A stretch of DNA of 64,000 nucleotides from Kineosporiaceae bacterium SCSIO 59966 (lineage in GTDB: Bacteria; Actinomycetota; Actinomycetes; Actinomycetales; SCSIO-59966), in contig CP052876.1 in the NCBI GenBank assembly GCA_020881835.1, positions 1,240,001 to 1,304,000 on the forward strand, given 5' to 3'. The position numbers and the translations under genes were made by a program. Positions 1 to 64,000 of this stretch are shown here, one piece after another (the stretch's first letter is position 1; each line of letters opens with the position of its first letter). Below the pieces are notes generated by a model. That model was not told the origin of the DNA and did no database searches. It saw only the letters and a list, made by a program, of their open reading frames with translations.

Positions 1-507
1 GCGACGGCCCCGGCACCCACGCCCGGCGCGTCCACGTTCGGGCCAGGGACACACCTTGTCGGGCGTGACATCCAGCCAGGTCTGTACACCACGACGGTGG
101 ATGGCTACTGCTACTGGGAGCGCCTCTCCGGCACGAGCGGGGACTTCGACGACATCATCGCGAACGACTTCACCAGTGGCGCCCGGATCTACGTGCAGAT
201 CCTCGCAACCGATGTCGCCTTCTTCTCCGATGACTGCGGTACCTGGCGTCCGGCTTCGACCTCGGGAACACCGGGCACCACGATGAGTGACGGCATGTGG
301 CGCATTGGAATTGACGTCAAGGCCGGAACGTACCGCGCCGAGCCGGTCGAGTCCTGCTACTGGGAACGACTCAGCGGTGCTACAGGGGAGTTCGAGGACA
401 TCATCGCGAACGACTTCACCGATGGTGGACCTGTCGTGGTGACCCTCTCGCCGACGGACTGGGGCTTCGCGTCCTCGGACTGTGGTACGTGGACGTTGGT
501 GAGCTGA
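1..507 (+). CDS. Secreted-type repeat protein, 3' part only
   Basis: The reading frame is open from the first base, so the gene begins outside the window. The visible part holds two tandem units of about 70 residues. Each has a [14 protein letters not shown]-like or [14 protein letters not shown]-like strand, then CYWERLSG, an acidic stretch ending DIIANDFT, and a closing CGTW. Each unit carries a Cys pair that could form a disulfide, which fits an extracytoplasmic location. Pro/Ala/Thr-rich sequence precedes the first unit and looks like a linker after a signal or lipobox region that is not visible. Such units are common in secreted actinobacterial proteins of unknown role. No function is assigned. 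Confidence 0.75.
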
Positions 508-661
508 CAGACGCCCGTGGCCTGGCCGGCAGTGCTCGGCTGCCGGTCAGGCCAGTTCGACGACGCGGAAGGCCGGGGCCGCGAGTACGCCCGAGCGGCC
601 GGAACCCGCTCGGAGGCCGTCGACGTGCGGCAGCGGGTTCGGTGCCGCGACCGCGGTTCCG

Positions 662-667
662 TAGGAT
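662..667 (+). promoter_or_regulatory. Candidate -10 box of aspS
   Basis: TAGGAT lies about 38 bases before the GTG start of aspS, in the 197-bp gap after the first gene. It matches the actinobacterial TANNNT -10 pattern. No convincing -35 is seen. Confidence 0.35.
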
Positions 668-704
668 CGGGCGGTCCCCCGATCAGCCCGAGGAAGGAAC
701 CTCC

Positions 705-2471
705 GTGCTCCGCACCCACGAGGCCGGCACCCTGCGTGCCGACTCCGCCGGCCAGACCGTCACCCTCACCGGCTGGGTGGCGCGGCGGCGCGATCACGGT
801 GGGGTCGCCTTCCTCGACCTGCGCGACGCCTCGGGCGTCGTCCAGGTCGTCGTCCACGACGAGTCCGTCGCGCACTCGCTGCGCAACGAGTACTGCCTGC
901 GGGTGCGCGGGACGGTCGGCCGCCGGCCGGAGGGCAACGAGAACCCGGCCCTGCCCACCGGCGAGATCGAGGTGACGGCCCAGGACGTCGAGGTGCTCAG
1001 CGAGTCGGCGCCCCTGCCGTTCCAGATCGACGAGCACGTGGAGGTCGGCGAGGAGGCTCGGCTGCGGCACCGCTACCTCGACCTGCGCCGTCCGGGGCCG
1101 GCCGCCGCGCTGCGGCTGCGCTCCCGGGTCAACCGGGCCGCCCGCGAGGTGCTCGACGCGCACCGGTTCGTCGAGGTCGAGACGCCGACGCTGACCCGCT
1201 CCACCCCGGAGGGTGCCCGCGACTTCCTCGTCCCGGCCCGGCTGCAGCCCGGCTCCTGGTACGCGTTGCCGCAGAGCCCGCAGCTGTTCAAGCAGCTGCT
1301 CATGGTCGCCGGGATGGAGCGGTACTACCAGATCGCCCGCTGCTACCGGGACGAGGACTTCCGCGCCGACCGGCAGCCGGAGTTCACGCAGCTCGACATC
1401 GAGATGAGCTTCGTCGAGCAGGACGACGTCATCGCGCTGTCCGAGGAGGTCCTCGCCGCCCTGTGGCGGCTCATCGGCGTCGAGCTGCAGACCCCGTTCC
1501 CGCGGATGACCTACGCCGAGGCGATGGCCCGGTACGGCACCGACAAGCCGGACCTGCGGTTCGGCCTCGAGCTCGTCGAGTGCACCGACTTCTTCGCGGA
1601 CACCCCGTTCCGGGTGTTCCAGGCGCCGTACGTCGGCGCCGTGGTGATGCCCGGCGGCGGCTCGCAGCCGCGCCGGCAGTTCGACGCCTGGCAGGACTGG
1701 GCCAAGCAGCGGGGGGCGAAGGGCCTGGCCTACGTCACCGTCGGCGCGGACGGCGAGCTCGGTGGCCCGGTCGCCAAGAACATCTCGGACGCCGAGAAGG
1801 CCGGCCTGGCCGCGCACACCGGTGCCGCCCCCGGCGACGCCATCTTCTTCGCGGCCGGCCCGGCGAAGTCCGCCCGGGCGCTGCTCGGCGCGGCCCGTCT
1901 GGAGATCGCACGGCGCACCGGGCTCATCGACACCGACGCGTGGAGTTTCCTGTGGGTGGTCGACGCGCCCCTGTTCGAGCCCGTCGCCGACACCGACGAC
2001 GTCGCGGTCGGCTCCGGGGCGTGGACCGCGGTGCACCACGCGTTCACGTCCCCCAAGCCGGAGTCGATGGACACCTTCGACACCGACCCCGGCAGCGCCC
2101 TCGCCTACGCCTACGACGTCGTGTGCAACGGCAACGAGATCGGCGGCGGGTCGATCCGTATCCACCGCCGCGACGTCCAGGAGCGGGTGTTCGCGGTGAT
2201 GGGGCTGTCACCGCAGGAGGCGCAGGAGAAGTTCGGGTTCCTGCTCGACGCGTTCGCCTACGGCGCCCCGCCGCACGGCGGGATCGCCTTCGGCTGGGAC
2301 CGGATCGTCGCCCTGCTGGCCGGGGCCGAGTCGATCCGCGAGGTCATCGCCTTCCCTAAGTCCGGCGGCGGGTACGACCCGCTCACCGGCGCGCCGACGC
2401 CGATCACCCCCGAGCAGCGCCGGGAGGCAGGCGTCGACGCCGTGCCGAAGGCGCCGGCCCAGCCCGCCTGA
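705..2471 (+). CDS. aspS: Aspartyl-tRNA synthetase
   Basis: Class II aminoacyl-tRNA synthetase of the cytoplasm; it charges tRNA with aspartate, and many bacterial relatives also charge tRNA-Asn. The 588 residues show an N-terminal OB-fold anticodon domain ([20 protein letters not shown]), the flexible loop [11 protein letters not shown], motif 2 with [15 protein letters not shown], the bacterial GAD insertion in the middle, and motif 3 near the C-terminus ([13 protein letters not shown]). The GTG start follows an AGGAAGG ribosome site at 6 bases. The frame is open further upstream, but homology begins at VLRTHEAG. Length is normal for the bacterial family. Confidence 0.96.
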
Positions 2472-2525
2472 CCGGGTCGGGTGCGAGTGCGGGTCTGACC
2501 GCTGAGACCGCCGGCCGCGGCCGGG

Positions 2526-2813
2526 TCACTGCGGGCCGGACGTCGTCCCGGTCCGCCCGGCGCGCCGGCGAAGGGACAGCCCGACGGCGACGTCGATCAC
2601 CCCGACGACGAGCGCCAGGACGATCAGGGACGACTCGCGCACCGTCAGCAGGTAGGCGATCGACCCCACGGTGACGAGGCCGCCGACGAGCAGGTAGCGG
2701 CGGGAGCGCTCGAGCAGCACCCGGCGCTCCTCGTCCGGGCCGTCGTGCCCCGCGCCGTCGGGCCGCGCGCCGTCGTGCCGCGGGTCATCGGGCTGTGGGT
2801 CGTCATGGCTCAC
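2526..2813 (-). CDS. Small two-helix membrane protein
   Basis: About 95 residues if started at the GTG giving VSHDDPQPDD. The first 45 are hydrophilic and Asp/Pro/Gly-rich, followed by ERRVLLERSRRYLLVGG and two hydrophobic segments (GGLVTVGSIAYLLTV and SLIVLALVVGVIDVAVGL), with an Arg-rich tail. It is likely an inner-membrane protein with both ends in the cytoplasm. It is convergent with aspS and divergent from the flavodoxin-like gene. A longer frame to 2915 exists but its extra residues look like shadow coding. The family is not recognised. Confidence 0.55.
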   Translation of the reverse strand: MSHDDPQPDDPRHDGARPDGAGHDGPDEERRVLLERSRRYLLVGGLVTVGSIAYLLTVRESSLIVLALVVGVIDVAVGLSLRRRAGRTGTTSGPQ

Positions 2814-2958
2814 GGGGGCAGTCTGGCAGCGGTCGGGGTGCCTGGGGTGTGGCGCCGTGGCCGGCCAGGGCGCGGCGGCCGGGACCGTGGACCCTGGTCC
2901 GGGCTGCTGCTGCACGGCAGCATCGGTCCCGGGTCCCGCCCCGGCGAAGGAGACCGAG

Positions 2959-3474
2959 ATGACCGCGCTCGTGGTCTACGAGTCCATGTTCGGCAGCACC
3001 CGTGACGTCGCCGCCGCGGTGGCGGACGCGATCGGGGCGGTGATGCCCGTCCACCTCGTCGAGGTCGGTGCGGCCCCCCGGCAGCTGGACGTCGACTGCC
3101 GCCTGCTCGTCGTCGGTGGCCCCACGCACGCGTTCGGGATGAGCCGGACCAGCACCCGCCGCTCGGCCGCCGAGCAGGCCCCGCACGGGCTGGTGTCGCG
3201 GGGTGAGGGCATCCGCGAGTGGACCGAGGCGCTCCGTGCCCCGGGTCACCCCGTCGACGTGGCCACGTTCGACACCCGGGTGAACCGCCCGCGAGTCCCC
3301 GGTTCCGCGGCCAGCGCGGCGCTGCGTCGACTGCGGCACCTCGGTCTGCGCCCCGTCCTGGAGCCCGAGACGTTCTGGGTCACCGGTATGACCGACCCCA
3401 TCTCGCTCGCCGAGGTCGACCGCGCCCGTGACTGGGGCCGCGCCGTCACCACGGCCGTGACCGCACCCGCCTGA
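2959..3474 (+). CDS. Flavodoxin-like protein
   Basis: A 171-residue protein of flavodoxin fold. It opens with strand TALVVYESMFGSTRDVA, where S-M-F-G-S-T is the FMN phosphate-binding loop, and LLVVGGPTHAFGMS is the typical second flavin loop. The rest is less conserved, ending in an alpha helix. It probably binds FMN in the cytoplasm as an electron carrier or redox sensor; the partner is unknown. The ATG follows GGCGAAGGAGA. It is followed by a CBS-domain gene, and both kinds of protein occur in actinobacterial hypoxia (DosR) regulons. That link is inference. Confidence 0.8.
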   Translation: MTALVVYESMFGSTRDVAAAVADAIGAVMPVHLVEVGAAPRQLDVDCRLLVVGGPTHAFGMSRTSTRRSAAEQAPHGLVSRGEGIREWTEALRAPGHPVDVATFDTRVNRPRVPGSAASAALRRLRHLGLRPVLEPETFWVTGMTDPISLAEVDRARDWGRAVTTAVTAPA

Positions 3475-3493
3475 GGGTGCCGAGCGGGCGGTG

Positions 3494-3510
3494 ACCAAAG
3501 GCCCTTTGGT
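3494..3510. promoter_or_regulatory. 17-bp palindrome, possible DosR/DevR-type operator
   Basis: ACCAAAGGCCCTTTGGT is a perfect inverted repeat of 8 bp around one base, 58 bp before the ATG of the CBS-domain gene. In its GTGACCAAAGGCCC context it resembles the GGGAC-N-GTCCC dormancy box of actinobacteria. The assignment rests only on this similarity and on the neighbouring gene type. Confidence 0.4.
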
Positions 3511-3568
3511 GCAGGAGCCGCACGGGCCAGATTGAGGCTGTCGGACCGCACGAGAGGGGTTGGTCACG

Positions 3569-3991
3569 ATGGCGTTCACAGCGACGACCGGGCTGCACGA
3601 CGCGGTGTCCAAGCTCATGAGCTGGCCGGTCGCCGCGGTCGACCTCGACGCCAGCCTGCGCCAGGTCGCCGAGGCGATGGCGAGCAACGAGGTGGGGGCC
3701 GCCGTCGTCATGACCGGGGACCACTTCGTCGGTGTGGTCTCCGAGCGCGACGTCACCAACCACCTCGCCGGCGGGGCGAACCCGGACCACCTGCTGGCCG
3801 AGGAGGTCGTCACCACCGCGCCGGTCACTGCCACCCCGGGCGACACGGTGCTCACCGCCGCCCGGTTGATGGCCGAGGCCGGCGTCCGGCACCTGCCGGT
3901 GGTCAACGCCGAGGACGGCGACGACGTCGTCGGGATGGTGTCCCTGCGCGACGTCAGCCTCGTCCTGCTGCGCGAGGTCGACCGGGACTGA
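3569..3991 (+). CDS. CBS-domain pair protein
   Basis: 140 residues, almost entirely two CBS motifs (about residues 10-70 and 75-138). The first holds VGVVSERDVTNHLA and the second VGMVSLRDVSLVLL, each with the G-h-h-S-x-R-D nucleotide-contact signature. Stand-alone CBS pairs usually bind adenine nucleotides and act as cytoplasmic energy sensors or regulators. The ATG is chosen because GAGAGGGG lies about 10 bases upstream; an in-frame TTG three codons earlier is possible. The 3' end overlaps the convergent acetyltransferase gene by 38 bp. Confidence 0.85.
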   Translation: MAFTATTGLHDAVSKLMSWPVAAVDLDASLRQVAEAMASNEVGAAVVMTGDHFVGVVSERDVTNHLAGGANPDHLLAEEVVTTAPVTATPGDTVLTAARLMAEAGVRHLPVVNAEDGDDVVGMVSLRDVSLVLLREVDRD

Positions 3992-4715
3992 CGCGGGCGC
4001 GGGTCAGCACCCGCGAGGAGAACCGGTGCTCGGTGACGTAGCCGAGCCGGTCGTACACCCGCCGCGCCGGGTCGTTGTCGGCGTACATCCCGAGCGTGCA
4101 CACCTCCGCGCCGTCGGCGAGCACGGCGCGGGTGATCCCGGCGGTCACCGCCCCGCCCAGGCCCCGGCCCCGCAGCTCCGGCAGCACCGCGATCCCGGCC
4201 AGGTGCGGCACGCCGGTGACCCGCTCGGTGTGGCCGGCGCAGGCCACGAGCCGGCCGGCGGGCTCGCGGATGCCCCACCACCCGCGGACGCCCTCGTCGC
4301 CGGGCCGGGCGCTGGTCCGGGGACTGGCGACGTCCAGCAGCGCGGCGACGTCCGGCTCCTCGTCCGGGCGGAGCCGCACGACGTGCTCCTCCCCGGGCTG
4401 CACCGACGGCGGGGTCTGCGTCCACATCCAGTCCCAGTCCGCCCCGTCGCCGACCCGCAGGCCACCGGGCAGCGGGTCGGGCAGCCGGGCCAGGGTGCCG
4501 ACGGGCAGCGTCACCCGGCGGACCGGAGCCCCCTCGGTGAGGGCCCGGACGACGAGCCGGGCCGCGTCGTCCGGGTCGCCGAGGACGGTCAGCGAGAGGC
4601 GGCCGTGCCACCCGGCGTGCAGGACGCCCACCGCGTCCCCGACGTCCCAGCGGCGGTGCACCTGCTCCGGTGGCACCTGCCAGCGCAGGAACGGGTCCGT
4701 GACCGGCGCGCTCAC
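3954..4715 (-). CDS. GNAT-family N-acetyltransferase
   Basis: 253 residues. The C-terminal 110 hold the GNAT core: LAGIAVLPELRGRGLGGAVTAG gives strand beta4 and the acetyl-CoA pyrophosphate loop (R-G-R-G-L-G), then the VCTLGMYADNDPARRVYDRLGY ending with the usual Asn and Tyr. The N-terminal half is a diverged domain common in actinobacterial members. The substrate is unknown. The GTG start overlaps the TGA of the upstream MMPL transporter gene (GTGA), so the two are translationally coupled. Its 3' end runs 38 bp into the convergent CBS gene. Confidence 0.85.
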   Translation of the reverse strand: MSAPVTDPFLRWQVPPEQVHRRWDVGDAVGVLHAGWHGRLSLTVLGDPDDAARLVVRALTEGAPVRRVTLPVGTLARLPDPLPGGLRVGDGADWDWMWTQTPPSVQPGEEHVVRLRPDEEPDVAALLDVASPRTSARPGDEGVRGWWGIREPAGRLVACAGHTERVTGVPHLAGIAVLPELRGRGLGGAVTAGITRAVLADGAEVCTLGMYADNDPARRVYDRLGYVTEHRFSSRVLTRARVSPGRPRAAGRG

Positions 4716-6931
4716 TCGGTGACGCCGATCCGGTCGTGCAGCCGGCGCAGCGGCCGCGGGGCCCACCAGTTCCAGTCGCCGAGCAGCGTCATCGTCGCCG
4801 GCACGAGCAGCATCCGCACCAGGGTCGCGTCGACGAGCACGGCGACCGCGAGGGCCACCCCGACCTGCTTGATGATGAGCAGCTCGCCGGTGACGAACCC
4901 GAGGAACACGATGATGATGATGAGCGCGGCGGAGGTGATGATCCGCCCGGAGCGCTGCAGCCCCCGCTCGACCGCGGTGTCGTTGTCGGCGCCGAGGCGG
5001 TGCTGCTCGACGATCCGGGAGAGCAGGAACACCTCGTAGTCCATCGCCAGGCCGAACCCGAACGCGATGACGAGCGCGGGCACGAAGCTCTCGATGCCGC
5101 CGGTCGAGGTGAACTGCAGCAGCCCCTCCAGGTGGCTGTCCTGGAAGATCCAGACCAGGACGCCGAGCGAGGCGCCGAGCGAGACGACGTTCATCAGCAG
5201 CGCCTTGACCGGGACCAGCACCGACCCGGTCATGAGGAACAGCAGGACGAACGTCGCCAGGACGACGGACAGCACGGCGAGCGGGGCCCGTTCGCGCATG
5301 TCCGCGGTGAAGTCGATGAGGCCGGCGGCCTGCCCGGTGACCCAGGTGTCGAAGCCCGGGCGGTCGGCGCGCAGCTGCTCGACGACCTGTCTGGCCTGCT
5401 CGTTCACCGGGTCGGTGCCCTCGGCGTGGACCTCCAGCACGGTGAGGTCCCCGCGGCGCTGCGGAGGGTCGACGGACTGGACGCCGTCGAGGTCGGCGAC
5501 CTCCTGCGCCCAGGCTGCGACGTCCTCGACCGGGGCGTCGGCGACGACGGTGACGTCGGAGCCGGCCGCGCGGGGGAAGTCCTCGCGCAGGTCGGTGAAG
5601 AACTGCCGCTGCGGGGAGGACGTCGGCAGCAGCTCCGGGCCGTCGGCGCGCAGCGTCATCGACACCGACGGGACGGCGAGCACGACGAGGACGACGAGGA
5701 CGCCGGTGAACACCGCGACGGCGTGCCGCTGCACCCAGCGGGCCAGTCTGGAGAACCGGCCCTCGGCGGGGGCGACGTCCCCGAACCGGGTGGCCACGGC
5801 CCGCAGCCCCGGGACCCGGGTGGCCGCCCCGGGCCGGGCGAGCCGCTCGCCGGCCAGCACGATCACCGCCGGGACGAGGATGAGCGCCGACAGCAGCGCG
5901 ACGACGACGACACTGATCGCGCCGAGGCCGATCGCCCGGAAGATGTCGGCGCGGAACATCAGCAGGCCGGTCAGGCTGATCGCGACGGTGAGGGCCGAGA
6001 ACACGACGGTCCGCCCGGCCGTGCGCACCGTGGTGACCAGGGCGGCGTCCCGGGCGGCGCGCGAGCCGGCCCGGTGCCCGCCGCGCCGTTCGCGCAGCTC
6101 CTCCCGGTAGCGGGAGACGATGAGCAGGCCGTAGTCGATGCTCAGGCCGAGGCCGAGGATGGTGACGACGTTGACCACGGCGGCGTCGATGTCGAACAGG
6201 TACGACCACCCGAGCAGGGCGGCCAGGCCGCCGAGGATCGACGCCAGCGCCCCGATGATCGGCAGGCCGGCGGCGATGAACCCGCCGAACACGAACACCA
6301 TGACCAGCAGGCTGATCGGCAGCGCGATGCTCTCCCCGCGGGTCAGGTCGACCCGGACCTGGTCGGTGATCTCGTCGATGAGGGTGGTGAAGCCGGCGAC
6401 GCGTCCGCTGGCGCCGTCCAGGTCGTCGTCGACGGCCTCCAGCCGGTCGCGGACCTCGGCGAGCGCGGCGTCCTCGGCGGCGCCGTCCAGGTCGGCGTCC
6501 ACGGTGACGGTGACGAGGACGGCGTCCTGGTCCTCGCTGACCAGGGGGGCGAGCTCGGGGACGTCGAGGGGTGTGGTGCCCGCCGGCGCCTGGGGCGGGA
6601 CGAGCGGGGCGACGACGTCGGCGACGCCGTCCATGGCCTGCAGGTCGGCGACCGCCTCGCCGAGAGCGGCGGCCAGATCGGGGGACGCCGGGTCGACGCC
6701 TTCGAGCAGGAGGGTCAGCGACTCGCCGGTCTCGCCCTGATCGGCGAGCAGGTCCTGGGCGGTCTGGGACTCCCCGGGGACCTCCGGCGCGCCGGTGGTC
6801 AGGCGGCTGAACAGTGGCTCGTTGCCGAACGCGCCCAGGGCCGCGCCGCCTGCGCCGACCAGGACGAGCACCCAGCCGACGAGGGTGATGACCGGGTGCC
6901 GGGCGACGGACCGTGCCAGGGCGGCGAGCAC
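4712..6931 (-). CDS. MMPL/RND-family membrane transporter
   Basis: 739 residues with the RND-superfamily repeat layout: one N-terminal helix (HPVITLVGWVLVLVGAG), a large extracytoplasmic domain, five helices, then the same pattern again. Both halves carry the Asp-Tyr proton-relay signature in the fourth-helix region (LGLSIDYGLLIVSRYREE and FGFGLAMDYEVFLLSR). Proteins of this group use the proton gradient to export lipids or small hydrophobic compounds. The GTG start at VLAALARSV is chosen because a TACCCT box sits 7 bases upstream, as in other leaderless genes here. It is coupled by GTGA to the acetyltransferase gene. Confidence 0.9.
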   Translation of the reverse strand: MLAALARSVARHPVITLVGWVLVLVGAGGAALGAFGNEPLFSRLTTGAPEVPGESQTAQDLLADQGETGESLTLLLEGVDPASPDLAAALGEAVADLQAMDGVADVVAPLVPPQAPAGTTPLDVPELAPLVSEDQDAVLVTVTVDADLDGAAEDAALAEVRDRLEAVDDDLDGASGRVAGFTTLIDEITDQVRVDLTRGESIALPISLLVMVFVFGGFIAAGLPIIGALASILGGLAALLGWSYLFDIDAAVVNVVTILGLGLSIDYGLLIVSRYREELRERRGGHRAGSRAARDAALVTTVRTAGRTVVFSALTVAISLTGLLMFRADIFRAIGLGAISVVVVALLSALILVPAVIVLAGERLARPGAATRVPGLRAVATRFGDVAPAEGRFSRLARWVQRHAVAVFTGVLVVLVVLAVPSVSMTLRADGPELLPTSSPQRQFFTDLREDFPRAAGSDVTVVADAPVEDVAAWAQEVADLDGVQSVDPPQRRGDLTVLEVHAEGTDPVNEQARQVVEQLRADRPGFDTWVTGQAAGLIDFTADMRERAPLAVLSVVLATFVLLFLMTGSVLVPVKALLMNVVSLGASLGVLVWIFQDSHLEGLLQFTSTGGIESFVPALVIAFGFGLAMDYEVFLLSRIVEQHRLGADNDTAVERGLQRSGRIITSAALIIIIVFLGFVTGELLIIKQVGVALAVAVLVDATLVRMLLVPATMTLLGDWNWWAPRPLRRLHDRIGVTE

Positions 6932-6938
6932 GTACCGC

Positions 6939-6944
6939 AGGGTA
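6939..6944 (-). promoter_or_regulatory. Candidate -10 of MMPL gene (leaderless)
   Basis: Read on the minus strand, TACCCT is followed by 7 bases and then the GTG start, placing transcription start at or next to the start codon. There is no ribosome site. Confidence 0.45.
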
Positions 6945-7013
6945 GGGCGTCGGTGATCAGTGATCTGCGGCCGGTGCCGTGGGTGGCGGCCCGGGTGGGC
7001 GGCGCGCGCTGCG

Positions 7014-7019
7014 TAGTCT
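7014..7019 (+). promoter_or_regulatory. Candidate -10 of rarA (leaderless)
   Basis: TAGTCT is followed by 6 bases and the GTG start of rarA. No Shine-Dalgarno sequence is visible, which fits a leaderless transcript. Confidence 0.45.
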
Positions 7020-7025
7020 CGGCCC

Positions 7026-8375
7026 GTGGCCGATCTGTTCAGCCGGGACGACGACGACGCGCCCGCCGGGGAGCGGGGCACCACCCGGGCGCCGCTCGCC
7101 GTCCGGATGCGGCCGCGGACCCTGGACGACGTCGTCGGGCAGGGGCACCTGCTGGCACCGGGTTCGCCGCTGCGCCGGCTCGTCGAGGGCGGCGACGGCC
7201 GGGCCGGTCCGGCGTCGGTGGTGCTGTGGGGGCCGCCGGGGACGGGCAAGACGACGCTCGCTCACGTCGTGTCCCGGGCGACCGGGCGGCGGTTCGTCGA
7301 GCTGTCCGCGATCACGGCCGGGGTCAAGGACGTGCGCCGGGTGATGGAGGAGGCCCGCGACGCCCGGGACCTGCACGACCGGCACACGGTGCTGTTCCTC
7401 GACGAGATCCACCGGTTCACCAAGGCCCAGCAGGACGCGCTGCTGCCGGGGGTGGAGAACCGGTGGGTGGTGCTCGTGGCGGCGACGACGGAGAACCCGT
7501 CGTTCTCGGTCATCTCGCCGCTGCTGTCGCGCTCACTCGTGCTGACGCTGCGCCCGCTGTCCCAGGACGACGTCGCCGGGCTGCTGGAGCGGGCCGTGAC
7601 CGACGAGCGGGGCCTGGCCGGTGAGGTGCGGGTCGAGCCGGCTGCGCTGGAGCACATCGTGCGGCTCGCCGGCGGGGACGCGCGTCGCGGGCTGACCGCC
7701 CTGGAGGCGGCCGCCGGGGTGGCGCTGTCGGAGGGCACCGACGTCGTCACCGTCGAGCACGCCGAGCGGGCCCTGGACGCGGCGGTGGTCCGGTACGACC
7801 GGGAGGGCGACCAGCACTACGACGTGGCCAGTGCGTTCATCAAGTCGATGCGCGGCTCGGACGTCGACGCGGCGCTGCACTACCTGGCCCGGATGCTCGA
7901 GGCGGGCGAGGACCCGCGGTTCGTCGCCCGGCGGATCATCATCGCGGCCTCCGAGGAGGTGGCGATGGCGGACCCGTCGGCGCTGCAGACCGCGGTCGCG
8001 GCGGCGCAGGCGGTGCAGCTCATCGGGATGCCGGAGGGCCGGCTCGTGCTGGCCCAGGCCGTCGTGCACGTGGCGACGGCGCCGAAGTCCAACGCGGTCA
8101 CCTCGGCGGTCGCCGCGGCCACCGCGGACGTGCGTGCGGGGCGCGGCGGACCGGTGCCGGTGCACCTGCGCGACGCGCACTACCCGGGCGCGCGCCAGCT
8201 CGGGCACGGCAAGGGCTACGTGTACGCCCACGACGCGCCGCACGCCGTCGCCTCGCAGCAGTACGCCCCGGACGACCTCGTCGGGCGCGTCTACTACGAG
8301 CCCAGCGAGCGCGGGTTCGAGGCGAACGTGCGGACCCGCCTGGAGCGCCTGCGCGCCCTGCTGCGCGGGGAGTGA
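7026..8375 (+). CDS. rarA: Replication-associated recombination ATPase RarA
   Basis: 449-residue AAA+ ATPase of the clamp-loader-like RarA/MgsA/WRNIP1 group, which acts at stalled replication forks. Walker [10 protein letters not shown] is at about residues 69-77 and Walker [10 protein letters not shown] at about 123-131, followed by sensor 1 in [10 protein letters not shown]. The C-terminal half holds the tetramerisation domain, with [32 protein letters not shown], a hallmark of this family. Length is normal. It stands between the divergent MMPL gene and an accessory nuclease-like gene. In most actinobacteria rarA lies just before alaS, as it does here apart from the insert. Confidence 0.95.
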
Positions 8376-8427
8376 GGGCCAGGGCAGCGCGTCACCCTCC
8401 TCCTCCTCCTTCTCCTCCTCCTTCTCG

Positions 8428-8486
8428 CAGAATGCTGGGTTGTTGGCGCAACACGCCGCAGAAGCCCCTCAGAATCCAGCATTCTG
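8428..8486 (-). repeat. 59-bp palindromic repeat, copy A
   Basis: Arms CAGAATGCTGG and CCAGCATTCTG form a perfect 11-bp inverted repeat. The inner part, read on the minus strand, contains GGCGTGTTGCGCCAACAACC. The copy lies between rarA and the DUF559-like gene and is inverted relative to the copy on the other side of that gene. Confidence 0.85.
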
Positions 8487-8512
8487 TGGGGGCAGGGGGC
8501 CCATGCTAGGGG

Positions 8513-9481
8513 TTACCCCTTGAGGTGCGACGGCGGCACGAACCACGACCGGCCGTCCTGGCGCTCCGTGGCCCGGACCGCCCTCCGGTAGCCCGTCCGC
8601 AGCCGGGCGACGAGCCCGGAGTTGAACGGGCTCCGCACGTCCCGGAACATCGCGCGGACGACCGTCAGCCCGTGCGCCTCGAACAGCTCCTCGCGCACGT
8701 TGTCGTCGGCGTGCTGGTCCGCCTGCCGGTGATGCGCGCCGTCGAACTCGGCGACGAGCCCGCTCTCGACGTCCAGCAGATCCGGCTTGCCGAGCAGCGT
8801 CCCGTCGTTGGCGCACACCGGCACGTTGACCTGCGGCGGCGGCAGGTCGGCGTCCAGGCGCCACACCACCCGCATCAGGCTCTCTGGTCGGGACGCCGCC
8901 CGCGGGTCGAGCAGGGGCAGCGCGGCCCGGACCCGCGGCACACCCTTCCAGCCCGGCCGCTCGGCGGCGTACTGGGCCAGATCCGGCACGGGCACCTGGG
9001 TCACTCGCAGGACGGCGTCGAGGTCGGCGACGGCGGCGGGCAGTGAGGGAGCCATCCGTCCGACGTCGAAGGCGGTCCGCAGCGCGCTGGTGATCGGGAT
9101 GTCCGGATAGTCCGGTGCGGCGACGACGTCCGCGTCGGTGAGCGTGCTGCGCAGGGGACGCAGCCCCGGCCGTGGTGCCCGGGCGCCGCTTCGACCCGGG
9201 CAGAAGACGACGTCGAGCAGCTCGCCGGCCCAGGTCGTGCCGTCGAGGTCGGGGACGCCGTGCAGCAGCGCGGCCGCCCAGGTCCCCAGCGGGACGCCCG
9301 GCAGAGCGGCGGCCGCGGCCAGGACGCGGGTGAGCCCCGCGTCGGCGTCGACCAGGACCGACTGGGTGACCCCCCGGTGCGGGTGGGACCACAGCGGGCC
9401 GGTGCGGGACCGGTCCCGGACGAAGGTCTCCCGCGACGACGGCCACGGGCCGGTGAACGCCTCGTCGGGCAGGGACAGCAC
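8513..9481 (-). CDS. DUF559-like (Vsr-fold) endonuclease-domain protein
   Basis: 322 residues if started at the GTG giving VLSLPDEAF. The C-terminal 110 residues carry the DUF559/very-short-patch-repair fold, with PDLLDVESGLVAEFDGAHH as the probable metal-binding core (D-x-E-x8-D-G-x-x-H) and VREELFEAHGLTVVRAMFRDV after it. The N-terminal half resembles the transcriptional-regulator-like part of AbiEi-type proteins common in actinobacteria. Substrate and role are unknown; a DNA-related or defence role is a guess. The gene is bracketed by two inverted copies of the 59-bp repeat and separates rarA from the alaS cluster, so it looks like an inserted cargo gene. Confidence 0.7.
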   Translation of the reverse strand: MLSLPDEAFTGPWPSSRETFVRDRSRTGPLWSHPHRGVTQSVLVDADAGLTRVLAAAAALPGVPLGTWAAALLHGVPDLDGTTWAGELLDVVFCPGRSGARAPRPGLRPLRSTLTDADVVAAPDYPDIPITSALRTAFDVGRMAPSLPAAVADLDAVLRVTQVPVPDLAQYAAERPGWKGVPRVRAALPLLDPRAASRPESLMRVVWRLDADLPPPQVNVPVCANDGTLLGKPDLLDVESGLVAEFDGAHHRQADQHADDNVREELFEAHGLTVVRAMFRDVRSPFNSGLVARLRTGYRRAVRATERQDGRSWFVPPSHLKG

Positions 9482-9592
9482 GGCACCACGGTGCGCGGAC
9501 GGGCTGCCTGGCGCTCGCCTCCGTGCGTCGTCTGGGGACAGGGCTGCTCGGTCAGCGGCCTGTGCAGGACAGGTCAGCCCACGGACCCCGCA

Positions 9593-9651
9593 CAGAATGC
9601 TGTGGTTTTCACAGCTGTGGCGGCGTGTTGCGCCAACAACCCAGCATTCTG
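9593..9651 (+). repeat. 59-bp palindromic repeat, copy B
   Basis: Starts CAGAATGCTG and ends CAGCATTCTG, with the core GGCGTGTTGCGCCAACAACC identical to copy A read on the opposite strand. It lies upstream of the DUF559-like gene, so copies A and B flank that gene in inverted orientation. Confidence 0.85.
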
Positions 9652-9754
9652 CGAGGTGGGGGGTGGGGGGTTGGCGCAGGGGCAGGGGGCAGGACGCAGG
9701 GCAGGAGGCAGGGCGCAGGAGCAGCGCGGGCAGCGGCGGGCGGCGGCGGGAAGG

Positions 9755-9760
9755 TAGGGT
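9755..9760 (+). promoter_or_regulatory. Candidate -10 of the DUF948 gene (leaderless)
   Basis: TAGGGT, then 7 bases, then ATG. It would drive the DUF948 gene and possibly the downstream alaS group. Confidence 0.45.
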
Positions 9761-9767
9761 CGCCCGC

Positions 9768-10145
9768 ATGTCCGTTGGAGATGTCGCGGGGCTCATCGCC
9801 GCGCTCGCGTTCGTGCTGCTCGTGGGCCTGCTGGCGGTGCCCCTGCTCAAGCTCGGGAAGGTCCTCGACGAGACCCGGACGACGATCCGCGGCATCTCCG
9901 AGGAGTCCGTCCCGCTGCTGCAGGAGGTCACCCAGACGGTGACCCACACCAACGACCAGATGGTCAAGGTGGACACCATCACGACGAACGCCGCGCAGGT
10001 CGCCACCAACGTCTCCGCGCTCACCGCCCTGTTCGCCGCCACGCTGGGCTCGCCGGTCGTCAAGGTCGCCGCCTTCACCTACGGCGTCCGGCAGGCGATC
10101 AGCGGGCGCGGCACCGGCGCCGGCCGTCTCCGCAGGAAGGGCTGA
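9768..10145 (+). CDS. DUF948-family membrane protein
   Basis: 125 residues. One N-terminal transmembrane helix (about residues 5-27, GLIAALAFVLLVGLLAVPLL) is followed by a long amphipathic helical region (KVLDETRTTIRGISEESVPLLQEVT) that may form a coiled coil. This is the usual form of DUF948 proteins found just before alaS in actinobacteria. The function is unknown. The stop is followed 3 bases later by the next small gene, so they are probably co-transcribed with it and with alaS. Confidence 0.8.
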   Translation: MSVGDVAGLIAALAFVLLVGLLAVPLLKLGKVLDETRTTIRGISEESVPLLQEVTQTVTHTNDQMVKVDTITTNAAQVATNVSALTALFAATLGSPVVKVAAFTYGVRQAISGRGTGAGRLRRKG

Positions 10146-10148
10146 TCC

Positions 10149-10439
10149 GTGCCACGACTGTTCTGGGCCGCTCTGGGTGCCGCCGCCGGCGTCGTCGTCG
10201 TGCGCAGGGTCACCAAGACCGCGCAGGCCTACACCCCCGAGGGGATGGCGCACGGGCTGGCCTCCATCGGTGAGGGCCTCAAGGAGTTCGCCGCCGCCGT
10301 CCGCGAGGGGATGGACCGCCGCGAGCAGGAGCTGCGCGTCGCCCTGGGCATCGACACCGGCACCCTGGACGCCGAGCAGGCCCGGCAGCTGCTGGAGGAC
10401 CCGTCGGGCGACGACTCCACCCCGCGGCACAGCGCCTGA
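10149..10439 (+). CDS. Small helical protein upstream of alaS (DUF6167-like)
   Basis: 96 residues. It starts with a short hydrophobic segment (LFWAALGAAAGVVVVRRV), then AYTPEGMAHGLASIGEGLKEFAAAVREGMDRREQELRVALG, an amphipathic helix typical of a small family conserved next to alaS in actinobacteria. It is probably membrane-anchored. No function is known. The GTG start is 3 bases after the preceding stop, pointing to one transcript. Confidence 0.75.
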   Translation: MPRLFWAALGAAAGVVVVRRVTKTAQAYTPEGMAHGLASIGEGLKEFAAAVREGMDRREQELRVALGIDTGTLDAEQARQLLEDPSGDDSTPRHSA

Positions 10440-10517
10440 CACCGCGCCCGCCCCACTGCCCGACCAACTGCCCGACCCACTGCCCGGCCCACCCCCGACC
10501 CGGGAGCACCGACCCCC

Positions 10518-13216
<2,699 letters not shown>

Positions 13217-13220
<4 letters not shown>

Positions 13221-13744
13221 CCGCGGAGGGGTTCCGCCGCGGCGTCCGGCTCGGCGTCGACGTGGGGTCGGTGCGGGTCGGGCTGGCCGCGTGCGACCCC
13301 GGCGGGACCATCGCCTCCCCGGTGGAGACGCTCCGCCGGGACCCGCGCGGCGGCTCGGACGTCGAACGGATCGTCACCGAGGCCCGGGAGCGGGACGTCA
13401 TCGAGGTCGTCGTCGGCCACCCGACGTCGCTGTCCGGACGACAGGGGGCTGCGGCACAGGCGGCTCGTGACTACGCTGTGGCGCTGGCTCGACGGTTGGC
13501 GCCCGTGCCGGTGCGTCTGGTCGACGAGCGGCTCAGCACGGTCAGCGCCCACCGGGCGCTGCACGACGCTGGGATCAGGGGGCGCAGGCACCGGGCGGTC
13601 GTCGACCAGGTGGCGGCCGTGACGGTCCTGCAGACCGCCCTCGACGCGGAACGGGCGTCGGGGCGGCCGCCCGGTTCGCTGGTGGAGCCGGGGACCGAGC
13701 CGGACGACCCGGCCGGGACTGCGAAGGGGAACGCGCCCGGATGA
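13217..13744 (+). CDS. ruvX: Holliday junction resolvase-like RuvX/YqgF
   Basis: 175 residues with an RNase H-like fold. The first strand [16 protein letters not shown] carries the first catalytic Asp, [14 protein letters not shown] is the second conserved block, and [13 protein letters not shown] gives the third acidic site. The family is linked to pre-16S rRNA processing and resolvase-like activity in the cytoplasm. About 25 low-complexity residues at the C-terminus extend past the domain. It overlaps alaS upstream and mltG downstream (ATGA), as in many actinobacteria. Confidence 0.93.
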
Positions 13745-14877
13745 CCGCGAGGAAGTTGCCGCTCTCGGAGCTGCCGAACGTCGCCGACGACGAGGCGGAC
13801 GTCGCGGAGCGCTCCCGGCTGCGGCGCCGCAGGCGGCGCCAGCGCCAGCGCCGGACGGCGATCGTGCTCGTCGTCGTGGTCGCCCTGTTCGGGACCGCCG
13901 CGTACCTGGTGTGGGACAACATCGCCAGGCCGGTGGTCGCCGGGTTCTTCGAGTCCAACGACTACGAGGGGGCCGGCAGCGGCACCGTTCAGGTGCAGAT
14001 CGAGGCGGGCGACTCCGGGCGGGCGATCGGGCAGACCCTGCAGGAGTCGGACGTCGTGAAGTCCGGCGACGCCTTCGTCGAGGCGACCCGCAGCGAGCCG
14101 CGGGCGGCGTCCATCCAGCCCGGGACGTACGAGCTGCGCGCGCAGATGTCGGCCCAGGCGGCGCTCTCGTTGCTGCTGGACCCGACGTCTCGGGTGTCGA
14201 TCCGGGCGGCGGTCCCCGAGGGGCTGCGCAAGGAGCAGGTGTTCGAGCGGCTGCAGGAGGCCACCGGCATCCCGGTGGCGGACCTGGAGGCGGCCGCGAC
14301 GTCCGGTGAGGTCGGGCTGCCGGCGGAGGCCGAGGGTGACCCCGAGGGGTACCTGTTCCCGGCGACGTACGAGTTGGAGCCGGACGTCACCGCCACCGAG
14401 GTCATCACCCAGATGGTGAACCGGCACCGGCAGGCGATGGAGTCCGTCGGCGTGCCCGAGGAGCTGCGCCGGGAGGTGCTCATCAGGGCCAGCCTCATCG
14501 AGAAGGAGGCCCAGCTCGACGAGGACTTCACCAAGGTGGCGCGGGTGATCGCCAACCGGCTCGAGATCGGGATGCCGCTGCAGCTTGACTCGACGGTCAA
14601 CTACGTGACCGGCAAGGGCGGCATCACGACCACCCCGGAGGACCGGGAGACCGACTCGCCGTACAACACGTACAGGTACCCCGGGCTGCCACCGGGCCCG
14701 ATCAGCTCGCCGGGGGAGAAGGCACTGGCCGCGGCGCTCAACCCGGCCGAGGGCGACTGGCTGTACTTCGTCGCGGTGAACCCCGAGACCGGAGAGACGC
14801 GGTTCGCTGAGACCGCCGAGGAGCACGCGCAGAACGTCGAGCTGTTCCGCCAGTGGCTGCGTGAGAACGACGCCTGA
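13741..14877 (+). CDS. mltG: Endolytic murein transglycosylase MltG
   Basis: 378 residues. An Arg-rich cytoplasmic N-terminus ([13 protein letters not shown]) precedes one transmembrane helix (TAIVLVVVVALFGTAAYLVW, about residues 40-60), then a LysM-like YceG domain. The catalytic block includes IRASLIEKEAQLDEDFTKVARVIANRL with the key Glu, plus LQLDSTVNYVTG and SPYNTYRYPGLPPGPISSPG. It cuts nascent glycan strands in the periplasmic space during peptidoglycan synthesis. The start overlaps ruvX, and the end overlaps aroE by 17 bp. Confidence 0.95.
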   Translation: MTARKLPLSELPNVADDEADVAERSRLRRRRRRQRQRRTAIVLVVVVALFGTAAYLVWDNIARPVVAGFFESNDYEGAGSGTVQVQIEAGDSGRAIGQTLQESDVVKSGDAFVEATRSEPRAASIQPGTYELRAQMSAQAALSLLLDPTSRVSIRAAVPEGLRKEQVFERLQEATGIPVADLEAAATSGEVGLPAEAEGDPEGYLFPATYELEPDVTATEVITQMVNRHRQAMESVGVPEELRREVLIRASLIEKEAQLDEDFTKVARVIANRLEIGMPLQLDSTVNYVTGKGGITTTPEDRETDSPYNTYRYPGLPPGPISSPGEKALAAALNPAEGDWLYFVAVNPETGETRFAETAEEHAQNVELFRQWLRENDA

Positions 14878-15700
14878 GACTGGGGGGCCGGGTCGGGGAC
14901 GGCGCCGGGCGGCGGTGCTCGGGCACCCGGTGGCGCACTCGCTGTCGCCGGCGCTGCACCGGGCGGCGTACGCGGCGCTCGGACTGGACTGGACCTACGA
15001 CGCGGTCGACGTCGACGTGCCGGACCTGCCCCGTTTCGTCCGGGGACTGGACGACTCGTGGGCGGGGCTGTCGCTGACGATGCCGCTCAAGCAGGCGGTC
15101 GTGCCGCTGTGCTCGCAGCTGTCGCCGCTGGCCGAGGCGCTCGGGGTTGTCAACACGGTGACCTTTGCGGCCGACCGGTCGCTGGTGGGGGACAACACGG
15201 ACGTCGAGGGGATCGTGGTTGCGCTGCGCTCGGCCGGGGTGTTGCCGGTGACGTCAGCGGTCGTGGTCGGCGGGGGAGCGACGGCGGTGTCGGCGGTGGC
15301 GGCGCTCGGGGAGCTCGGGTGCTCGTCGACGGCCCTGCTGGTCCGGTCGGTGCCACGGGCACAGCCGGTGGTGGACGCCGCCGAGCGGCTGGGCGTGGAA
15401 CTGCGGCCCACCGACTGGGTCGGCGCCGTGGACCTGCAGGCGGACGTCGTGGTCTCCACCGTCCCGGCGGGAGTGGCGGACGCGCTCGTCGAGGCAGTGC
15501 TGTCGGCGCCCGGCGTGCTCCTGGACGTCGTGTACTCGCCATGGCCGACGCCGCTCGCGGCCGCGTGGGAGCGCGCCGGCGGCACGGTGGTCAGCGGCCT
15601 GGAGATGCTGCTGCACCAAGCGGCCGCCCAGGTTCGGCTGATGACCGGCCTCGAGCCGCCGCTCGACGCCATGCGCGCGGCGCTGCCCCGCCAGGACTGA
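14861..15700 (+). CDS. aroE: Shikimate dehydrogenase
   Basis: 279 residues; it catalyses NADPH-dependent reduction of 3-dehydroshikimate. The substrate domain has AVLGHPVAHSLSPALHRAAY and LSLTMPLKQAV (with the catalytic Lys), and GDNTDVEGI matches the conserved NTD motif. The nucleotide domain holds VVGGGATAVSAVAALGELG instead of the common GAGGAARA loop, a mild divergence. The GTG start inside mltG gives a 17-bp overlap. Other shikimate genes lie 25 kb downstream, the gap being filled by the pilus locus and mobile DNA. Confidence 0.9.
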   Translation: MRTTPETGGPGRGRRRAAVLGHPVAHSLSPALHRAAYAALGLDWTYDAVDVDVPDLPRFVRGLDDSWAGLSLTMPLKQAVVPLCSQLSPLAEALGVVNTVTFAADRSLVGDNTDVEGIVVALRSAGVLPVTSAVVVGGGATAVSAVAALGELGCSSTALLVRSVPRAQPVVDAAERLGVELRPTDWVGAVDLQADVVVSTVPAGVADALVEAVLSAPGVLLDVVYSPWPTPLAAAWERAGGTVVSGLEMLLHQAAAQVRLMTGLEPPLDAMRAALPRQD

Positions 15701-15710
15701 CCGCCCGCCC

Positions 15711-15785
15711 AGTTCTCACCGCAGTTCAGTTCCCAGCGCAGTTCAGTTCCCAGCGCAGTTCAGTTCTCACCGCAGTTCAGTTCCC
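15711..15785 (+). repeat. 17-bp tandem repeats after aroE
   Basis: Four consecutive 17-bp units of the form AGTTCYCASCGCAGTTC plus a 7-base remnant lie between aroE and copy C of the 59-bp repeat. Units 1 and 4 agree with each other, as do 2 and 3. No coding function is seen. Confidence 0.8.
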
Positions 15786-15786
15786 A

Positions 15787-15845
15787 CAAAATGCTGCGTT
15801 CGGGAGCCATTCGCCGGCGTGTTGCGCCTGCAACCCAGCATTCTG
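15787..15845 (+). repeat. 59-bp palindromic repeat, copy C
   Basis: Starts CAAAATGCTG (one change from the usual arm) and ends CAGCATTCTG, with inner GCCGGCGTGTTGCGCC. It lies just after aroE and before the toxin-antitoxin-like pair. It is in the same orientation as copy D on the far side of that pair and shares with it the inner block GGAGCCATTCGCCGGCGTGT. Confidence 0.88.
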
Positions 15846-15892
15846 TGGAGGTCCTGGGGGTCCTTTAGCGCCCCTGGTGGAGTCGCCGCTGG

Positions 15893-16171
15893 CTACCGCA
15901 TCGTGAGGTTGCGGTATCGCTGCCTGGCCGCCTCGCCCGTGGTACCGACGAACGTTCCAATGGTCGCCCACGAGATGCCCGCCTCACGGGCCTGTCGCAC
16001 GGCGTCGAGCAGACGCCGCTCGGCAGACGAGCGTTCCGCGGCCGCTGCGCGGAGCTCCGCCAGGACCGTCGGGTCGATCTCTTGGGACTTGTCGGGTTCA
16101 TACTGTTCAAACCGGGCTGCAAGGGTCTCAGCGTCGGCCAGGATCCGTTCAATGCTTCGAGGCATGGTCAT
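15893..16171 (-). CDS. Putative antitoxin-like HTH protein
   Basis: 92 residues, largely helical and charged. The N-terminus (SIERILADAETLAARFEQYEP) is followed by an Ala/Glu/Arg-rich helix and a C-terminal helix-turn-helix-like block, GISWATIGTFVGTTGEAARQRY, of the kind seen in small antitoxin partners. It is the second gene of a two-gene unit and its ATG overlaps the upstream gene's TGA (ATGA). The pairing with a HAMPAR-type small protein is a common actinobacterial arrangement. Its activity as an antitoxin is inferred. Confidence 0.6.
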   Translation of the reverse strand: MTMPRSIERILADAETLAARFEQYEPDKSQEIDPTVLAELRAAAAERSSAERRLLDAVRQAREAGISWATIGTFVGTTGEAARQRYRNLTMR

Positions 16172-16422
16172 CTCCAGAGGAACTTGGCGCGGGCCGGCAT
16201 GGCGTGGACGATGACGTCTCCCTTGTCTCCACGCACGACGCCGATCTCAAGGAGTGCGCCAGCGGCATCGGCGCCGATGAGCATGATGAGCCCGTCGTCC
16301 AGTAGCCACGCTCGCAACGGGTGGCGGTAGGCGTGTGTGATGGACTCCCAGGACAACCCGTGCCTGTAGGCGGATGAGGCGACGAGTGGTTCGAGCTCAT
16401 CGTTCAAAGGTAACTTGTCCAC
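16168..16422 (-). CDS. Putative small toxin-like protein
   Basis: About 84 residues from the GTG giving VDKLPLNDELEP; an in-frame upstream start at 16581 would add 53 residues that look unrelated. The core reads YRHGLSWESITHAYRHP, then LIMLIGADAAGALLEIGVV and ends VIVHAMPARAKFL. This HGh..e.i.hA....p and h-HAM-x-R-x-K(F/Y) pattern belongs to small actinobacterial proteins resembling BrnT/RelE-type toxins. It is coupled to the antitoxin-like gene by a 4-bp overlap. The pair sits between two direct copies of the 59-bp repeat. Toxicity is inferred, not shown. Confidence 0.55.
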   Translation of the reverse strand: MDKLPLNDELEPLVASSAYRHGLSWESITHAYRHPLRAWLLDDGLIMLIGADAAGALLEIGVVRGDKGDVIVHAMPARAKFLWR

Positions 16423-16594
16423 CCACTGGTCTCTGCAGCTGCTTCCCAGCGCGGCGAGCAGCACCGAGCGCGCCCAGCTGATGTGTCGCCACGCCTCCAC
16501 GGCGGTGTCGGGCAGGGTGTCGTCGTGGTATCGAACATGTGTGCGACGATAACGAGCGCCACCGACACGCTGCCCCGCCACGCCTGACCGTCCA

Positions 16595-16632
16595 CAAAAT
16601 GCTGCCTACAGGAGCCATTCGCCGGCGTGTCG
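16595..16632 (+). repeat. 59-bp repeat copy D, 5' 38 bases
   Basis: CAAAATGCTG followed by the inner block GGAGCCATTCGCCGGCGTGT and then CG. The repeat stops here because a group II intron begins at the next base. The missing 21 bases are found at 20188-20208. Confidence 0.9.
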
Positions 16633-17213
16633 GTGTGCCAAGTGCAGGGAGGAGTGGTCATGGAGTAGGTCCGTGATGGGTCCTTGTTGCGTGCTGCATG
16701 GCTGATGAGGGTTTGGCCCCTCGGGATCGTTGTTCAGGCGATGGTCTCAAACCGCCTTCTGCTGCGTTGGTTATGAGACCGTCGTGGTGAGCGAGGAGGA
16801 GAAGGCGCTGGTAGACGGCGTCAGGTGGGGTCCGTGAAGACGAACGTGAGTGAACCGCTGAGGACGTATCGAAAACGTTTGGTGGCATCAGAACCGGGGT
16901 GGCGACACGGCCCTGGGAAGAGTCGGGCGGGTGCCTGAGTATTGGCCCGGCGGTGCCCGGTATGGAGGCGGCGTGAGCACGGGCTGCGGCGGCTATGTGG
17001 AACTTGGGAAGGCGCGCTCCTTTCTCACCGGTTGGTGGGGCTGTCGGCGGCCGGTCAGAGGACTGGTTGATGCGGCGGTGGGGGTGTGCTGGCGGATCGG
17101 CTCGTAGTAGCGGTGAAGGCCGGTAATGCGGCTGGAGCGAAGGGGCTGACTCATTGGTGACAGGAAGATTGATCAACCGTTCAGCTCGTCTGGATGGGAG
17201 GAGTTGATGGTGA

Positions 17214-18220
17214 ATGTCAACGGAATCGGGGAAGTCGTTTGACATCCCGAAGCGTGAGGTCATGGTGGCCTGGGAGCAGGTGCGGGCTAACAGGGGCGCT
17301 CCTGGTGTGGATGGAGTGACCATCGAGGCGTTCGAGTCGGATCTGAGGAACAATCTGTACAAGATCTGGAATCGGATGTCCGCGGGGTCATACTTCCCGC
17401 CCCCGGTGCGGCTGGTGGAGATACCGAAGTCCGGTTCGGGCACCCGGGTCCTTGGGGTGCCGACCGTGGCCGACCGCGTGGCGCAGACGGTGGTTGCTAA
17501 CTACCTGATGGGGCGAGTGGAGCGGACGTTCCACCCGGACTCCTACGGGTACCGGCCACGCCGTTCGGCGCATGACGCGCTCGAGGTGACCCGGCGGCGG
17601 TGTCAGGAGAAGGCGTGGGTTGTTGACTGCGACATCCAGGGCTTCTTCGACAACGTCGACCATGACCTGATGATCAAGGCGGTGGCGGCCAACACCGATC
17701 AGGGCTGGGTGCTGTTGTACGTGCGACGGTGGCTGTCGGCGCCGCTGCGCCATGATGACGGCACCATGGTGGCGCGGGACCGTGGGACCCCCCAAGGGTC
17801 GGCGGTCTCGCCGGTGCTGGCCAACCTGTTTCTGCACTATGCGTTCGATCTGTGGATGTCACGGGAGTTCCCGGGTATCAAGTTTGCCCGGTACGTCGAT
17901 GACATCGTGATTCATGCGCAGACCCAGCGGCAGGCCGAGCAGATCAAACAGCGCGTGATGGACAGGATGGTCGAGGTCGGGCTCCGGCTGCATCCGGACA
18001 AGACCAAGATCGTGTACTGCCGGGATGCACGGAGAACGGCGCCGTTCGCGGTGACGTCCTTCGTGTTCCTGGGGTTCTTGTTCTCCGGGCGGCCGGTACG
18101 GGGTAAGGACCGACAGCACCGCTTGGTGTTCCTTCCCCAGCCGAGTCCGGCGGCGCTGAAACGGATGGGCACAGAGGTCCGGAGGTGGCAGCTGCACCAC
18201 CGGATCACTGCTGGTCTCAG
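17214..18220 (+). pseudogene. Intron reverse transcriptase/maturase, 5' part
   Basis: The LtrA-type intron protein is cut by an IS1380-family element at codon 336. The visible part has RT0-RT7: REVMVAWEQVRANRGAPGVDG, VLGVPTVADRVAQTVV, HPDSYGYRPRRSAHDAL, CDIQGFFDNVDHDL, RGTPQGSAVSPVLANLF and FARYVDDIVIH, whose YVDD is the catalytic motif, then GLRLHPDKTKIVYC. The ATG follows GGGAGGAG by about 10 bases. Without the IS the frame joins exactly to 19865 (HHRITAG then LSDLAEW), giving a 417-residue protein. As it stands the split form lacks most of the maturase (X) domain and is presumably inactive. Confidence 0.92.
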
Positions 18221-19859
18221 CCCTGATCCACCGACCGGGTTCGGCGGTGTGAGCGTGGCGTAGGGCGAGAATGCCCTCTTGAGCTGGGAGGATGTGGATT
18301 GCGACGTCTACGTCCAACCGCTCAAGAGGAGCACCTCGCAAGTGAAACCTTCTCACACGATCCGGCCGGTCTTCGATGACCCGAACCTGGTGTCGTCGGC
18401 GGGCCTGGTCCCTGCGTTGCGGCTGGCCGAGACCGCCGGCCTGTACGACCTCCTGGAGGAGGTGACGGTGCCTTCGCCGAACGCTGCGGTGAAGGCGGCG
18501 TGCGTGGTGGCCGGGATGCTGGCCGGCGCGGACTGCATCGATGACATGGACCTGCTGCGGCACGGCGGGATGACGAAGGTGTTCGGTGGGGTCCGCGCGC
18601 CCTCCACGCTGGGCACGTTCCTGCGGTCGTTCACCCACGGGCACGTCCAGCAGCTCGACAAGGTCAACGCCAGGCTGGTGGCGGGCCTGGCGGTGCGGGT
18701 CCCGGGCCTGCTGGCCGGCGCGGACACCGGCGGGATCGCCACGGTCGATGTCGATGACACCGTGCGGGAGGTCCACGGCTACGCCAAGCAGGGCGCCGCG
18801 TTCGGGTACACCAAGCAGCGTGGCCTGAACATCCAGCTCGCCACGGTCTCGACCCCGCTGGCCGCGCCGGTGATCGCCGGCGCGAGGCTCCGGTCGGGGA
18901 ACACCGCCTCGGCCACGGGCGCGGGCCGGCTGCTGGCCCAGGGGATCACCACCGCCCGCGCCGCTGGCGTGAGGGGCCGGATCCTGGCCCGGGCGGACTC
19001 GGCCTACTACGGGTGGGCGTTCGTCGGCACCGCGATCAGGCACCAGGCGTGGTTCTCGGTCACCGCCCGGATGACCAAGACCGTCACCGCAGCGATCGCC
19101 AGCATCCCCGCCGACGCGTGGCAGCCGATCGAGTACCCGGACGCGATCTACGACGAGGCCGAGCAGCGGTGGGTCTCCCACGCCGAGGTCGCCGAGATCC
19201 CGTTCACCGCGTTCACCTCCCGCCGCAGGGGCGAGCACGTCACCTGCCGGCTCATCGTCCGCCGCGTGAAACGCCTCCAGCCGTTCGCCTGCGATGGGAC
19301 CGAGCAGGGCGAGCTGTTCGCCACCTACCGCCACCACGCCTTCATCACCAACAGCACGTTCTCGACCATCGAGGCCGACGAACGTCACCGCGACCACGCG
19401 ATCGTCGAGCAGGTCATCGCCGAGCTCAAAGACAACGCCCTGGCCCACCTGCCCAGCGGACGATACGCGGCGAACGCCGCCTGGGTCGCCCTGGCAGTGA
19501 TCGCGTTCAACCTGGCCCGCGCCACCGCCGTCGCAGCAGACATGGCCAAGGCCAGATGGGCCAGCCTGCGCACCAAGATCATCGCCGTCCCCGCCAGGAT
19601 CGCCACCACCGCCCGCAGGCTCGACCTCCACCTGCCCCGCGACTGGCCCTGGGCACCCGGATGGGAGTCGCTGTGGACGGCCGCGACCGGCCCACCCACC
19701 CTGGCAACGACCTGACCATCCAGCCCCAGCAGGGCGCGACTCGAGGAACCCGACGTGGAAGAGCCGGCACAGGCCGGCGGACCAGCCACGCCCACGACAC
19801 CGACCGACCTCATCAGGCCACCGAAACCACCCAAGCCGAATCAGCGCGGTGGATCAGGG
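18221..19859 (+). mobile_element. IS1380-family insertion sequence
   Basis: 1639 bp with perfect 13-bp terminal inverted repeats CCCTGATCCACCG and a 5-bp target duplication CTCAG (18216-18220 and 19860-19864). It carries one transposase gene. Length, repeat sequence and transposase type all fit the IS1380 family. Ends and gene are intact, so it may still be active. Confidence 0.93.
18342..19715 (+). CDS. IS1380-family transposase
   Basis: 457-residue DDE transposase. The N-terminus HTIRPVFDDPNLVSSAGLVP is the signature start of the family; the GTG is chosen for this and for the AGAGGAG site upstream. Catalytic region blocks are TVDVDDTVREVHGYAKQGAAF (first Asp), GRILARADSAYYG (second Asp) and the downstream HAIVEQVIAELKDNALAHLP with the Glu. 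The gene is complete, in contrast with the maturase it interrupts. Confidence 0.93.
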   Translation: MKPSHTIRPVFDDPNLVSSAGLVPALRLAETAGLYDLLEEVTVPSPNAAVKAACVVAGMLAGADCIDDMDLLRHGGMTKVFGGVRAPSTLGTFLRSFTHGHVQQLDKVNARLVAGLAVRVPGLLAGADTGGIATVDVDDTVREVHGYAKQGAAFGYTKQRGLNIQLATVSTPLAAPVIAGARLRSGNTASATGAGRLLAQGITTARAAGVRGRILARADSAYYGWAFVGTAIRHQAWFSVTARMTKTVTAAIASIPADAWQPIEYPDAIYDEAEQRWVSHAEVAEIPFTAFTSRRRGEHVTCRLIVRRVKRLQPFACDGTEQGELFATYRHHAFITNSTFSTIEADERHRDHAIVEQVIAELKDNALAHLPSGRYAANAAWVALAVIAFNLARATAVAADMAKARWASLRTKIIAVPARIATTARRLDLHLPRDWPWAPGWESLWTAATGPPTLATT

Positions 19860-20111
19860 CTCAGTGATCTGGCCGAGTGGATCAACCCCATCGTCAGGGG
19901 CTGGCACCAGTATTACGGACGGTTCACACCGTCGGTGATGCGGGCGTTCCTGGCGCGCATCAATACCTACTTGATGCGCTGGGCACGTGGGAAATACCGG
20001 CGACTGCGCGGGTACTGGGCGCTGACTCGGTGGTGGAAACGGGTCCAACGGGAAAACCCTGGACTCTTCTACCACTGGGGCATCACCCGGGCGCACCAGG
20101 TGACGAGATGA
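19860..20111 (+). pseudogene. Intron maturase, 3' part
   Basis: This is the remaining 82 codons of the intron-encoded protein: LSDLAEWINPIVRGWHQYYG, then RFTPSVMRAFLARINTYLMRWARGKYRRLRGY, the maturase (X) domain, ending HQVTR. There is no downstream Cys-rich HNH endonuclease domain. The first five bases are the right copy of the CTCAG duplication. A continuous frame runs back into IS sequence from 19755, but that part is not maturase. Confidence 0.9.
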
Positions 20112-20114
20112 GAA

Positions 20115-20150
20115 GAGCCGTGTGACGGGAGACTGTCACGCACGGTTCTG
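20115..20150 (+). ncRNA. Group II intron domain V hairpin
   Basis: GAGCCGTGTG pairs with the distal CGCACGGTTCT in the catalytic domain V form, closed by a GAGA (GNRA) tetraloop and carrying the usual internal bulge. It lies 37 nt before the intron 3' end, followed by a domain VI-like stem. Confidence 0.85.
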
Positions 20151-20187
20151 TGGGAGCCGGGGGCTGAGATGCCCCCGGCTACCCGAC

Positions 20188-20208
20188 CGCCCGCAACCCA
20201 GCATTCTG
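20188..20208 (+). repeat. 59-bp repeat copy D, 3' 21 bases
   Basis: It ends in CCCAGCATTCTG. Together with 16595-16632 it makes a complete 59-bp repeat whose core reads GCGTGTCGCGCC, as in copy E. Confidence 0.9.
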
Positions 20209-20292
20209 CGGAAGCCCTGGCGGGCTTGGACAACTCAAGTTCACCCGCCTGGACGCCGACAACTCGGGCATGCCGGCGTCCGGAGTGCTGTC

Positions 20293-21963
20293 GTGAAGCA
20301 GCTCAGCGACATCCTGCTCGAGGACGGCCTGATCAACGAGAGCCAGCTCGCCGCCGCCTACGACGAGCACCAGCGGCTCGGCCGCTCGCTCGGCCGGGTG
20401 CTCGTCGAGCAGGGCGCGCTCACCGAGGGGCAGCTCGTCGCCGCGCTCGCCAGCCAGATCGGCCTGGACTTCGTCGACCTCACCGACGCCCCGATCGACG
20501 GGTCAGCCCTGGCCCGGGTCCCGGCCGCCCTGTGCCGCCGGCACACGGTGATGCCGGTCGGTTACGACGACGCCGGCCGGCTCGTCGTCGCGATGGCCGA
20601 CCCGGGCAACGTCTTCGCCCTCGACGACATCCGCCAGCTCACCGGCCTGGAGGTGCGGCCGGTCGTCGCCACCCGCGAGGACCTGCTGGCGGCGATCGAC
20701 CGCTACTACCGGGCCGACGCCGACTTCGACGAGCTGACCAGCGAGCTCGAGCGTCCCGAGGACACCGAGGACGAGCTCTCCCGGATGCGGGAGATCGTCG
20801 AGGACGCCCCGATCGTCAAGTACGTCAACCTGCTCATCACCCAGGCGATCCAGGACCGCGCGTCCGACATCCACATCGAGCCGACCGAGCACGACCTGCG
20901 CATCCGGTACCGCATCGACGGCGTGCTGCACGAGGTGATGCGCTCGCCGAAGCAGATCGCCAGCGGCGTCACCTCCCGGCTGAAGATCATGGCCGACATC
21001 GACATCGCCGAGCGACGCGTCCCCCAGGACGGCCGGCTGTCGGTCAACGCCCACGGCCGCAAGATCGACCTGCGGGTGGCGACGCTGCCGACCGTGTGGG
21101 GCGAGAAGATCGTCATGCGGATCCTCGACAACTCCACCGCGCTGCTCGACCTGGCCGACCTGGGGTTCAGCGCCGAGAACTTCGCCCGCTACGAGAAGAG
21201 CTTCACCAAGCCCTACGGGATGATCCTCGTCACCGGGCCGACCGGGTCGGGCAAGTCGACGACCCTGTACGCGACCCTCAACATCGTCAGCCGCCCGGAG
21301 ATCAACGTCATCACGGTCGAGGACCCGGTGGAGTACCGGCTGGCCGGCATCAACCAGGTCCAGGTCAACACCAAGGCCGGGCTCACCTTCGCCGGCGCCC
21401 TCCGGTCGATCCTGCGCTCGGACCCGGACGTCGTCCTGATCGGCGAGATCCGCGACCACGAGACCGCGCAGATCGCCATCGAGGCCTCGCTCACCGGCCA
21501 CCTCGTGCTGTCCACCCTGCACACCAACGACGCGCCGTCGGCGATCACCCGGCTCACCGAGATGGGCATCGAGCCGTTCCTCGTCGGGTCCGCCACGGAC
21601 GCCGTTCTCGCCCAGCGCCTCGCCCGCCGGCTGTGCACCAAGTGCAAGGAGCCCTACCGGCCGAGCGAGGAGGAGCTGCTGGGCGCCCGGTTCCCGTGGC
21701 TGCCGGGGGAGGAGGTGCCGACCCTGTACCGGCCGGTGGGCTGCCCGTCGTGCGCGAAGACCGGGTACAAGGGCCGGCTCGCCCTGCACGAGGTGATGAC
21801 GGTGAGCGAGGAGATCGAGCGCCTCGCCGTCGCCCGGTCCTCGGCGACTGAGATCACGGACGTCGCCCGCCGGCAGGGCATGGTCGCCCTGCGGGACGAC
21901 GGGTGGGCCAAGGTCGTCCAGGGCGTCACCTCGGTCGAGGAGATCCTCCGCGTCGTCGTGTGA
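20293..21963 (+). CDS. pilB: Type IV pilus assembly ATPase PilB
   Basis: 556-residue GspE/PilB-type hexameric ATPase that powers pilus extension at the inner face of the membrane. The N-terminal MshEN domain (LSDILLEDGLINESQLAAAY, about residues 3-150) binds cyclic di-GMP in some relatives. The ATPase core has ASDIHIEPTEHDLRIRYRIDG, Walker A GPTGSGKST, the Asp box (TVEDPVEY) and Walker B (VVLIGEIRDHETA). A zinc-type Cys set (CTKC and CPSC) is near the C-terminus. The GTG start is supported by the family N-terminus. It is the first pilus gene after the group II intron. Confidence 0.94.
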   Translation: MKQLSDILLEDGLINESQLAAAYDEHQRLGRSLGRVLVEQGALTEGQLVAALASQIGLDFVDLTDAPIDGSALARVPAALCRRHTVMPVGYDDAGRLVVAMADPGNVFALDDIRQLTGLEVRPVVATREDLLAAIDRYYRADADFDELTSELERPEDTEDELSRMREIVEDAPIVKYVNLLITQAIQDRASDIHIEPTEHDLRIRYRIDGVLHEVMRSPKQIASGVTSRLKIMADIDIAERRVPQDGRLSVNAHGRKIDLRVATLPTVWGEKIVMRILDNSTALLDLADLGFSAENFARYEKSFTKPYGMILVTGPTGSGKSTTLYATLNIVSRPEINVITVEDPVEYRLAGINQVQVNTKAGLTFAGALRSILRSDPDVVLIGEIRDHETAQIAIEASLTGHLVLSTLHTNDAPSAITRLTEMGIEPFLVGSATDAVLAQRLARRLCTKCKEPYRPSEEELLGARFPWLPGEEVPTLYRPVGCPSCAKTGYKGRLALHEVMTVSEEIERLAVARSSATEITDVARRQGMVALRDDGWAKVVQGVTSVEEILRVVV

Positions 21964-22076
21964 GCCGGCCGCGATCGGGGCTGGCGTGACCCTCAAGGCC
22001 GGGTGTCCGGCGTCCGATGCTCTCCGCAGACGGCGGTCCGCTCCGCCGTGGACGTCGCTCGCGGAGAGGACAGCCA

Positions 22077-23354
22077 GTGGAGAGCCAGAACGGGTACGGC
22101 ACCGGCGCGGCCGGTGGCTACGAGCCCCAGTACGCCTTCGGCGCCGAGGCGACCGCGTCGACGCCGGTCGTCCCGCCCCAGGTGCGGCCGACCCCGCAGG
22201 CGACGGTTGCGGCGTCCGGGCTGCTCCGGCCGCAGGTCGAGGGCACGAACTACGAGCGGGCGAGCACCGAGTCCACGACCACCACGGCCGACCTGGACCT
22301 GTCCGCGGTGCTCATCGAGATGCTCGAGATGGGCGCGTCCGACCTGCACCTGACCGCCGGGGCGCACCCGACGGTCCGGCTGCGCGGTGAGCTCGCCCCG
22401 CTCGAGCACTTCCCCAAGCTCGTCCCGCAGGTCGTGCAGCGGGTGCTGTACGCGATCCTCACCCAGAAGCAGCGGGAGAAGTTCGAGGCGGACCTCGAGC
22501 TCGACTTCGCCTACTCGCTGCCGGGCCGCTCCCGGTTCCGGGTGAACGTCTACCGCCAGCGCGAGTCGCTCGGCGCCGCCTTCCGCGTCATCCCGTACGA
22601 GATCAAGCCGCTGGAGGAGCTCGGCATCCCGCCGGCGGTCAACAACTTCGCCGGCCTGGCCCGCGGGATGGTGCTCGTCACCGGTCCGACGGGCTCGGGC
22701 AAGTCGACGACGCTCGCCTCGCTCATCGACCTGGCCAACCGCAACCGGTCCGAGCACATCATGACGGTCGAGGACCCGATCGAGTTCCTCCACCGGCACA
22801 AGCGGTGCGTGGTCAACCAGCGCGAGGTGGGGGAGGACACGCACTCCTTCGCCAACGCGCTCAAGCACGTGCTGCGCCAGGACCCGGACATCATCCTCGT
22901 CGGCGAGATGCGCGACCTGGAGACGATCTCGGTGGCGCTGACCGCCGCCGAGACCGGTCACCTCGTGTTCGCGACCCTGCACACCCAGGACGCCGCGCAG
23001 ACCATCGACCGCGTCATCGACGTGTTCCCCTCCGAGCAGCAGCAGCAGGTGCGGCTGGAGCTCGCGTCGTCGATCCAAGGGGTCGTCTGCCAGACGCTGT
23101 GCAAGACCGCGGACGGCCGCGGCCGGGTGGTCGCCACCGAGGTGCTCGTCGCGACGCCGGCGATCCGCAACCTCATCCGCGAGGGCAAGACCCACCAGAT
23201 CTACTCGGCGATGCAGGCCGGCGCCCAGCACGGGATGCACACCCTCGACCAGCACCTCGCCGAGCTCGTCCGTCAGGGCCGCATCACCTACGAGCACGGC
23301 CTGGAGAAGTGCCACCACGTCGAGGACTACAACCGCCTGACCGGCCGGGGCTGA
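22077..23354 (+). CDS. pilT: Pilus retraction ATPase PilT
   Basis: 425 residues. A Gly/Tyr/Ala-rich leader of about 70 residues, unusual for PilT, precedes the standard core: GASDLHLTAGAHPTVRLRGEL, Walker A GPTGSGKST, TVEDPIEFLH, Walker B IILVGEMRDLETI and the His box TGHLVFATLHTQDA. PilT hexamers retract pili. The C-terminal retraction-associated AIRNLIREGK block is intact. The GTG start follows GAGAGGACAGCC. PilT lies between pilB and pilC in one transcription unit. Confidence 0.93.
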   Translation: MESQNGYGTGAAGGYEPQYAFGAEATASTPVVPPQVRPTPQATVAASGLLRPQVEGTNYERASTESTTTTADLDLSAVLIEMLEMGASDLHLTAGAHPTVRLRGELAPLEHFPKLVPQVVQRVLYAILTQKQREKFEADLELDFAYSLPGRSRFRVNVYRQRESLGAAFRVIPYEIKPLEELGIPPAVNNFAGLARGMVLVTGPTGSGKSTTLASLIDLANRNRSEHIMTVEDPIEFLHRHKRCVVNQREVGEDTHSFANALKHVLRQDPDIILVGEMRDLETISVALTAAETGHLVFATLHTQDAAQTIDRVIDVFPSEQQQQVRLELASSIQGVVCQTLCKTADGRGRVVATEVLVATPAIRNLIREGKTHQIYSAMQAGAQHGMHTLDQHLAELVRQGRITYEHGLEKCHHVEDYNRLTGRG

Positions 23355-23364
23355 GGAGCGCACC

Positions 23365-24591
23365 ATGGCGACCGCCACGAAGACGTACGAGTACTCGGTC
23401 CGCGACCGGGCCGGAAAGCTCGTCAGCGGCAAGCTCGAGGCCGCCAACCAGGCTGCGCTCGTCAGCCGGCTCAAGGGCATGGGCTACGCGCCGGTGTCGG
23501 TCCGCGAGACCGGCACCGGGATGAACAAGGAGGTCTCCATCCCGGGCCTCGGGGCCAAAGTGAAGCTCAAGGACCTCGCGGTGATGTCGCGGCAGTTCGC
23601 CACGATGATCAACTCGGGTCTGTCGATGCTGCGGGCGTTGTCGATCCTCGCCGAGCAGACCGAGAACAAGGCCCTCGCCAAGGTGCTCGGCGAGGTCCGC
23701 AACGACGTCGAGACCGGTCAATCCCTGTCGGCGTCGCTGGCCAAGCACCCCAAGATCTTCCCGCCGCTGATGATCAACATGTGCCGGGCGGGCGAGGTCG
23801 GCGGCTTCCTCGACCAGACTCTGCTGTCGATCGCGGACAACTTCGAGTCCGAGGTGAAGTTGCGCAGCAAGATCAAGTCGGCGATGACGTACCCGGTGGT
23901 CGTGTTCGTCATCTCGATCCTCGCCGTGATCGGGATGCTGCTGTTCATCGTCCCAGTGTTTGCCGGTATGTTCTCCGACCTGGGCGGGGAGCTGCCGGCA
24001 CCGACGAAGGTCCTCGTGTTCCTCTCCCATTTGCTGAAGACCTTTGCGCCGGTGCTGGTGATTCTGGTCGTCGTGTTCGCGATCGTCTGGCAGCGGGTCA
24101 AGCACCAGCGCCGGGTGCGCGAGGTCGTCGACCCGCTGAAGCTCAAGGCGCCGATCTTCGGCAAGTTGTTCCAGAAGGTGGCGATCAGCCGGTTCTCCCG
24201 GAACCTGGGGACGATGCTGCGCTCAGGGGTGCCGATCCTGCAGAGCCTGGAGATCGTCGGGGAGACCGCCGGCAACATCGTGCTCGAACGGGCCGCCAAC
24301 GACGTGAAGGAGTCGGTGCGGCGAGGCGAGTCCCTGGCGGGACCACTGGCGCAGCACGCCGTGTTCCCGCCGATGGTGACGCAGATGCTCGCCGTCGGCG
24401 AGGACACCGGGGCGATGGACACGATGCTAGAGAAGATCGCCCAGTTCTACGACGACGAGGTCGAGGCGACGACGGAGGCGCTGACGAGCCTCATCGAGCC
24501 GCTGATGATCGCGGTGCTGGGCGGGATCATCGGATCTATGATCATCGCGTTGTACATGCCGATTTTCGCGGTGTTCGACCTCATCGAGTAG
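23365..24591 (+). CDS. pilC: Pilus platform protein PilC
   Basis: 408-residue inner-membrane protein of the GspF/PilC family that anchors the assembly ATPases. It has two repeated cytoplasmic T2SSF domains (about 70-195 and 270-395). Each carries the signature seen in AVMSRQFATMINSGLSMLRAL and FSRNLGTMLRSGVPILQSL, followed by hydrophobic segments (VVVFVISILAVIGMLLFIVP; MIAVLGGIIGSMIIALYMPI). The ATG has GAGGAG upstream. Length is normal. A strong hairpin after the stop separates it from the pilin gene. Confidence 0.94.
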   Translation: MATATKTYEYSVRDRAGKLVSGKLEAANQAALVSRLKGMGYAPVSVRETGTGMNKEVSIPGLGAKVKLKDLAVMSRQFATMINSGLSMLRALSILAEQTENKALAKVLGEVRNDVETGQSLSASLAKHPKIFPPLMINMCRAGEVGGFLDQTLLSIADNFESEVKLRSKIKSAMTYPVVVFVISILAVIGMLLFIVPVFAGMFSDLGGELPAPTKVLVFLSHLLKTFAPVLVILVVVFAIVWQRVKHQRRVREVVDPLKLKAPIFGKLFQKVAISRFSRNLGTMLRSGVPILQSLEIVGETAGNIVLERAANDVKESVRRGESLAGPLAQHAVFPPMVTQMLAVGEDTGAMDTMLEKIAQFYDDEVEATTEALTSLIEPLMIAVLGGIIGSMIIALYMPIFAVFDLIE

Positions 24592-24605
24592 GTCTGTGCA
24601 CCTGG

Positions 24606-24640
24606 GTCAGGGGCGGTCCGCAGGGCGGGCCGCCCCTGAC
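24606..24640 (+). terminator. Hairpin after pilC
   Basis: GTCAGGGGCGG and CCGCCCCTGAC form a perfect 11-bp stem 15 bases after the pilC stop. There is no T run, as is common in high-GC actinobacteria. It may be a terminator or an mRNA 3' stabiliser. Confidence 0.6.
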
Positions 24641-24779
24641 GCTTGCTCCGTTCGTGTGAACGCCGAACCTCTTGTCCTGCAGGCTCAAGTGCCGTGCTGG
24701 CAGACCGATACCACAGATGTCATCGAGCCGGTCACGCGGGACGCGGGCGGCTCACCACAGACAGAAGGGGAGCACTGCA

Positions 24780-25259
24780 ATGCTCGCTCGCATCCGCAAG
24801 TCCATGCAGGAGAGGGACCAGGGCTTCACCCTGATCGAGCTCCTCGTCGTGATGATCATCATCGGGATCCTCTCCGCCATTGCCATTCCGGTCTTCCTCG
24901 GTCAGCGTGATGACGGCTACAGGACCGCGATGAAGTCGGACCTCAAGTCCTTCCAGCTGGCCGAAGCCTCTGTGTCCACGAACGACGTCACCGGCAAGTT
25001 CCTGTCTGTCCCTGCAGTCGACACCCAGGCAGAACTCACCGCCAACGCTAATGGCGCCAAGCTCGCCGAATACGGCGCCAAGATCAGCGAAGGTGTTCAA
25101 CCGGTCAAGATCACCACAAACGATTCCGCTACTCTGTACTGCGTGCAGGTCTCGCATACTCAGTTGACCACCGAGACATGGATCATCGACAACGGCACGA
25201 ACACCGTCCCCGTCGAAGGAACGTGCACTGCGGGAGTCGGCACAGCAGCCACTTCTTAA
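24780..25259 (+). CDS. pilA: Major type IV pilin precursor
   Basis: 159 residues. The leader MLARIRKSMQERDQG ends in the prepilin peptidase site G/FTLIELLVV, with Phe+1 and Glu+5 of the mature pilin, followed by the hydrophobic N-terminal helix (VVMIIIGILSAIAIPVFLG). The globular part is small and has a C-terminal Cys pair (YCVQ ... GTCTAG), the usual pilin disulfide. RBS AGAAGGGGAG is strong. It has its own 3' hairpin, fitting a highly expressed monocistronic subunit. Base composition is less GC-rich than pilB, pilT and pilC. Confidence 0.93.
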   Translation: MLARIRKSMQERDQGFTLIELLVVMIIIGILSAIAIPVFLGQRDDGYRTAMKSDLKSFQLAEASVSTNDVTGKFLSVPAVDTQAELTANANGAKLAEYGAKISEGVQPVKITTNDSATLYCVQVSHTQLTTETWIIDNGTNTVPVEGTCTAGVGTAATS

Positions 25260-25265
25260 GCCATT

Positions 25266-25298
25266 TGCTGGAGGGGGCGCTCCCCGCCCCCTCCAGCA
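25266..25298 (+). terminator. Hairpin after pilA
   Basis: TGCTGGAGGGGGCG and CGCCCCCTCCAGCA form a perfect 14-bp stem with a 5-base loop, 7 bases after the pilA stop. It probably protects the pilin message and limits read-through into the minor pilin genes. Confidence 0.7.
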
Positions 25299-25351
25299 GC
25301 ATCCACTCCATCGGAAACCGACCGGAGACCCAGACGGGAAGGAGACGCCAC

Positions 25352-27205
25352 ATGCGCGGACAATTCATGCGGCGTCTCGCCACCGCCTGTCGCAATCGCG
25401 ACGGGTTCACGTTGGTCGAGGTGACTGTGGCGATGACCCTCCTCGCCATGGCGTTCAGCAGTCTGGCCGTTGTGTTTGTCGCATCCCTGGAGGCGGTCGC
25501 TGTCTCCAGGGAGCGGCAGGCAGCGACGGAACTGGGCAACCGGACGATGGAGCAGTTGCGCGCGCTTCCCTATGCCACCGCGACCGGCGGTGCCCGGTTG
25601 AGTGACTTGGCCGCCGACCGGGTCGACCCCCGACAGGATCCCCGCAACGTCTTTCTTGGCAGTGATGGCCTTTATCACCTGTTCTCACCGACCGGTGAGG
25701 TTATTCCCGCTGGCAGTACAGCGCCCCTGCCCGCCCCCCTCCAGCCTGCCCCGGACACCGTTGAGGTTGACGGAGCGGACTTCCTCGTCCGGACCTACGT
25801 CAGCCAGGCCACTGAAGCGGGCGTCGCGCTGTACCGCGCAACAGTCATTGTGATGTGGGCCGCACGCGCCTCTGGGGACCCAAAGCGGTTTGTCACTCAG
25901 TCGTTGCTCGCCTCACCCACCGGGTGCGTCTCGGAGCAGACGCACCCCTTCGCGGCGCCATGCGATCCGTTCCTGTACGCCGACGCGGGCACTGGGGGCG
26001 GCGCCTTGCACGTTCTGCCCCGGGAGTTGGCTGCCGATGAGATCGGTGATCCCGAGCGCGCCATCCCTGGACTCGACCTCATTGGGGCGACCCTGAGCTT
26101 GGCCGACGCGTCAAGTTCACTGCAGTCGGAGCAAATCACCGCTGTGCGCGGCCAGGTCCGGAGCTCAACGGCCACGCTTGACCTTGATGATGCTGCGCGC
26201 CAGACCGCCGGCGGCGGTGGAGCCAGCACCTTCGTCGATAGCGACCCCTCCACGACTCCCGTCCCGAGCGACAGTCAGACCCTCACCCACTCGCCAGGCG
26301 ACCTGTTCGCTGGCTCTCCTGATCGCGCCTACGTCCGAGTCGTGACTGGATCTGGGGATGCTGGCACGACCACCAGCACTATCGGCGAGATCACCACGCC
26401 CTGCCGCAGAGCCGACGGCACGTTCGAGAACTCCGGCAACTCATGTGGAGACGGAACCGCAGTTCAGGGAGCGGGAAGTGGGCAGTGGCTGGGAGGACTC
26501 CAACTAGGCCCCCCGTCATCCCCCGATCAAGAGATTGCCCTGGCGACTATTGCCGCACCGGCTGCAGAGAGCCGAGTCTTTACCTCCCGGTCCATGACCA
26601 CGGGTGCCACCTGTAGCACGAGCGTTCCAGCCGTAGGATGCAGTGGTGCGCAGGTTGAGCGGTACACCGGCACTCTGACCGTGGGCGCTCTTCCAGACTC
26701 CTTGGTGAGCCGATTGCCCGGGTGGGGCAGCGCTTCCGGCAATTGGCTTTTCAAGGTCGACGGCGTGCGCGACCAACTCCGTTCGCAGAGCGGCCCGGGA
26801 GCAGATGCCGCGACTGCCGTGCGCACGGCCGCTTCTGGCGCTTCCGCTCCACCTCAGCTCGTCTACTTCGACAGCTCTACCAGCAGCTACGTCTCCAGGA
26901 ACCTTGACGAGGTCGGCCCTGTGCCGATCCCACCGGTCACTGTCACAGACCCGCTGCACCCCGGAGGGCCGCTGACCATCCGGATGGAGCCGCAGGTGAG
27001 CATCGGTGAACTCGATACAGCCCGCGACGACACGGATTGCGAACCAAGCTGCCAGACCGTCGCGGAGGCTGAGTCGCCCTTGGTTGGATCCGTCCACTAC
27101 ACGATCCTCCGGGAGGACGAGGTTGTGGTCAGGGTGTCCCTGGAGATTGATTTTGGTACTGCCCGGGCCGCCACGAGTTATCAGCAGGCGCCCCATGCGG
27201 GCTGA
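25352..27205 (+). CDS. Large prepilin-like minor pilin (PilV/PulG type)
   Basis: 617 residues. The N-terminus has a class III signal: RNRDG/FTLVEVTVAMTLLAM, with Glu+5, then a helix running into ERQAATELGNRTMEQLRALP as in PilV/GspI proteins. The remaining ~500 residues are a large exported domain rich in Ser, Thr, Ala and Gly with several Cys (for example CVSEQTHPFAAPC), far bigger than the 150-200 residues usual for minor pilins. It may be a pilus-tip adhesin; this is inference. The ATG follows GGGAAGGAGA. The gene is less GC-biased than its neighbours. Confidence 0.8.
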   Translation: MRGQFMRRLATACRNRDGFTLVEVTVAMTLLAMAFSSLAVVFVASLEAVAVSRERQAATELGNRTMEQLRALPYATATGGARLSDLAADRVDPRQDPRNVFLGSDGLYHLFSPTGEVIPAGSTAPLPAPLQPAPDTVEVDGADFLVRTYVSQATEAGVALYRATVIVMWAARASGDPKRFVTQSLLASPTGCVSEQTHPFAAPCDPFLYADAGTGGGALHVLPRELAADEIGDPERAIPGLDLIGATLSLADASSSLQSEQITAVRGQVRSSTATLDLDDAARQTAGGGGASTFVDSDPSTTPVPSDSQTLTHSPGDLFAGSPDRAYVRVVTGSGDAGTTTSTIGEITTPCRRADGTFENSGNSCGDGTAVQGAGSGQWLGGLQLGPPSSPDQEIALATIAAPAAESRVFTSRSMTTGATCSTSVPAVGCSGAQVERYTGTLTVGALPDSLVSRLPGWGSASGNWLFKVDGVRDQLRSQSGPGADAATAVRTAASGASAPPQLVYFDSSTSSYVSRNLDEVGPVPIPPVTVTDPLHPGGPLTIRMEPQVSIGELDTARDDTDCEPSCQTVAEAESPLVGSVHYTILREDEVVVRVSLEIDFGTARAATSYQQAPHAG

Positions 27206-27806
27206 CCATTCCCGCGCACGCTGGACTCAAAGGAAAGATGACACCGGCGTTACACTCGTCGAGCTCCTAGTCACCGTGGTGCTCATGATGATTCTCGGGA
27301 CGGCTATCGCTGTAGTACTGCTAAGCGTGCAGAATTCGACGCGGCAGGCGGAGGAGCGCGCACGCATCAACGACCATGTCAGACTGGCGGTTCAGCACAT
27401 TGACCGCCATGTGCGGTCTGGTAATGTGCTTTACGATCCGGCAGCCGAAGAAACCCCGGGTTTCTCACTGCGGGTCTACAGTCAGTCAAATGGCCTGCAG
27501 AAGTGCATGCAGTGGCGGGTCGTTGACGGTCGTCTCGAATCCCGCAGCTGGGCGCCAACATGGCAGAGCGATCACAACGTGTCGGAGTGGAGCACTGTCG
27601 CTTCCGGGCTCGTCAACACGCCGTCCGACCCTCCCTTCAGTCTGAACCCGGACATCCACTACGGGGGACGTCTCGTGGAGATCAATCTCGCGGTTGGCAC
27701 ACAGCTGCCAGGTGCCCGCGATGTCATCATTGCATCATCGATATCTGGTCGCAACACCCAGTTCGGCTACACAGCAAACGTCTGCGAGCCGGTCCCGGCC
27801 ACGTGA
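27195..27806 (+). CDS. Prepilin-like minor pilin (PilW/GspJ type)
   Basis: 203 residues. KDDTG/VTLVELLVTVVLMMILG is a prepilin cleavage site with Val+1 and Glu+5, then a helix leading to NSTRQAEERARINDHVRLAVQHIDRHVRSG, the pattern of PilW/GspJ minor pilins. The exported domain has Cys residues near CMQWRV and VCEPV. The start overlaps the preceding pilin gene by 11 bp, so the minor pilins are co-translated. It is likely part of the pilus initiation or tip complex. Confidence 0.8.
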   Translation: MRADHSRARWTQRKDDTGVTLVELLVTVVLMMILGTAIAVVLLSVQNSTRQAEERARINDHVRLAVQHIDRHVRSGNVLYDPAAEETPGFSLRVYSQSNGLQKCMQWRVVDGRLESRSWAPTWQSDHNVSEWSTVASGLVNTPSDPPFSLNPDIHYGGRLVEINLAVGTQLPGARDVIIASSISGRNTQFGYTANVCEPVPAT

Positions 27807-27816
27807 GAGGCACGAC

Positions 27817-29244
27817 ATGCTTAGAGTCAGGACGTCGGAGGACCAAGGCATGGCGATGATAAGCACGGTAACCGTCATCGCCATCATCACCGGGCTTGCG
27901 CTCGTCATAGCGGGCCTGGGTGTGGCCAATCTACGGGACTCATCTCTAGCTCAGGCGCGTGTACAAGCGGTGGACGCCGCCGAGGCCGGCATCGACGTCG
28001 GCTATATGGCTTTGCAGTCCGGCGGCGTCTGCTCGATAGCGGGTGACCTGGCGGTGGACAGTTCCTCCACTGCTGCTTACGACGTAACCGTAACATACTA
28101 CGATGCCGATAACAACGAGCTGGGATGTGATCCCACCATCGGCGTGATCGGTACCCCAGTAAATGCCCGCATCCTTTCGACTGGTCGTACCGAAGCTTCA
28201 CAGGGAGGGGCGGCGGAAGATGCCGAGGAACGCACCATGGAGTCCCTCGTGAACCTGCAGGCTGTCCTCGCTGGAGGTGATGGGCCCGCCATCTTCTCCG
28301 ACAGCCAAATCACTTGGTCTAGCAATATGACCCTGTATGGTGACGGCTCGGACAACGTGACCGTCTACGCGAACGGTCTCGTCACGTGCCAGTCCAACGC
28401 CGGCATCCCTGGTATGGTCCTTGCACCTTGGTCCGGAGTCGAGATGCAGAGCAACTGCGTCGTCGCGGGGAACATCCACAGCCGTGACTCTGTTGTGCTC
28501 AAGAGCAACGCTCAGCTCGGCGGCAGCATCGTTTCATCGCGTGGAGGCGCTGACCTGGACAGTAATGCAAAGGTGTCAGGCGACGTCACCGTTGCGGGAG
28601 ACGTCACGATGAAGTCCAACGCTACGGTCGTCGGGACCGTTAGGGAGCAAGTTGCAGGAATCCCCGACCCAAAACCGTATGATTTGCCGGTTATCACTTC
28701 GGACACCTCAACGTGGGTCAACGCAGGGTTCGCGCCGAAGAATTACTCGGGAGGTTGCAAGAACCCGAACATCAACGAGACCGGCCGTGTCGTACTGGTG
28801 AGTACGTGCGACTTCACGTGGACAAGTAACAAGGAGATCGTCCTCAACGAGGACCTGGTCGTCATCGCTAAGAGCTTCTCAACTAAAGGCAACTTCAAGG
28901 TGCGTTCCGCAGATGGTGAACCCAAGCGACTGTGGTTCATCGTCCCGCACGTCGACAACAGCAGTCCCTGTACGACGACATCCGGCGGTATCACTCTCGC
29001 CAGCAACTCCACGTTCGAGGATCCGGTAGAGGTCTTCTTCTACACGCCAAACCTCTTCAAGGCGTCGAGCAACACACGCGCGTACGGACAAATCTACGCC
29101 GGTTGTATAGATGGGAGCAGCAACTTCAAGTTGCACTATCGGCCGGTCGGAGTTCCGGGCATGGACCTAGGTGGTGGCCCCGAGGTAAGCACTGGCAACT
29201 TTAAGGTCGACATCCTCTACAAGCGGGAGACGGTGACCCCGTGA
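27817..29244 (+). CDS. PilX-like pilus protein with Ser-Asn beta-solenoid
   Basis: 475 residues. The N-terminus (MLRVRTSEDQGMAMISTVTVIAIITGLALVIAGLG, residues 1-35) resembles PilX-type proteins with a membrane helix, followed by QARVQAVDAAEAGIDVGYMAL. Residues about 165-290 carry a periodic motif with Ser-Asn at turns (SSN, QSN, KSN, DSN, KSN every 13-25 residues), strongly suggesting a bactofilin-like right-handed beta-helix. More SN turns (TSN, ASN, SSN) occur later. Such domains are seen in actinobacterial pilus-locus proteins of unknown role. Surface exposure is inferred. It closes the minor-pilin group just before pilD. Confidence 0.75.
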   Translation: MLRVRTSEDQGMAMISTVTVIAIITGLALVIAGLGVANLRDSSLAQARVQAVDAAEAGIDVGYMALQSGGVCSIAGDLAVDSSSTAAYDVTVTYYDADNNELGCDPTIGVIGTPVNARILSTGRTEASQGGAAEDAEERTMESLVNLQAVLAGGDGPAIFSDSQITWSSNMTLYGDGSDNVTVYANGLVTCQSNAGIPGMVLAPWSGVEMQSNCVVAGNIHSRDSVVLKSNAQLGGSIVSSRGGADLDSNAKVSGDVTVAGDVTMKSNATVVGTVREQVAGIPDPKPYDLPVITSDTSTWVNAGFAPKNYSGGCKNPNINETGRVVLVSTCDFTWTSNKEIVLNEDLVVIAKSFSTKGNFKVRSADGEPKRLWFIVPHVDNSSPCTTTSGGITLASNSTFEDPVEVFFYTPNLFKASSNTRAYGQIYAGCIDGSSNFKLHYRPVGVPGMDLGGGPEVSTGNFKVDILYKRETVTP

Positions 29245-29257
29245 TCAGCGGTGCTGT

Positions 29258-30070
29258 GTGGCGTCGGCACAAGTTTTCCTGGGACCAGTACAGCAAGCCG
29301 TGATTGGCGTCAGCATCATCCTGGGCTTGCTCGTCGGGTCATTTCTCAACGTGGTCGTGCACCGGGTACCGAGGGGCGAGTCGGTGGTCAGCCCGCCGAG
29401 CGCCTGCCCGGCATGCGGCCGCCAGATCCGCCCCCGCGACAACGTCCCAGTGCTGAGCTGGCTGCTGTTGCGCGGCCGGTGCCGCGACTGCGGCAGCCCG
29501 ATCAGCGCCCGGTACCCCCTCGTCGAGGCCGGCACCGCGGCGCTGTTCGGCGCCACCGCCGCGTGGATCGGCTGGCAGTGGCACCTGCCTGCGTTCCTCT
29601 ACCTCGCCGCCGTCTCCATCGCCCTGGCGCTCATCGACCTCGACGTCCAGCGGCTGCCCGACTCCATCGTCCTGCCGTCCTACCTCGTCGGCGGCGTCCT
29701 GCTCGCCGGCGCCAGCCTGCTCGACGGCGACCCCGGCCAGATCCTGCGCGCCGCCATCGGCATGGCCGCCCTCTACGCCCTGTACTTCGTCCTCGCCCTC
29801 GTCTACCCCGGCGGGATGGGGTTCGGCGACGTCAAGCTCGCCGGCGTCCTGGGGATGTACCTCGCCTGGCTCGGCTGGGCCGAACTCGTCGTCGGCGCCT
29901 TCCTCGCGTTCCTCCTCGGCGGCGTCGTCGGAGGTGCGCTGATGGCCGTAAACCGGGCCGGGCGCAAGACTCGTATCCCGTTCGGGCCGTTCATGCTGCT
30001 CGGCGCCTACCTCGGGATGGTCCTCGGTCGCCCGGTCGCCGACTGGTACCTGAACCTCGTCGGTCTGTGA
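29258..30070 (+). CDS. pilD: Prepilin peptidase/N-methyltransferase
   Basis: 270-residue polytopic membrane enzyme that cleaves prepilin leaders after Gly and methylates residue 1. The N-terminal part has GSFLNVVVHRVPRGES and the four-Cys zinc site (CPACG and CRDCG) between the first helices. The aspartyl protease sites are LIDLDVQRLPD and FGDVKLAGVLG, the FGDVKL signature. About eight transmembrane segments. The GTG at 29258 lies 13 bases after the preceding stop. Its last 66 bp belong to a 166-bp target duplication but the coding sequence is complete. Confidence 0.94.
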   Translation: MASAQVFLGPVQQAVIGVSIILGLLVGSFLNVVVHRVPRGESVVSPPSACPACGRQIRPRDNVPVLSWLLLRGRCRDCGSPISARYPLVEAGTAALFGATAAWIGWQWHLPAFLYLAAVSIALALIDLDVQRLPDSIVLPSYLVGGVLLAGASLLDGDPGQILRAAIGMAALYALYFVLALVYPGGMGFGDVKLAGVLGMYLAWLGWAELVVGAFLAFLLGGVVGGALMAVNRAGRKTRIPFGPFMLLGAYLGMVLGRPVADWYLNLVGL

Positions 30071-30170
30071 CCGAAGCCGTAGCCCGATCGGGTGTACGGC
30101 CGCTCCCCGCCGAACGACTCGGTGCGTTCTGCTCAAGCCCGCCCGCCCGCCGCCCGACACCACATCCGAC
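30005..30170 (+). repeat. 166-bp target-site duplication, left copy
   Basis: Starts GCCTACCTCGGG inside pilD and ends CACATCCGAC. It appears identical to 35121-35286. The two copies directly abut the ends of the IS1634-family element, so they are a very long target duplication. Such long duplications are known for this family (IS1549, IS1634). Confidence 0.92.
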
Positions 30171-30280
30171 CTGACTCGTGCCACTTTTCCGGGATCTGGC
30201 GGGTGCGGGGGATCGCTGCTGGTCAGAGGGTTGAGTAGGGGGGCTGCGACACACTAATCGGTGGGTAGTGTCGCCGGGTG

Positions 30281-30851
30281 GTGTTCGTTCGGAAGGTGCG
30301 GACGGGGTCGGGGGCGACGGCGGTGCAGATCGCTTAGCGGGCGGGCGTGACCGGGTGCTGGAGCACGTGGGGTCGGCGCGCACGGCGCAGGAGCTGACGG
30401 CGCTGCTGGAGGTCGCCCGCCGCAAGATCCGCCCGGGTCAGGGCGAACTGGACCTCAGCGGTGGGTCGGTGCCCGCTGGTCAGGCGGTCATCACCAGCCG
30501 GTCCAGTGCCCTGCTGTGGCACGTCCTGGTCAGCACGTACGCGCGGTTGGGGTTCGACGCGCTCGGGGACGAGGCGTTCAAGCAGCTGGTGCTGGCCCGG
30601 CTGGTCGAGCCGACCAGCAAGGCCGACTCTGTGCGTGTCCTGGACGAGCTGGGGGTCGCTCACGCCTCGCTGCGCACGATGTTCCGGTCGCTGGCCCGCT
30701 GCCAGGAGCGTGGGTACCGGGACCAGATCGCCAGGGCGTGCTTCGAGCACGCCAGTGTCCACGGTGATCTGTCGCTGGTGCTGTACGACGTCACCACCTT
30801 GTACTTCGAGGCTGAGAAGGAGGACGACCTGCGGCGGGTCGGGTACTCCAA
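30281..30851 (+). pseudogene. IS1634-family transposase, 5' part
   Basis: Begins VFVRKVRTGSGATAVQIA, the family N-terminus, then hits TAG at 30335. The reading continues one frame over with RDRVLEHVGSARTAQELTALLEVARRKI and onward to LSLVLYDVTTLYFEAEKEDDLRRVGYS, where the nested element begins. The transposase is therefore both frameshifted and interrupted. The part shown covers roughly the N-terminal third, including the first DDE-domain strand (YDVTTLYFE). Confidence 0.85.
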
Positions 30852-30945
30852 TTACGCCGCGGTCCCGGTTATGCCGAGGTGGTCGTGGGTGTGGTGGTGT
30901 TCGTGCTGGTCAGCGGCCTGGGACGGGAGGACCACGCGGCATAAG
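30852..30945 (+). repeat. RIT left terminal inverted repeat (94 bp)
   Basis: Outer part TTACGCCGCGGTCCCGG, then a 77-bp block that starts TTATGCCGAGG and ends GCGGCATAAG. It matches the reverse complement of 33995-34088 with one mismatch. TTATGCC and GGCATAA at the ends of the inner block are themselves inverted, so each TIR can fold. Confidence 0.92.
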
Positions 30946-31015
30946 ACTCGCAGGTTGTGCGGGGGTGTGCCTGTCTGGTGGTGCTCAGTTCGAGCCCATC
31001 CAGAGGAGGACACTC

Positions 31016-32014
31016 ATGGATCCGATCAGTACACCTTCGGCCGGGGACGGCGTGGCGTCGGTGAGCGCTGTGCTTGTCGAGTACGGCACCTGGCTGGACC
31101 GCCAGCGCGGTCTGGCGCCGATCACTGTCAACAACTACTGCTGGAACGTGGAGCAGTTCCTCGCGGCACTGCCTGGTCCGGCGCAGGTCTCGATGGGCTT
31201 GGTGGACGCGGGGACGGTGACTGGGTTCATGGTGGAGTACTGCCGGGATCGCAACACGAACTCTGCGAAGACGATGGCGAGGTCGTTGCGTTCCTTCTTG
31301 CGGTTCGCTCATGCGACAGGGCGTACGTCGGCTGAGTTGTGGGGAGCGGTTCCGGCCCCTTCGGCCTGGCATCTGACGTCGTTGCCGAAGGCGGTGCCAG
31401 CGGCCGACATTGAGCAGTTGTTGCGAGTCGCCGGCCTCTCGCGGTACGCGGCCACGGGCCTGCGAGACTATGCGATCTTGTTGCTGCTGGCCCGGCTCGG
31501 GTTGCGGCGCGGCGAGGTCGCGGGCCTTCGTCTGGATGACGTCGACTGGCGTGTTGGCGAGCTCACCGTCTCGGGCAAGGGTAACCGGATCGAGCGACTT
31601 CCCCTGCCGGTCGAGCCAGGAGAAGCGGTCGCCGCCTGGCTCCGTGACGGGCGGCCCCAATGCCAGACACGGTCGCTGTTCACGACGTTGCAGCCACCGG
31701 GTCTGCCGCTGAGCTCTGGGGCGATCGGGCATGTCGTGCGAAGCGCATGCCGAACCGCTGGGATCACCCAGATCGGTGCGCACCGGCTGCGTCACACGTT
31801 GGCTACGGCCTTGCTGCGGGCCGGGGCGTCGCTGCCGGAGGTCGGAGAGGTGCTGCGGCACCGCAGTGTGATGTCGACGGCGATCTACGCCAAGGTCGAC
31901 GAGGTGGCGTTGCGGCCGCTGGCCCGTCCCTGGGCCGGCACTTCACTCGCGGCTGCAGACACCGCTGACACTGCACGCGGCCTGGCCCGCTCTTGGCCAG
32001 GGGGCCTGTCGTGA
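31016..32014 (+). CDS. ritA: RIT tyrosine recombinase, first of trio
   Basis: 332 residues. N-terminal SAM-like core-binding domain (about 15-105), then the catalytic domain with Arg in LLLARLGLRRGEVAGLRLDDV, the beta-hairpin Lys region SGKGNRIERLPL, the HRLRHTLATALLRAG box, His in EVLRHRS and nucleophile Tyr in STAIYAKV. All catalytic residues are present. The ATG follows GAGGAGG. The end overlaps the next gene (GTGA). It acts with its two partners in RIT movement; individual roles are not known. Confidence 0.9.
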   Translation: MDPISTPSAGDGVASVSAVLVEYGTWLDRQRGLAPITVNNYCWNVEQFLAALPGPAQVSMGLVDAGTVTGFMVEYCRDRNTNSAKTMARSLRSFLRFAHATGRTSAELWGAVPAPSAWHLTSLPKAVPAADIEQLLRVAGLSRYAATGLRDYAILLLLARLGLRRGEVAGLRLDDVDWRVGELTVSGKGNRIERLPLPVEPGEAVAAWLRDGRPQCQTRSLFTTLQPPGLPLSSGAIGHVVRSACRTAGITQIGAHRLRHTLATALLRAGASLPEVGEVLRHRSVMSTAIYAKVDEVALRPLARPWAGTSLAAADTADTARGLARSWPGGLS

Positions 32015-32982
32015 GCACGCTGCGCGAGGACGTCACCGCCTACCTGGTGACGCGTAGAACGATGGGTTTCAAGGTGGAGGGCCTGACCAAGCTGCTGGCG
32101 AACTTCGTGGGGTTCTGCGAAGCGCGTGGAGCCAGCCGGGTCCAGACCGATCTCGCGTTGGAGTGGGCCCTCACCCCGATCAAGGTCGCGGTCAGCGATG
32201 CGTTGTTCGCCCGCAGGATGGACGCCGTGCGCGTCTTCGCCCGTTTCCAGCACGCACTGGACCCAGACACGCAGATCCCTCCCGAGACGCTCTGCAACCG
32301 GCGTTACCAGGCCAGGGAACCGAACGTGTTCAGCGACGTCGAGATCGTGGCGCTCCTGAACGCCACAGACACCTTGACCCCGCGATTCAGGTCTGCGACA
32401 TGGCGCACGCTGATCGGGTTGCTGGCCGCCACCGGGATGCGCCCCGGTGAAGCATGCCGTCTGACGGTGGACGACCTCGACCTGGCTAACGGCGTGATCC
32501 AAGTGCTGGAAACGAAGTTCGGCAAGTCCCGGCTGGTGTTCATCCACCCGACCACCGCCGTCGTCGTGGGCGAGTATTTGGAGATTCGTCGCGACTGGGT
32601 CGGGACCAAGGCACGTGACTGCCCCGCCGTCTTCGTCAACAGCCGGCGCACGGCGCTGCGTCCTGACACGTTGGGCGTCACCTTCAACAAGATCCTCACC
32701 GCGGCCGGTATCACCGCCCTGCCCGGGCGTCGGCCGCCACGACTCCACGACCTACGGCACACCTTCGCGGTCACCACGATGCTCGCCTGGTACCGCGACG
32801 GTCACGACGTCCAAACACGCCTGCCGCTGCTGTCGACCTGGCTAGGACACGTCGATCCTGCCTCGACCTACTGGTACCTGCACGCCGTACCCGAGCTGCT
32901 CGCCCACGCCGCCCAACGGCTCGAGACCCACGCCGCCATCCCCGCTGTCATCGACACCGAGACCGACGGGACGCCATCATGA
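32011..32982 (+). CDS. ritB: RIT tyrosine recombinase, second of trio
   Basis: 323 residues, tyrosine recombinase with the Arg in GLLAATGMRPGEACRLTVDDL, Lys in VLETKFGKSRLVFIHP, the box RLHDLRHTFAVTTMLAWY, then an insertion before LLSTWLGHVDPASTYWYLH, which gives the second His and Tyr. The longer spacing (RDGHDVQTRLPL) is typical of the middle recombinase of such trios. It starts at a GTG overlapping the TGA of ritA and ends by overlapping ritC (ATGA). Confidence 0.9.
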   Translation: MSTLREDVTAYLVTRRTMGFKVEGLTKLLANFVGFCEARGASRVQTDLALEWALTPIKVAVSDALFARRMDAVRVFARFQHALDPDTQIPPETLCNRRYQAREPNVFSDVEIVALLNATDTLTPRFRSATWRTLIGLLAATGMRPGEACRLTVDDLDLANGVIQVLETKFGKSRLVFIHPTTAVVVGEYLEIRRDWVGTKARDCPAVFVNSRRTALRPDTLGVTFNKILTAAGITALPGRRPPRLHDLRHTFAVTTMLAWYRDGHDVQTRLPLLSTWLGHVDPASTYWYLHAVPELLAHAAQRLETHAAIPAVIDTETDGTPS

Positions 32983-33977
32983 GCGAGCCGACGCTGATGT
33001 TCCTCCTACAAGGGTTCTTCACCGAACGACTGGCTCGGCAGCTGCAGGCCAGTGCGCAGACCGTCGCCGCCTATCGGGACACGATGAAGCTGCTGCTGTT
33101 GTTCGCCGCGCACAGGTCGAGCAAGCGTCCGTCCCGACTCGCCATCGAGGATGTCGATGCTGTCACCGTCGGCGCGTTCCTCGATCACCTCGACAACCAG
33201 CGGCACAACAGCACCGCGACCCGAAACGCGCGCCTGTCCGCGATCCACTCCTTCTACCGCTACGCACTGCCGCTCATCCCTGACCGGGCACACACCGCGA
33301 GCCAAGTTCTGGCCATCCCGCAACGCCGTCACGACCGGGCCGTTGTGTCCTACCTGACCGGATCCGAGACCGACGCGCTGCTGGCCGCGCCCGACCGCGC
33401 GACCTGGTACGGACGACGCGACCACGCGCTGCTCCTCACCGCGGCTCAGACTGGACTGCGCCTGTCGGAGCTGACCGGTCTAACCATCCAAGACCTCACC
33501 ACCACGGCACCAGGCGCCGCCGTTCACACCATGGGCAAAGGCCGCAAGCAACGCGCCACGCCGCTGACCTCGCAGACCGCGGCCGTCCTGAAAGCCTGGC
33601 TGCCAGAGGCCGGATCCGCGCCAACCGGCCCCCTCTTCCCGACCCGGCGCGGAACCCGAATGTCAGCCGACGCCGTTCAACGCCTCGTCGCCAAGCACGC
33701 CGCAACCGCAGCCGTGCAGTGCCCCTCCATCGGCTCCAAGCACGTCACCCCGCACACCCTGCGCCACACCGCGGCGATGGCACTGATGACCGCAGGCGTG
33801 GACACCTCCGTCATCGCCCTATGGCTCGGTCACCAAAGCGCCCAGACCACTCACATCTACCTGCACGCCGACATGACGATCAAAGAGCGTGCCCTTGCCC
33901 GAGTTCGCACGTCGAGCACCACCCCTGGCCGCTACCGACCCGCAGACGACCTCCTCGACTTCCTCGAACGACTATGA
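32979..33977 (+). CDS. ritC: RIT tyrosine recombinase, third of trio
   Basis: 332 residues. XerC/D-like N-terminal domain (TERLARQLQASAQTVAAYRDT) and catalytic domain with Arg in AAQTGLRLSELTGLTI, Lys in MGKGRKQRATPL, the box TPHTLRHTAAMALMTAG, His in ALWLGHQSAQTT and Tyr in HIYLHADM. All residues needed for catalysis are present. ATGA overlap with ritB. The stop lies 17 bases before the right terminal inverted repeat. Confidence 0.9.
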   Translation: MSEPTLMFLLQGFFTERLARQLQASAQTVAAYRDTMKLLLLFAAHRSSKRPSRLAIEDVDAVTVGAFLDHLDNQRHNSTATRNARLSAIHSFYRYALPLIPDRAHTASQVLAIPQRRHDRAVVSYLTGSETDALLAAPDRATWYGRRDHALLLTAAQTGLRLSELTGLTIQDLTTTAPGAAVHTMGKGRKQRATPLTSQTAAVLKAWLPEAGSAPTGPLFPTRRGTRMSADAVQRLVAKHAATAAVQCPSIGSKHVTPHTLRHTAAMALMTAGVDTSVIALWLGHQSAQTTHIYLHADMTIKERALARVRTSSTTPGRYRPADDLLDFLERL

Positions 33978-33994
33978 CAATCGCGCCCGCCTCT

Positions 33995-34088
33995 CTTATG
34001 CCGCGTGGTCCTCCCGTCCCAGGCCGCTGAGCAGCACGAACACCACCACACCCACGACCACCTCGGCATAACCGGGACCGCGGCGTAA
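33995..34088 (-). repeat. RIT right terminal inverted repeat (94 bp)
   Basis: Inverted counterpart of 30852-30945; one mismatch seen (GCTGCTC here against GCTGGTC on the reverse complement). It is followed by TTC and a separate 26-bp palindrome, 34092-34117, with arms GAGTTATGCCGA/TCGGCATAACTC. Confidence 0.92.
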
Positions 34089-34120
34089 TTCGAGTTATGC
34101 CGATGTCGGCATAACTCCAA

Positions 34121-35105
34121 GGAACGCCGCGTGGACCCGCAGATCGTCGTTGGGCTTCTCGTGGACCGGGCCGGGTTCCCGCTCGAGGTCGGCTGCTTCC
34201 AGGGCAACAAGGCCGAGACGACCACGATCCTGCCGATCATCCAGCAGTTCCAGGCCCGCCACCAGGTCGCGGACATGGTCGTCGTCGCCGACGCGGGGAT
34301 GCTGTCGGCGGCGAACCTGCGGGAACTGGACGAGGCGAACCTGCGGTTCATCGTCGGCTCGCGCGTCACCAAGGCGCCGGTCGACCTGGCCTCCCACTTC
34401 CGCTGGCACGGGGACGCGTTCACCGATGGGCAGGTCATCGACACGATCACCCCACGCTTGTCCACCGGCACCGCCCGCAGCAGCAACGACACCACCAAGC
34501 GCGCCGAACCCGTGTGGGACCCGGCCGTGCACGAGCGGTCGTGGCGGGCAGTGTGGTCGTACTCCAGCAAGCGAGCCGCCCGCGACGGCAGGACCCTCAC
34601 CGCGCAGGAGAACAGGGCCAGGGCAGTCGTCTCCGGGGAGAAGGCCGCCCGCACACCCCGGTTCGTCACGACGGCGAACGGCGCAGTCAGTCTCGACCAG
34701 GCGGCCCTGGACCGCGCCCGCCGCCTCGTGGGGTTGAAGGGCTACATCACCAACGTGCCCGCCACGCTCATGGCGGCCAGTGAGGTCATCGACTCCTACC
34801 ACTCGTTGTGGCAGGTCGAGGCCTCGTTCCGCATGAGCAAGAGCGACCTACGGGCCCGTCCGGTGTTCCACCACGACCGCGACGCGATCGAGGCCCACCT
34901 CACTGTCGTCATGGCCGCCCTCGCCGTCGCCCGTCACCTGCAGAACACGACCGGGATGAGCCTCAATAAGATCATCCAGGCGTTACGCCCGCTGCAGCAG
35001 ATCACCGTCAACATCGCCGGACACGAACATCCCGCCAGCGACCCCCTCACCGACACCGCCCGCACGATCATCGACGCTGTAGGCGTCACGTGGCCGACAC
35101 ACTAA
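34121..35105 (+). pseudogene. IS1634-family transposase, 3' part
   Basis: The rest of the split transposase: KERRVDPQIVVGLLVDRAGF, the strand QVADMVVVADAGML with the second catalytic Asp, and the C-terminal YHSLWQVEASFRMSKSDLRA carrying the Glu, ending VTWPTH. The segment is an unbroken frame and joins the 5' part exactly when the RIT element and one ACTCCAA copy are removed. The stop lies 15 bases before the IS right end. Confidence 0.9.
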
Positions 35106-35120
35106 ATCGGCACGAGTCAG

Positions 35121-35286
35121 GCCTACCTCGGGATGGTCCTCGGTCGCCCGGTCGCCGACTGGTACCTGAACCTCGTCGGTCTGTGACCGAAGCCGTAGCC
35201 CGATCGGGTGTACGGCCGCTCCCCGCCGAACGACTCGGTGCGTTCTGCTCAAGCCCGCCCGCCCGCCGCCCGACACCACATCCGAC
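35121..35286 (+). repeat. 166-bp target-site duplication, right copy
   Basis: It appears identical to 30005-30170, including the last 21 codons plus stop of pilD. It restores the original sequence upstream of pilM, so the natural pilD-pilM spacer is still present next to pilM. Confidence 0.92.
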
Positions 35287-35317
35287 GGCCGGACCAGGCC
35301 AGGGAAGGGGAATCGAC

Positions 35318-36370
35318 GTGGCAGCACGCACCGCCATCGGTCTCGACATCGGGACCTCGGGCGTCCGCGCCGCCGAGCTGTCGTTCGGCAAGCACGGCGT
35401 CACGCTCGAGAAGTTCGGCCAGGTCGCGGTGCACGAGGGCGCCGTCCGCGACGGCGAGGTGATCGACGGCCCCGCCGTCACCCACGCCATCAAGCAGCTG
35501 TGGCAGGCCACCCGGTTCAGCCACAAGCAGGTCGTCCTCGGCGTCGCCAACCAGCGGGTCATCGTCCGCCAGATCGACCTGCCCTGGATGCCCGCGTCCG
35601 ACCTGCGCAAGGCCCTGCCGTTCCAGGTCCAGGACTTCCTCCCGATGCCGGCCGAGCAGGCCGTCCTCGACTTCCACCCGCTGGAGACCACCACCGACAC
35701 CAGCGGCGGGCGCACCCAGCGCGGGCTGCTCGTCGCCGCCTCCCGCGAGACCGTGCTCGCCAACGTGCACGCCGCGGAGAAGGCCGGTCTCAAGGTGTCG
35801 ATGGTCGACCTCACCTCGTTCGCCGTCCTGCGCGCCATCGGCAAGCGGACCGACCTCGACGTCCAGACCGAGGCCCTCGTCGACGTCGGCGCCCGGGTGA
35901 CGAACATCGTCGTCCACTCCGGCGGCGTCCCCCAGTTCGTGCGCATCCTCCTCATGGGCGGGCAGGACATCACCGACGCCGTCGCCGAGCGGCTCGGCGT
36001 CCCCCAGCTCGAGGCCGAGGGCCTCAAGCAGGAACTCGGCCTGTACGGCTCCGGCACCGAGCTCACCAACGCCGCCCGCGCCGTGGAGAGCACCGCCTCG
36101 ACGTTCGTCGACGAGATCCGCGGCTCCCTGGACTACTACCGCGCCTCCAACCCCGACTACCCCGTCGAACGGGTCGTTGTCTCCGGCGGCGGGTCCCTGC
36201 TGCGCGGCCTCGTCGACCGGATCTCCACCGCCACCCGGCTGCCGGTCCAGGGCGGCAACCCCCTCGGCACGATGCGGATCGGCAAGACCGGCCTCGACGA
36301 GCAGCAGCTCGCCGTCGTCCAGCCCCTGGCCGCCGTGCCGGTGGGCCTCGCCCTGGGAGCCCACCGATGA
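35318..36370 (+). CDS. pilM: Pilus assembly protein PilM
   Basis: 350-residue actin-like ATPase (FtsA fold) on the cytoplasmic face. Phosphate 1 motif is IGLDIGTSGVRAAEL, and phosphate 2 is ALVDVGARVTNIVVHSGG; the adenosine motif is VVSGGGSLLRGL near the C-terminus. It recruits PilN and aligns the membrane platform. GTG start with AGGGAAGGGG upstream. ATGA overlap with pilN. The IS insertion upstream duplicated rather than removed the native leader, so expression could persist. Confidence 0.93.
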   Translation: MAARTAIGLDIGTSGVRAAELSFGKHGVTLEKFGQVAVHEGAVRDGEVIDGPAVTHAIKQLWQATRFSHKQVVLGVANQRVIVRQIDLPWMPASDLRKALPFQVQDFLPMPAEQAVLDFHPLETTTDTSGGRTQRGLLVAASRETVLANVHAAEKAGLKVSMVDLTSFAVLRAIGKRTDLDVQTEALVDVGARVTNIVVHSGGVPQFVRILLMGGQDITDAVAERLGVPQLEAEGLKQELGLYGSGTELTNAARAVESTASTFVDEIRGSLDYYRASNPDYPVERVVVSGGGSLLRGLVDRISTATRLPVQGGNPLGTMRIGKTGLDEQQLAVVQPLAAVPVGLALGAHR

Positions 36371-37074
36371 CCGCGCCCAGCAACGACGAGACCACCCAGG
36401 TCCTCGCCCCGCTGACCGAGACGAGTTACACCGTCCCGCGGGTCAACCTGCTCCCGCCGGAGATCCTCGAGAACCGGCGCTTCGCCCGCACCCGGCGGCT
36501 GCTCGCCCTCGCCGTCGTCGGCACGGTCGCCGCCGTCGGCGGCCTGTACTACCTCGCCGTCGAGCGCGCCGACACCGCCGCCGCCGGCCTCGCCGTCGTC
36601 CAGGCCGAGACCACCCGGCTCAAGGCCGAGGAGGCCAAGTACGCCGAGGTGCCCCGGGTCATCGCCCAGGTCGACGCCGCCGAGGCCGCCCGCGACCAGG
36701 CGCTGTCGACGAACGTCGCCTGGTACCGCTACCTCAACGACCTCGCCCTGACCTACCCCGAGACCGTCTGGCTGGACACGATGACCGCCTCGGTCGCGGC
36801 GTCCACCGACGGAACCGCGCCCGTCCCGGTCGCCGGCACCAACCCGCTGGCCACCCCGGGCATCGGGACCGTCACCTTCACCGGCAAGGCCCTCGAGCAC
36901 TCGGACGTCGCCAGCTGGCTGGACGTGCTCGCCGGCACCGAAGGCTTCGCCGACGCCTACTTCAGTAACTCGACCCGGTCGCAAATCGACGGCACCGACG
37001 TCGTGACTTTCTCCTCCCAGGTGGTCGTCACCGGCGACGCGCTGTGGGACCGGTACGAGAGCGAGGCCCGCTGA
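36367..37074 (+). CDS. pilN: Pilus assembly protein PilN
   Basis: 235 residues. Short cytoplasmic N-terminus with the conserved PilM-binding motif VPRVNLLPPEILENRRF (residues 23-39), one transmembrane helix (LLALAVVGTVAAVGGLYYLAV), then a coiled coil (AVVQAETTRLKAEEAKYAEV) and a small exported ferredoxin-like domain. PilN links PilM to PilO. It overlaps pilM (ATGA) and pilO (TGATG), so the subunits are translated in a fixed ratio. Confidence 0.9.
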   Translation: MTAPSNDETTQVLAPLTETSYTVPRVNLLPPEILENRRFARTRRLLALAVVGTVAAVGGLYYLAVERADTAAAGLAVVQAETTRLKAEEAKYAEVPRVIAQVDAAEAARDQALSTNVAWYRYLNDLALTYPETVWLDTMTASVAASTDGTAPVPVAGTNPLATPGIGTVTFTGKALEHSDVASWLDVLAGTEGFADAYFSNSTRSQIDGTDVVTFSSQVVVTGDALWDRYESEAR

Positions 37075-37862
37075 TGTTCGCCACGAGGACCCGCGTCTGG
37101 GTCACCGGGACCGTCCTGCTCGCGGTGCTCATCTCCGTGGCCGGCTGGTTCCTGCTGATCTCGCCCAAGCGTGCCGAGGCCGCCGAGCTCGAGCAGCAGA
37201 CCGAGGCCACCGAGTTGAGCAACCAGCAGCTCGAGGCCCGGATCGCCCAGCTCAAGGAGCAGTTCGCCGAGCTCCCGCAGTACCAGGCCGAGCTCGCCGC
37301 CATCCAGCAGGCGATGCCGCAGGACCCGGCGCTGCCGACGCTCGTGCGCACCCTGGACGACATGGCCGACCGGCACGAAGTCACGCTGATGAGCCTGGCG
37401 CCCGGGCAGCCGGCCACCGTCCAGCAGCCGACGCCGACCGCGCCGGCCGCGCCGGCCGAGGACGGTGCTGCCGAGGGTGCCGAGGGTGAGGCTGGGGACG
37501 CGGACGCCGCTGGGGACCCCGCGGCCGAGGACCCGGCCGCCGACCCGGCCGCGCCGGCCGACCCCGCCGCCACCGCGACGCCCGTCGGCGCCGGGATGGT
37601 CCTGGTCTCCGTGCCGGTCACCCTCACCACGGTCGGGGACTTCTTCGCCTCGGAGATGTTCCTCAAGGACCTGCAGGCCGAGATGACCCGCGCGTTCCTC
37701 GTCCAGAACCTGTCGATCACCACCGAGCCGGGCGGCGAGGCCAGCGGCGGCAAACCGGCCACGCAGAACGGTGACATCACCACGACGATCAGCGGCAGCG
37801 TGTTCGTGCTGAAGACCGCCGACGCCGCGCCCGCCGCCCCCGCCACGACGACCACCCCCTGA
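37074..37862 (+). CDS. pilO: Pilus assembly protein PilO
   Basis: 262 residues. One N-terminal transmembrane helix (VWVTGTVLLAVLISVAGWFLLI, about 8-29), a coiled coil (RAEAAELEQQTEATELSNQQ onward), then QYQAELAAIQQAMPQDPALPTLVRTLDDMADRHEVTLMSL, the conserved PilO block. A long Ala/Pro/Asp/Glu linker (about residues 122-167) splits the exported domain, which resumes VLVSVPVTLTTVGDFFASEMFLKDLQ. The acidic linker is unusual compared with proteobacterial PilO. It forms a heterodimer with PilN. Confidence 0.88.
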   Translation: MFATRTRVWVTGTVLLAVLISVAGWFLLISPKRAEAAELEQQTEATELSNQQLEARIAQLKEQFAELPQYQAELAAIQQAMPQDPALPTLVRTLDDMADRHEVTLMSLAPGQPATVQQPTPTAPAAPAEDGAAEGAEGEAGDADAAGDPAAEDPAADPAAPADPAATATPVGAGMVLVSVPVTLTTVGDFFASEMFLKDLQAEMTRAFLVQNLSITTEPGGEASGGKPATQNGDITTTISGSVFVLKTADAAPAAPATTTTP

Positions 37863-37884
37863 GTCCGGGGAACGGAGCGAACTG

Positions 37885-38919
37885 ATGAGCAGCAACACCT
37901 TCGGGACGCCGAGCCCGTTCGGGTCGCCCCGCTCGGCGCCGGCAGCGGCGCCGGTCGAGGAGGAGGGCGGCAAGCGCACCAAGGTCCTCGCCCTCGCCGG
38001 TGGTGGCCTGGCCGCCGTCGTCCTGGCCGGCGGTGCCGCACTGATGCTGACCGGCGGCTCGGACGACGAGGCCGACCTGGCCGTCACCGCGCCGACGCCG
38101 TCCGCGTCGCCGACCGAGGCCGTCGAGGCTCCGGCCCCGCTGCCGACGTCCGTGGAGTTCGCCGGGCGCAACCCGTTCAAGGCGCGGATCATCGAGGGCT
38201 CCAGCGGGAGCGGCGCGCCTGCGGCGTCGAGTGACCCGGCTCCGGCTCCGGTGAGCCCGGCGGACCCGGCGCCGTCCGGCTCCGGCGACCCCACGCCGTC
38301 CGAGACGGACCCGTGGACGGAGCTGCCGCCCGAGCTGTACCCCGGACTCGACCCCGAGCTGATCGGCGTCCCGGGCCCGGCTGGCCCTGCGGGACCTGCC
38401 GGACCCGCGGGACCCACCGGCCCGGCTGGCGAGACGATCATCCCGTTCGTCTCGATCACCTACCTGGGCGCCGGCACCGCCGACGACCCGGCCGACCTGC
38501 CGTCCAGCTGGGACCCGATCGGGTTCGACGAGACCCCCTGGGTCGAGGAGGTCACCGAGGACTCCGAGGACGCCGACGTGACGACGTCCGCGGAACCGAC
38601 GGACCCGGCCACGGACCCGGTCGAGGAGACGGTCGACCCCGAGGGCACGGTCTACGGCTACTTCGTCGTCGACATCGGGATGCCGGACGAGTACGAGGTC
38701 GAGGTGCCGGTCGGCTCCACCTTCCACAGTGCGCCGCCGCTGTCGTGGCTGCAGCTCATGGAGGTCCAGCCGGACGTCGAGGGCGAGCTGACCCGGGCGA
38801 AGGTGCGCCTCGGGGCCCAGCCGTTCACCCTCACCCAGGACCGGCCACGGGTCATCTACCAACCGCTGGAGTCGGTGCTCGAGAACTTCCTGCTCGGACT
38901 CGGGGTGGAGCCGGAGTAG
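37885..38919 (+). CDS. PilP-like pilus protein with collagen-like segment
   Basis: 344 residues. Cytoplasmic N-terminus, one transmembrane helix (VLALAGGGLAAVVLAGGAALML, about 34-55), a Pro/Ala linker, then SVEFAGRNPFKARI, which resembles the R-(D/N)-P-F motif at the start of PilP/GspC. A run of seven Gly-Pro-(Ala/Thr) triplets (about 169-189, GPAGPAGPAGPAGPTGPAG) is collagen-like. The C-terminal half (VYGYFVVDIGMPDEYEVEVP onward, with FTLTQDRPRVIY) may be a beta domain. Position after pilO suggests it replaces PilP. It has no closer named family. Confidence 0.65.
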   Translation: MSSNTFGTPSPFGSPRSAPAAAPVEEEGGKRTKVLALAGGGLAAVVLAGGAALMLTGGSDDEADLAVTAPTPSASPTEAVEAPAPLPTSVEFAGRNPFKARIIEGSSGSGAPAASSDPAPAPVSPADPAPSGSGDPTPSETDPWTELPPELYPGLDPELIGVPGPAGPAGPAGPAGPTGPAGETIIPFVSITYLGAGTADDPADLPSSWDPIGFDETPWVEEVTEDSEDADVTTSAEPTDPATDPVEETVDPEGTVYGYFVVDIGMPDEYEVEVPVGSTFHSAPPLSWLQLMEVQPDVEGELTRAKVRLGAQPFTLTQDRPRVIYQPLESVLENFLLGLGVEPE

Positions 38920-38962
38920 GACGCAGGACGCCCCGCTGTAGAGCGGGACGGACCGGGGAGGG

Positions 38963-38993
38963 GCCCGGGGACGCGCTGCGAGCGTCCCCGGGC
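38963..38993 (+). terminator. Hairpin at end of pil locus
   Basis: GCCCGGGGACGC and GCGTCCCCGGGC form a perfect 12-bp stem with a 7-base loop, 44 bases after the PilP-like gene. It probably ends the pilM-N-O-P transcript. Confidence 0.75.
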
Positions 38994-39249
38994 CTCGGCT
39001 CTGTGTCGGTCGGTGACTCTGTGTTGCCATGTCGTCCAGTTCTGGTGACGACTGGTGGTCCATTCGGGCCAAATCAGCGCTCGGCGAGTCACTGCGGGTA
39101 GCGGTTGTCGCCGGCGTGTGCTGTCCTGTGCGCGGACAGTCATCTAGCTGGGACGCGATGAAGCCGTCGGTGGCGAGCGGTCACCCTCCCTCCGGGGACC
39201 CCGACGGTGGAGCCAGTGGTGAGACCGGCCCCCTTACGTAGGGGAGACC
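38994..39249 (+). other. Non-coding leader before LPXTG gene
   Basis: 256 bases with no credible gene. It is less GC-skewed than coding DNA and ends with a GGGGAG ribosome site for the next gene. Short local inverted repeats occur (for example GTCGG/CCGAC around 39170-39210). A GGGACGC...AAGCC stretch near 39150 recalls a cyclic di-GMP riboswitch core but lacks the other conserved parts. No defined element is assigned. Confidence 0.4.
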
Positions 39250-40569
39250 ATGACGACACGGATAGTGAGCAAGGCGGCGCTGCTGCGCACAGCCGTGCTG
39301 CTCGTGACCGCGCTGGCGCTCGTGCTCTGGGCCGCGATGCCCGCGCTCGCGAACGGCAACGGCAACGGCAGGGACGGCGCGCCGGGGCAGGAGAAGAAGG
39401 CCGCCGAGGTGAGCGCGCCTCCAGGTAGTGGCAAGTCCGGTGGGGTGGGTAAGCCGGCTGCGGCGGAGAAGGCCGCTGCCGCCAAGAAGCCGGCTGCGGC
39501 CGGGAACCCCGAGAACTCGGGGAAGTCGGTCACCGCCAGCACGTCGGAGTCGGCGGGGAAGTCCGCGAAGCCCGTGACGTCGCAGAAGACGGCGAAGTCC
39601 AACAAGTCTCCGAAGTCAGACAAGTCCTCGACGTCAGGCAAGTCAGCGAGCCAGGGCGGCAAGTCGAAGGTCGTCTCCGGCGAGAGCGGCAAGCCACAGC
39701 CGAAGTCGAACGCCGACAGGAACAAGGGCGGCGCCAACAACGGCGGTGACTGCGGCGCCTACTGCTCGACGCGGGACGGCACACTGTCTGGCAACGGCCA
39801 GGGCAAGAACGGCATCGAGGCTGGGTCGAAGGGCCGCGCCGACAACAAGAACCCCAAGGGCCAGCGCCCGAACGCTGCGAGCGACGGCAACAACGGCTAC
39901 GAGTGCGACGGCAACAACGGCATCGCCAAGGGCAACCCTGCGCACTCCGGGTGCACGGCGTCGGATGACAACCCGCCTGGTGAGAACCCGCCTGGTGAGA
40001 ACCCGCCTGGTGAGAACCCGCCTGGTGAGAACCCGCCTGGTGAGAACCCGCCTGGTGAGAACCCGCCTGGTGAGAACCCGCCTGGTGAGAACCCGCCTGG
40101 TGAGAACCCGCCTGGTGAGAACCCGCCTGGTGAGAACCCGCCTGGTGAGAACCCGCCTGGTGAGAACCCGCCTGGTGAGAACCCGCCTGGTGAGAACCCG
40201 CCTGGTGAGAACCCGCCTGGTGAGAACCCGCCTGGTGAGAACCCGCCTGGTGAGAACCCGCCTGGTGAGAACCCGCCTGGTGACAACCCCGACGAGTCCG
40301 TCGACGTGCTGCCAGTGGTCATCGAGGGCCCAAGCACCCCGCCAGGTAGTGCCGTCCCCCCCACTGAAACCGAGTCGGGGACCTCTGATCAGAACGACGA
40401 CGTCGCCGTCCTCGGGACGAAGTTCCCGGCGACTGCTGCGTGGGCTGGTCTGGACGGACCGCTGCCGTTCACGGGCGCGTCCGGCGTCCAGGCGCTGCTG
40501 GCAGCTGGCCTGCTGCTCATCCTGACCGGCGGGACGTTCCTGGCGGTCCGCCGGCGGCGCACCGCCTGA
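39250..40569 (+). CDS. LPXTG cell-wall-anchored repeat protein
   Basis: 439 residues. Signal peptide (VLLVTALALVLWAAMPALA, about residues 15-33), a Lys/Ser/Ala-rich stretch, a Gly/Asn-rich block with four Cys (GGDCGAYCS, YECDG, SGCTA), 21 tandem NPPGE/D pentapeptides (residues about 241-345), a Ser/Thr linker and a C-terminal sorting signal LPFTGASG, hydrophobic helix and RRRRTA tail. Sortase should link it to peptidoglycan, with the Pro-rich repeat acting as a stalk. The ligand is unknown. It lies just after the pilus locus; a functional link is only positional. Confidence 0.85.
   Translation: MTTRIVSKAALLRTAVLLVTALALVLWAAMPALANGNGNGRDGAPGQEKKAAEVSAPPGSGKSGGVGKPAAAEKAAAAKKPAAAGNPENSGKSVTASTSESAGKSAKPVTSQKTAKSNKSPKSDKSSTSGKSASQGGKSKVVSGESGKPQPKSNADRNKGGANNGGDCGAYCSTRDGTLSGNGQGKNGIEAGSKGRADNKNPKGQRPNAASDGNNGYECDGNNGIAKGNPAHSGCTASDDNPPGENPPGENPPGENPPGENPPGENPPGENPPGENPPGENPPGENPPGENPPGENPPGENPPGENPPGENPPGENPPGENPPGENPPGENPPGENPPGENPPGDNPDESVDVLPVVIEGPSTPPGSAVPPTETESGTSDQNDDVAVLGTKFPATAAWAGLDGPLPFTGASGVQALLAAGLLLILTGGTFLAVRRRRTA
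39970..40284 (+). repeat. 21 tandem 15-bp repeats (NPPGE)
   Basis: Unit AACCCGCCTGGTGAG is repeated 21 times in frame with no base differences except GAC for GAG in the last unit. The perfect DNA identity points to recent slippage expansion, and the copy number is likely to vary between strains. Confidence 0.97.
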
Positions 40570-40639
40570 TCTCGTCTCGACCCGACTACGGGGACGGCCA
40601 CTCCGGTGACCGTCCCCGCAGTCGTGGGAGCATCGCCCC

Positions 40640-41845
40640 ATGCTTCGTTGGCTCACCGCTGGGGAGTCCCACGGCCCGGCGCTGGTCGGCGTCCTCGAGG
40701 GGCTGCCCGCCGGCGTCCGGATCACCACTGACGACGTCCAGGCCGCCTTGGCCCGGCGCCGGCTCGGCTACGGCCGCGGCGCCCGGATGTCGTTCGAGCA
40801 GGACGCCGTCCGGATCCTCGGCGGCGTCCGGCACGGGCGCACCCTGGGCGGCCCGGTCGCCATCGAGGTCGCCAACACCGAGTGGCCCAAGTGGGAGACG
40901 GTGATGTCCGCCGACCCGGTGCCCGACGACGTCCTGGCCGGGCAGGCCCGCAACGCCCCGCTGACCCGCCCCCGCCCCGGGCACGCCGACCTCGTCGGGA
41001 TGCAGAAGTACGGCTTCGACGACGCCCGCCCCGTGCTCGAGCGCGCCAGCGCCCGGGAGACCGCCGCCCGCGTCGCGCTCGGCGCCGTCGCCGCCGCCTT
41101 CCTGCGGGACGCGCTTGGGGCCGGCCTGGTCAGCCACACCGTCGCCATCGGTCCGGTCGGCGTCCCGGACGACGCCGAGCTGCCCACCCCGGACGACGTC
41201 GCGGCCCTCGACGCCGACCCGGTGCGGTGCCACGACAGCGAGACGAGCGCCGCGATGGTCGCCGAGATCGACGCCTGCCGGCGCGCCGGGGACACCCTCG
41301 GCGGCGTCGTCGAGGTTCTGGCCTACGGCGTGCCGCCCGGCCTGGGCAGCCACGTCCACTGGGACCGGCGGCTCGACTCGCGGCTCGCCGGGGCGCTCAT
41401 GGGCGTGCAGGCCATCAAGGGCGTCGAGATCGGCGACGGGTTCCGGACGGCGGGGCGGCGCGGGTCGGCCGCCCACGACGAGATCGAGCACGGGCCGGAC
41501 GGGACGCTGCGCCGGCGCACCGGGCGAGCCGGCGGCCTCGAGGGCGGCATGACCACCGGGGGAGTGCTGCGCGTGCGGGCGGCGATGAAGCCGATCTCGA
41601 CCGTGCCGCGAGCGCTGGACACCGTCGACGTCGCCACCGGCGAGCCGGCCGTCGCCATCAACCAGCGCTCCGACGTCTGCGCGGTGCCCGCTGCGGGCGT
41701 CGTCGCCGAGGCGATGGTCGCGCTGGTCCTGGCCGACGCCGCACTGGAGAAGCTCGGCGGTGACTCCGTGGCCGAGGTCCGGCGCAACCTCGAGGGCTAC
41801 CTCGCCGCGATTCCCGAGCTGATGAGGTCCGGCAGCGTAGGGTAG
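40640..41845 (+). CDS. aroC: Chorismate synthase
   Basis: 401-residue FMN-dependent enzyme converting EPSP to chorismate, the last shikimate step. The three family signatures are visible: [18 protein letters not shown] near residue 8, [13 protein letters not shown] around residues 45-58, and the C-terminal [42 protein letters not shown] is also conserved. Length is normal for actinobacteria. It starts the main aro cluster after the surface-protein gene. Confidence 0.97.
41838..41843 (+). promoter_or_regulatory. Candidate -10 before Uma2-like gene
   Basis: TAGGGT overlaps the end of aroC, 7 bases before the GTG of the Uma2-like gene. It would give a leaderless transcript that could also drive the downstream aroK paralogue. 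Confidence 0.4.
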
Positions 41846-41850
41846 TCGCC

Positions 41851-42228
41851 GTGGCCGTGCAGCCGGTGTTCGAGCGGGGCTTCCCGAGCGACCGTCCGCT
41901 GTCGTGGGAGGACCTGCAGGGCATTCCCGACGACCGCTACGCGGGACACGAGATCGTGGAGGGGGAGCTCATCGTGTCTCCGGTGCCGGACAGCAGGCAT
42001 CAGTCGTGCGTCCTGTCGCTCGCCGCGCTGCTCAAGGCGGCGTGCCCGCCGGACCTCAAGGTGTTCGTGGCCCCCTACGACTACGTGCCGCGCCCCGGGT
42101 ACTCGCTGCAGCCCGACGTCCTTGTCGCCCGCCGCAGCGAGGTAGGCTCGGCCATCGGTTCGCAGGAGTGGACAGCCACCGAACCGTTCCCGGTGGCTGT
42201 CGTACCGTCCGAGCTGCTCGACGAGTGA
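41851..42228 (+). pseudogene. Truncated Uma2-family endonuclease-like gene
   Basis: 125 residues with the N-terminal part of the Uma2 fold: LSWEDLQGIPDDRYAGHEIVEGELIVSP, HQSCVLSLAALLKAACPPDL and the first catalytic Asp in YSLQPDVLVARR. The family usually runs to about 185-195 residues, and the second half with the E-x-K site (EVxSPS...) is missing; the sequence turns to unrelated residues and stops inside the start of the aroK-like gene (GTGA overlap). It is likely a remnant, although a small folded product cannot be excluded. Confidence 0.65.
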
Positions 42229-42716
42229 GTCCCCGAGTCATCCTCGTCGCCCCTCCGGGTGTTGACGTGGACGCGATCGCCGACGAGCTCGGCCGGATGC
42301 TCGACCTGCCTGTGCGGTCGACCGACCGGGACGTCGAGGAGCGTGCGGCTGCGACCGTTGCCGAGATCTTCGTGGAGAAGGGCGAGTCGACGTTCCGCGA
42401 GCTCGAGAGGCAGGCGGTCGTCACCGCGCTCGACGAGCACGACGGCGTCCTCGTCCTCGGCGGTGGCGCCGTCATGGACCCGCTCACCGAGGCGGACCTC
42501 GCCGGCGAGCGGGTCGTGTTCCTCGACGTGTCGATCTCGCAGGCCGCGCGGACGCTCGGGTTCACCGGCCCCACGACGGTCATCAACCCGCGCGCGCAGT
42601 GGCTGCGGATGATGGAGACGCGACGGCCGGTGTACCAGCGGGTCGCGGACGTCGTCGTCACGGTCGACGGCAAGGCGCCCAGCGAGGTGGTGAAGGAGAT
42701 CCTCGCCGCCCTCTGA
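42225..42716 (+). CDS. Shikimate kinase paralogue lacking the P-loop
   Basis: 163 residues. The fold is clearly that of AroK: STDRDVEERAAATVAEIFVEKGE (shikimate Asp), ESTFRELERQAV (Arg), VLVLGGGAVMDP (GGG motif) and ETRRPVYQRVADVVVTVDG (lid and adenine site). The Walker A motif expected at residues 8-16 is replaced by VAPPGVDVDAIA, with no Lys or Ser/Thr, so ATP phosphorylation by the normal route is unlikely. A complete aroK follows 240 bp downstream. A regulatory or shikimate-binding role is possible. It overlaps the truncated Uma2-like gene. Confidence 0.8.
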   Translation: MSPRVILVAPPGVDVDAIADELGRMLDLPVRSTDRDVEERAAATVAEIFVEKGESTFRELERQAVVTALDEHDGVLVLGGGAVMDPLTEADLAGERVVFLDVSISQAARTLGFTGPTTVINPRAQWLRMMETRRPVYQRVADVVVTVDGKAPSEVVKEILAAL

Positions 42717-42791
42717 CCCGCGACGACCCTCTCTACCGCCCGACCCCCCGCCCGACCCCCAACCCCCCGCCCACACCTCCAAACCCCCTCC

Positions 42792-42924
42792 GTGATCATG
42801 CAATCCCGCCACCCTGCACCCTCCCGCCCGACCCCTCACCCCCTCGGTGATCATGCAATCCCGCCACCCTGCACTCGCCCGCCCGACCCGCAACCCCTCT
42901 CGGTGATCATGCAATCCCGCCACC
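42792..42924 (+). repeat. Three 22-bp dispersed repeats, forward
   Basis: Copies at 42792-42813, 42847-42868 and 42903-42924 are identical: GTGATCATGCAATCCCGCCA followed by CC. They are spaced 55-56 bp apart and separated by C-rich spacer, in the 230-bp gap between the two shikimate kinase genes. Confidence 0.92.
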
Positions 42925-42942
42925 CTCCGCGGCGCCGCGCCG

Positions 42943-42948
42943 TACGGT
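42943..42948 (+). promoter_or_regulatory. Candidate -10 of aroK (leaderless)
   Basis: TACGGT, 7 bases, then GTG (42956). The overlapping GTG at 42947 would lie inside the promoter, so this box favours the later start. Confidence 0.45.
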
Positions 42949-42955
42949 GGCGGCC

Positions 42956-43441
42956 GTGATCGTGATCGTCGGGTTCATGGGCGCGGGCAAGTCCACCGTC
43001 GGCCGACGGCTGGCCCAGCGGATCGACGTCCCGTTCGTGGACAGCGACGACGAGATCGTCGCCCGCTCTGGGCGTGCCATCGCGGACGTGTTTCGCCAGG
43101 ACGGGGAACCGGTCTTCCGGGCGCTGGAGCAGTCGGTGATCCTCGATCTCCTCACCGGTGCGGAGGCGGTCGTCGCGCTCGGTGGCGGCGCGGTCGAGAC
43201 GCCGGCGGTGCGCGAGGCTCTCACCGGGCACGACGTCGTGTACCTCGCTGTGACCCTGGAGCAGGCCCTGGTCCGCGTGGGCGGGGACGGCCAGCGGCCG
43301 GTGCTCGATGATCCCGTTCTGCCACAACGGTTCTCGGCACGAGTTCCGCTCTATGAACAGGTGGCCACCGTGACCCTGGACGCCGGCGACGCGACCCCTG
43401 ACGGCCTTGTCGACCAGGTCATCGCGCGGCTGCGTCTGTAA
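42956..43441 (+). CDS. aroK: Shikimate kinase
   Basis: 161 residues, the functional kinase of the pair. It phosphorylates shikimate with ATP. P-loop GFMGAGKST at residues 6-14, VDSDDEIVARSGRAIADVF (shikimate Asp), EPVFRALEQ (Arg), VVALGGGAVETP, and RVPLYEQVATVTLDA at the end. The lid residues GDGQRPVL are present. Start at 42956 is preferred from the promoter spacing; 42947 would add three residues. The gene is set apart by repeat-filled spacers on both sides. Confidence 0.92.
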   Translation: MIVIVGFMGAGKSTVGRRLAQRIDVPFVDSDDEIVARSGRAIADVFRQDGEPVFRALEQSVILDLLTGAEAVVALGGGAVETPAVREALTGHDVVYLAVTLEQALVRVGGDGQRPVLDDPVLPQRFSARVPLYEQVATVTLDAGDATPDGLVDQVIARLRL

Positions 43442-43486
43442 GAACGACCGGGCGACAGGGGGCCCGGGCGGCGCTGGCCCGGGTCA

Positions 43487-43545
43487 CAGAATGCTGGATT
43501 CGGCACAGGTTTGCCGGCGTGTCGCGCCTCCAACTCAGCATTCTG
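43487..43545 (+). repeat. 59-bp palindromic repeat, copy E
   Basis: Begins CAGAATGCTG and ends CAGCATTCTG, with inner GCCGGCGTGTCGCGCC. It stands alone between aroK and aroB, 27 bp before the inverted 22-bp repeats. Confidence 0.88.
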
Positions 43546-43571
43546 CGGGCAGGTGTGGGGCGGGCGCGGGG

Positions 43572-44795
<1,224 letters not shown>

Positions 44796-44842
44796 CGCGT
44801 CAGGACTGACGCGTCGCAACTGACGCGTCGGTAGTGCGGCGG

Positions 44843-45142
44843 TCAGCTCGATGTCCACCGCAGCAGCCGGACCAGAGCGACGGCGCCGACGGCGCGGCGG
44901 AACGGGTTGACGCCACGGACGACCTCGTCCGCCGCCCACACCAGGCCGGTCACTCGGCCGAGCACGGCCGCCGCACGGGCGGCACCGGGGGAGCGGCGAG
45001 CGAGCAGCGTGGACGCCGCCAGGGCACCGGACGTCGTCAGCGCAAGTGCGTTGGGCGGGTGGACCAGCGTGATCCGACCGGTCTGGCGGCTGCGGAACGC
45101 CCAGTTCGCGGCGTCGCGGAGGGTCTTCACCATGGGCTCCAT
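44843..45142 (-). CDS. Small membrane-associated hypothetical protein
   Basis: 99 residues from the ATG giving MEPMVKTLRD; a second ATG three codons later is possible. The N-terminus (TLRDAANWAFRSRQTGRITLVHPPNALA) is charged, followed by a hydrophobic stretch LALTTSGALAASTLLARR and a weaker one (VLGRVTGLVWAADEVVRGV). It lies divergently to the small KOW-like gene and convergent with aroB. The family is not recognised. Confidence 0.5.
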   Translation of the reverse strand: MEPMVKTLRDAANWAFRSRQTGRITLVHPPNALALTTSGALAASTLLARRSPGAARAAAVLGRVTGLVWAADEVVRGVNPFRRAVGAVALVRLLRWTSS

Positions 45143-45178
45143 GGAACCGCGGTTCGGCGCCGCCCGCTCGGTGGGGCG

Positions 45179-45184
45179 TACAGT
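45179..45184 (+). promoter_or_regulatory. Candidate -10 of the 45191 gene (leaderless)
   Basis: TACAGT, 6 bases, then GTG. Confidence 0.4.
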
Positions 45185-45190
45185 CGAGGA

Positions 45191-45415
45191 GTGAAGCCTG
45201 CCCGCGCCGCCACCCGGCGCCACCTGCCGAACAGTCCCTTCAACGCTCCGGTGGACCGCCCGGTGCCGGAGTTCTCGGTCGACGACCGGGTGACCCACGA
45301 CCAGTACGGCCTGGGCACGGTCGTCGGCGTGGAGAAGGACCTGGCAGTGCTCGTGCAGTTCCGCGAGCAGCGAGTGCGGATCCCGTCGCCCTTCCGCAAG
45401 CTCCGCACGCTCTGA
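45191..45415 (+). CDS. Small conserved CarD/KOW-like protein
   Basis: 74 residues. After a basic N-terminus ([19 protein letters not shown]) comes [33 protein letters not shown], an SH3-like barrel similar in form to CarD or KOW domains (a turn with H-D-x-Y-G-L-G), ending [12 protein letters not shown]. Such small proteins are conserved in actinobacteria near the aro cluster. RNA polymerase or nucleic-acid contact is possible but not shown. Confidence 0.7.
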
Positions 45416-45439
45416 GCCCGAAGGCCCGGTGTCGATCAG

Positions 45440-45445
45440 TACCCT
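45440..45445 (+). promoter_or_regulatory. Candidate -10 of aroQ (leaderless)
   Basis: TACCCT, 7 bases, then the ATG of aroQ at 45453. Confidence 0.45.
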
Positions 45446-45452
45446 GCCGCGC

Positions 45453-45914
45453 ATGACGCGGGTGCTGGTCCTCAACGGTCCCAACCTCGGCCGCCTCGGC
45501 TCCCGTGAGCCGGAGGTCTACGGCACCACCACGCACGCCGACCTGGCGGAGCGTTGCCGCAGCGACGGCGAGCGCCTCGGCCTGGACGTGGAGGTGCGTC
45601 AGACCGACGACGAGGCGCAGCTCGTCGGCTGGCTGCACGAGGCCGTCGACACCGGCGCCCACGTCGTCCTCAACCCAGCGGCCTTCACCCACTACTCCTA
45701 CGCCACCCGCGACGCCTGTGCGCAGGTGACCGGCGCCGGGCTCGTGCTCGTCGAGGTGCACCTGTCGAACCCCGCCGCCCGCGAGGAGTTCCGGCACACG
45801 AGCGTGATCGCAGGGGTGGCGACGGGCACCGTCGCCGGTTTCGGCGGCGACTCCTACCGACTGGCGCTGCAGGCGGTCGCTGGCCGGCTTGATCCTGGAC
45901 AGTCAAGCCTTTAG
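45453..45914 (+). CDS. aroQ: Type II 3-dehydroquinate dehydratase
   Basis: 153 residues. [20 protein letters not shown] is the family N-terminal signature; [11 protein letters not shown] includes the active-site lid with the catalytic Arg and Tyr. [16 protein letters not shown] and [18 protein letters not shown] carry the conserved Asn, His and Arg. It forms dodecamers in relatives. The ATG is favoured over an in-frame start at 45429 because of the leaderless -10 and the family start. It completes aroB-aroQ-aroK-aroC in this region. Confidence 0.95.
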
Positions 45915-45915
45915 C

Positions 45916-45949
45916 CTTGTCTCGGCGACGACAAGTTGCTGGACTTGTC
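45916..45949. promoter_or_regulatory. Triple CTTGTC/GACAAG inverted repeats before satD
   Basis: CTTGTC at 45916, GACAAG at 45930 and CTTGTC at 45944, each 14 bp from the next start, form two overlapping palindromes just after aroQ and 54 bp before satD. The regular spacing suggests an operator for a dimeric regulator, possibly SatD itself through its C-terminal HTH. Confidence 0.4.
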
Positions 45950-46002
45950 TGAGTGCCGGGTCACGACAGAGCCGCCGGAGAGTCGCCGGAGAGGCGGGAG
46001 AC

Positions 46003-46587
46003 GTGTTCGCCATGACCATCGACCAGCGCGGCAGCCGACGCGGTCAGGACCTCGTCGACGCCCTCCTCGCCGACCTCGCCGACGCACCCGGCGTCGTCCG
46101 CCGGTTCGAGCGCACCGCCGGCGACGAGGTCCAGGGGCTCCTCGACGACGCCGACGCCGTCGTCGACCTCACCCTGCGCCTGGCTCGCGCCGACTCGTGG
46201 AGCACCGGGATCGGCACCGGACCGGTGCGCGAACCGGTGCCCCGTAGCGTCCGCGCCGCCGCCGGACCGGCACTGGAGAACGCCCGGGACGCCGTCCAGC
46301 GCGCCAAGACCTCCGGCCCGCACGTCGCGGTCAGCGGGCCCGACCCACAGCGGGCCCGGGACGCCGAGGTGCTGCTCGCCCTGCTCGCCAGCGTCGTCCA
46401 GCGCCGGACGACGCAGGGCTGGCAGGTCGCGGACCTGCTCGCCGCCGGGATGACCCAGAAGGAGGCCGCCGCGCGCCTGGGGATCAGCCCGCAGGCGGTG
46501 AGCCAGCGCGCCCGGGTCGCCATGTGGCAGCACGAGCAGGACGCCCGGCCGCTCGCCGCGCGGCTGCTGCGGGAGGCGGACCGGTGA
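46003..46587 (+). CDS. satD: SatD family protein
   Basis: 194 residues. N-terminal SatD core: VFAMTIDQRGSRRGQDLVDAL, FERTAGDEVQGLLDDADAVVD, STGIGTGPVREPVPRSVRAAAGPALENARDA. A C-terminal helix-turn-helix, MTQKEAAARLGISPQAVSQRARVAMW (about 150-175), suggests DNA binding. SatD proteins are of poorly known function, first noted beside secretion genes in streptococci. GTG at 46003 keeps the first strand complete; ATG at 46012 has better spacing to GGGAG and is the alternative. It overlaps the next gene (GTGA). Confidence 0.85.
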   Translation: MFAMTIDQRGSRRGQDLVDALLADLADAPGVVRRFERTAGDEVQGLLDDADAVVDLTLRLARADSWSTGIGTGPVREPVPRSVRAAAGPALENARDAVQRAKTSGPHVAVSGPDPQRARDAEVLLALLASVVQRRTTQGWQVADLLAAGMTQKEAAARLGISPQAVSQRARVAMWQHEQDARPLAARLLREADR

Positions 46588-47051
46588 ACGCGGCGCGCCC
46601 TGGTCGCGGCGACGTGGTCGCGGTCGCCTTGCTCCTGCTGCTCGCGGTGGTCGCTGTCGTCGCCGCGGCCGTCGACGTCACGGCCACGGGCTGGGCGGCC
46701 GGCGCCGTGCGGGTGCTCACCGTCGCGGCCGCTGTCGCCGGCGGCGGTCCGGTGACCGCGGCCCTGCTGCGACGTGCCGGTCGGCCGCCGCAGCAGGCGA
46801 TCGAGCAGCCGGACGAGGCCTCCGAGGTGCTGCGCGGCGGCGCCTGGATCGGGGTGCTGGAGCGGGCCGCGATGTCCTCGACCCTGCTCGCGGGCTGGCC
46901 TGCCGGGGTCCCGGTGGTGCTCGCCGTCAAGGGGCTCGGTCGCTACCCGGAGCTGCGCCACCCCGGTGCCTCGGAGCGCTTCATCATCGGCACCCTCGCC
47001 AGTCTGCTGTGGGCAGCTGCCGTCACCGGTACCGGGATGATGCTGCTGTAG
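46584..47051 (+). CDS. Membrane protein coupled to satD
   Basis: 155 residues with four hydrophobic segments: VVAVALLLLLAVVAVVAAAV, AVRVLTVAAAVAGGGPVTAALL, STLLAGWPAGVPVVLAV and FIIGTLASLLWAAAVTGTGMMLL. Between them lies RGGAWIGVLERAAMSSTLLAG, a block seen in membrane partners of SatD. The GTG overlaps the satD stop, so both are made together. The function is unknown; a SatD-regulated membrane process is inferred. A strong hairpin follows. Confidence 0.75.
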   Translation: MNAARPGRGDVVAVALLLLLAVVAVVAAAVDVTATGWAAGAVRVLTVAAAVAGGGPVTAALLRRAGRPPQQAIEQPDEASEVLRGGAWIGVLERAAMSSTLLAGWPAGVPVVLAVKGLGRYPELRHPGASERFIIGTLASLLWAAAVTGTGMMLL

Positions 47052-47090
47052 CCAGCTGCCGGAGCGGGGCTGCTGGAGGGGGCTGCCGGG

Positions 47091-47120
47091 GCGGGGCCGG
47101 GCCGTAGGGCCCGGCCCCGC
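47091..47120. terminator. Bidirectional terminator hairpin
   Basis: GCGGGGCCGGGCC and GGCCCGGCCCCGC form a perfect 13-bp stem around a GTAG loop, lying between two convergent genes. No T run is present. Confidence 0.75.
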
Positions 47121-47140
47121 TCCGGATCACCGCCGGCGGG

Positions 47141-48055
47141 TCACTGGACTGCCCAGTACGCCCGGGACTCGTCCCAGGAGAACGACTCCTCGACGAAGAT
47201 CCGGCCGCCGTCCATCGCCTCCGCGGGGACGTCGAAGCAGACCTGATAGTCCGCCGCGCCACCGTTGTTGAGGGTCGGGGCCTCCACGACCGGCGCCGGT
47301 GTCACCGCGCCGCAGGCCGACGCGTCGTACTGCCGGGCGTCCGTGCCCATGAACACGTGGCTGAGGTCGAGCCACGCGTCCCCCTCCTCCGCGCCGGTGT
47401 AGACCACCGACACGTCGGCCAGGACGTACTGGTTCGTCGCCGGCTCGTTGAACTGGTTCGCCTCGGCGAGGACGTCACCGGCGTCGAGGTTCACCGCGGT
47501 CACGGTGACGGTGTACTCGCCGACCTCGGCCGACTCGCCGAGCGCCAGCACCGTCTCGGTACCGGCGGCGCCACCGTCCGTCGCCTCGTCATCCGTGGCT
47601 GCGTCGTCCGTAGCTGCGTCGTCCGAGGCCGTGCCCTCGGTCTCGGGACCGGCGGCACCGTCGTCCACGGCGGTACCCCGGTCGGCCTCCTGGTCGGCGA
47701 TCCGCTGCTCGGTGTCCTGGACCGCTTCGTCGATCGCGGTGACCGCGGCCCCGAACAGCAGGTTCGCGACGATCCCGCCGATGACGGCGAGTGCGCCGAG
47801 GACGAGGCCGGCCACGGCCAGGCCCTTGCCCGCGGCCTGCCCGGCGTTCGCCTTGCGGACCGCCAGCACGCCGAGGACGACGGCGACGATGCCGCCGACG
47901 ATGGACACTGCATTGATCACCGGGATGAACGCGGTGAGGAAGCCGATGAGGCCGATGACGAAGGCGGTGACCGCCATCCCGCTGCTGAGCGGCTTCTGCC
48001 CGGTCGGGACGACCGGCTGGGTCCCGACCGGAGTCGGGTCGTTGGGGTGAGACAT
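47141..48055 (-). CDS. DUF4190/DUF4352 membrane-anchored protein
   Basis: 304 residues. Pro-rich cytoplasmic N-terminus, then a DUF4190 unit with two to three helices (MAVTAFVIGLIGFLTAFIPV, VGGIVAVVLGVLAV, LAVAGLVLGALAVIGGIVAN). An Asp/Ala/Thr-rich spacer with DDAATDDAATDDEATD leads to a DUF4352 immunoglobulin-like domain (ALGESAEVGEYTVTVTAVN, QYVLADVSVVYTG, SHVFMGTDARQYDAS) containing a Cys pair. It is probably an exported sensor or telokin-like domain on a membrane anchor. Role unknown. Confidence 0.8.
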   Translation of the reverse strand: MSHPNDPTPVGTQPVVPTGQKPLSSGMAVTAFVIGLIGFLTAFIPVINAVSIVGGIVAVVLGVLAVRKANAGQAAGKGLAVAGLVLGALAVIGGIVANLLFGAAVTAIDEAVQDTEQRIADQEADRGTAVDDGAAGPETEGTASDDAATDDAATDDEATDGGAAGTETVLALGESAEVGEYTVTVTAVNLDAGDVLAEANQFNEPATNQYVLADVSVVYTGAEEGDAWLDLSHVFMGTDARQYDASACGAVTPAPVVEAPTLNNGGAADYQVCFDVPAEAMDGGRIFVEESFSWDESRAYWAVQ

Positions 48056-48192
48056 GGTTCCCCGTTCGTGGTTCGGAGTGCTGTGCGGGCCGGTCCGCGT
48101 CGCCGCAGTACCGACTCACGTCTGACGCCTCCGGACGCTAGGCGGGGGGTCCGACAACGGGTCGCGCGATGCACCCGAACGGGTGAACCTGC

Positions 48193-49524
48193 TCAGTCCT
48201 GCCGACCCTCGCCCCTCCCGTCCTGGCCCCAGCCCTCGTCGTCCCACACCTCGTCGTCCCACCTCTCGTCGTCCGGGTCGTCGTCCCAGGCCAGGTCCTC
48301 CTCGTCAGGCGCCCCGATCGCCCCACCGAGGTCCGCCTCGAGCTCCGTCATCCGGGCGGTCACCTCGTGGTAAACCGCCATCCCCGGCTCCACCGCGTCG
48401 ACCACCGGCTGCACCCAGCGTTCCTCGACCCCGACCCGGGCGAGCGAGAACCGGATCCACGCCCGCAGCACGTCCGGCAGCAGGTCGCGGGCGTCGTCCT
48501 CGAGGTGCACCTGCCCAGGCAGGGCCTCCTCGAGCAGGACGGCGACGGCGAGCGGGCTCCACGCCAGCGGCTCCCGCAGAAACGTCTCGCCGAAGTCGAG
48601 GAACAGGTCGACCAGAGCCGCGGTCGCCGGGGTGTCCGGCACGTCGGCCTCGGCGACGAACGCAGCGCGCAGCCGTTCGCGCTCCTCGACGTCCAGAGCA
48701 GCCCGCTGCTGCGGCGCGGTCGCGTAGTCGATCGAGCGGGCCCAGGCCAGGGCGCGCAGCTCGGCGAACCAGTCGTCGTCCGTCGCGCCGAGCAGCTCGC
48801 TGGCGGCGAGCGCGTCGGCGAGGTCGGTCAGGGCCACCTCGACCGGCGTCTCCACCGGCTCCATCGGGACGTCGTCCGGGGCCCGGTGCCCGGCCCAGTC
48901 CTGTGCGACCCCCGGGCCCAGGGCCAGTGCGAGGGACTCGACCAGCCGTCCCCCGACGTCCAGGACCTGGGCGACGAGCGTGTGCACGGTCGGCTGCTCG
49001 AACTCCACGAAGATCAACCGCTCGGCGCCCCAGACGTCGACCGCGGTCCACGCCCGGCTCGGCACCGCAGCGGGCGCGGCGCTGAACGCCGGTTCCGGCA
49101 GGGTCGCCGACAGCTCGGCGATGGCCTCGGTGAGCGGCTCGGTCGCCTCGTCCGACGCCACCCGCCCGAAGGCGTGCAGCGCGGCCAGTCCGGCGGCGCT
49201 GGGCCGGTGCAGCACCCGCTGGACGAGCGCGGTGACCAGGGCCACCTCGGCCTCGGCGGGATCGAACCGGTCCTCGTCGTCCAGGTCTGCCCAGTACTCG
49301 GGCAGGCGGTCGTCGGGCAGACGGGTCGCGGCCTGCCACATCCGCCCGAGCCAGCCGCTCGCCCACGTCTCGGCCAGCACCGCGTCCTCCTCGTGCACGA
49401 GGGACGCCGCCTGCTGGACGATCTCGTCGACGGGGTTGACGGGGCGCTCAGGCCGCGTGCGGCTGGCACGGGCCTTTCCCTTGCGTCCTCGGCCCTTGGG
49501 ACGTCCCCGGCTCTTCGGGCTCAT
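48193..49524 (-). CDS. Conserved actinobacterial protein of unknown function
   Basis: 443 residues. A basic, disordered start (SPKSRGRPKGRGRKGKARAS) suggests nucleic-acid contact or flexible attachment. The long middle is helical, acidic and Ala/Leu-rich with no recognised domain, including VDVWGAERLIFVEFEQPTVH and FLDFGETFLREPLAWSP. The C-terminus is strongly acidic with Trp-Asp repeats (WDDDPDDERWDDEVWDDEG). The ATG at 49524 follows GAGGTGG; a GTG three codons earlier is possible. It is transcribed away from efp. Confidence 0.7.
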   Translation of the reverse strand: MSPKSRGRPKGRGRKGKARASRTRPERPVNPVDEIVQQAASLVHEEDAVLAETWASGWLGRMWQAATRLPDDRLPEYWADLDDEDRFDPAEAEVALVTALVQRVLHRPSAAGLAALHAFGRVASDEATEPLTEAIAELSATLPEPAFSAAPAAVPSRAWTAVDVWGAERLIFVEFEQPTVHTLVAQVLDVGGRLVESLALALGPGVAQDWAGHRAPDDVPMEPVETPVEVALTDLADALAASELLGATDDDWFAELRALAWARSIDYATAPQQRAALDVEERERLRAAFVAEADVPDTPATAALVDLFLDFGETFLREPLAWSPLAVAVLLEEALPGQVHLEDDARDLLPDVLRAWIRFSLARVGVEERWVQPVVDAVEPGMAVYHEVTARMTELEADLGGAIGAPDEEDLAWDDDPDDERWDDEVWDDEGWGQDGRGEGRQD

Positions 49525-49586
49525 CGGGTCCACCTCGTCGCTGTCATGCGTCTCATCCCACCACGGTCAGCACGGGCAGGGCGGCC

Positions 49587-49631
49587 AGCACGGGTAGCAC
49601 GGGTAGCACGGGTAGCACGGGTAGCACAGGT
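49587..49631. repeat. Five 9-bp tandem repeats before efp
   Basis: AGCACGGGT is repeated four times, then AGCACAGGT, then AGCATGG. TAGCAT at the end of the array fits a -10 box for efp, so repeat number would change the distance to upstream promoter parts. Confidence 0.85.
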
Positions 49632-49711
49632 AGCATGGACGACGATCCCCGAGGCTGACCGCGGTACGCGCGTGCCCGCAGCCGCACCGACGCGAACCGG
49701 AGACAACTCAC

Positions 49712-50275
49712 GTGGCCACGACGAACGACCTCAAGAACGGCATGGTGCTCAACCTCGACGGCCAGCTCTGGTCGGTCGTGGAGTTCCAGCACGTCAAGCC
49801 CGGCAAGGGCGGTGCCTTCGTGCGTACCAAGCTGAAGAACGTGCTGTCCGGCAAGGTCGTCGACAAGACCTTCAACGCCGGCACGAAGGTGGACACTGCC
49901 ACCGTCGACAAGCGCGACATGCAGTACCTCTACAAGGACGGCGAGGACTTCGTGTTCATGGACACGAAGGACTACGACCAGCTGCACGTGCCGGCCGCCA
50001 CCGTCGGGGACGCCGCCAACTTCCTGCTGGAGAACCAGACCGCGGTCGTCGGCATCCACGAGGGCACCCCGCTGTACGTCGAGCTGCCGGCGTCCGTCGT
50101 CCTGGAGATCACTTACACCGAGCCGGGGCTGCAGGGCGACCGGTCCACCGGCGGCACGAAGCCGGCCACCCTCGAGACCGGCTACGAGATCCAGGTCCCG
50201 CTGTTCCTCGAGACGGGTACGAAGGTCAAGGTCGACACCCGGTCCGGGGACTACCTCGGTCGCGTCAACGACTGA
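49712..50275 (+). CDS. efp: Elongation factor P
   Basis: 187-residue translation factor that rescues ribosomes stalled at polyproline. Three OB-like domains. The tip loop reads [16 protein letters not shown] with Lys32 at the functional site. Actinobacterial EF-P often has the Pro-bracketed PGKGP loop that works unmodified; here the second Pro is Gly. DNAFVFMDT-type domain II ([15 protein letters not shown]) and the C-terminal [10 protein letters not shown] are normal. The GTG start is 4 bases before the nusB spacing pattern typical for actinobacteria, and nusB follows at once. Confidence 0.96.
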
Positions 50276-50278
50276 CCC

Positions 50279-50689
50279 GTGGCCGCCCGCAGCAAGGCCC
50301 GCAAGCGCGCGCTCGACGTCCTGTTCGAGGCCGAGCAGCGCGGAACAGACCCCCTCGCGCTGCTGCGCGACCGGGTCGGTTCACCGGGCGCGACCGTGCC
50401 CGAGTACGCGGTCACCCTCGTCGAGGGCGTTCAGGCCCACCGCGAGCGGATCGACGAGATCCTCGCCACGTACTCCCAGGGGTGGACGGTCGAGCGGATG
50501 CCGGCGGTGGACCGGGCGGTGTTGCGGATCGGCGTCCTGGAGCTGCTGTGGCACGACGACGTCCCGGACGCCGTCGCGATCGACGAGGCGGTCGAGCTGG
50601 CCAAGTCGTTGTCGACCGACGAGTCGCCGGCGTTCGTCAACGGGCTGCTCGGGCGGATCAAGTCCCTCAAGACCTCCCTGGTGGACTGA
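50279..50689 (+). CDS. nusB: Transcription antitermination factor NusB
   Basis: 136 residues, all-helical RNA-binding protein that works with NusE (S10) in rRNA antitermination. SKARKRALDVLFEAEQRG is the N-terminal signature with the Arg-rich RNA-binding edge; WTVERMPAVDRAVLRIGVLEL and the C-terminal DESPAFVNGLLGRI are conserved. It starts with GTG 3 bases after the efp stop, so the two form an operon. Confidence 0.95.
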   Translation: MAARSKARKRALDVLFEAEQRGTDPLALLRDRVGSPGATVPEYAVTLVEGVQAHRERIDEILATYSQGWTVERMPAVDRAVLRIGVLELLWHDDVPDAVAIDEAVELAKSLSTDESPAFVNGLLGRIKSLKTSLVD

Positions 50690-50694
50690 CGGCC

Positions 50695-51192
50695 TCAGGG
50701 CTCCAGCCCCACCGCCCGCCGCGCGTCCGGGTCCAGCACGCCCCAGCTGATGAGCTCCTCGGCCAGCGGGCCGGGGGGCATGTCGTAGATCACCGCGAGG
50801 GTGCGCAGGTCGTCGGCGCGGATCGACAGCACCTTGCCGTTGTAGTCCCCGCGCTGGCTCTGGATCGTGGCCACGTAGCGCAGCAGCGGGCCCGCCTTCT
50901 CGTGCGGCACCTTCTGCAGGGCCTCCAGGTCCAGGACCAGGCGGGGCGGGGGAGCGGCCTGCCCGGACGGCGCGGCGTCCGGTAGCAGCGCCTGCACCGG
51001 TACGCCGTAGAAGTCGGCCAGCTCGGCCAGCCGCTGCACGGTCACCGCGCGGTCGCCGCGCTCGTAGGAGCCGACGACGACCGCCTTCCAGCGGCCCTTG
51101 GACTTCTGCTCCACCCCCTGGAGTGACAGGCCCTGCTGGGTGCGGATCGACCGCAGCCGCGCTCCGAGTGCCTTGGCGTACGCCGAGGTCAT
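50695..51192 (-). CDS. bldD: Developmental regulator BldD
   Basis: 165 residues. N-terminal XRE-type HTH (RLRSIRTQQGLSLQGVEQKSKGRWKAVVVGSYERG, about 12-46) and the C-terminal BldD domain. The cyclic di-GMP signature R-x-D-x8-R-x-x-D falls at residues 114-128 as RGD-x8-RADD, where Streptomyces has RQDD; the charged ligands are kept. In Streptomyces c-di-GMP-bound BldD dimerises and represses development genes. It is convergent with nusB and divergent from pyrR. The presence of c-di-GMP binding fits the PilB MshEN domain encoded upstream. Confidence 0.93.
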   Translation of the reverse strand: MTSAYAKALGARLRSIRTQQGLSLQGVEQKSKGRWKAVVVGSYERGDRAVTVQRLAELADFYGVPVQALLPDAAPSGQAAPPPRLVLDLEALQKVPHEKAGPLLRYVATIQSQRGDYNGKVLSIRADDLRTLAVIYDMPPGPLAEELISWGVLDPDARRAVGLEP

Positions 51193-51344
51193 GTCGTCAC
51201 TCCCTATCCGTCCCGGTCACGGGACCGCTGGACCTCGATCGTCACGGAGCGTGAGCATGCCGGTCAAGCCGAATCGCTGAATCGGGGGGTTTGTCCGGGC
51301 CGCCGCGACAGGTGGGGTACCGTGCGGCCAGCCCGCTCCTTTAA

Positions 51345-52932
<1,588 letters not shown>

Positions 52933-52936
<4 letters not shown>

Positions 52937-54255
52937 GCACCTACCTGCTGAAGTCCGTCCGGCCGCTGGGCGGCGACCCCACCGACCTGCTGCTGCGCGA
53001 CGGTCGGATCGCCGAAGTCGGGACCGGTCTGGACGCCGCCGGCGCGAGCGTCGTCGACGGCGACGGCCTGGTCGCGCTGCCCGGCCTGGTCGACCTGCAC
53101 ACCCATTTGCGCGAACCCGGTCGCGAGGACGCCGAGACCGTCGAGACCGGCACTCTCGCAGCGGCTCTCGGCGGATTCACCGCCGTGCACGCGATGGCCA
53201 ACACCGACCCGGTCGCCGACACCGCCGGCGTCGTGGAGCAGGTGTGGCGGCTCGGCCGCCGTGCCGGCTGGGTCGACGTCCGGCCGGTCGGCGCGGTCAC
53301 CGTGGGACTGGCCGGCGAGCGGCTCGCCGAGCTGGGGGCGATGGCCGACTCCGCGGCCGGCGTCCGGGTGTTCTCCGACGACGGGCACTGCGTCTGGGAC
53401 GCCGTCCTCATGCGCCGGGCCCTGGAGTACGTCAAGGCGTTCGACGGGGTCGTCGCCCAGCACGCCCAGGAGCCGCGGCTGACCGCCGGCGCGCAGATGC
53501 ACGAGGGCGAGCTGTCCGGCGTCCTGGGGCTGCAGGGGTGGCCCGCGGTCGCCGAGGAGGCGATCGTCGCCCGCGACGTGCTGCTCGCCGGGCACGTCGG
53601 GTCCCGGCTGCACGTGTGCCACGTCTCCACCGCCGGCAGCGTGGAGATCCTGCGCTGGGCACGCTCCCGGGGGGTCGACGTCACCGCCGAGGTCACCCCG
53701 CACCACCTGCTGCTCACCGACGAACGGGTCCGCGGCTACGACCCGGTGTTCAAGGTGAACCCGCCGCTGCGCACGGCCGACGACGTCGCCGCGCTGCGCG
53801 AGGCCCTCGCCGACGGGACGATCGACGTCGTGGCCACCGACCACGCTCCGCACACGGTCGAGGACAAGGACTGCGAGTGGGCCGCCGCCGCGATGGGGAT
53901 GACCGGGCTGGAGACGGCGCTGTCCGTTGTCCAGGAGGCCATGGTCGACACCGGGCTGCTCGACTGGGCCGGCGTGGCGCGGGTCCTGTCGAGCGCTCCG
54001 GCGCGGATCGGCCGGGTCGCCGGGCAGGGCCGGCCGCTGCAGGTCGGGGAGCCCGCGAACGTCGTCCTCGTCGACCCGGCCGCCCGTCGCCGGATCGACC
54101 CCGCGACGATGGCCACCCAGGGCCGTAACAGCCCCTACGCCGGGACCGAGCTGCCCGGGCGGGTCGTGGCGACGTTCCACCGGGGGCACGCCACCGTGCT
54201 GGACGGCGCGCCGGCCTCACCCCGGCCGGTCGGAGACGAGGAGGTGGACCGGTGA
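52933..54255 (+). CDS. pyrC: Dihydroorotase (class I)
   Basis: 440 residues; zinc amidohydrolase closing the dihydroorotate ring. The metal motif [10 protein letters not shown] lies at residues 54-63. [11 protein letters not shown] carries the bridging Asp, VTPHHLLL and [10 protein letters not shown] give the remaining ligands and the catalytic Asp. [14 protein letters not shown] is the C-terminal family motif. ATGA overlap with pyrB. The end overlaps the next gene (GTGA). Confidence 0.95.
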
Positions 54256-54758
54256 GCGCGGAGACCACCATCGCCCTCGTCGTCCTGGTCGTGGCCGTGC
54301 CGCTGCTGTGGTGGCTGATGTGGCGCGGGTGGCGGGGCCGGCACGAGCGGCAGGCCGACGTGCCGGCGCCGCCGGCCGTGCCGGAGGGGTTCTCCGCCGA
54401 CCTGGTCGCCGGCGCGGAGGGCACCTACGTCACCTCGACCCTCGCCGGGGAGCAGCTCGAGCGTGTCGTCCCGCACGGTCTCGGCGTGCCCAGCGCGGTC
54501 GTCGTCCGGGTCGGTCGGGCCGGCGTCCTGCTCGAGCGCCGCGGCGCCACCGACGTGTGGGTGCCGGCTGCCGACCTGCTCGGCGCCCGGGTGCAGCGCG
54601 GGCTCATCGGCAAGGTCGTCGACGCCGAGGGGCTGCTCGTGCTGACCTGGCGGCTCGGGGACGTCACTCTCGACACCGGGGTGCGGCTGCGGCGCGAGGC
54701 CGACCGGCGTCCGGTGCTCGCCGCCGTCACCGGGCTGACCGGGCAGGACACGCCGTGA
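54252..54758 (+). CDS. Membrane protein of the pyr operon (PH-like)
   Basis: 168 residues. One N-terminal helix ([19 protein letters not shown]), a short basic linker and a cytoplasmic beta-rich domain that looks PH-like ([58 protein letters not shown]). A homologue stands between pyrC and carA across actinobacteria (for example Rv1382). Its role in pyrimidine synthesis is unknown. It is coupled to both neighbours by GTGA overlaps, so it is expressed strictly with them. Confidence 0.8.
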
Positions 54759-55968
54759 GCGGCGCGGTGCTCGTCCTCGAGGACGGCCGGACGTTCCCCG
54801 GCGAGCCGTACGGCGCCGTCGGCGAGACCGTCGGCGAGGCGGTGTTCTGCACCGCGATGACCGGCTACCAGGAGACCCTCACCGACCCCTCCTACCACCG
54901 GCAGGTCGTCGTCATGACCGCCCCGCACGTCGGCAACACCGGCTGGACCGACGAGGACGACGAGTCCGCCCGGATCTGGGTGGCCGGGTTCGTCGTCCGC
55001 GACCCCGCCCGGCGGGCGTCGTCGTGGCGCTCGCGCCGCGAGCTCGCCGACGAGCTCGCCGACCAGGGCGTGGTGGGGATCCGCGGCGTCGACACCCGGG
55101 CGATCACCCGGCACCTGCGGGAGCGTGGCGCGATGCGGGTCGGGGTGTTCTCCGGCCAGGCGGCGGCGCGCCCGCACGACGAGCTGCTCGAGGTGGTTCG
55201 CTCGGCGCCCGCGATGAGCGGGGCCGACCTCGCCGACGAGGTGACGACCGACGCGGCGTACGTCGTCCCGGCGGTGGGGCCCAAGCGGTTCACGGTCGCC
55301 GCCGTCGACCTCGGCATCAAGGCGATGACCCCGCGGATGCTCGCCGAGCGCGGCGTCGAGGTCCACGTGCTGCCCGCCACCGCGACCCTGGACGACGTCC
55401 TGGTCACCCGACCGGACGGGGTGTTCTTCTCCAACGGCCCCGGGGACCCGGCCGCCGCCACCGACGAGATCGAGCTGCTGCGCGGCGTCCTGGACCGGGG
55501 GGTGCCGTTCTTCGGGATCTGCTACGGCAACCAGCTGCTCGGCCGGGCCCTCGGCCTGGGCACCTACAAGCTGCGCTACGGCCACCGCGGGGTGAACCAG
55601 CCGGTGCTCGACCGGGCCACCGGGCGGGTCGAGGTCACCGCGCACAACCACGGGTTCGCCGTCGACGCGCCGCTCGAGGGCGCGTTCGACACCCCGTTCG
55701 GGCGGGCCGAGGTCAGCCACGTCTGCCTCAACGACGACGTCGTCGAGGGGCTTCGGCTGCTGGACCGGCCGGCGTTCTCGGTGCAGTACCACCCGGAGGC
55801 CGCCGCCGGGCCGCACGACGCCGCCCACCTCTTCGACCGCTTCCTCACCCTCCTCGGTGATCATGCAGTTCCGCCACCCGGCAAGGTGGCGGGATTGCAT
55901 GATCACGGGGGGGAGGGGAGTGGGGTGGCGGGATTGCATGATCACGGGGGAGAGGGGGGTGAGGGCTG

Positions 55969-55969
<1 letters not shown>
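54755..55969 (+). CDS. carA: Carbamoyl phosphate synthase small chain
   Basis: 404 residues; glutaminase subunit feeding ammonia to CarB. N-terminal CPSase_sm domain ([20 protein letters not shown]) and a class I glutamine amidotransferase domain with nucleophile Cys in [12 protein letters not shown] and the His/Glu pair in [16 protein letters not shown]-type [11 protein letters not shown] is present as VTAHNHGF. The normal C-terminus would be near FDRFLTLL (residue 367). The reading continues through three 22-bp repeats, adding about 37 residues with [10 protein letters not shown] twice. The stop TGA overlaps the ATG of carB. Confidence 0.94.
55857..55945. repeat. Three 22-bp repeats inside the carA 3' end
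   Basis: A forward copy at 55857-55878 (GCAGTTCC variant) faces an inverted copy at 55885-55906 across CGGCAA, giving a 22-bp hairpin with a short loop; a third, inverted copy is at 55924-55945. All are translated as part of carA. Confidence 0.9.
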
Positions 55970-59261
<3,292 letters not shown>

Positions 59262-59265
<4 letters not shown>

Positions 59266-60374
59266 CGCCGTACGAGGCGTTCTTCGCTGCCGTGCTGCGG
59301 CGGCTCGACGCCGAGACCGCGCACCGGCTCTCGTTCGGCGCCCTGCGTGCCGTGGCCGCCGTCCCGGGGGTTGCCCGTCTCGGCGCCGCGGTGCTCGGGC
59401 CGCGTGACCCGGCGCTGCGGGTGCAGGCCCTCGGCCTCGACCTGCCCGGCCCGCTCGGGCTGGCCGCCGGGTTCGACAAGGACGCCCGCGGCGTCGACGG
59501 CCTGGCCGCGCTCGGCTTCTCCTTCGTCGAGGTGGGCACGGTGACCGGCCAGGGGCAGCCCGGCAACCCGCGGCCCCGGCTGTTCCGGCTGGTCGCCGAC
59601 CGCGGGATCGTCAACCGGATGGGGTTCAACAACGCTGGTGCGGCCGCTGCCCGCGACCGGCTGCTGCGCCGCCGGGCGCGCCGGTGGCGGGTCCCCGTCG
59701 CCGTCGGGGTCAACATCGGCAAGACCAAGGTCGTCCCGGACGCCGAGGCGGTCTCCGACTACGTGCTCAGCGCCCGCCAGGTCGCCGAGGTCGCGGACTA
59801 CCTGGTGGTCAACGTCTCCTCGCCCAACACCCCGGGCCTGCGCGACCTGCAAGCGGTCGCGACGCTGCGGCCGCTGCTGACCGCCGTCCGGGAGGCCGCC
59901 GACGGCGCCGCCGGCCGGCACGTCCCGCTCCTGGTGAAGATCGCCCCCGACCTCGCGGACGACGACGTCCTGGCGGTCGCCGACCTCGCCCTCGAGCTCG
60001 GTCTGGACGGGATCGTCGCGACGAACACCACCGTCTCCCGCGAGGGGCTCGCGTCGCCGGCCGCGGACGTCGAGGCCGCGGGGGCCGGCGGGCTGTCCGG
60101 TCCGGTGCTGCGCGAGCGGTCGCTGCAGGTGCTGCGCCTGCTGCGCCACCGCGTCGGCGACCGGCTCGTCCTGGTCTCCGTCGGCGGTATCGAGGACGCC
60201 GACGACGCCTGGGAGCGGCTGCGGGCCGGTGCGACGCTGCTGCAGGGCTACACCGGACTCGTCTACGGCGGGCCGCTGTGGCCGCGACGGGTGCACCGAG
60301 GGATCGCGCAACGGTTGCGGGACAACGGGTTCGCGTCCCTGGCGGACGCCGTGGGCAGCGAGGTCTCCTCGTGA
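59262..60374 (+). CDS. pyrD: Dihydroorotate dehydrogenase (quinone, class 2)
   Basis: 370 residues. The N-terminal helical extension ([22 protein letters not shown]) marks the membrane-associated class 2 enzyme that passes electrons to the quinone pool. [24 protein letters not shown] and [16 protein letters not shown], with the catalytic Ser, are present; [21 protein letters not shown] and [13 protein letters not shown] form the FMN phosphate site. GTGA overlaps join it to carB and pyrF. Confidence 0.96.
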
Positions 60375-61249
60375 GCGCGGCCGACCAGCGGCCAGGGTTC
60401 GGGGCCCGGCTGGCGACCGCGATGGCCACGCACGGCCCGCTGTGCGTGGGCATCGACCCGCACCCCGGGTTGCTGCACGACTGGGGCCTGACGGACGACG
60501 CCACCGGGCTCGAGCGGTTCTCGCTCACCGCGGTCGAGGCGCTGGCCGGCTCCGTGGCCGCTGTCAAGCCGCAGGCCGCGTTCTTCGAGCGGCACGGGTC
60601 CGCGGGCGTCGCCGTGCTCGAGCGGGTGGTCGCCGACCTGAGGGCCGCCGGCACGCTGTGCGTCGTCGACGCCAAGCGCGGCGACATCGGCTCCACGATG
60701 CAGGCCTACGCCGACGCCTACGTCGGGGACTCCTCCCCGTTGGCCGGGGACGCCGTCACCGTCTCGCCCTACCTGGGGTTCGGGTCGCTGCGCCCGGTCC
60801 TCGACCTCGCCACGACGACCGGGCGCGGGGTGTTCGTGCTGTGCCTCACGTCCAACCCCGAGGGCGCCTCGGTGCAGCACGCCACCGACCCGGACGGCGT
60901 GCCGGTCGCCGTCCGGATCGCCCGACAGGCGGCCGCGGCGAACGCCGGCGTCGTGGCGGCGGGGGAGGCGATGGGACCGGTCGGGCTCGTGGTTGGCGCC
61001 ACCACCGGGGACGCCGTCCGCCGCCTCGGAGTCGACCTGGCCGCGGTACGCGGCCCGCTGCTCGCTCCCGGGGTCGGCGCCCAGGGCGCCACCGCCGACG
61101 ACCTGCGCGCCGTCTTCGGCGCCGCACGGGAGCAGGTGCTCGCGTCGACGAGCCGGGCCGTGCTGGCCGCCGGACCGACCGTGACGGGGCTGCGCGAGGC
61201 CGCCCGACGCGCCGCGGGCGAGGCGGCCGCCGCCCTCGGCCGGGGCTGA
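60371..61249 (+). CDS. pyrF: Orotidine 5'-phosphate decarboxylase (type 2)
   Basis: 292 residues, the long mycobacterial-type enzyme. [17 protein letters not shown] and [13 protein letters not shown] hold conserved substrate contacts; [21 protein letters not shown] is the catalytic Asp-Lys-Asp block; [12 protein letters not shown] and [11 protein letters not shown] bind the phosphate. It makes UMP. It is the last gene of the operon; a 109-bp gap follows. Confidence 0.95.
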
Positions 61250-61358
61250 CCGCCCGACGTCACGGCGACGGGGTGGGCCCGCGTTGCCGCCGCGCCGCGG
61301 GAGTCGCTAGGTTCGCCAGGCCAGAACCTGCTCGTCCGCCGACCGCCGAGGTGACTCC

Positions 61359-61673
61359 GTGCCGCTCCCGCCCCTGACACCCGAACAGCGAGCTGCGGCC
61401 CTGGAGAAGGCGGCGGCGGCACGGCGCGAGCGGGCCGAGGTGAAGAACCGGCTCAAGTACTCCCAGGGCTCGCTGCGGGACGTCATCGACGAGGGCCAGC
61501 AGAACGACGTCGTCGGCAAGATGAAGGTCAGCGCGCTGCTCGAGTCGCTGCCGGGCGTCGGCAAGGTCCGGGCCCGCCGGATCATGGCCGAGATCGGCAT
61601 CTCCGAGTCCCGCCGGGTCCGCGGGCTGGGATCCCACCAGATCAAGGCCCTCGTCGAGCGCTTCGACCACTGA
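61359..61673 (+). CDS. mihF: Integration host factor, actinobacterial type
   Basis: 104 residues. Unlike HU/IHF, this is the actinobacteria-specific nucleoid protein with a long helix ([23 protein letters not shown]) and a helix-two-turn-helix DNA-binding fold: [27 protein letters not shown], then [25 protein letters not shown] and RGLGxxQ are the conserved DNA contacts. It is essential in mycobacteria and needed for L5 phage integration. GTG start; the stop lies 2 bases before gmk. Confidence 0.96.
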
Positions 61674-61675
61674 CC

Positions 61676-62281
61676 GTGCCCGACCCTGAACCCGGCGAGC
61701 GGCCGCGGCCCAGCCGGCTGACCGTCCTGGCCGGGCCCACCGCGGTCGGCAAGGGCACCGTGTCCGCCGACGTCCGCGCCCGCTACCCGCAGGTGTGGGT
61801 GTCGGTGTCGGCGACGACCCGCCCGCCCCGGCCGGGCGAGGTGGACGGCGTCCACTACCGGTTCGTCGACGACGCCACCTTCGACCAGATGATCGCCGAC
61901 GGCGGGCTGCTCGAGTGGGCCGTCGTCCACGGCCGCTACCGGTACGGCACTCCCCGCGACCCTGTGCGCAAGGCGCTCGCCAAGGGCCGCCCCGCGCTGC
62001 TCGAGATCGACCTGCAGGGGGCCCGGCAGGTCCGCCAGACCATGCCCGACGCGCTGTTCGTGTTCCTCGCGCCGCCGAGCTGGGAGGAGCTCGTCCGCCG
62101 GCTCGTCGGCCGCGGTACTGAGGACCCCGAAGAGCGTGAACGGCGCCTGGCCACCGCCCGGGTCGAGCTGGCCGCCGAGTCGGAGTTCGACGTCACCGTG
62201 GTGAACGACGACGTCCACCGGGCCACCGACGAGCTCATCTCGCACATGGGCCTGCAGCCGGTGCCCGTCGCGCCGGGCTGA
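61676..62281 (+). CDS. gmk: Guanylate kinase
   Basis: 201 residues; phosphorylates GMP. P-loop GPTAVGKGT (about residues 20-28; the usual Gly-Val is Ala-Val here), GMP-site motif [35 protein letters not shown] and [12 protein letters not shown], with the lid region [17 protein letters not shown]. Starts with GTG right after mihF. The usual order mihF-gmk-rpoZ-coaBC-metK is kept. Confidence 0.95.
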
Positions 62282-62341
62282 GCGGCGTAGACTGCCCGGC
62301 GAGTCCGCACGTCCCCGAACCCGAGAAGCGAGACGAACCCC

Positions 62342-62605
62342 GTGGCCGGAACCGTGGCAGCACCCGAGGGCATCACCAACCCGCCCATCGACGACCTGCT
62401 CGAGAAGTCCGACTCCAAGTACGCGCTGGTGCTGTACGCCGCCAAGCGCGCCCGCCAGATCAACGCCTACTACTCCCAGCTCGGCGAGGGCCTGCTGGAG
62501 TACGTCGGCCCCCTGGTGGAGACCCACGCCCAGGAGAAGCCGCTGTCGGTCGCGCTCCGTGAGATCAACGAGGGTCTGCTCACCGTCGAGCCCGCCGACA
62601 GCTGA
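62342..62605 (+). CDS. rpoZ: RNA polymerase omega subunit
   Basis: 87 residues. [31 protein letters not shown] is the omega signature that clamps the beta' subunit, followed by the actinobacterial [32 protein letters not shown] start with GAGAAGCGAGACGA upstream. TAGACT about 55 bases earlier (62287) may be its own -10. Confidence 0.95.
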
Positions 62606-62619
62606 CCGGCCCCGCCGCC

Positions 62620-63864
62620 ATGCCCCCGTCGCCACGCGTCGTCCTCGGCGTGTCCGGGGGCATCGCCGCGTACAAGGCCTGCTCGCTGCTGCGCGGCCTC
62701 ACCGAGACCGGTCACCGGGTCCGGGTCGTGCCGACCCGCGGGGCGCTCGAGTTCGTCGGCGCAGCCACCTGGGCCGCGCTGTCCGGTGAGCCGGTGACCA
62801 CCGAGGTGTGGGACGACGTCCACGCCGTCCCGCACGTGCGCCTGGGCCAGGAGGCCGACCTCGTCGTCGTCGCCCCGGCCACCGCGGACCTGCTCGCCCG
62901 TGCCGCGCACGGACGTGCCGACGACCTGCTGACCGCCACGCTGCTCACCGCCCGCTGTCCGGTGCTGATGGCACCGGCCATGCACACCGAGATGTGGGAG
63001 CACCCGGCCACCCAGGCCAACGTCGCCACCCTGCGCGAGCGCGGCGTCGTCGTCCTGGAGCCTGCCGCGGGGCGACTCACCGGGGCCGACTCCGGAGCCG
63101 GCAGGCTGCCCGAGCCCGAGGCGATCCTCGCCGCTGCCCGCCGGTTGCTGACCCGCCCGGACGCCGGAGCCGACCTCGCCGGGCGGCACGTGGTCGTCTC
63201 CGCCGGCGGCACCCGCGAACCGCTCGACCCGGTCCGCTACCTGGGCAACCGGTCCTCGGGCCGCCAGGGGTACGCGCTGGCCGCCACCGCCGCCGCACGT
63301 GGCGCCCGGGTCACGCTCGTCGCCGCCAACACCGATCTGCCCGACCCGGCCGGCGTGCACGTCGTCCGGGTGGGCACCGCCCGTCAGCTCGGCGACGCCG
63401 TCCGCCGGGCCGCGGCGGACGCCGACGTCGTCGTCATGGCCGCGGCCGTCGCCGACTTCCGCCCCGCCCGGCCCGCCACCACGAAGATCAAGAAGTCCGC
63501 GGACGACGATGGCGCCCCGGTGGTCGAGCTGGTGCGCAACCCGGACGTGCTCGCCGGTCTGGTCGCCGACCCGCCACGGCCCGGGCAGCTCGTCGTCGGG
63601 TTCGCCGCCGAGACCGGGGACGAGACGGGCGACGTGCTGGAGCACGCGCGCGCCAAGCTCGCCCGCAAGGGCTGCGACCTGCTCGTCGTCAACGAGGTCG
63701 GCGACGGGCGGGCGTTCGGCACGGCCGACAACACCGTCGTCCTGCTTGACCGCGACGGCGGGCAGCAGACCGTCGGCCCGGCCACCAAGGAGGACGTCGC
63801 CGACGCGGTCTGGGACGCCGTCCTGCGGCTCGCCGGCCCACGGCCTGTCGGGGGCACCCCCTAG
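62620..63864 (+). CDS. coaBC: Bifunctional CoaBC
   Basis: 414 residues. N-terminal CoaC (about 1-180): VVLGVSGGIAAYKACSLLRGL, FMN site, and the MAPAMHTEMWEHPATQANVATL block carrying the PxMNxxMW-type catalytic motif. C-terminal CoaB (about 187-414): VSAGGTREPLDPVRYLGNRSSGRQGYALA, DFRPARPATTKIKKS and FAAETGDETGD. It adds cysteine to 4'-phosphopantothenate and decarboxylates the product in CoA synthesis. ATG start 14 bases after rpoZ. Confidence 0.96.
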   Translation: MPPSPRVVLGVSGGIAAYKACSLLRGLTETGHRVRVVPTRGALEFVGAATWAALSGEPVTTEVWDDVHAVPHVRLGQEADLVVVAPATADLLARAAHGRADDLLTATLLTARCPVLMAPAMHTEMWEHPATQANVATLRERGVVVLEPAAGRLTGADSGAGRLPEPEAILAAARRLLTRPDAGADLAGRHVVVSAGGTREPLDPVRYLGNRSSGRQGYALAATAAARGARVTLVAANTDLPDPAGVHVVRVGTARQLGDAVRRAAADADVVVMAAAVADFRPARPATTKIKKSADDDGAPVVELVRNPDVLAGLVADPPRPGQLVVGFAAETGDETGDVLEHARAKLARKGCDLLVVNEVGDGRAFGTADNTVVLLDRDGGQQTVGPATKEDVADAVWDAVLRLAGPRPVGGTP

Positions 63865-63914
63865 GCTGGGCGGCGCCACTGGTACCCCGGCCGACATGTG
63901 CTGCGGCTCGTGCC

Positions 63915-63936
63915 CAGCGGCAGTCAGCAGCCGCTG
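63915..63936 (+). other. Small hairpin in the metK leader
   Basis: CAGCGGC and GCCGCTG form a 7-bp stem with an 8-base loop, 16 bases before the metK GTG and just ahead of its GGAG site. The 88-bp spacer also has TAGGCT near 63864. No known SAM riboswitch core is recognised. Confidence 0.35.
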
Positions 63937-63952
63937 CAACCTTTGGAGTGAC

Positions 63953-64000
63953 GTGACCAGTCCTGACCGCCCCGTGCGACTCTTCACCTCCGAGTCGGTG
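63953..64000 (+). CDS. metK: S-adenosylmethionine synthetase, first 16 codons
   Basis: The frame begins VTSPDRPVRLFTSESV and runs off the window end. RLFTSESV is the conserved N-terminus of MetK (LFTSESVTEGHPDK), and coaBC-metK is a standard actinobacterial order. The GTG follows GGAG. Only the start is visible. Confidence 0.85.
   Translation, partial: MTSPDRPVRLFTSESV

Follow-up and report, generated by a model that had tools for sequence, protein, structure and literature searches.

Proteins derived from shikimate kinase (SK) that no longer act as kinases are already known in plants, in fungi and among the BzdR-type regulators. The fungal repressors QutR and GaaX are reported to use an SK-derived domain in regulation. 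Both are multidomain, eukaryotic proteins related to the AROM protein. A 2008 plant study reports that every algal or other microbial sequence it retrieved has the SK consensus, including the RPLL motif (PMC2593004), and in the titles and abstract starts of the open-licence literature searched we found no description of a dead bacterial aroK in an aro cluster.

Here we analyze such a gene in Kineosporiaceae bacterium SCSIO 59966, in a stretch of 64,000 nucleotides (hereafter the window). The initial annotation had placed two adjacent SK-family genes there, and both match PF01202 (91.8 and 140.7 bits). The first, called pSK below, is almost certainly not a normal ATP-dependent SK, while the second, AroK2, is intact. 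Our preferred explanation, to which we give a probability of about 0.45, is that pSK is a former AroK which has been retained, without catalytic activity, as a shikimate-binding partner of the kinase that replaced it. The cluster contains the following features.

40640..41845, + strand: aroC, chorismate synthase (PF01264, 378.7 bits)
41851..42228, + strand: Uma2-family ORF between aroC and pSK (PF05685, 34.1 bits)
42225..42716, + strand: pSK, dead SK of the native type (PF01202, AlphaFold model, motif alignment)
42793..42924, + strand: three copies of the repeat TGATCATGCAATCCCGCCACC between pSK and AroK2 (sequence search)
42947..43441, + strand: AroK2, intact SK of another lineage (PF01202, 140.7 bits; motif check passed)
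43575..43639, − strand: two inverted copies of the repeat TGATCATGCAATCCCGCCACC between AroK2 and aroB
43707..44795, + strand: aroB, 3-dehydroquinate synthase (PF01761 and PF24621, scanned as ORF 43620-44792)
45429..45914, + strand: aroQ, type II 3-dehydroquinate dehydratase (PF01220, 169.2 bits)

The genome is a single contig of 3,095,448 bases, and the genome sets searched contained no other genome of the family of this organism and no close relative. The Uma2-family ORF is short, covering only positions 1-100 of 172 of its profile, and its stop overlaps the start of pSK, the two sharing GTGA. The 230 bp between pSK and AroK2 hold three copies of the repeat and gave no signal for RNA structure (z -0.44). 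This 21-bp repeat occurs in 332 exact copies genome-wide (168 forward, 164 reverse; none for the reversed-pattern control) and, among the places listed, is often clustered with 2-4 copies per place; in the window it is found at 42793, 42848 and 42904 (+), at 43575 and 43622 (−), and also at 55858-55944. A promoter and terminator scan of 41700-43800 detected no promoter-like site and one minus-strand terminator-like site (0.3 expected). Just upstream of aroC, positions 39250-40569 encode a protein that matches an LPXTG-type anchor (PF00746, 20.6 bits) and contains a long series of perfect PPGEN repeats.

pSK is 163 aa long, starting with a GTG at 42225 and ending at 42716, and it begins with V-S-P-R-V, the same start as in the nearest native relative found. 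Its PF01202 match (cut-off 22.1) spans profile positions 8-157 of 159, and no other domain, HTH included, was detected at E ≤ 0.001 in the 162 aa scanned. The AlphaFold model shows an SK fold with a mean pLDDT of 90.6, its best PDB matches being M. tuberculosis SK, including the shikimate complexes (Foldseek TM about 0.9), and it has no confident lid (pLDDT <50 at residues 116-118). In the numbering of M. tuberculosis SK, which is used throughout, the P-loop site (GxxxxGK(S/T)) reads APPGVDVDA (G9A, G14D, K15V, S/T16D), the Mg2+-side Asp of the DxD motif is lost (D32S), and the lid (RPLL with the catalytic Arg) is lost by R117G and L120T, with Thr-Thr at 119-120 and two codons missing in the region, a gap that makes the alignment there uncertain by 1-2 residues; R110T is a further loss on the ATP/lid side. 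D34, which we take to contact shikimate, is kept together with R58, the GGG motif and R136. Contacts of R58 and R136 with shikimate are described in PMC2593004. Thus the missing P-loop and the retained shikimate-binding Asp34, Arg58 and Arg136 and GGG that had been pointed out in the initial annotation are confirmed, but the lid region, which it listed as retained, is not. Compared with the nearest native gene (59% identical, from G014 of family f15), the P-loop has been replaced by colinear in-frame substitutions, which rules out a compensated frameshift.

At conserved positions, the losses all fall on the ATP/lid side. We compared pSK with 241 intact SKs at the 24 positions where at least 95% of these agree, assigning the positions to the shikimate or the ATP side ourselves on the basis of the roles given in PMC2593004 and of general background on SK. 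In pSK, 9/9 positions of the shikimate side and 5/5 of the others are conserved, but only 2/10 of the ATP/lid side (Fisher's test: 7.1e-4 for shikimate versus ATP, 6.1e-5 for all 14/14 non-ATP positions versus ATP), where the p-values are indicative, positions within one motif not being independent events. The 241 SKs are those passing a check of ten motif positions (14, 15, 16, 32, 34, 58, 80, 81, 117 and 136) in an alignment of 256 distinct SK-like domains from the collected loci, with nested and repeated ones dropped. Since 241 of 256 pass, loss of the P-loop is not usual in the SK family. The 15 failing domains comprise seven dead SKs (of the window, five genomes of genus g26 and G032), G219 with D32E and a changed lid but Arg117 kept, L116 whose domain is cut by a contig end, four SK-like proteins in which the shikimate side is missing (L003, from the window genome, and L107-L109, from f15) and, with decay of the opposite kind, the family f2 copies L064 and L070. 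This is a lenient check, as G956 passes it despite changed P118 and L120. From its sequence, pSK is predicted not to phosphorylate shikimate with ATP. It nevertheless scores above the cut-off of the SK profile, and a metabolic or other model in which it figures as AroK is likely to be mistaken.

AroK2 covers nearly the whole PF01202 model and carries the P-loop GFMGAGKST, DSD, FR, GGG and the lid RPVL. It is the only one of the three PF01202 matches of the genome with the full motif set, the third (C1:1666893-1667339) having a P-loop and lacking FR and GGG. The two neighbours are not a duplicated pair, as the label of tandem shikimate kinases had implied: they are only 29-31% identical and fall into different SK clades, pSK with the native aroK of the order and AroK2 in a separate clade (25 rows, support 100/93), and a tandem duplication is ruled out. 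The AroK2 type is the sole SK match in 11 of 12 sampled genomes of family f14, the twelfth having one further match, and it also occurs in three genomes of genus g23 (family f7), in a few f17 genomes and in G032. An SK match was obtained in 183 of 186 f17 genomes, and among the best 30 loci inspected the AroK2 type was present in the five g26 genomes and in G341, G453 and G519. In G341 the AroK2-type gene lies in a separate cluster with an aroB paralogue and the native aroC-aroK-aroB is intact, so carrying both types is not in itself fatal to the native gene. In all three of these genomes (loci L122, L124 and L125) the AroK2-type SK adjoins a second, divergent aroB paralogue (37.5-41% identical to the window aroB), possibly forming an aro set for a secondary metabolite.

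The aro cluster of the window is itself mosaic, because aroC and aroB take different positions in their trees. The window aroC, which is 78.5-84.6% identical to aroC of five f15 genomes, groups loosely with f15 and f7, and the window aroB belongs to another well-supported half of the aroB tree (99/99). The repeats on both sides of AroK2 may mark the joins of such a mosaic. A joint transfer of AroK2 and aroB is only a possibility, because G006 of family f7 has the same aroB type as the window yet a native-type SK.

The initial annotation had proposed a survey of relatives for the same pair. A scan of 396 genomes of the order gave an SK match in 387, and residues were inspected for 150 rows (30 loci and 120 more). 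SKs without the lid Arg were found in twelve further genomes, making 13 dead copies from four families, R117 being absent in 13/13. Each dead domain lies in one stop-free frame, each dead copy belongs to the aro cluster and is no more than about 2 kb away from aroC or aroB, and a complete SK was found in 12 of the 13 genomes. The P-loop is kept in three other relatives, Cellulomonas aerilata, an uncultured Cellulomonas and an Actinomycetota MAG.

Seven of the dead copies retain the pocket, namely those of the window, of genus g26 (G033, G079, G385, G399 and G400; 5/5 genomes sampled) and of G032 from family f15. All seven have lost R117 and keep D34, F57, R58, E61, GGG and R136; D32 is lost in six and K15 in two, and the P-loop is still present in four of the five g26 copies. 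Fisher's comparison of the shikimate and ATP sides gives p 0.03-0.09 for single g26 copies and is not significant for the G032 copy (p 0.21). In every g26 genome a complete AroK2-type SK comes immediately before the dead SK, both lying between aroC and aroB. In four of the five species the live and dead SKs are fused, sharing a single reading frame of about 330 aa; the start of the fusion overlaps the aroC stop, and the stop of its dead half overlaps an ATG in the aroB frame. In G400 the two SKs are in different frames, and in the window they are not fused either. In G032 the dead SK sits between aroC and aroB, and the AroK2-type gene is on a 4,675-bp contig that might be a contaminant; the 12 other f15 genomes searched all gave strong native SK matches.

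The remaining six were found by scanning 81 genomes of g37, a genus of family f8 (78 with a match), and picking extra or odd SK matches (G908, G954, G951, G922, G911 and G945). K15 and R117 are lost in all six and the pocket is altered, with G80S and F49L in 6/6 and F57L in 5/6; D32, R58 and R136 are kept in all and D34 in five. These copies keep 5-6 of 9 shikimate-side and 3-6 of 10 ATP/lid positions, a difference that is not significant by Fisher's test. Because of these six altered pockets, a shikimate-binding role cannot be general. Five of the six genomes have a complete second SK between the dead SK and aroB, and no second complete SK was found in G951, whose assembly is 81% complete. 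G945, G908 and G954 share the order aroC, dead SK, other genes, live SK, aroB, the dead and live SKs being more than 6 kb apart in G908 and G954. Among the five, a Pfam scan of the intervening genes covered two, showing a type I dehydroquinase in G945, and a shikimate dehydrogenase, a type I dehydroquinase and an MFS transporter in G908. The dehydrogenase, dehydroquinase, transporter and SK of the latter (L342, 7530-11190) resemble an inserted cassette for quinate/shikimate use, from which the displacing SK of g37 may have come.

Other g37 genomes carry two SKs with the native copy in various states: intact in G910, D32E in G947 and G948, the lid changed to RSMA in G956, and both changes in G219. 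G942 and G943 have one SK match each, of the newer type beside aroB, and no native copy was found in them. Across g37 the states form a graded series, from an intact native copy through D32E alone, a changed lid alone and the two changes combined to loss of P-loop and lid and, at the far end, absence of the copy. The lost P-loop motif is near-identical in the window (APPGVDVDAIA) and in G945 (L346, APPGVDVAAVA), though the tree does not group the two copies. Another SK pair with the opposite decay is present in genus g71 of f2 (L354 of G286, L064 and L070), where a complete SK between aroC and aroB is accompanied by an SK-like protein with a P-loop and without FR and GGG, located beyond aroB in L354.

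Dead copies occupy the usual aroK place or lie near it, and the newcomer SK is beside them or elsewhere in the genome; it is therefore well supported that the two SKs are the native aroK (pSK) and its displacer (AroK2) rather than duplicates. Whether the dead copies have a single origin is neither shown nor rejected, the tree tests being compatible with one or several losses. Holding the seven pocket-retaining copies together costs nothing (p-AU 0.513); constraining the window copy with those of g26 gives p-AU 0.456, and with that of G032 p-AU 0.542. The log-likelihood is 18.9 lower when the window copy is joined with the six g37 copies (p-AU 0.18) and 14.4 lower with G945 (p-AU 0.224). One tree joins the window and G032 dead copies at 97/90, a grouping at risk from long branches, which the G032 and G945 copies have.

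We estimated selection between dead copies with a pairwise codon model (GY94, F3x4; 2dlnL against omega 1). Omega was 0.010 (2dlnL 134) for the dead halves of G079/G399, compared with 0.027 for their live halves, 0.109 (2dlnL 65) for the dead halves of G033/G079 and 0.133 (2dlnL 63) for G954/G951, the one usable g37 pair. Several comparisons were saturated and are useless as point values, three with t above 1e7 (G385p/G079p, G908p/G951p, G033k/G079k) and four with t of 6-16 (G385k/G079k, G922p/G911p, G908p/G954p, G922b/G911b). By NG86, the ratio of the dead halves was 0.105 in G079/G399; across the nine remaining g26 pairs it was 0.22-0.51, against 0.14-0.73 in the live halves; the dead half was below the live half in 9 of 10 pairs, the exception being G079/G033 (0.396 vs 0.372). 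The common ancestor of each compared pair was presumably already dead, because both members lack R117 and share further losses. The low omega argues against free decay in g26 and g37. As for the window pSK, its frame is intact with a third-position GC of 0.94, and outside the ATP and lid segments its mean identity to seven reference SKs is 51.8% versus 53.2-59.5% for five f15 SKs, so that it is somewhat more diverged than its kin, a mild acceleration. Selection was measured in the relatives and is presumed for the window pSK itself.

The dead SKs are probably kept for another job. The initial annotation had suggested selection for something other than kinase activity, such as sensing shikimate or pairing with AroK, and had named relaxed rates and lost binding residues in relatives as signs of a decaying duplicate. 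The suggestion is strengthened by dead SKs recurring beside live ones, by the fusions in g26, by omega well below 1 in two genera and by the 9/9 shikimate-side positions of pSK, and weakened by the lost lid and by the six altered pockets of g37; of the two signs, then, changed binding residues do appear there, but a relaxed rate does not in the g26 and g37 pairs compared. A slow decay would mean that AroK2 supplies the activity while the native aroK drifts, catalytic positions going first and the fold persisting as the displacement is recent. The graded losses and eroded pockets of g37, with the native copy not found in G942 and G943, the long branches of the G032 and G945 copies and the extra divergence of pSK are what such drift would leave behind. 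We nevertheless consider it rather doubtful, as it does not sit easily with an omega far below 1 in pairs of dead copies whose losses are mostly the same, with 13 stop-free domains, with a fusion retained in four species, or with a pSK that keeps all 14 conserved non-ATP positions and only 2 of 10 ATP/lid ones at a high third-position GC.

If constraint is accepted, it need not come from shikimate. The fungal AROM protein is a fused assembly of aro enzymes, and a dead SK might likewise be kept for contacts with AroC, AroB or AroK2, or for translation of overlapping genes, the pocket surviving as part of the fold. The constant place in the aro cluster, the start and stop overlaps in the window and g26, and the low omega of the usable g37 pair despite its altered pocket agree with this, and in g37 the constraint on a dead SK may come from scaffolding or from another ligand. 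As an account of pSK we find it unlikely, because the shikimate-contacting D34, R58 and R136 are kept in all seven copies of the window, g26 and G032, and translational coupling alone does not predict a low omega. Highly improbable, finally, is that pSK has remained an enzyme for shikimate or a related compound, using a different phosphate donor or catalysing a different reaction: the pocket positions are intact in the same seven copies and four of five g26 copies have a P-loop, but in the window pSK the P-loop, D32, R110 and lid Arg are all missing at once, no replacement is seen in the sequence, and its model has no confident lid.

We therefore return to pSK as a retained shikimate-binding partner of AroK2. 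The ancestral aroK of an actinobacterial aroC-aroK-aroB cluster would have been the first gene; AroK2, from the other lineage, would have settled beside it and taken over catalysis; and the old AroK would then have given up binding ATP and transferring phosphate, as its P-loop, Mg2+ Asp and lid Arg disappeared, and been retained as a folded protein with a shikimate pocket. Its most likely job would be that of a non-catalytic shikimate-binding partner of aro enzymes, AroK2 first; AroK is the obvious candidate because a dead SK is fused to a live one in g26. Having no ATP to close its cycle, pSK would remain in the form it takes with shikimate bound, and it could modulate the live kinase or stabilise it as the shikimate level changes. 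Shikimate binding, contact with AroK2 and a regulatory effect are each putative. A precedent is a synthetic SK chimera: inactivated by the exchange of a single Asp, it reacts to shikimate also when ATP-Mg2+ is present, which the active chimera does not, and its authors explain this by the inactive SK domain staying in a loaded-like shape (PMC3602430). By analogy, a natural SK without ATP binding but with its pocket would be expected to behave like the inactive chimera. More tentatively, and on balance we doubt it, there may be a recurrent class of shikimate-binding pseudokinases, in which the order repeatedly displaces aroK and the retired enzyme becomes a shikimate-sensing subunit gating the live one, made permanent as a fusion in one genus. 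If true, it would provide a feedback element of the aromatic pathway driven by shikimate itself. Should the dead SKs bind shikimate, they would also offer a direct way of testing whether the enzymes of a pathway turn into regulators once a newcomer has taken over catalysis.

Compared with M. tuberculosis SK (AroK, PF01202), pSK is alike in predicted fold, place in the aro cluster and shikimate-side residues and differs in lacking the P-loop, the Mg2+ Asp and the lid Arg. The plant proteins SKL1 and SKL2 are similarly derived from SK, without SK activity and long retained, and SKL1 has lost the lid Arg as pSK has; however, according to PMC2593004, SKL1 largely keeps its ATP/Mg2+ side and has lost a shikimate-proximal Arg, the reverse of the pSK pattern, and SKL2 carries a CS domain, both being plant genes. 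BzdR-type regulators also contain an SK domain turned ligand-responsive with no detectable SK activity, but PMC3602430 describes them as having an HTH domain, keeping Walker A and sensing benzoyl-CoA, whereas pSK is a single domain inside an aro cluster. What is unusual in the dead SKs is this bacterial aro-cluster setting, the keeping of the shikimate rather than the ATP side, and the fusion to a live SK. Provided that shikimate does bind to them, the dead SKs would be a natural version of the hand-built inactive SK sensor described in PMC3602430.
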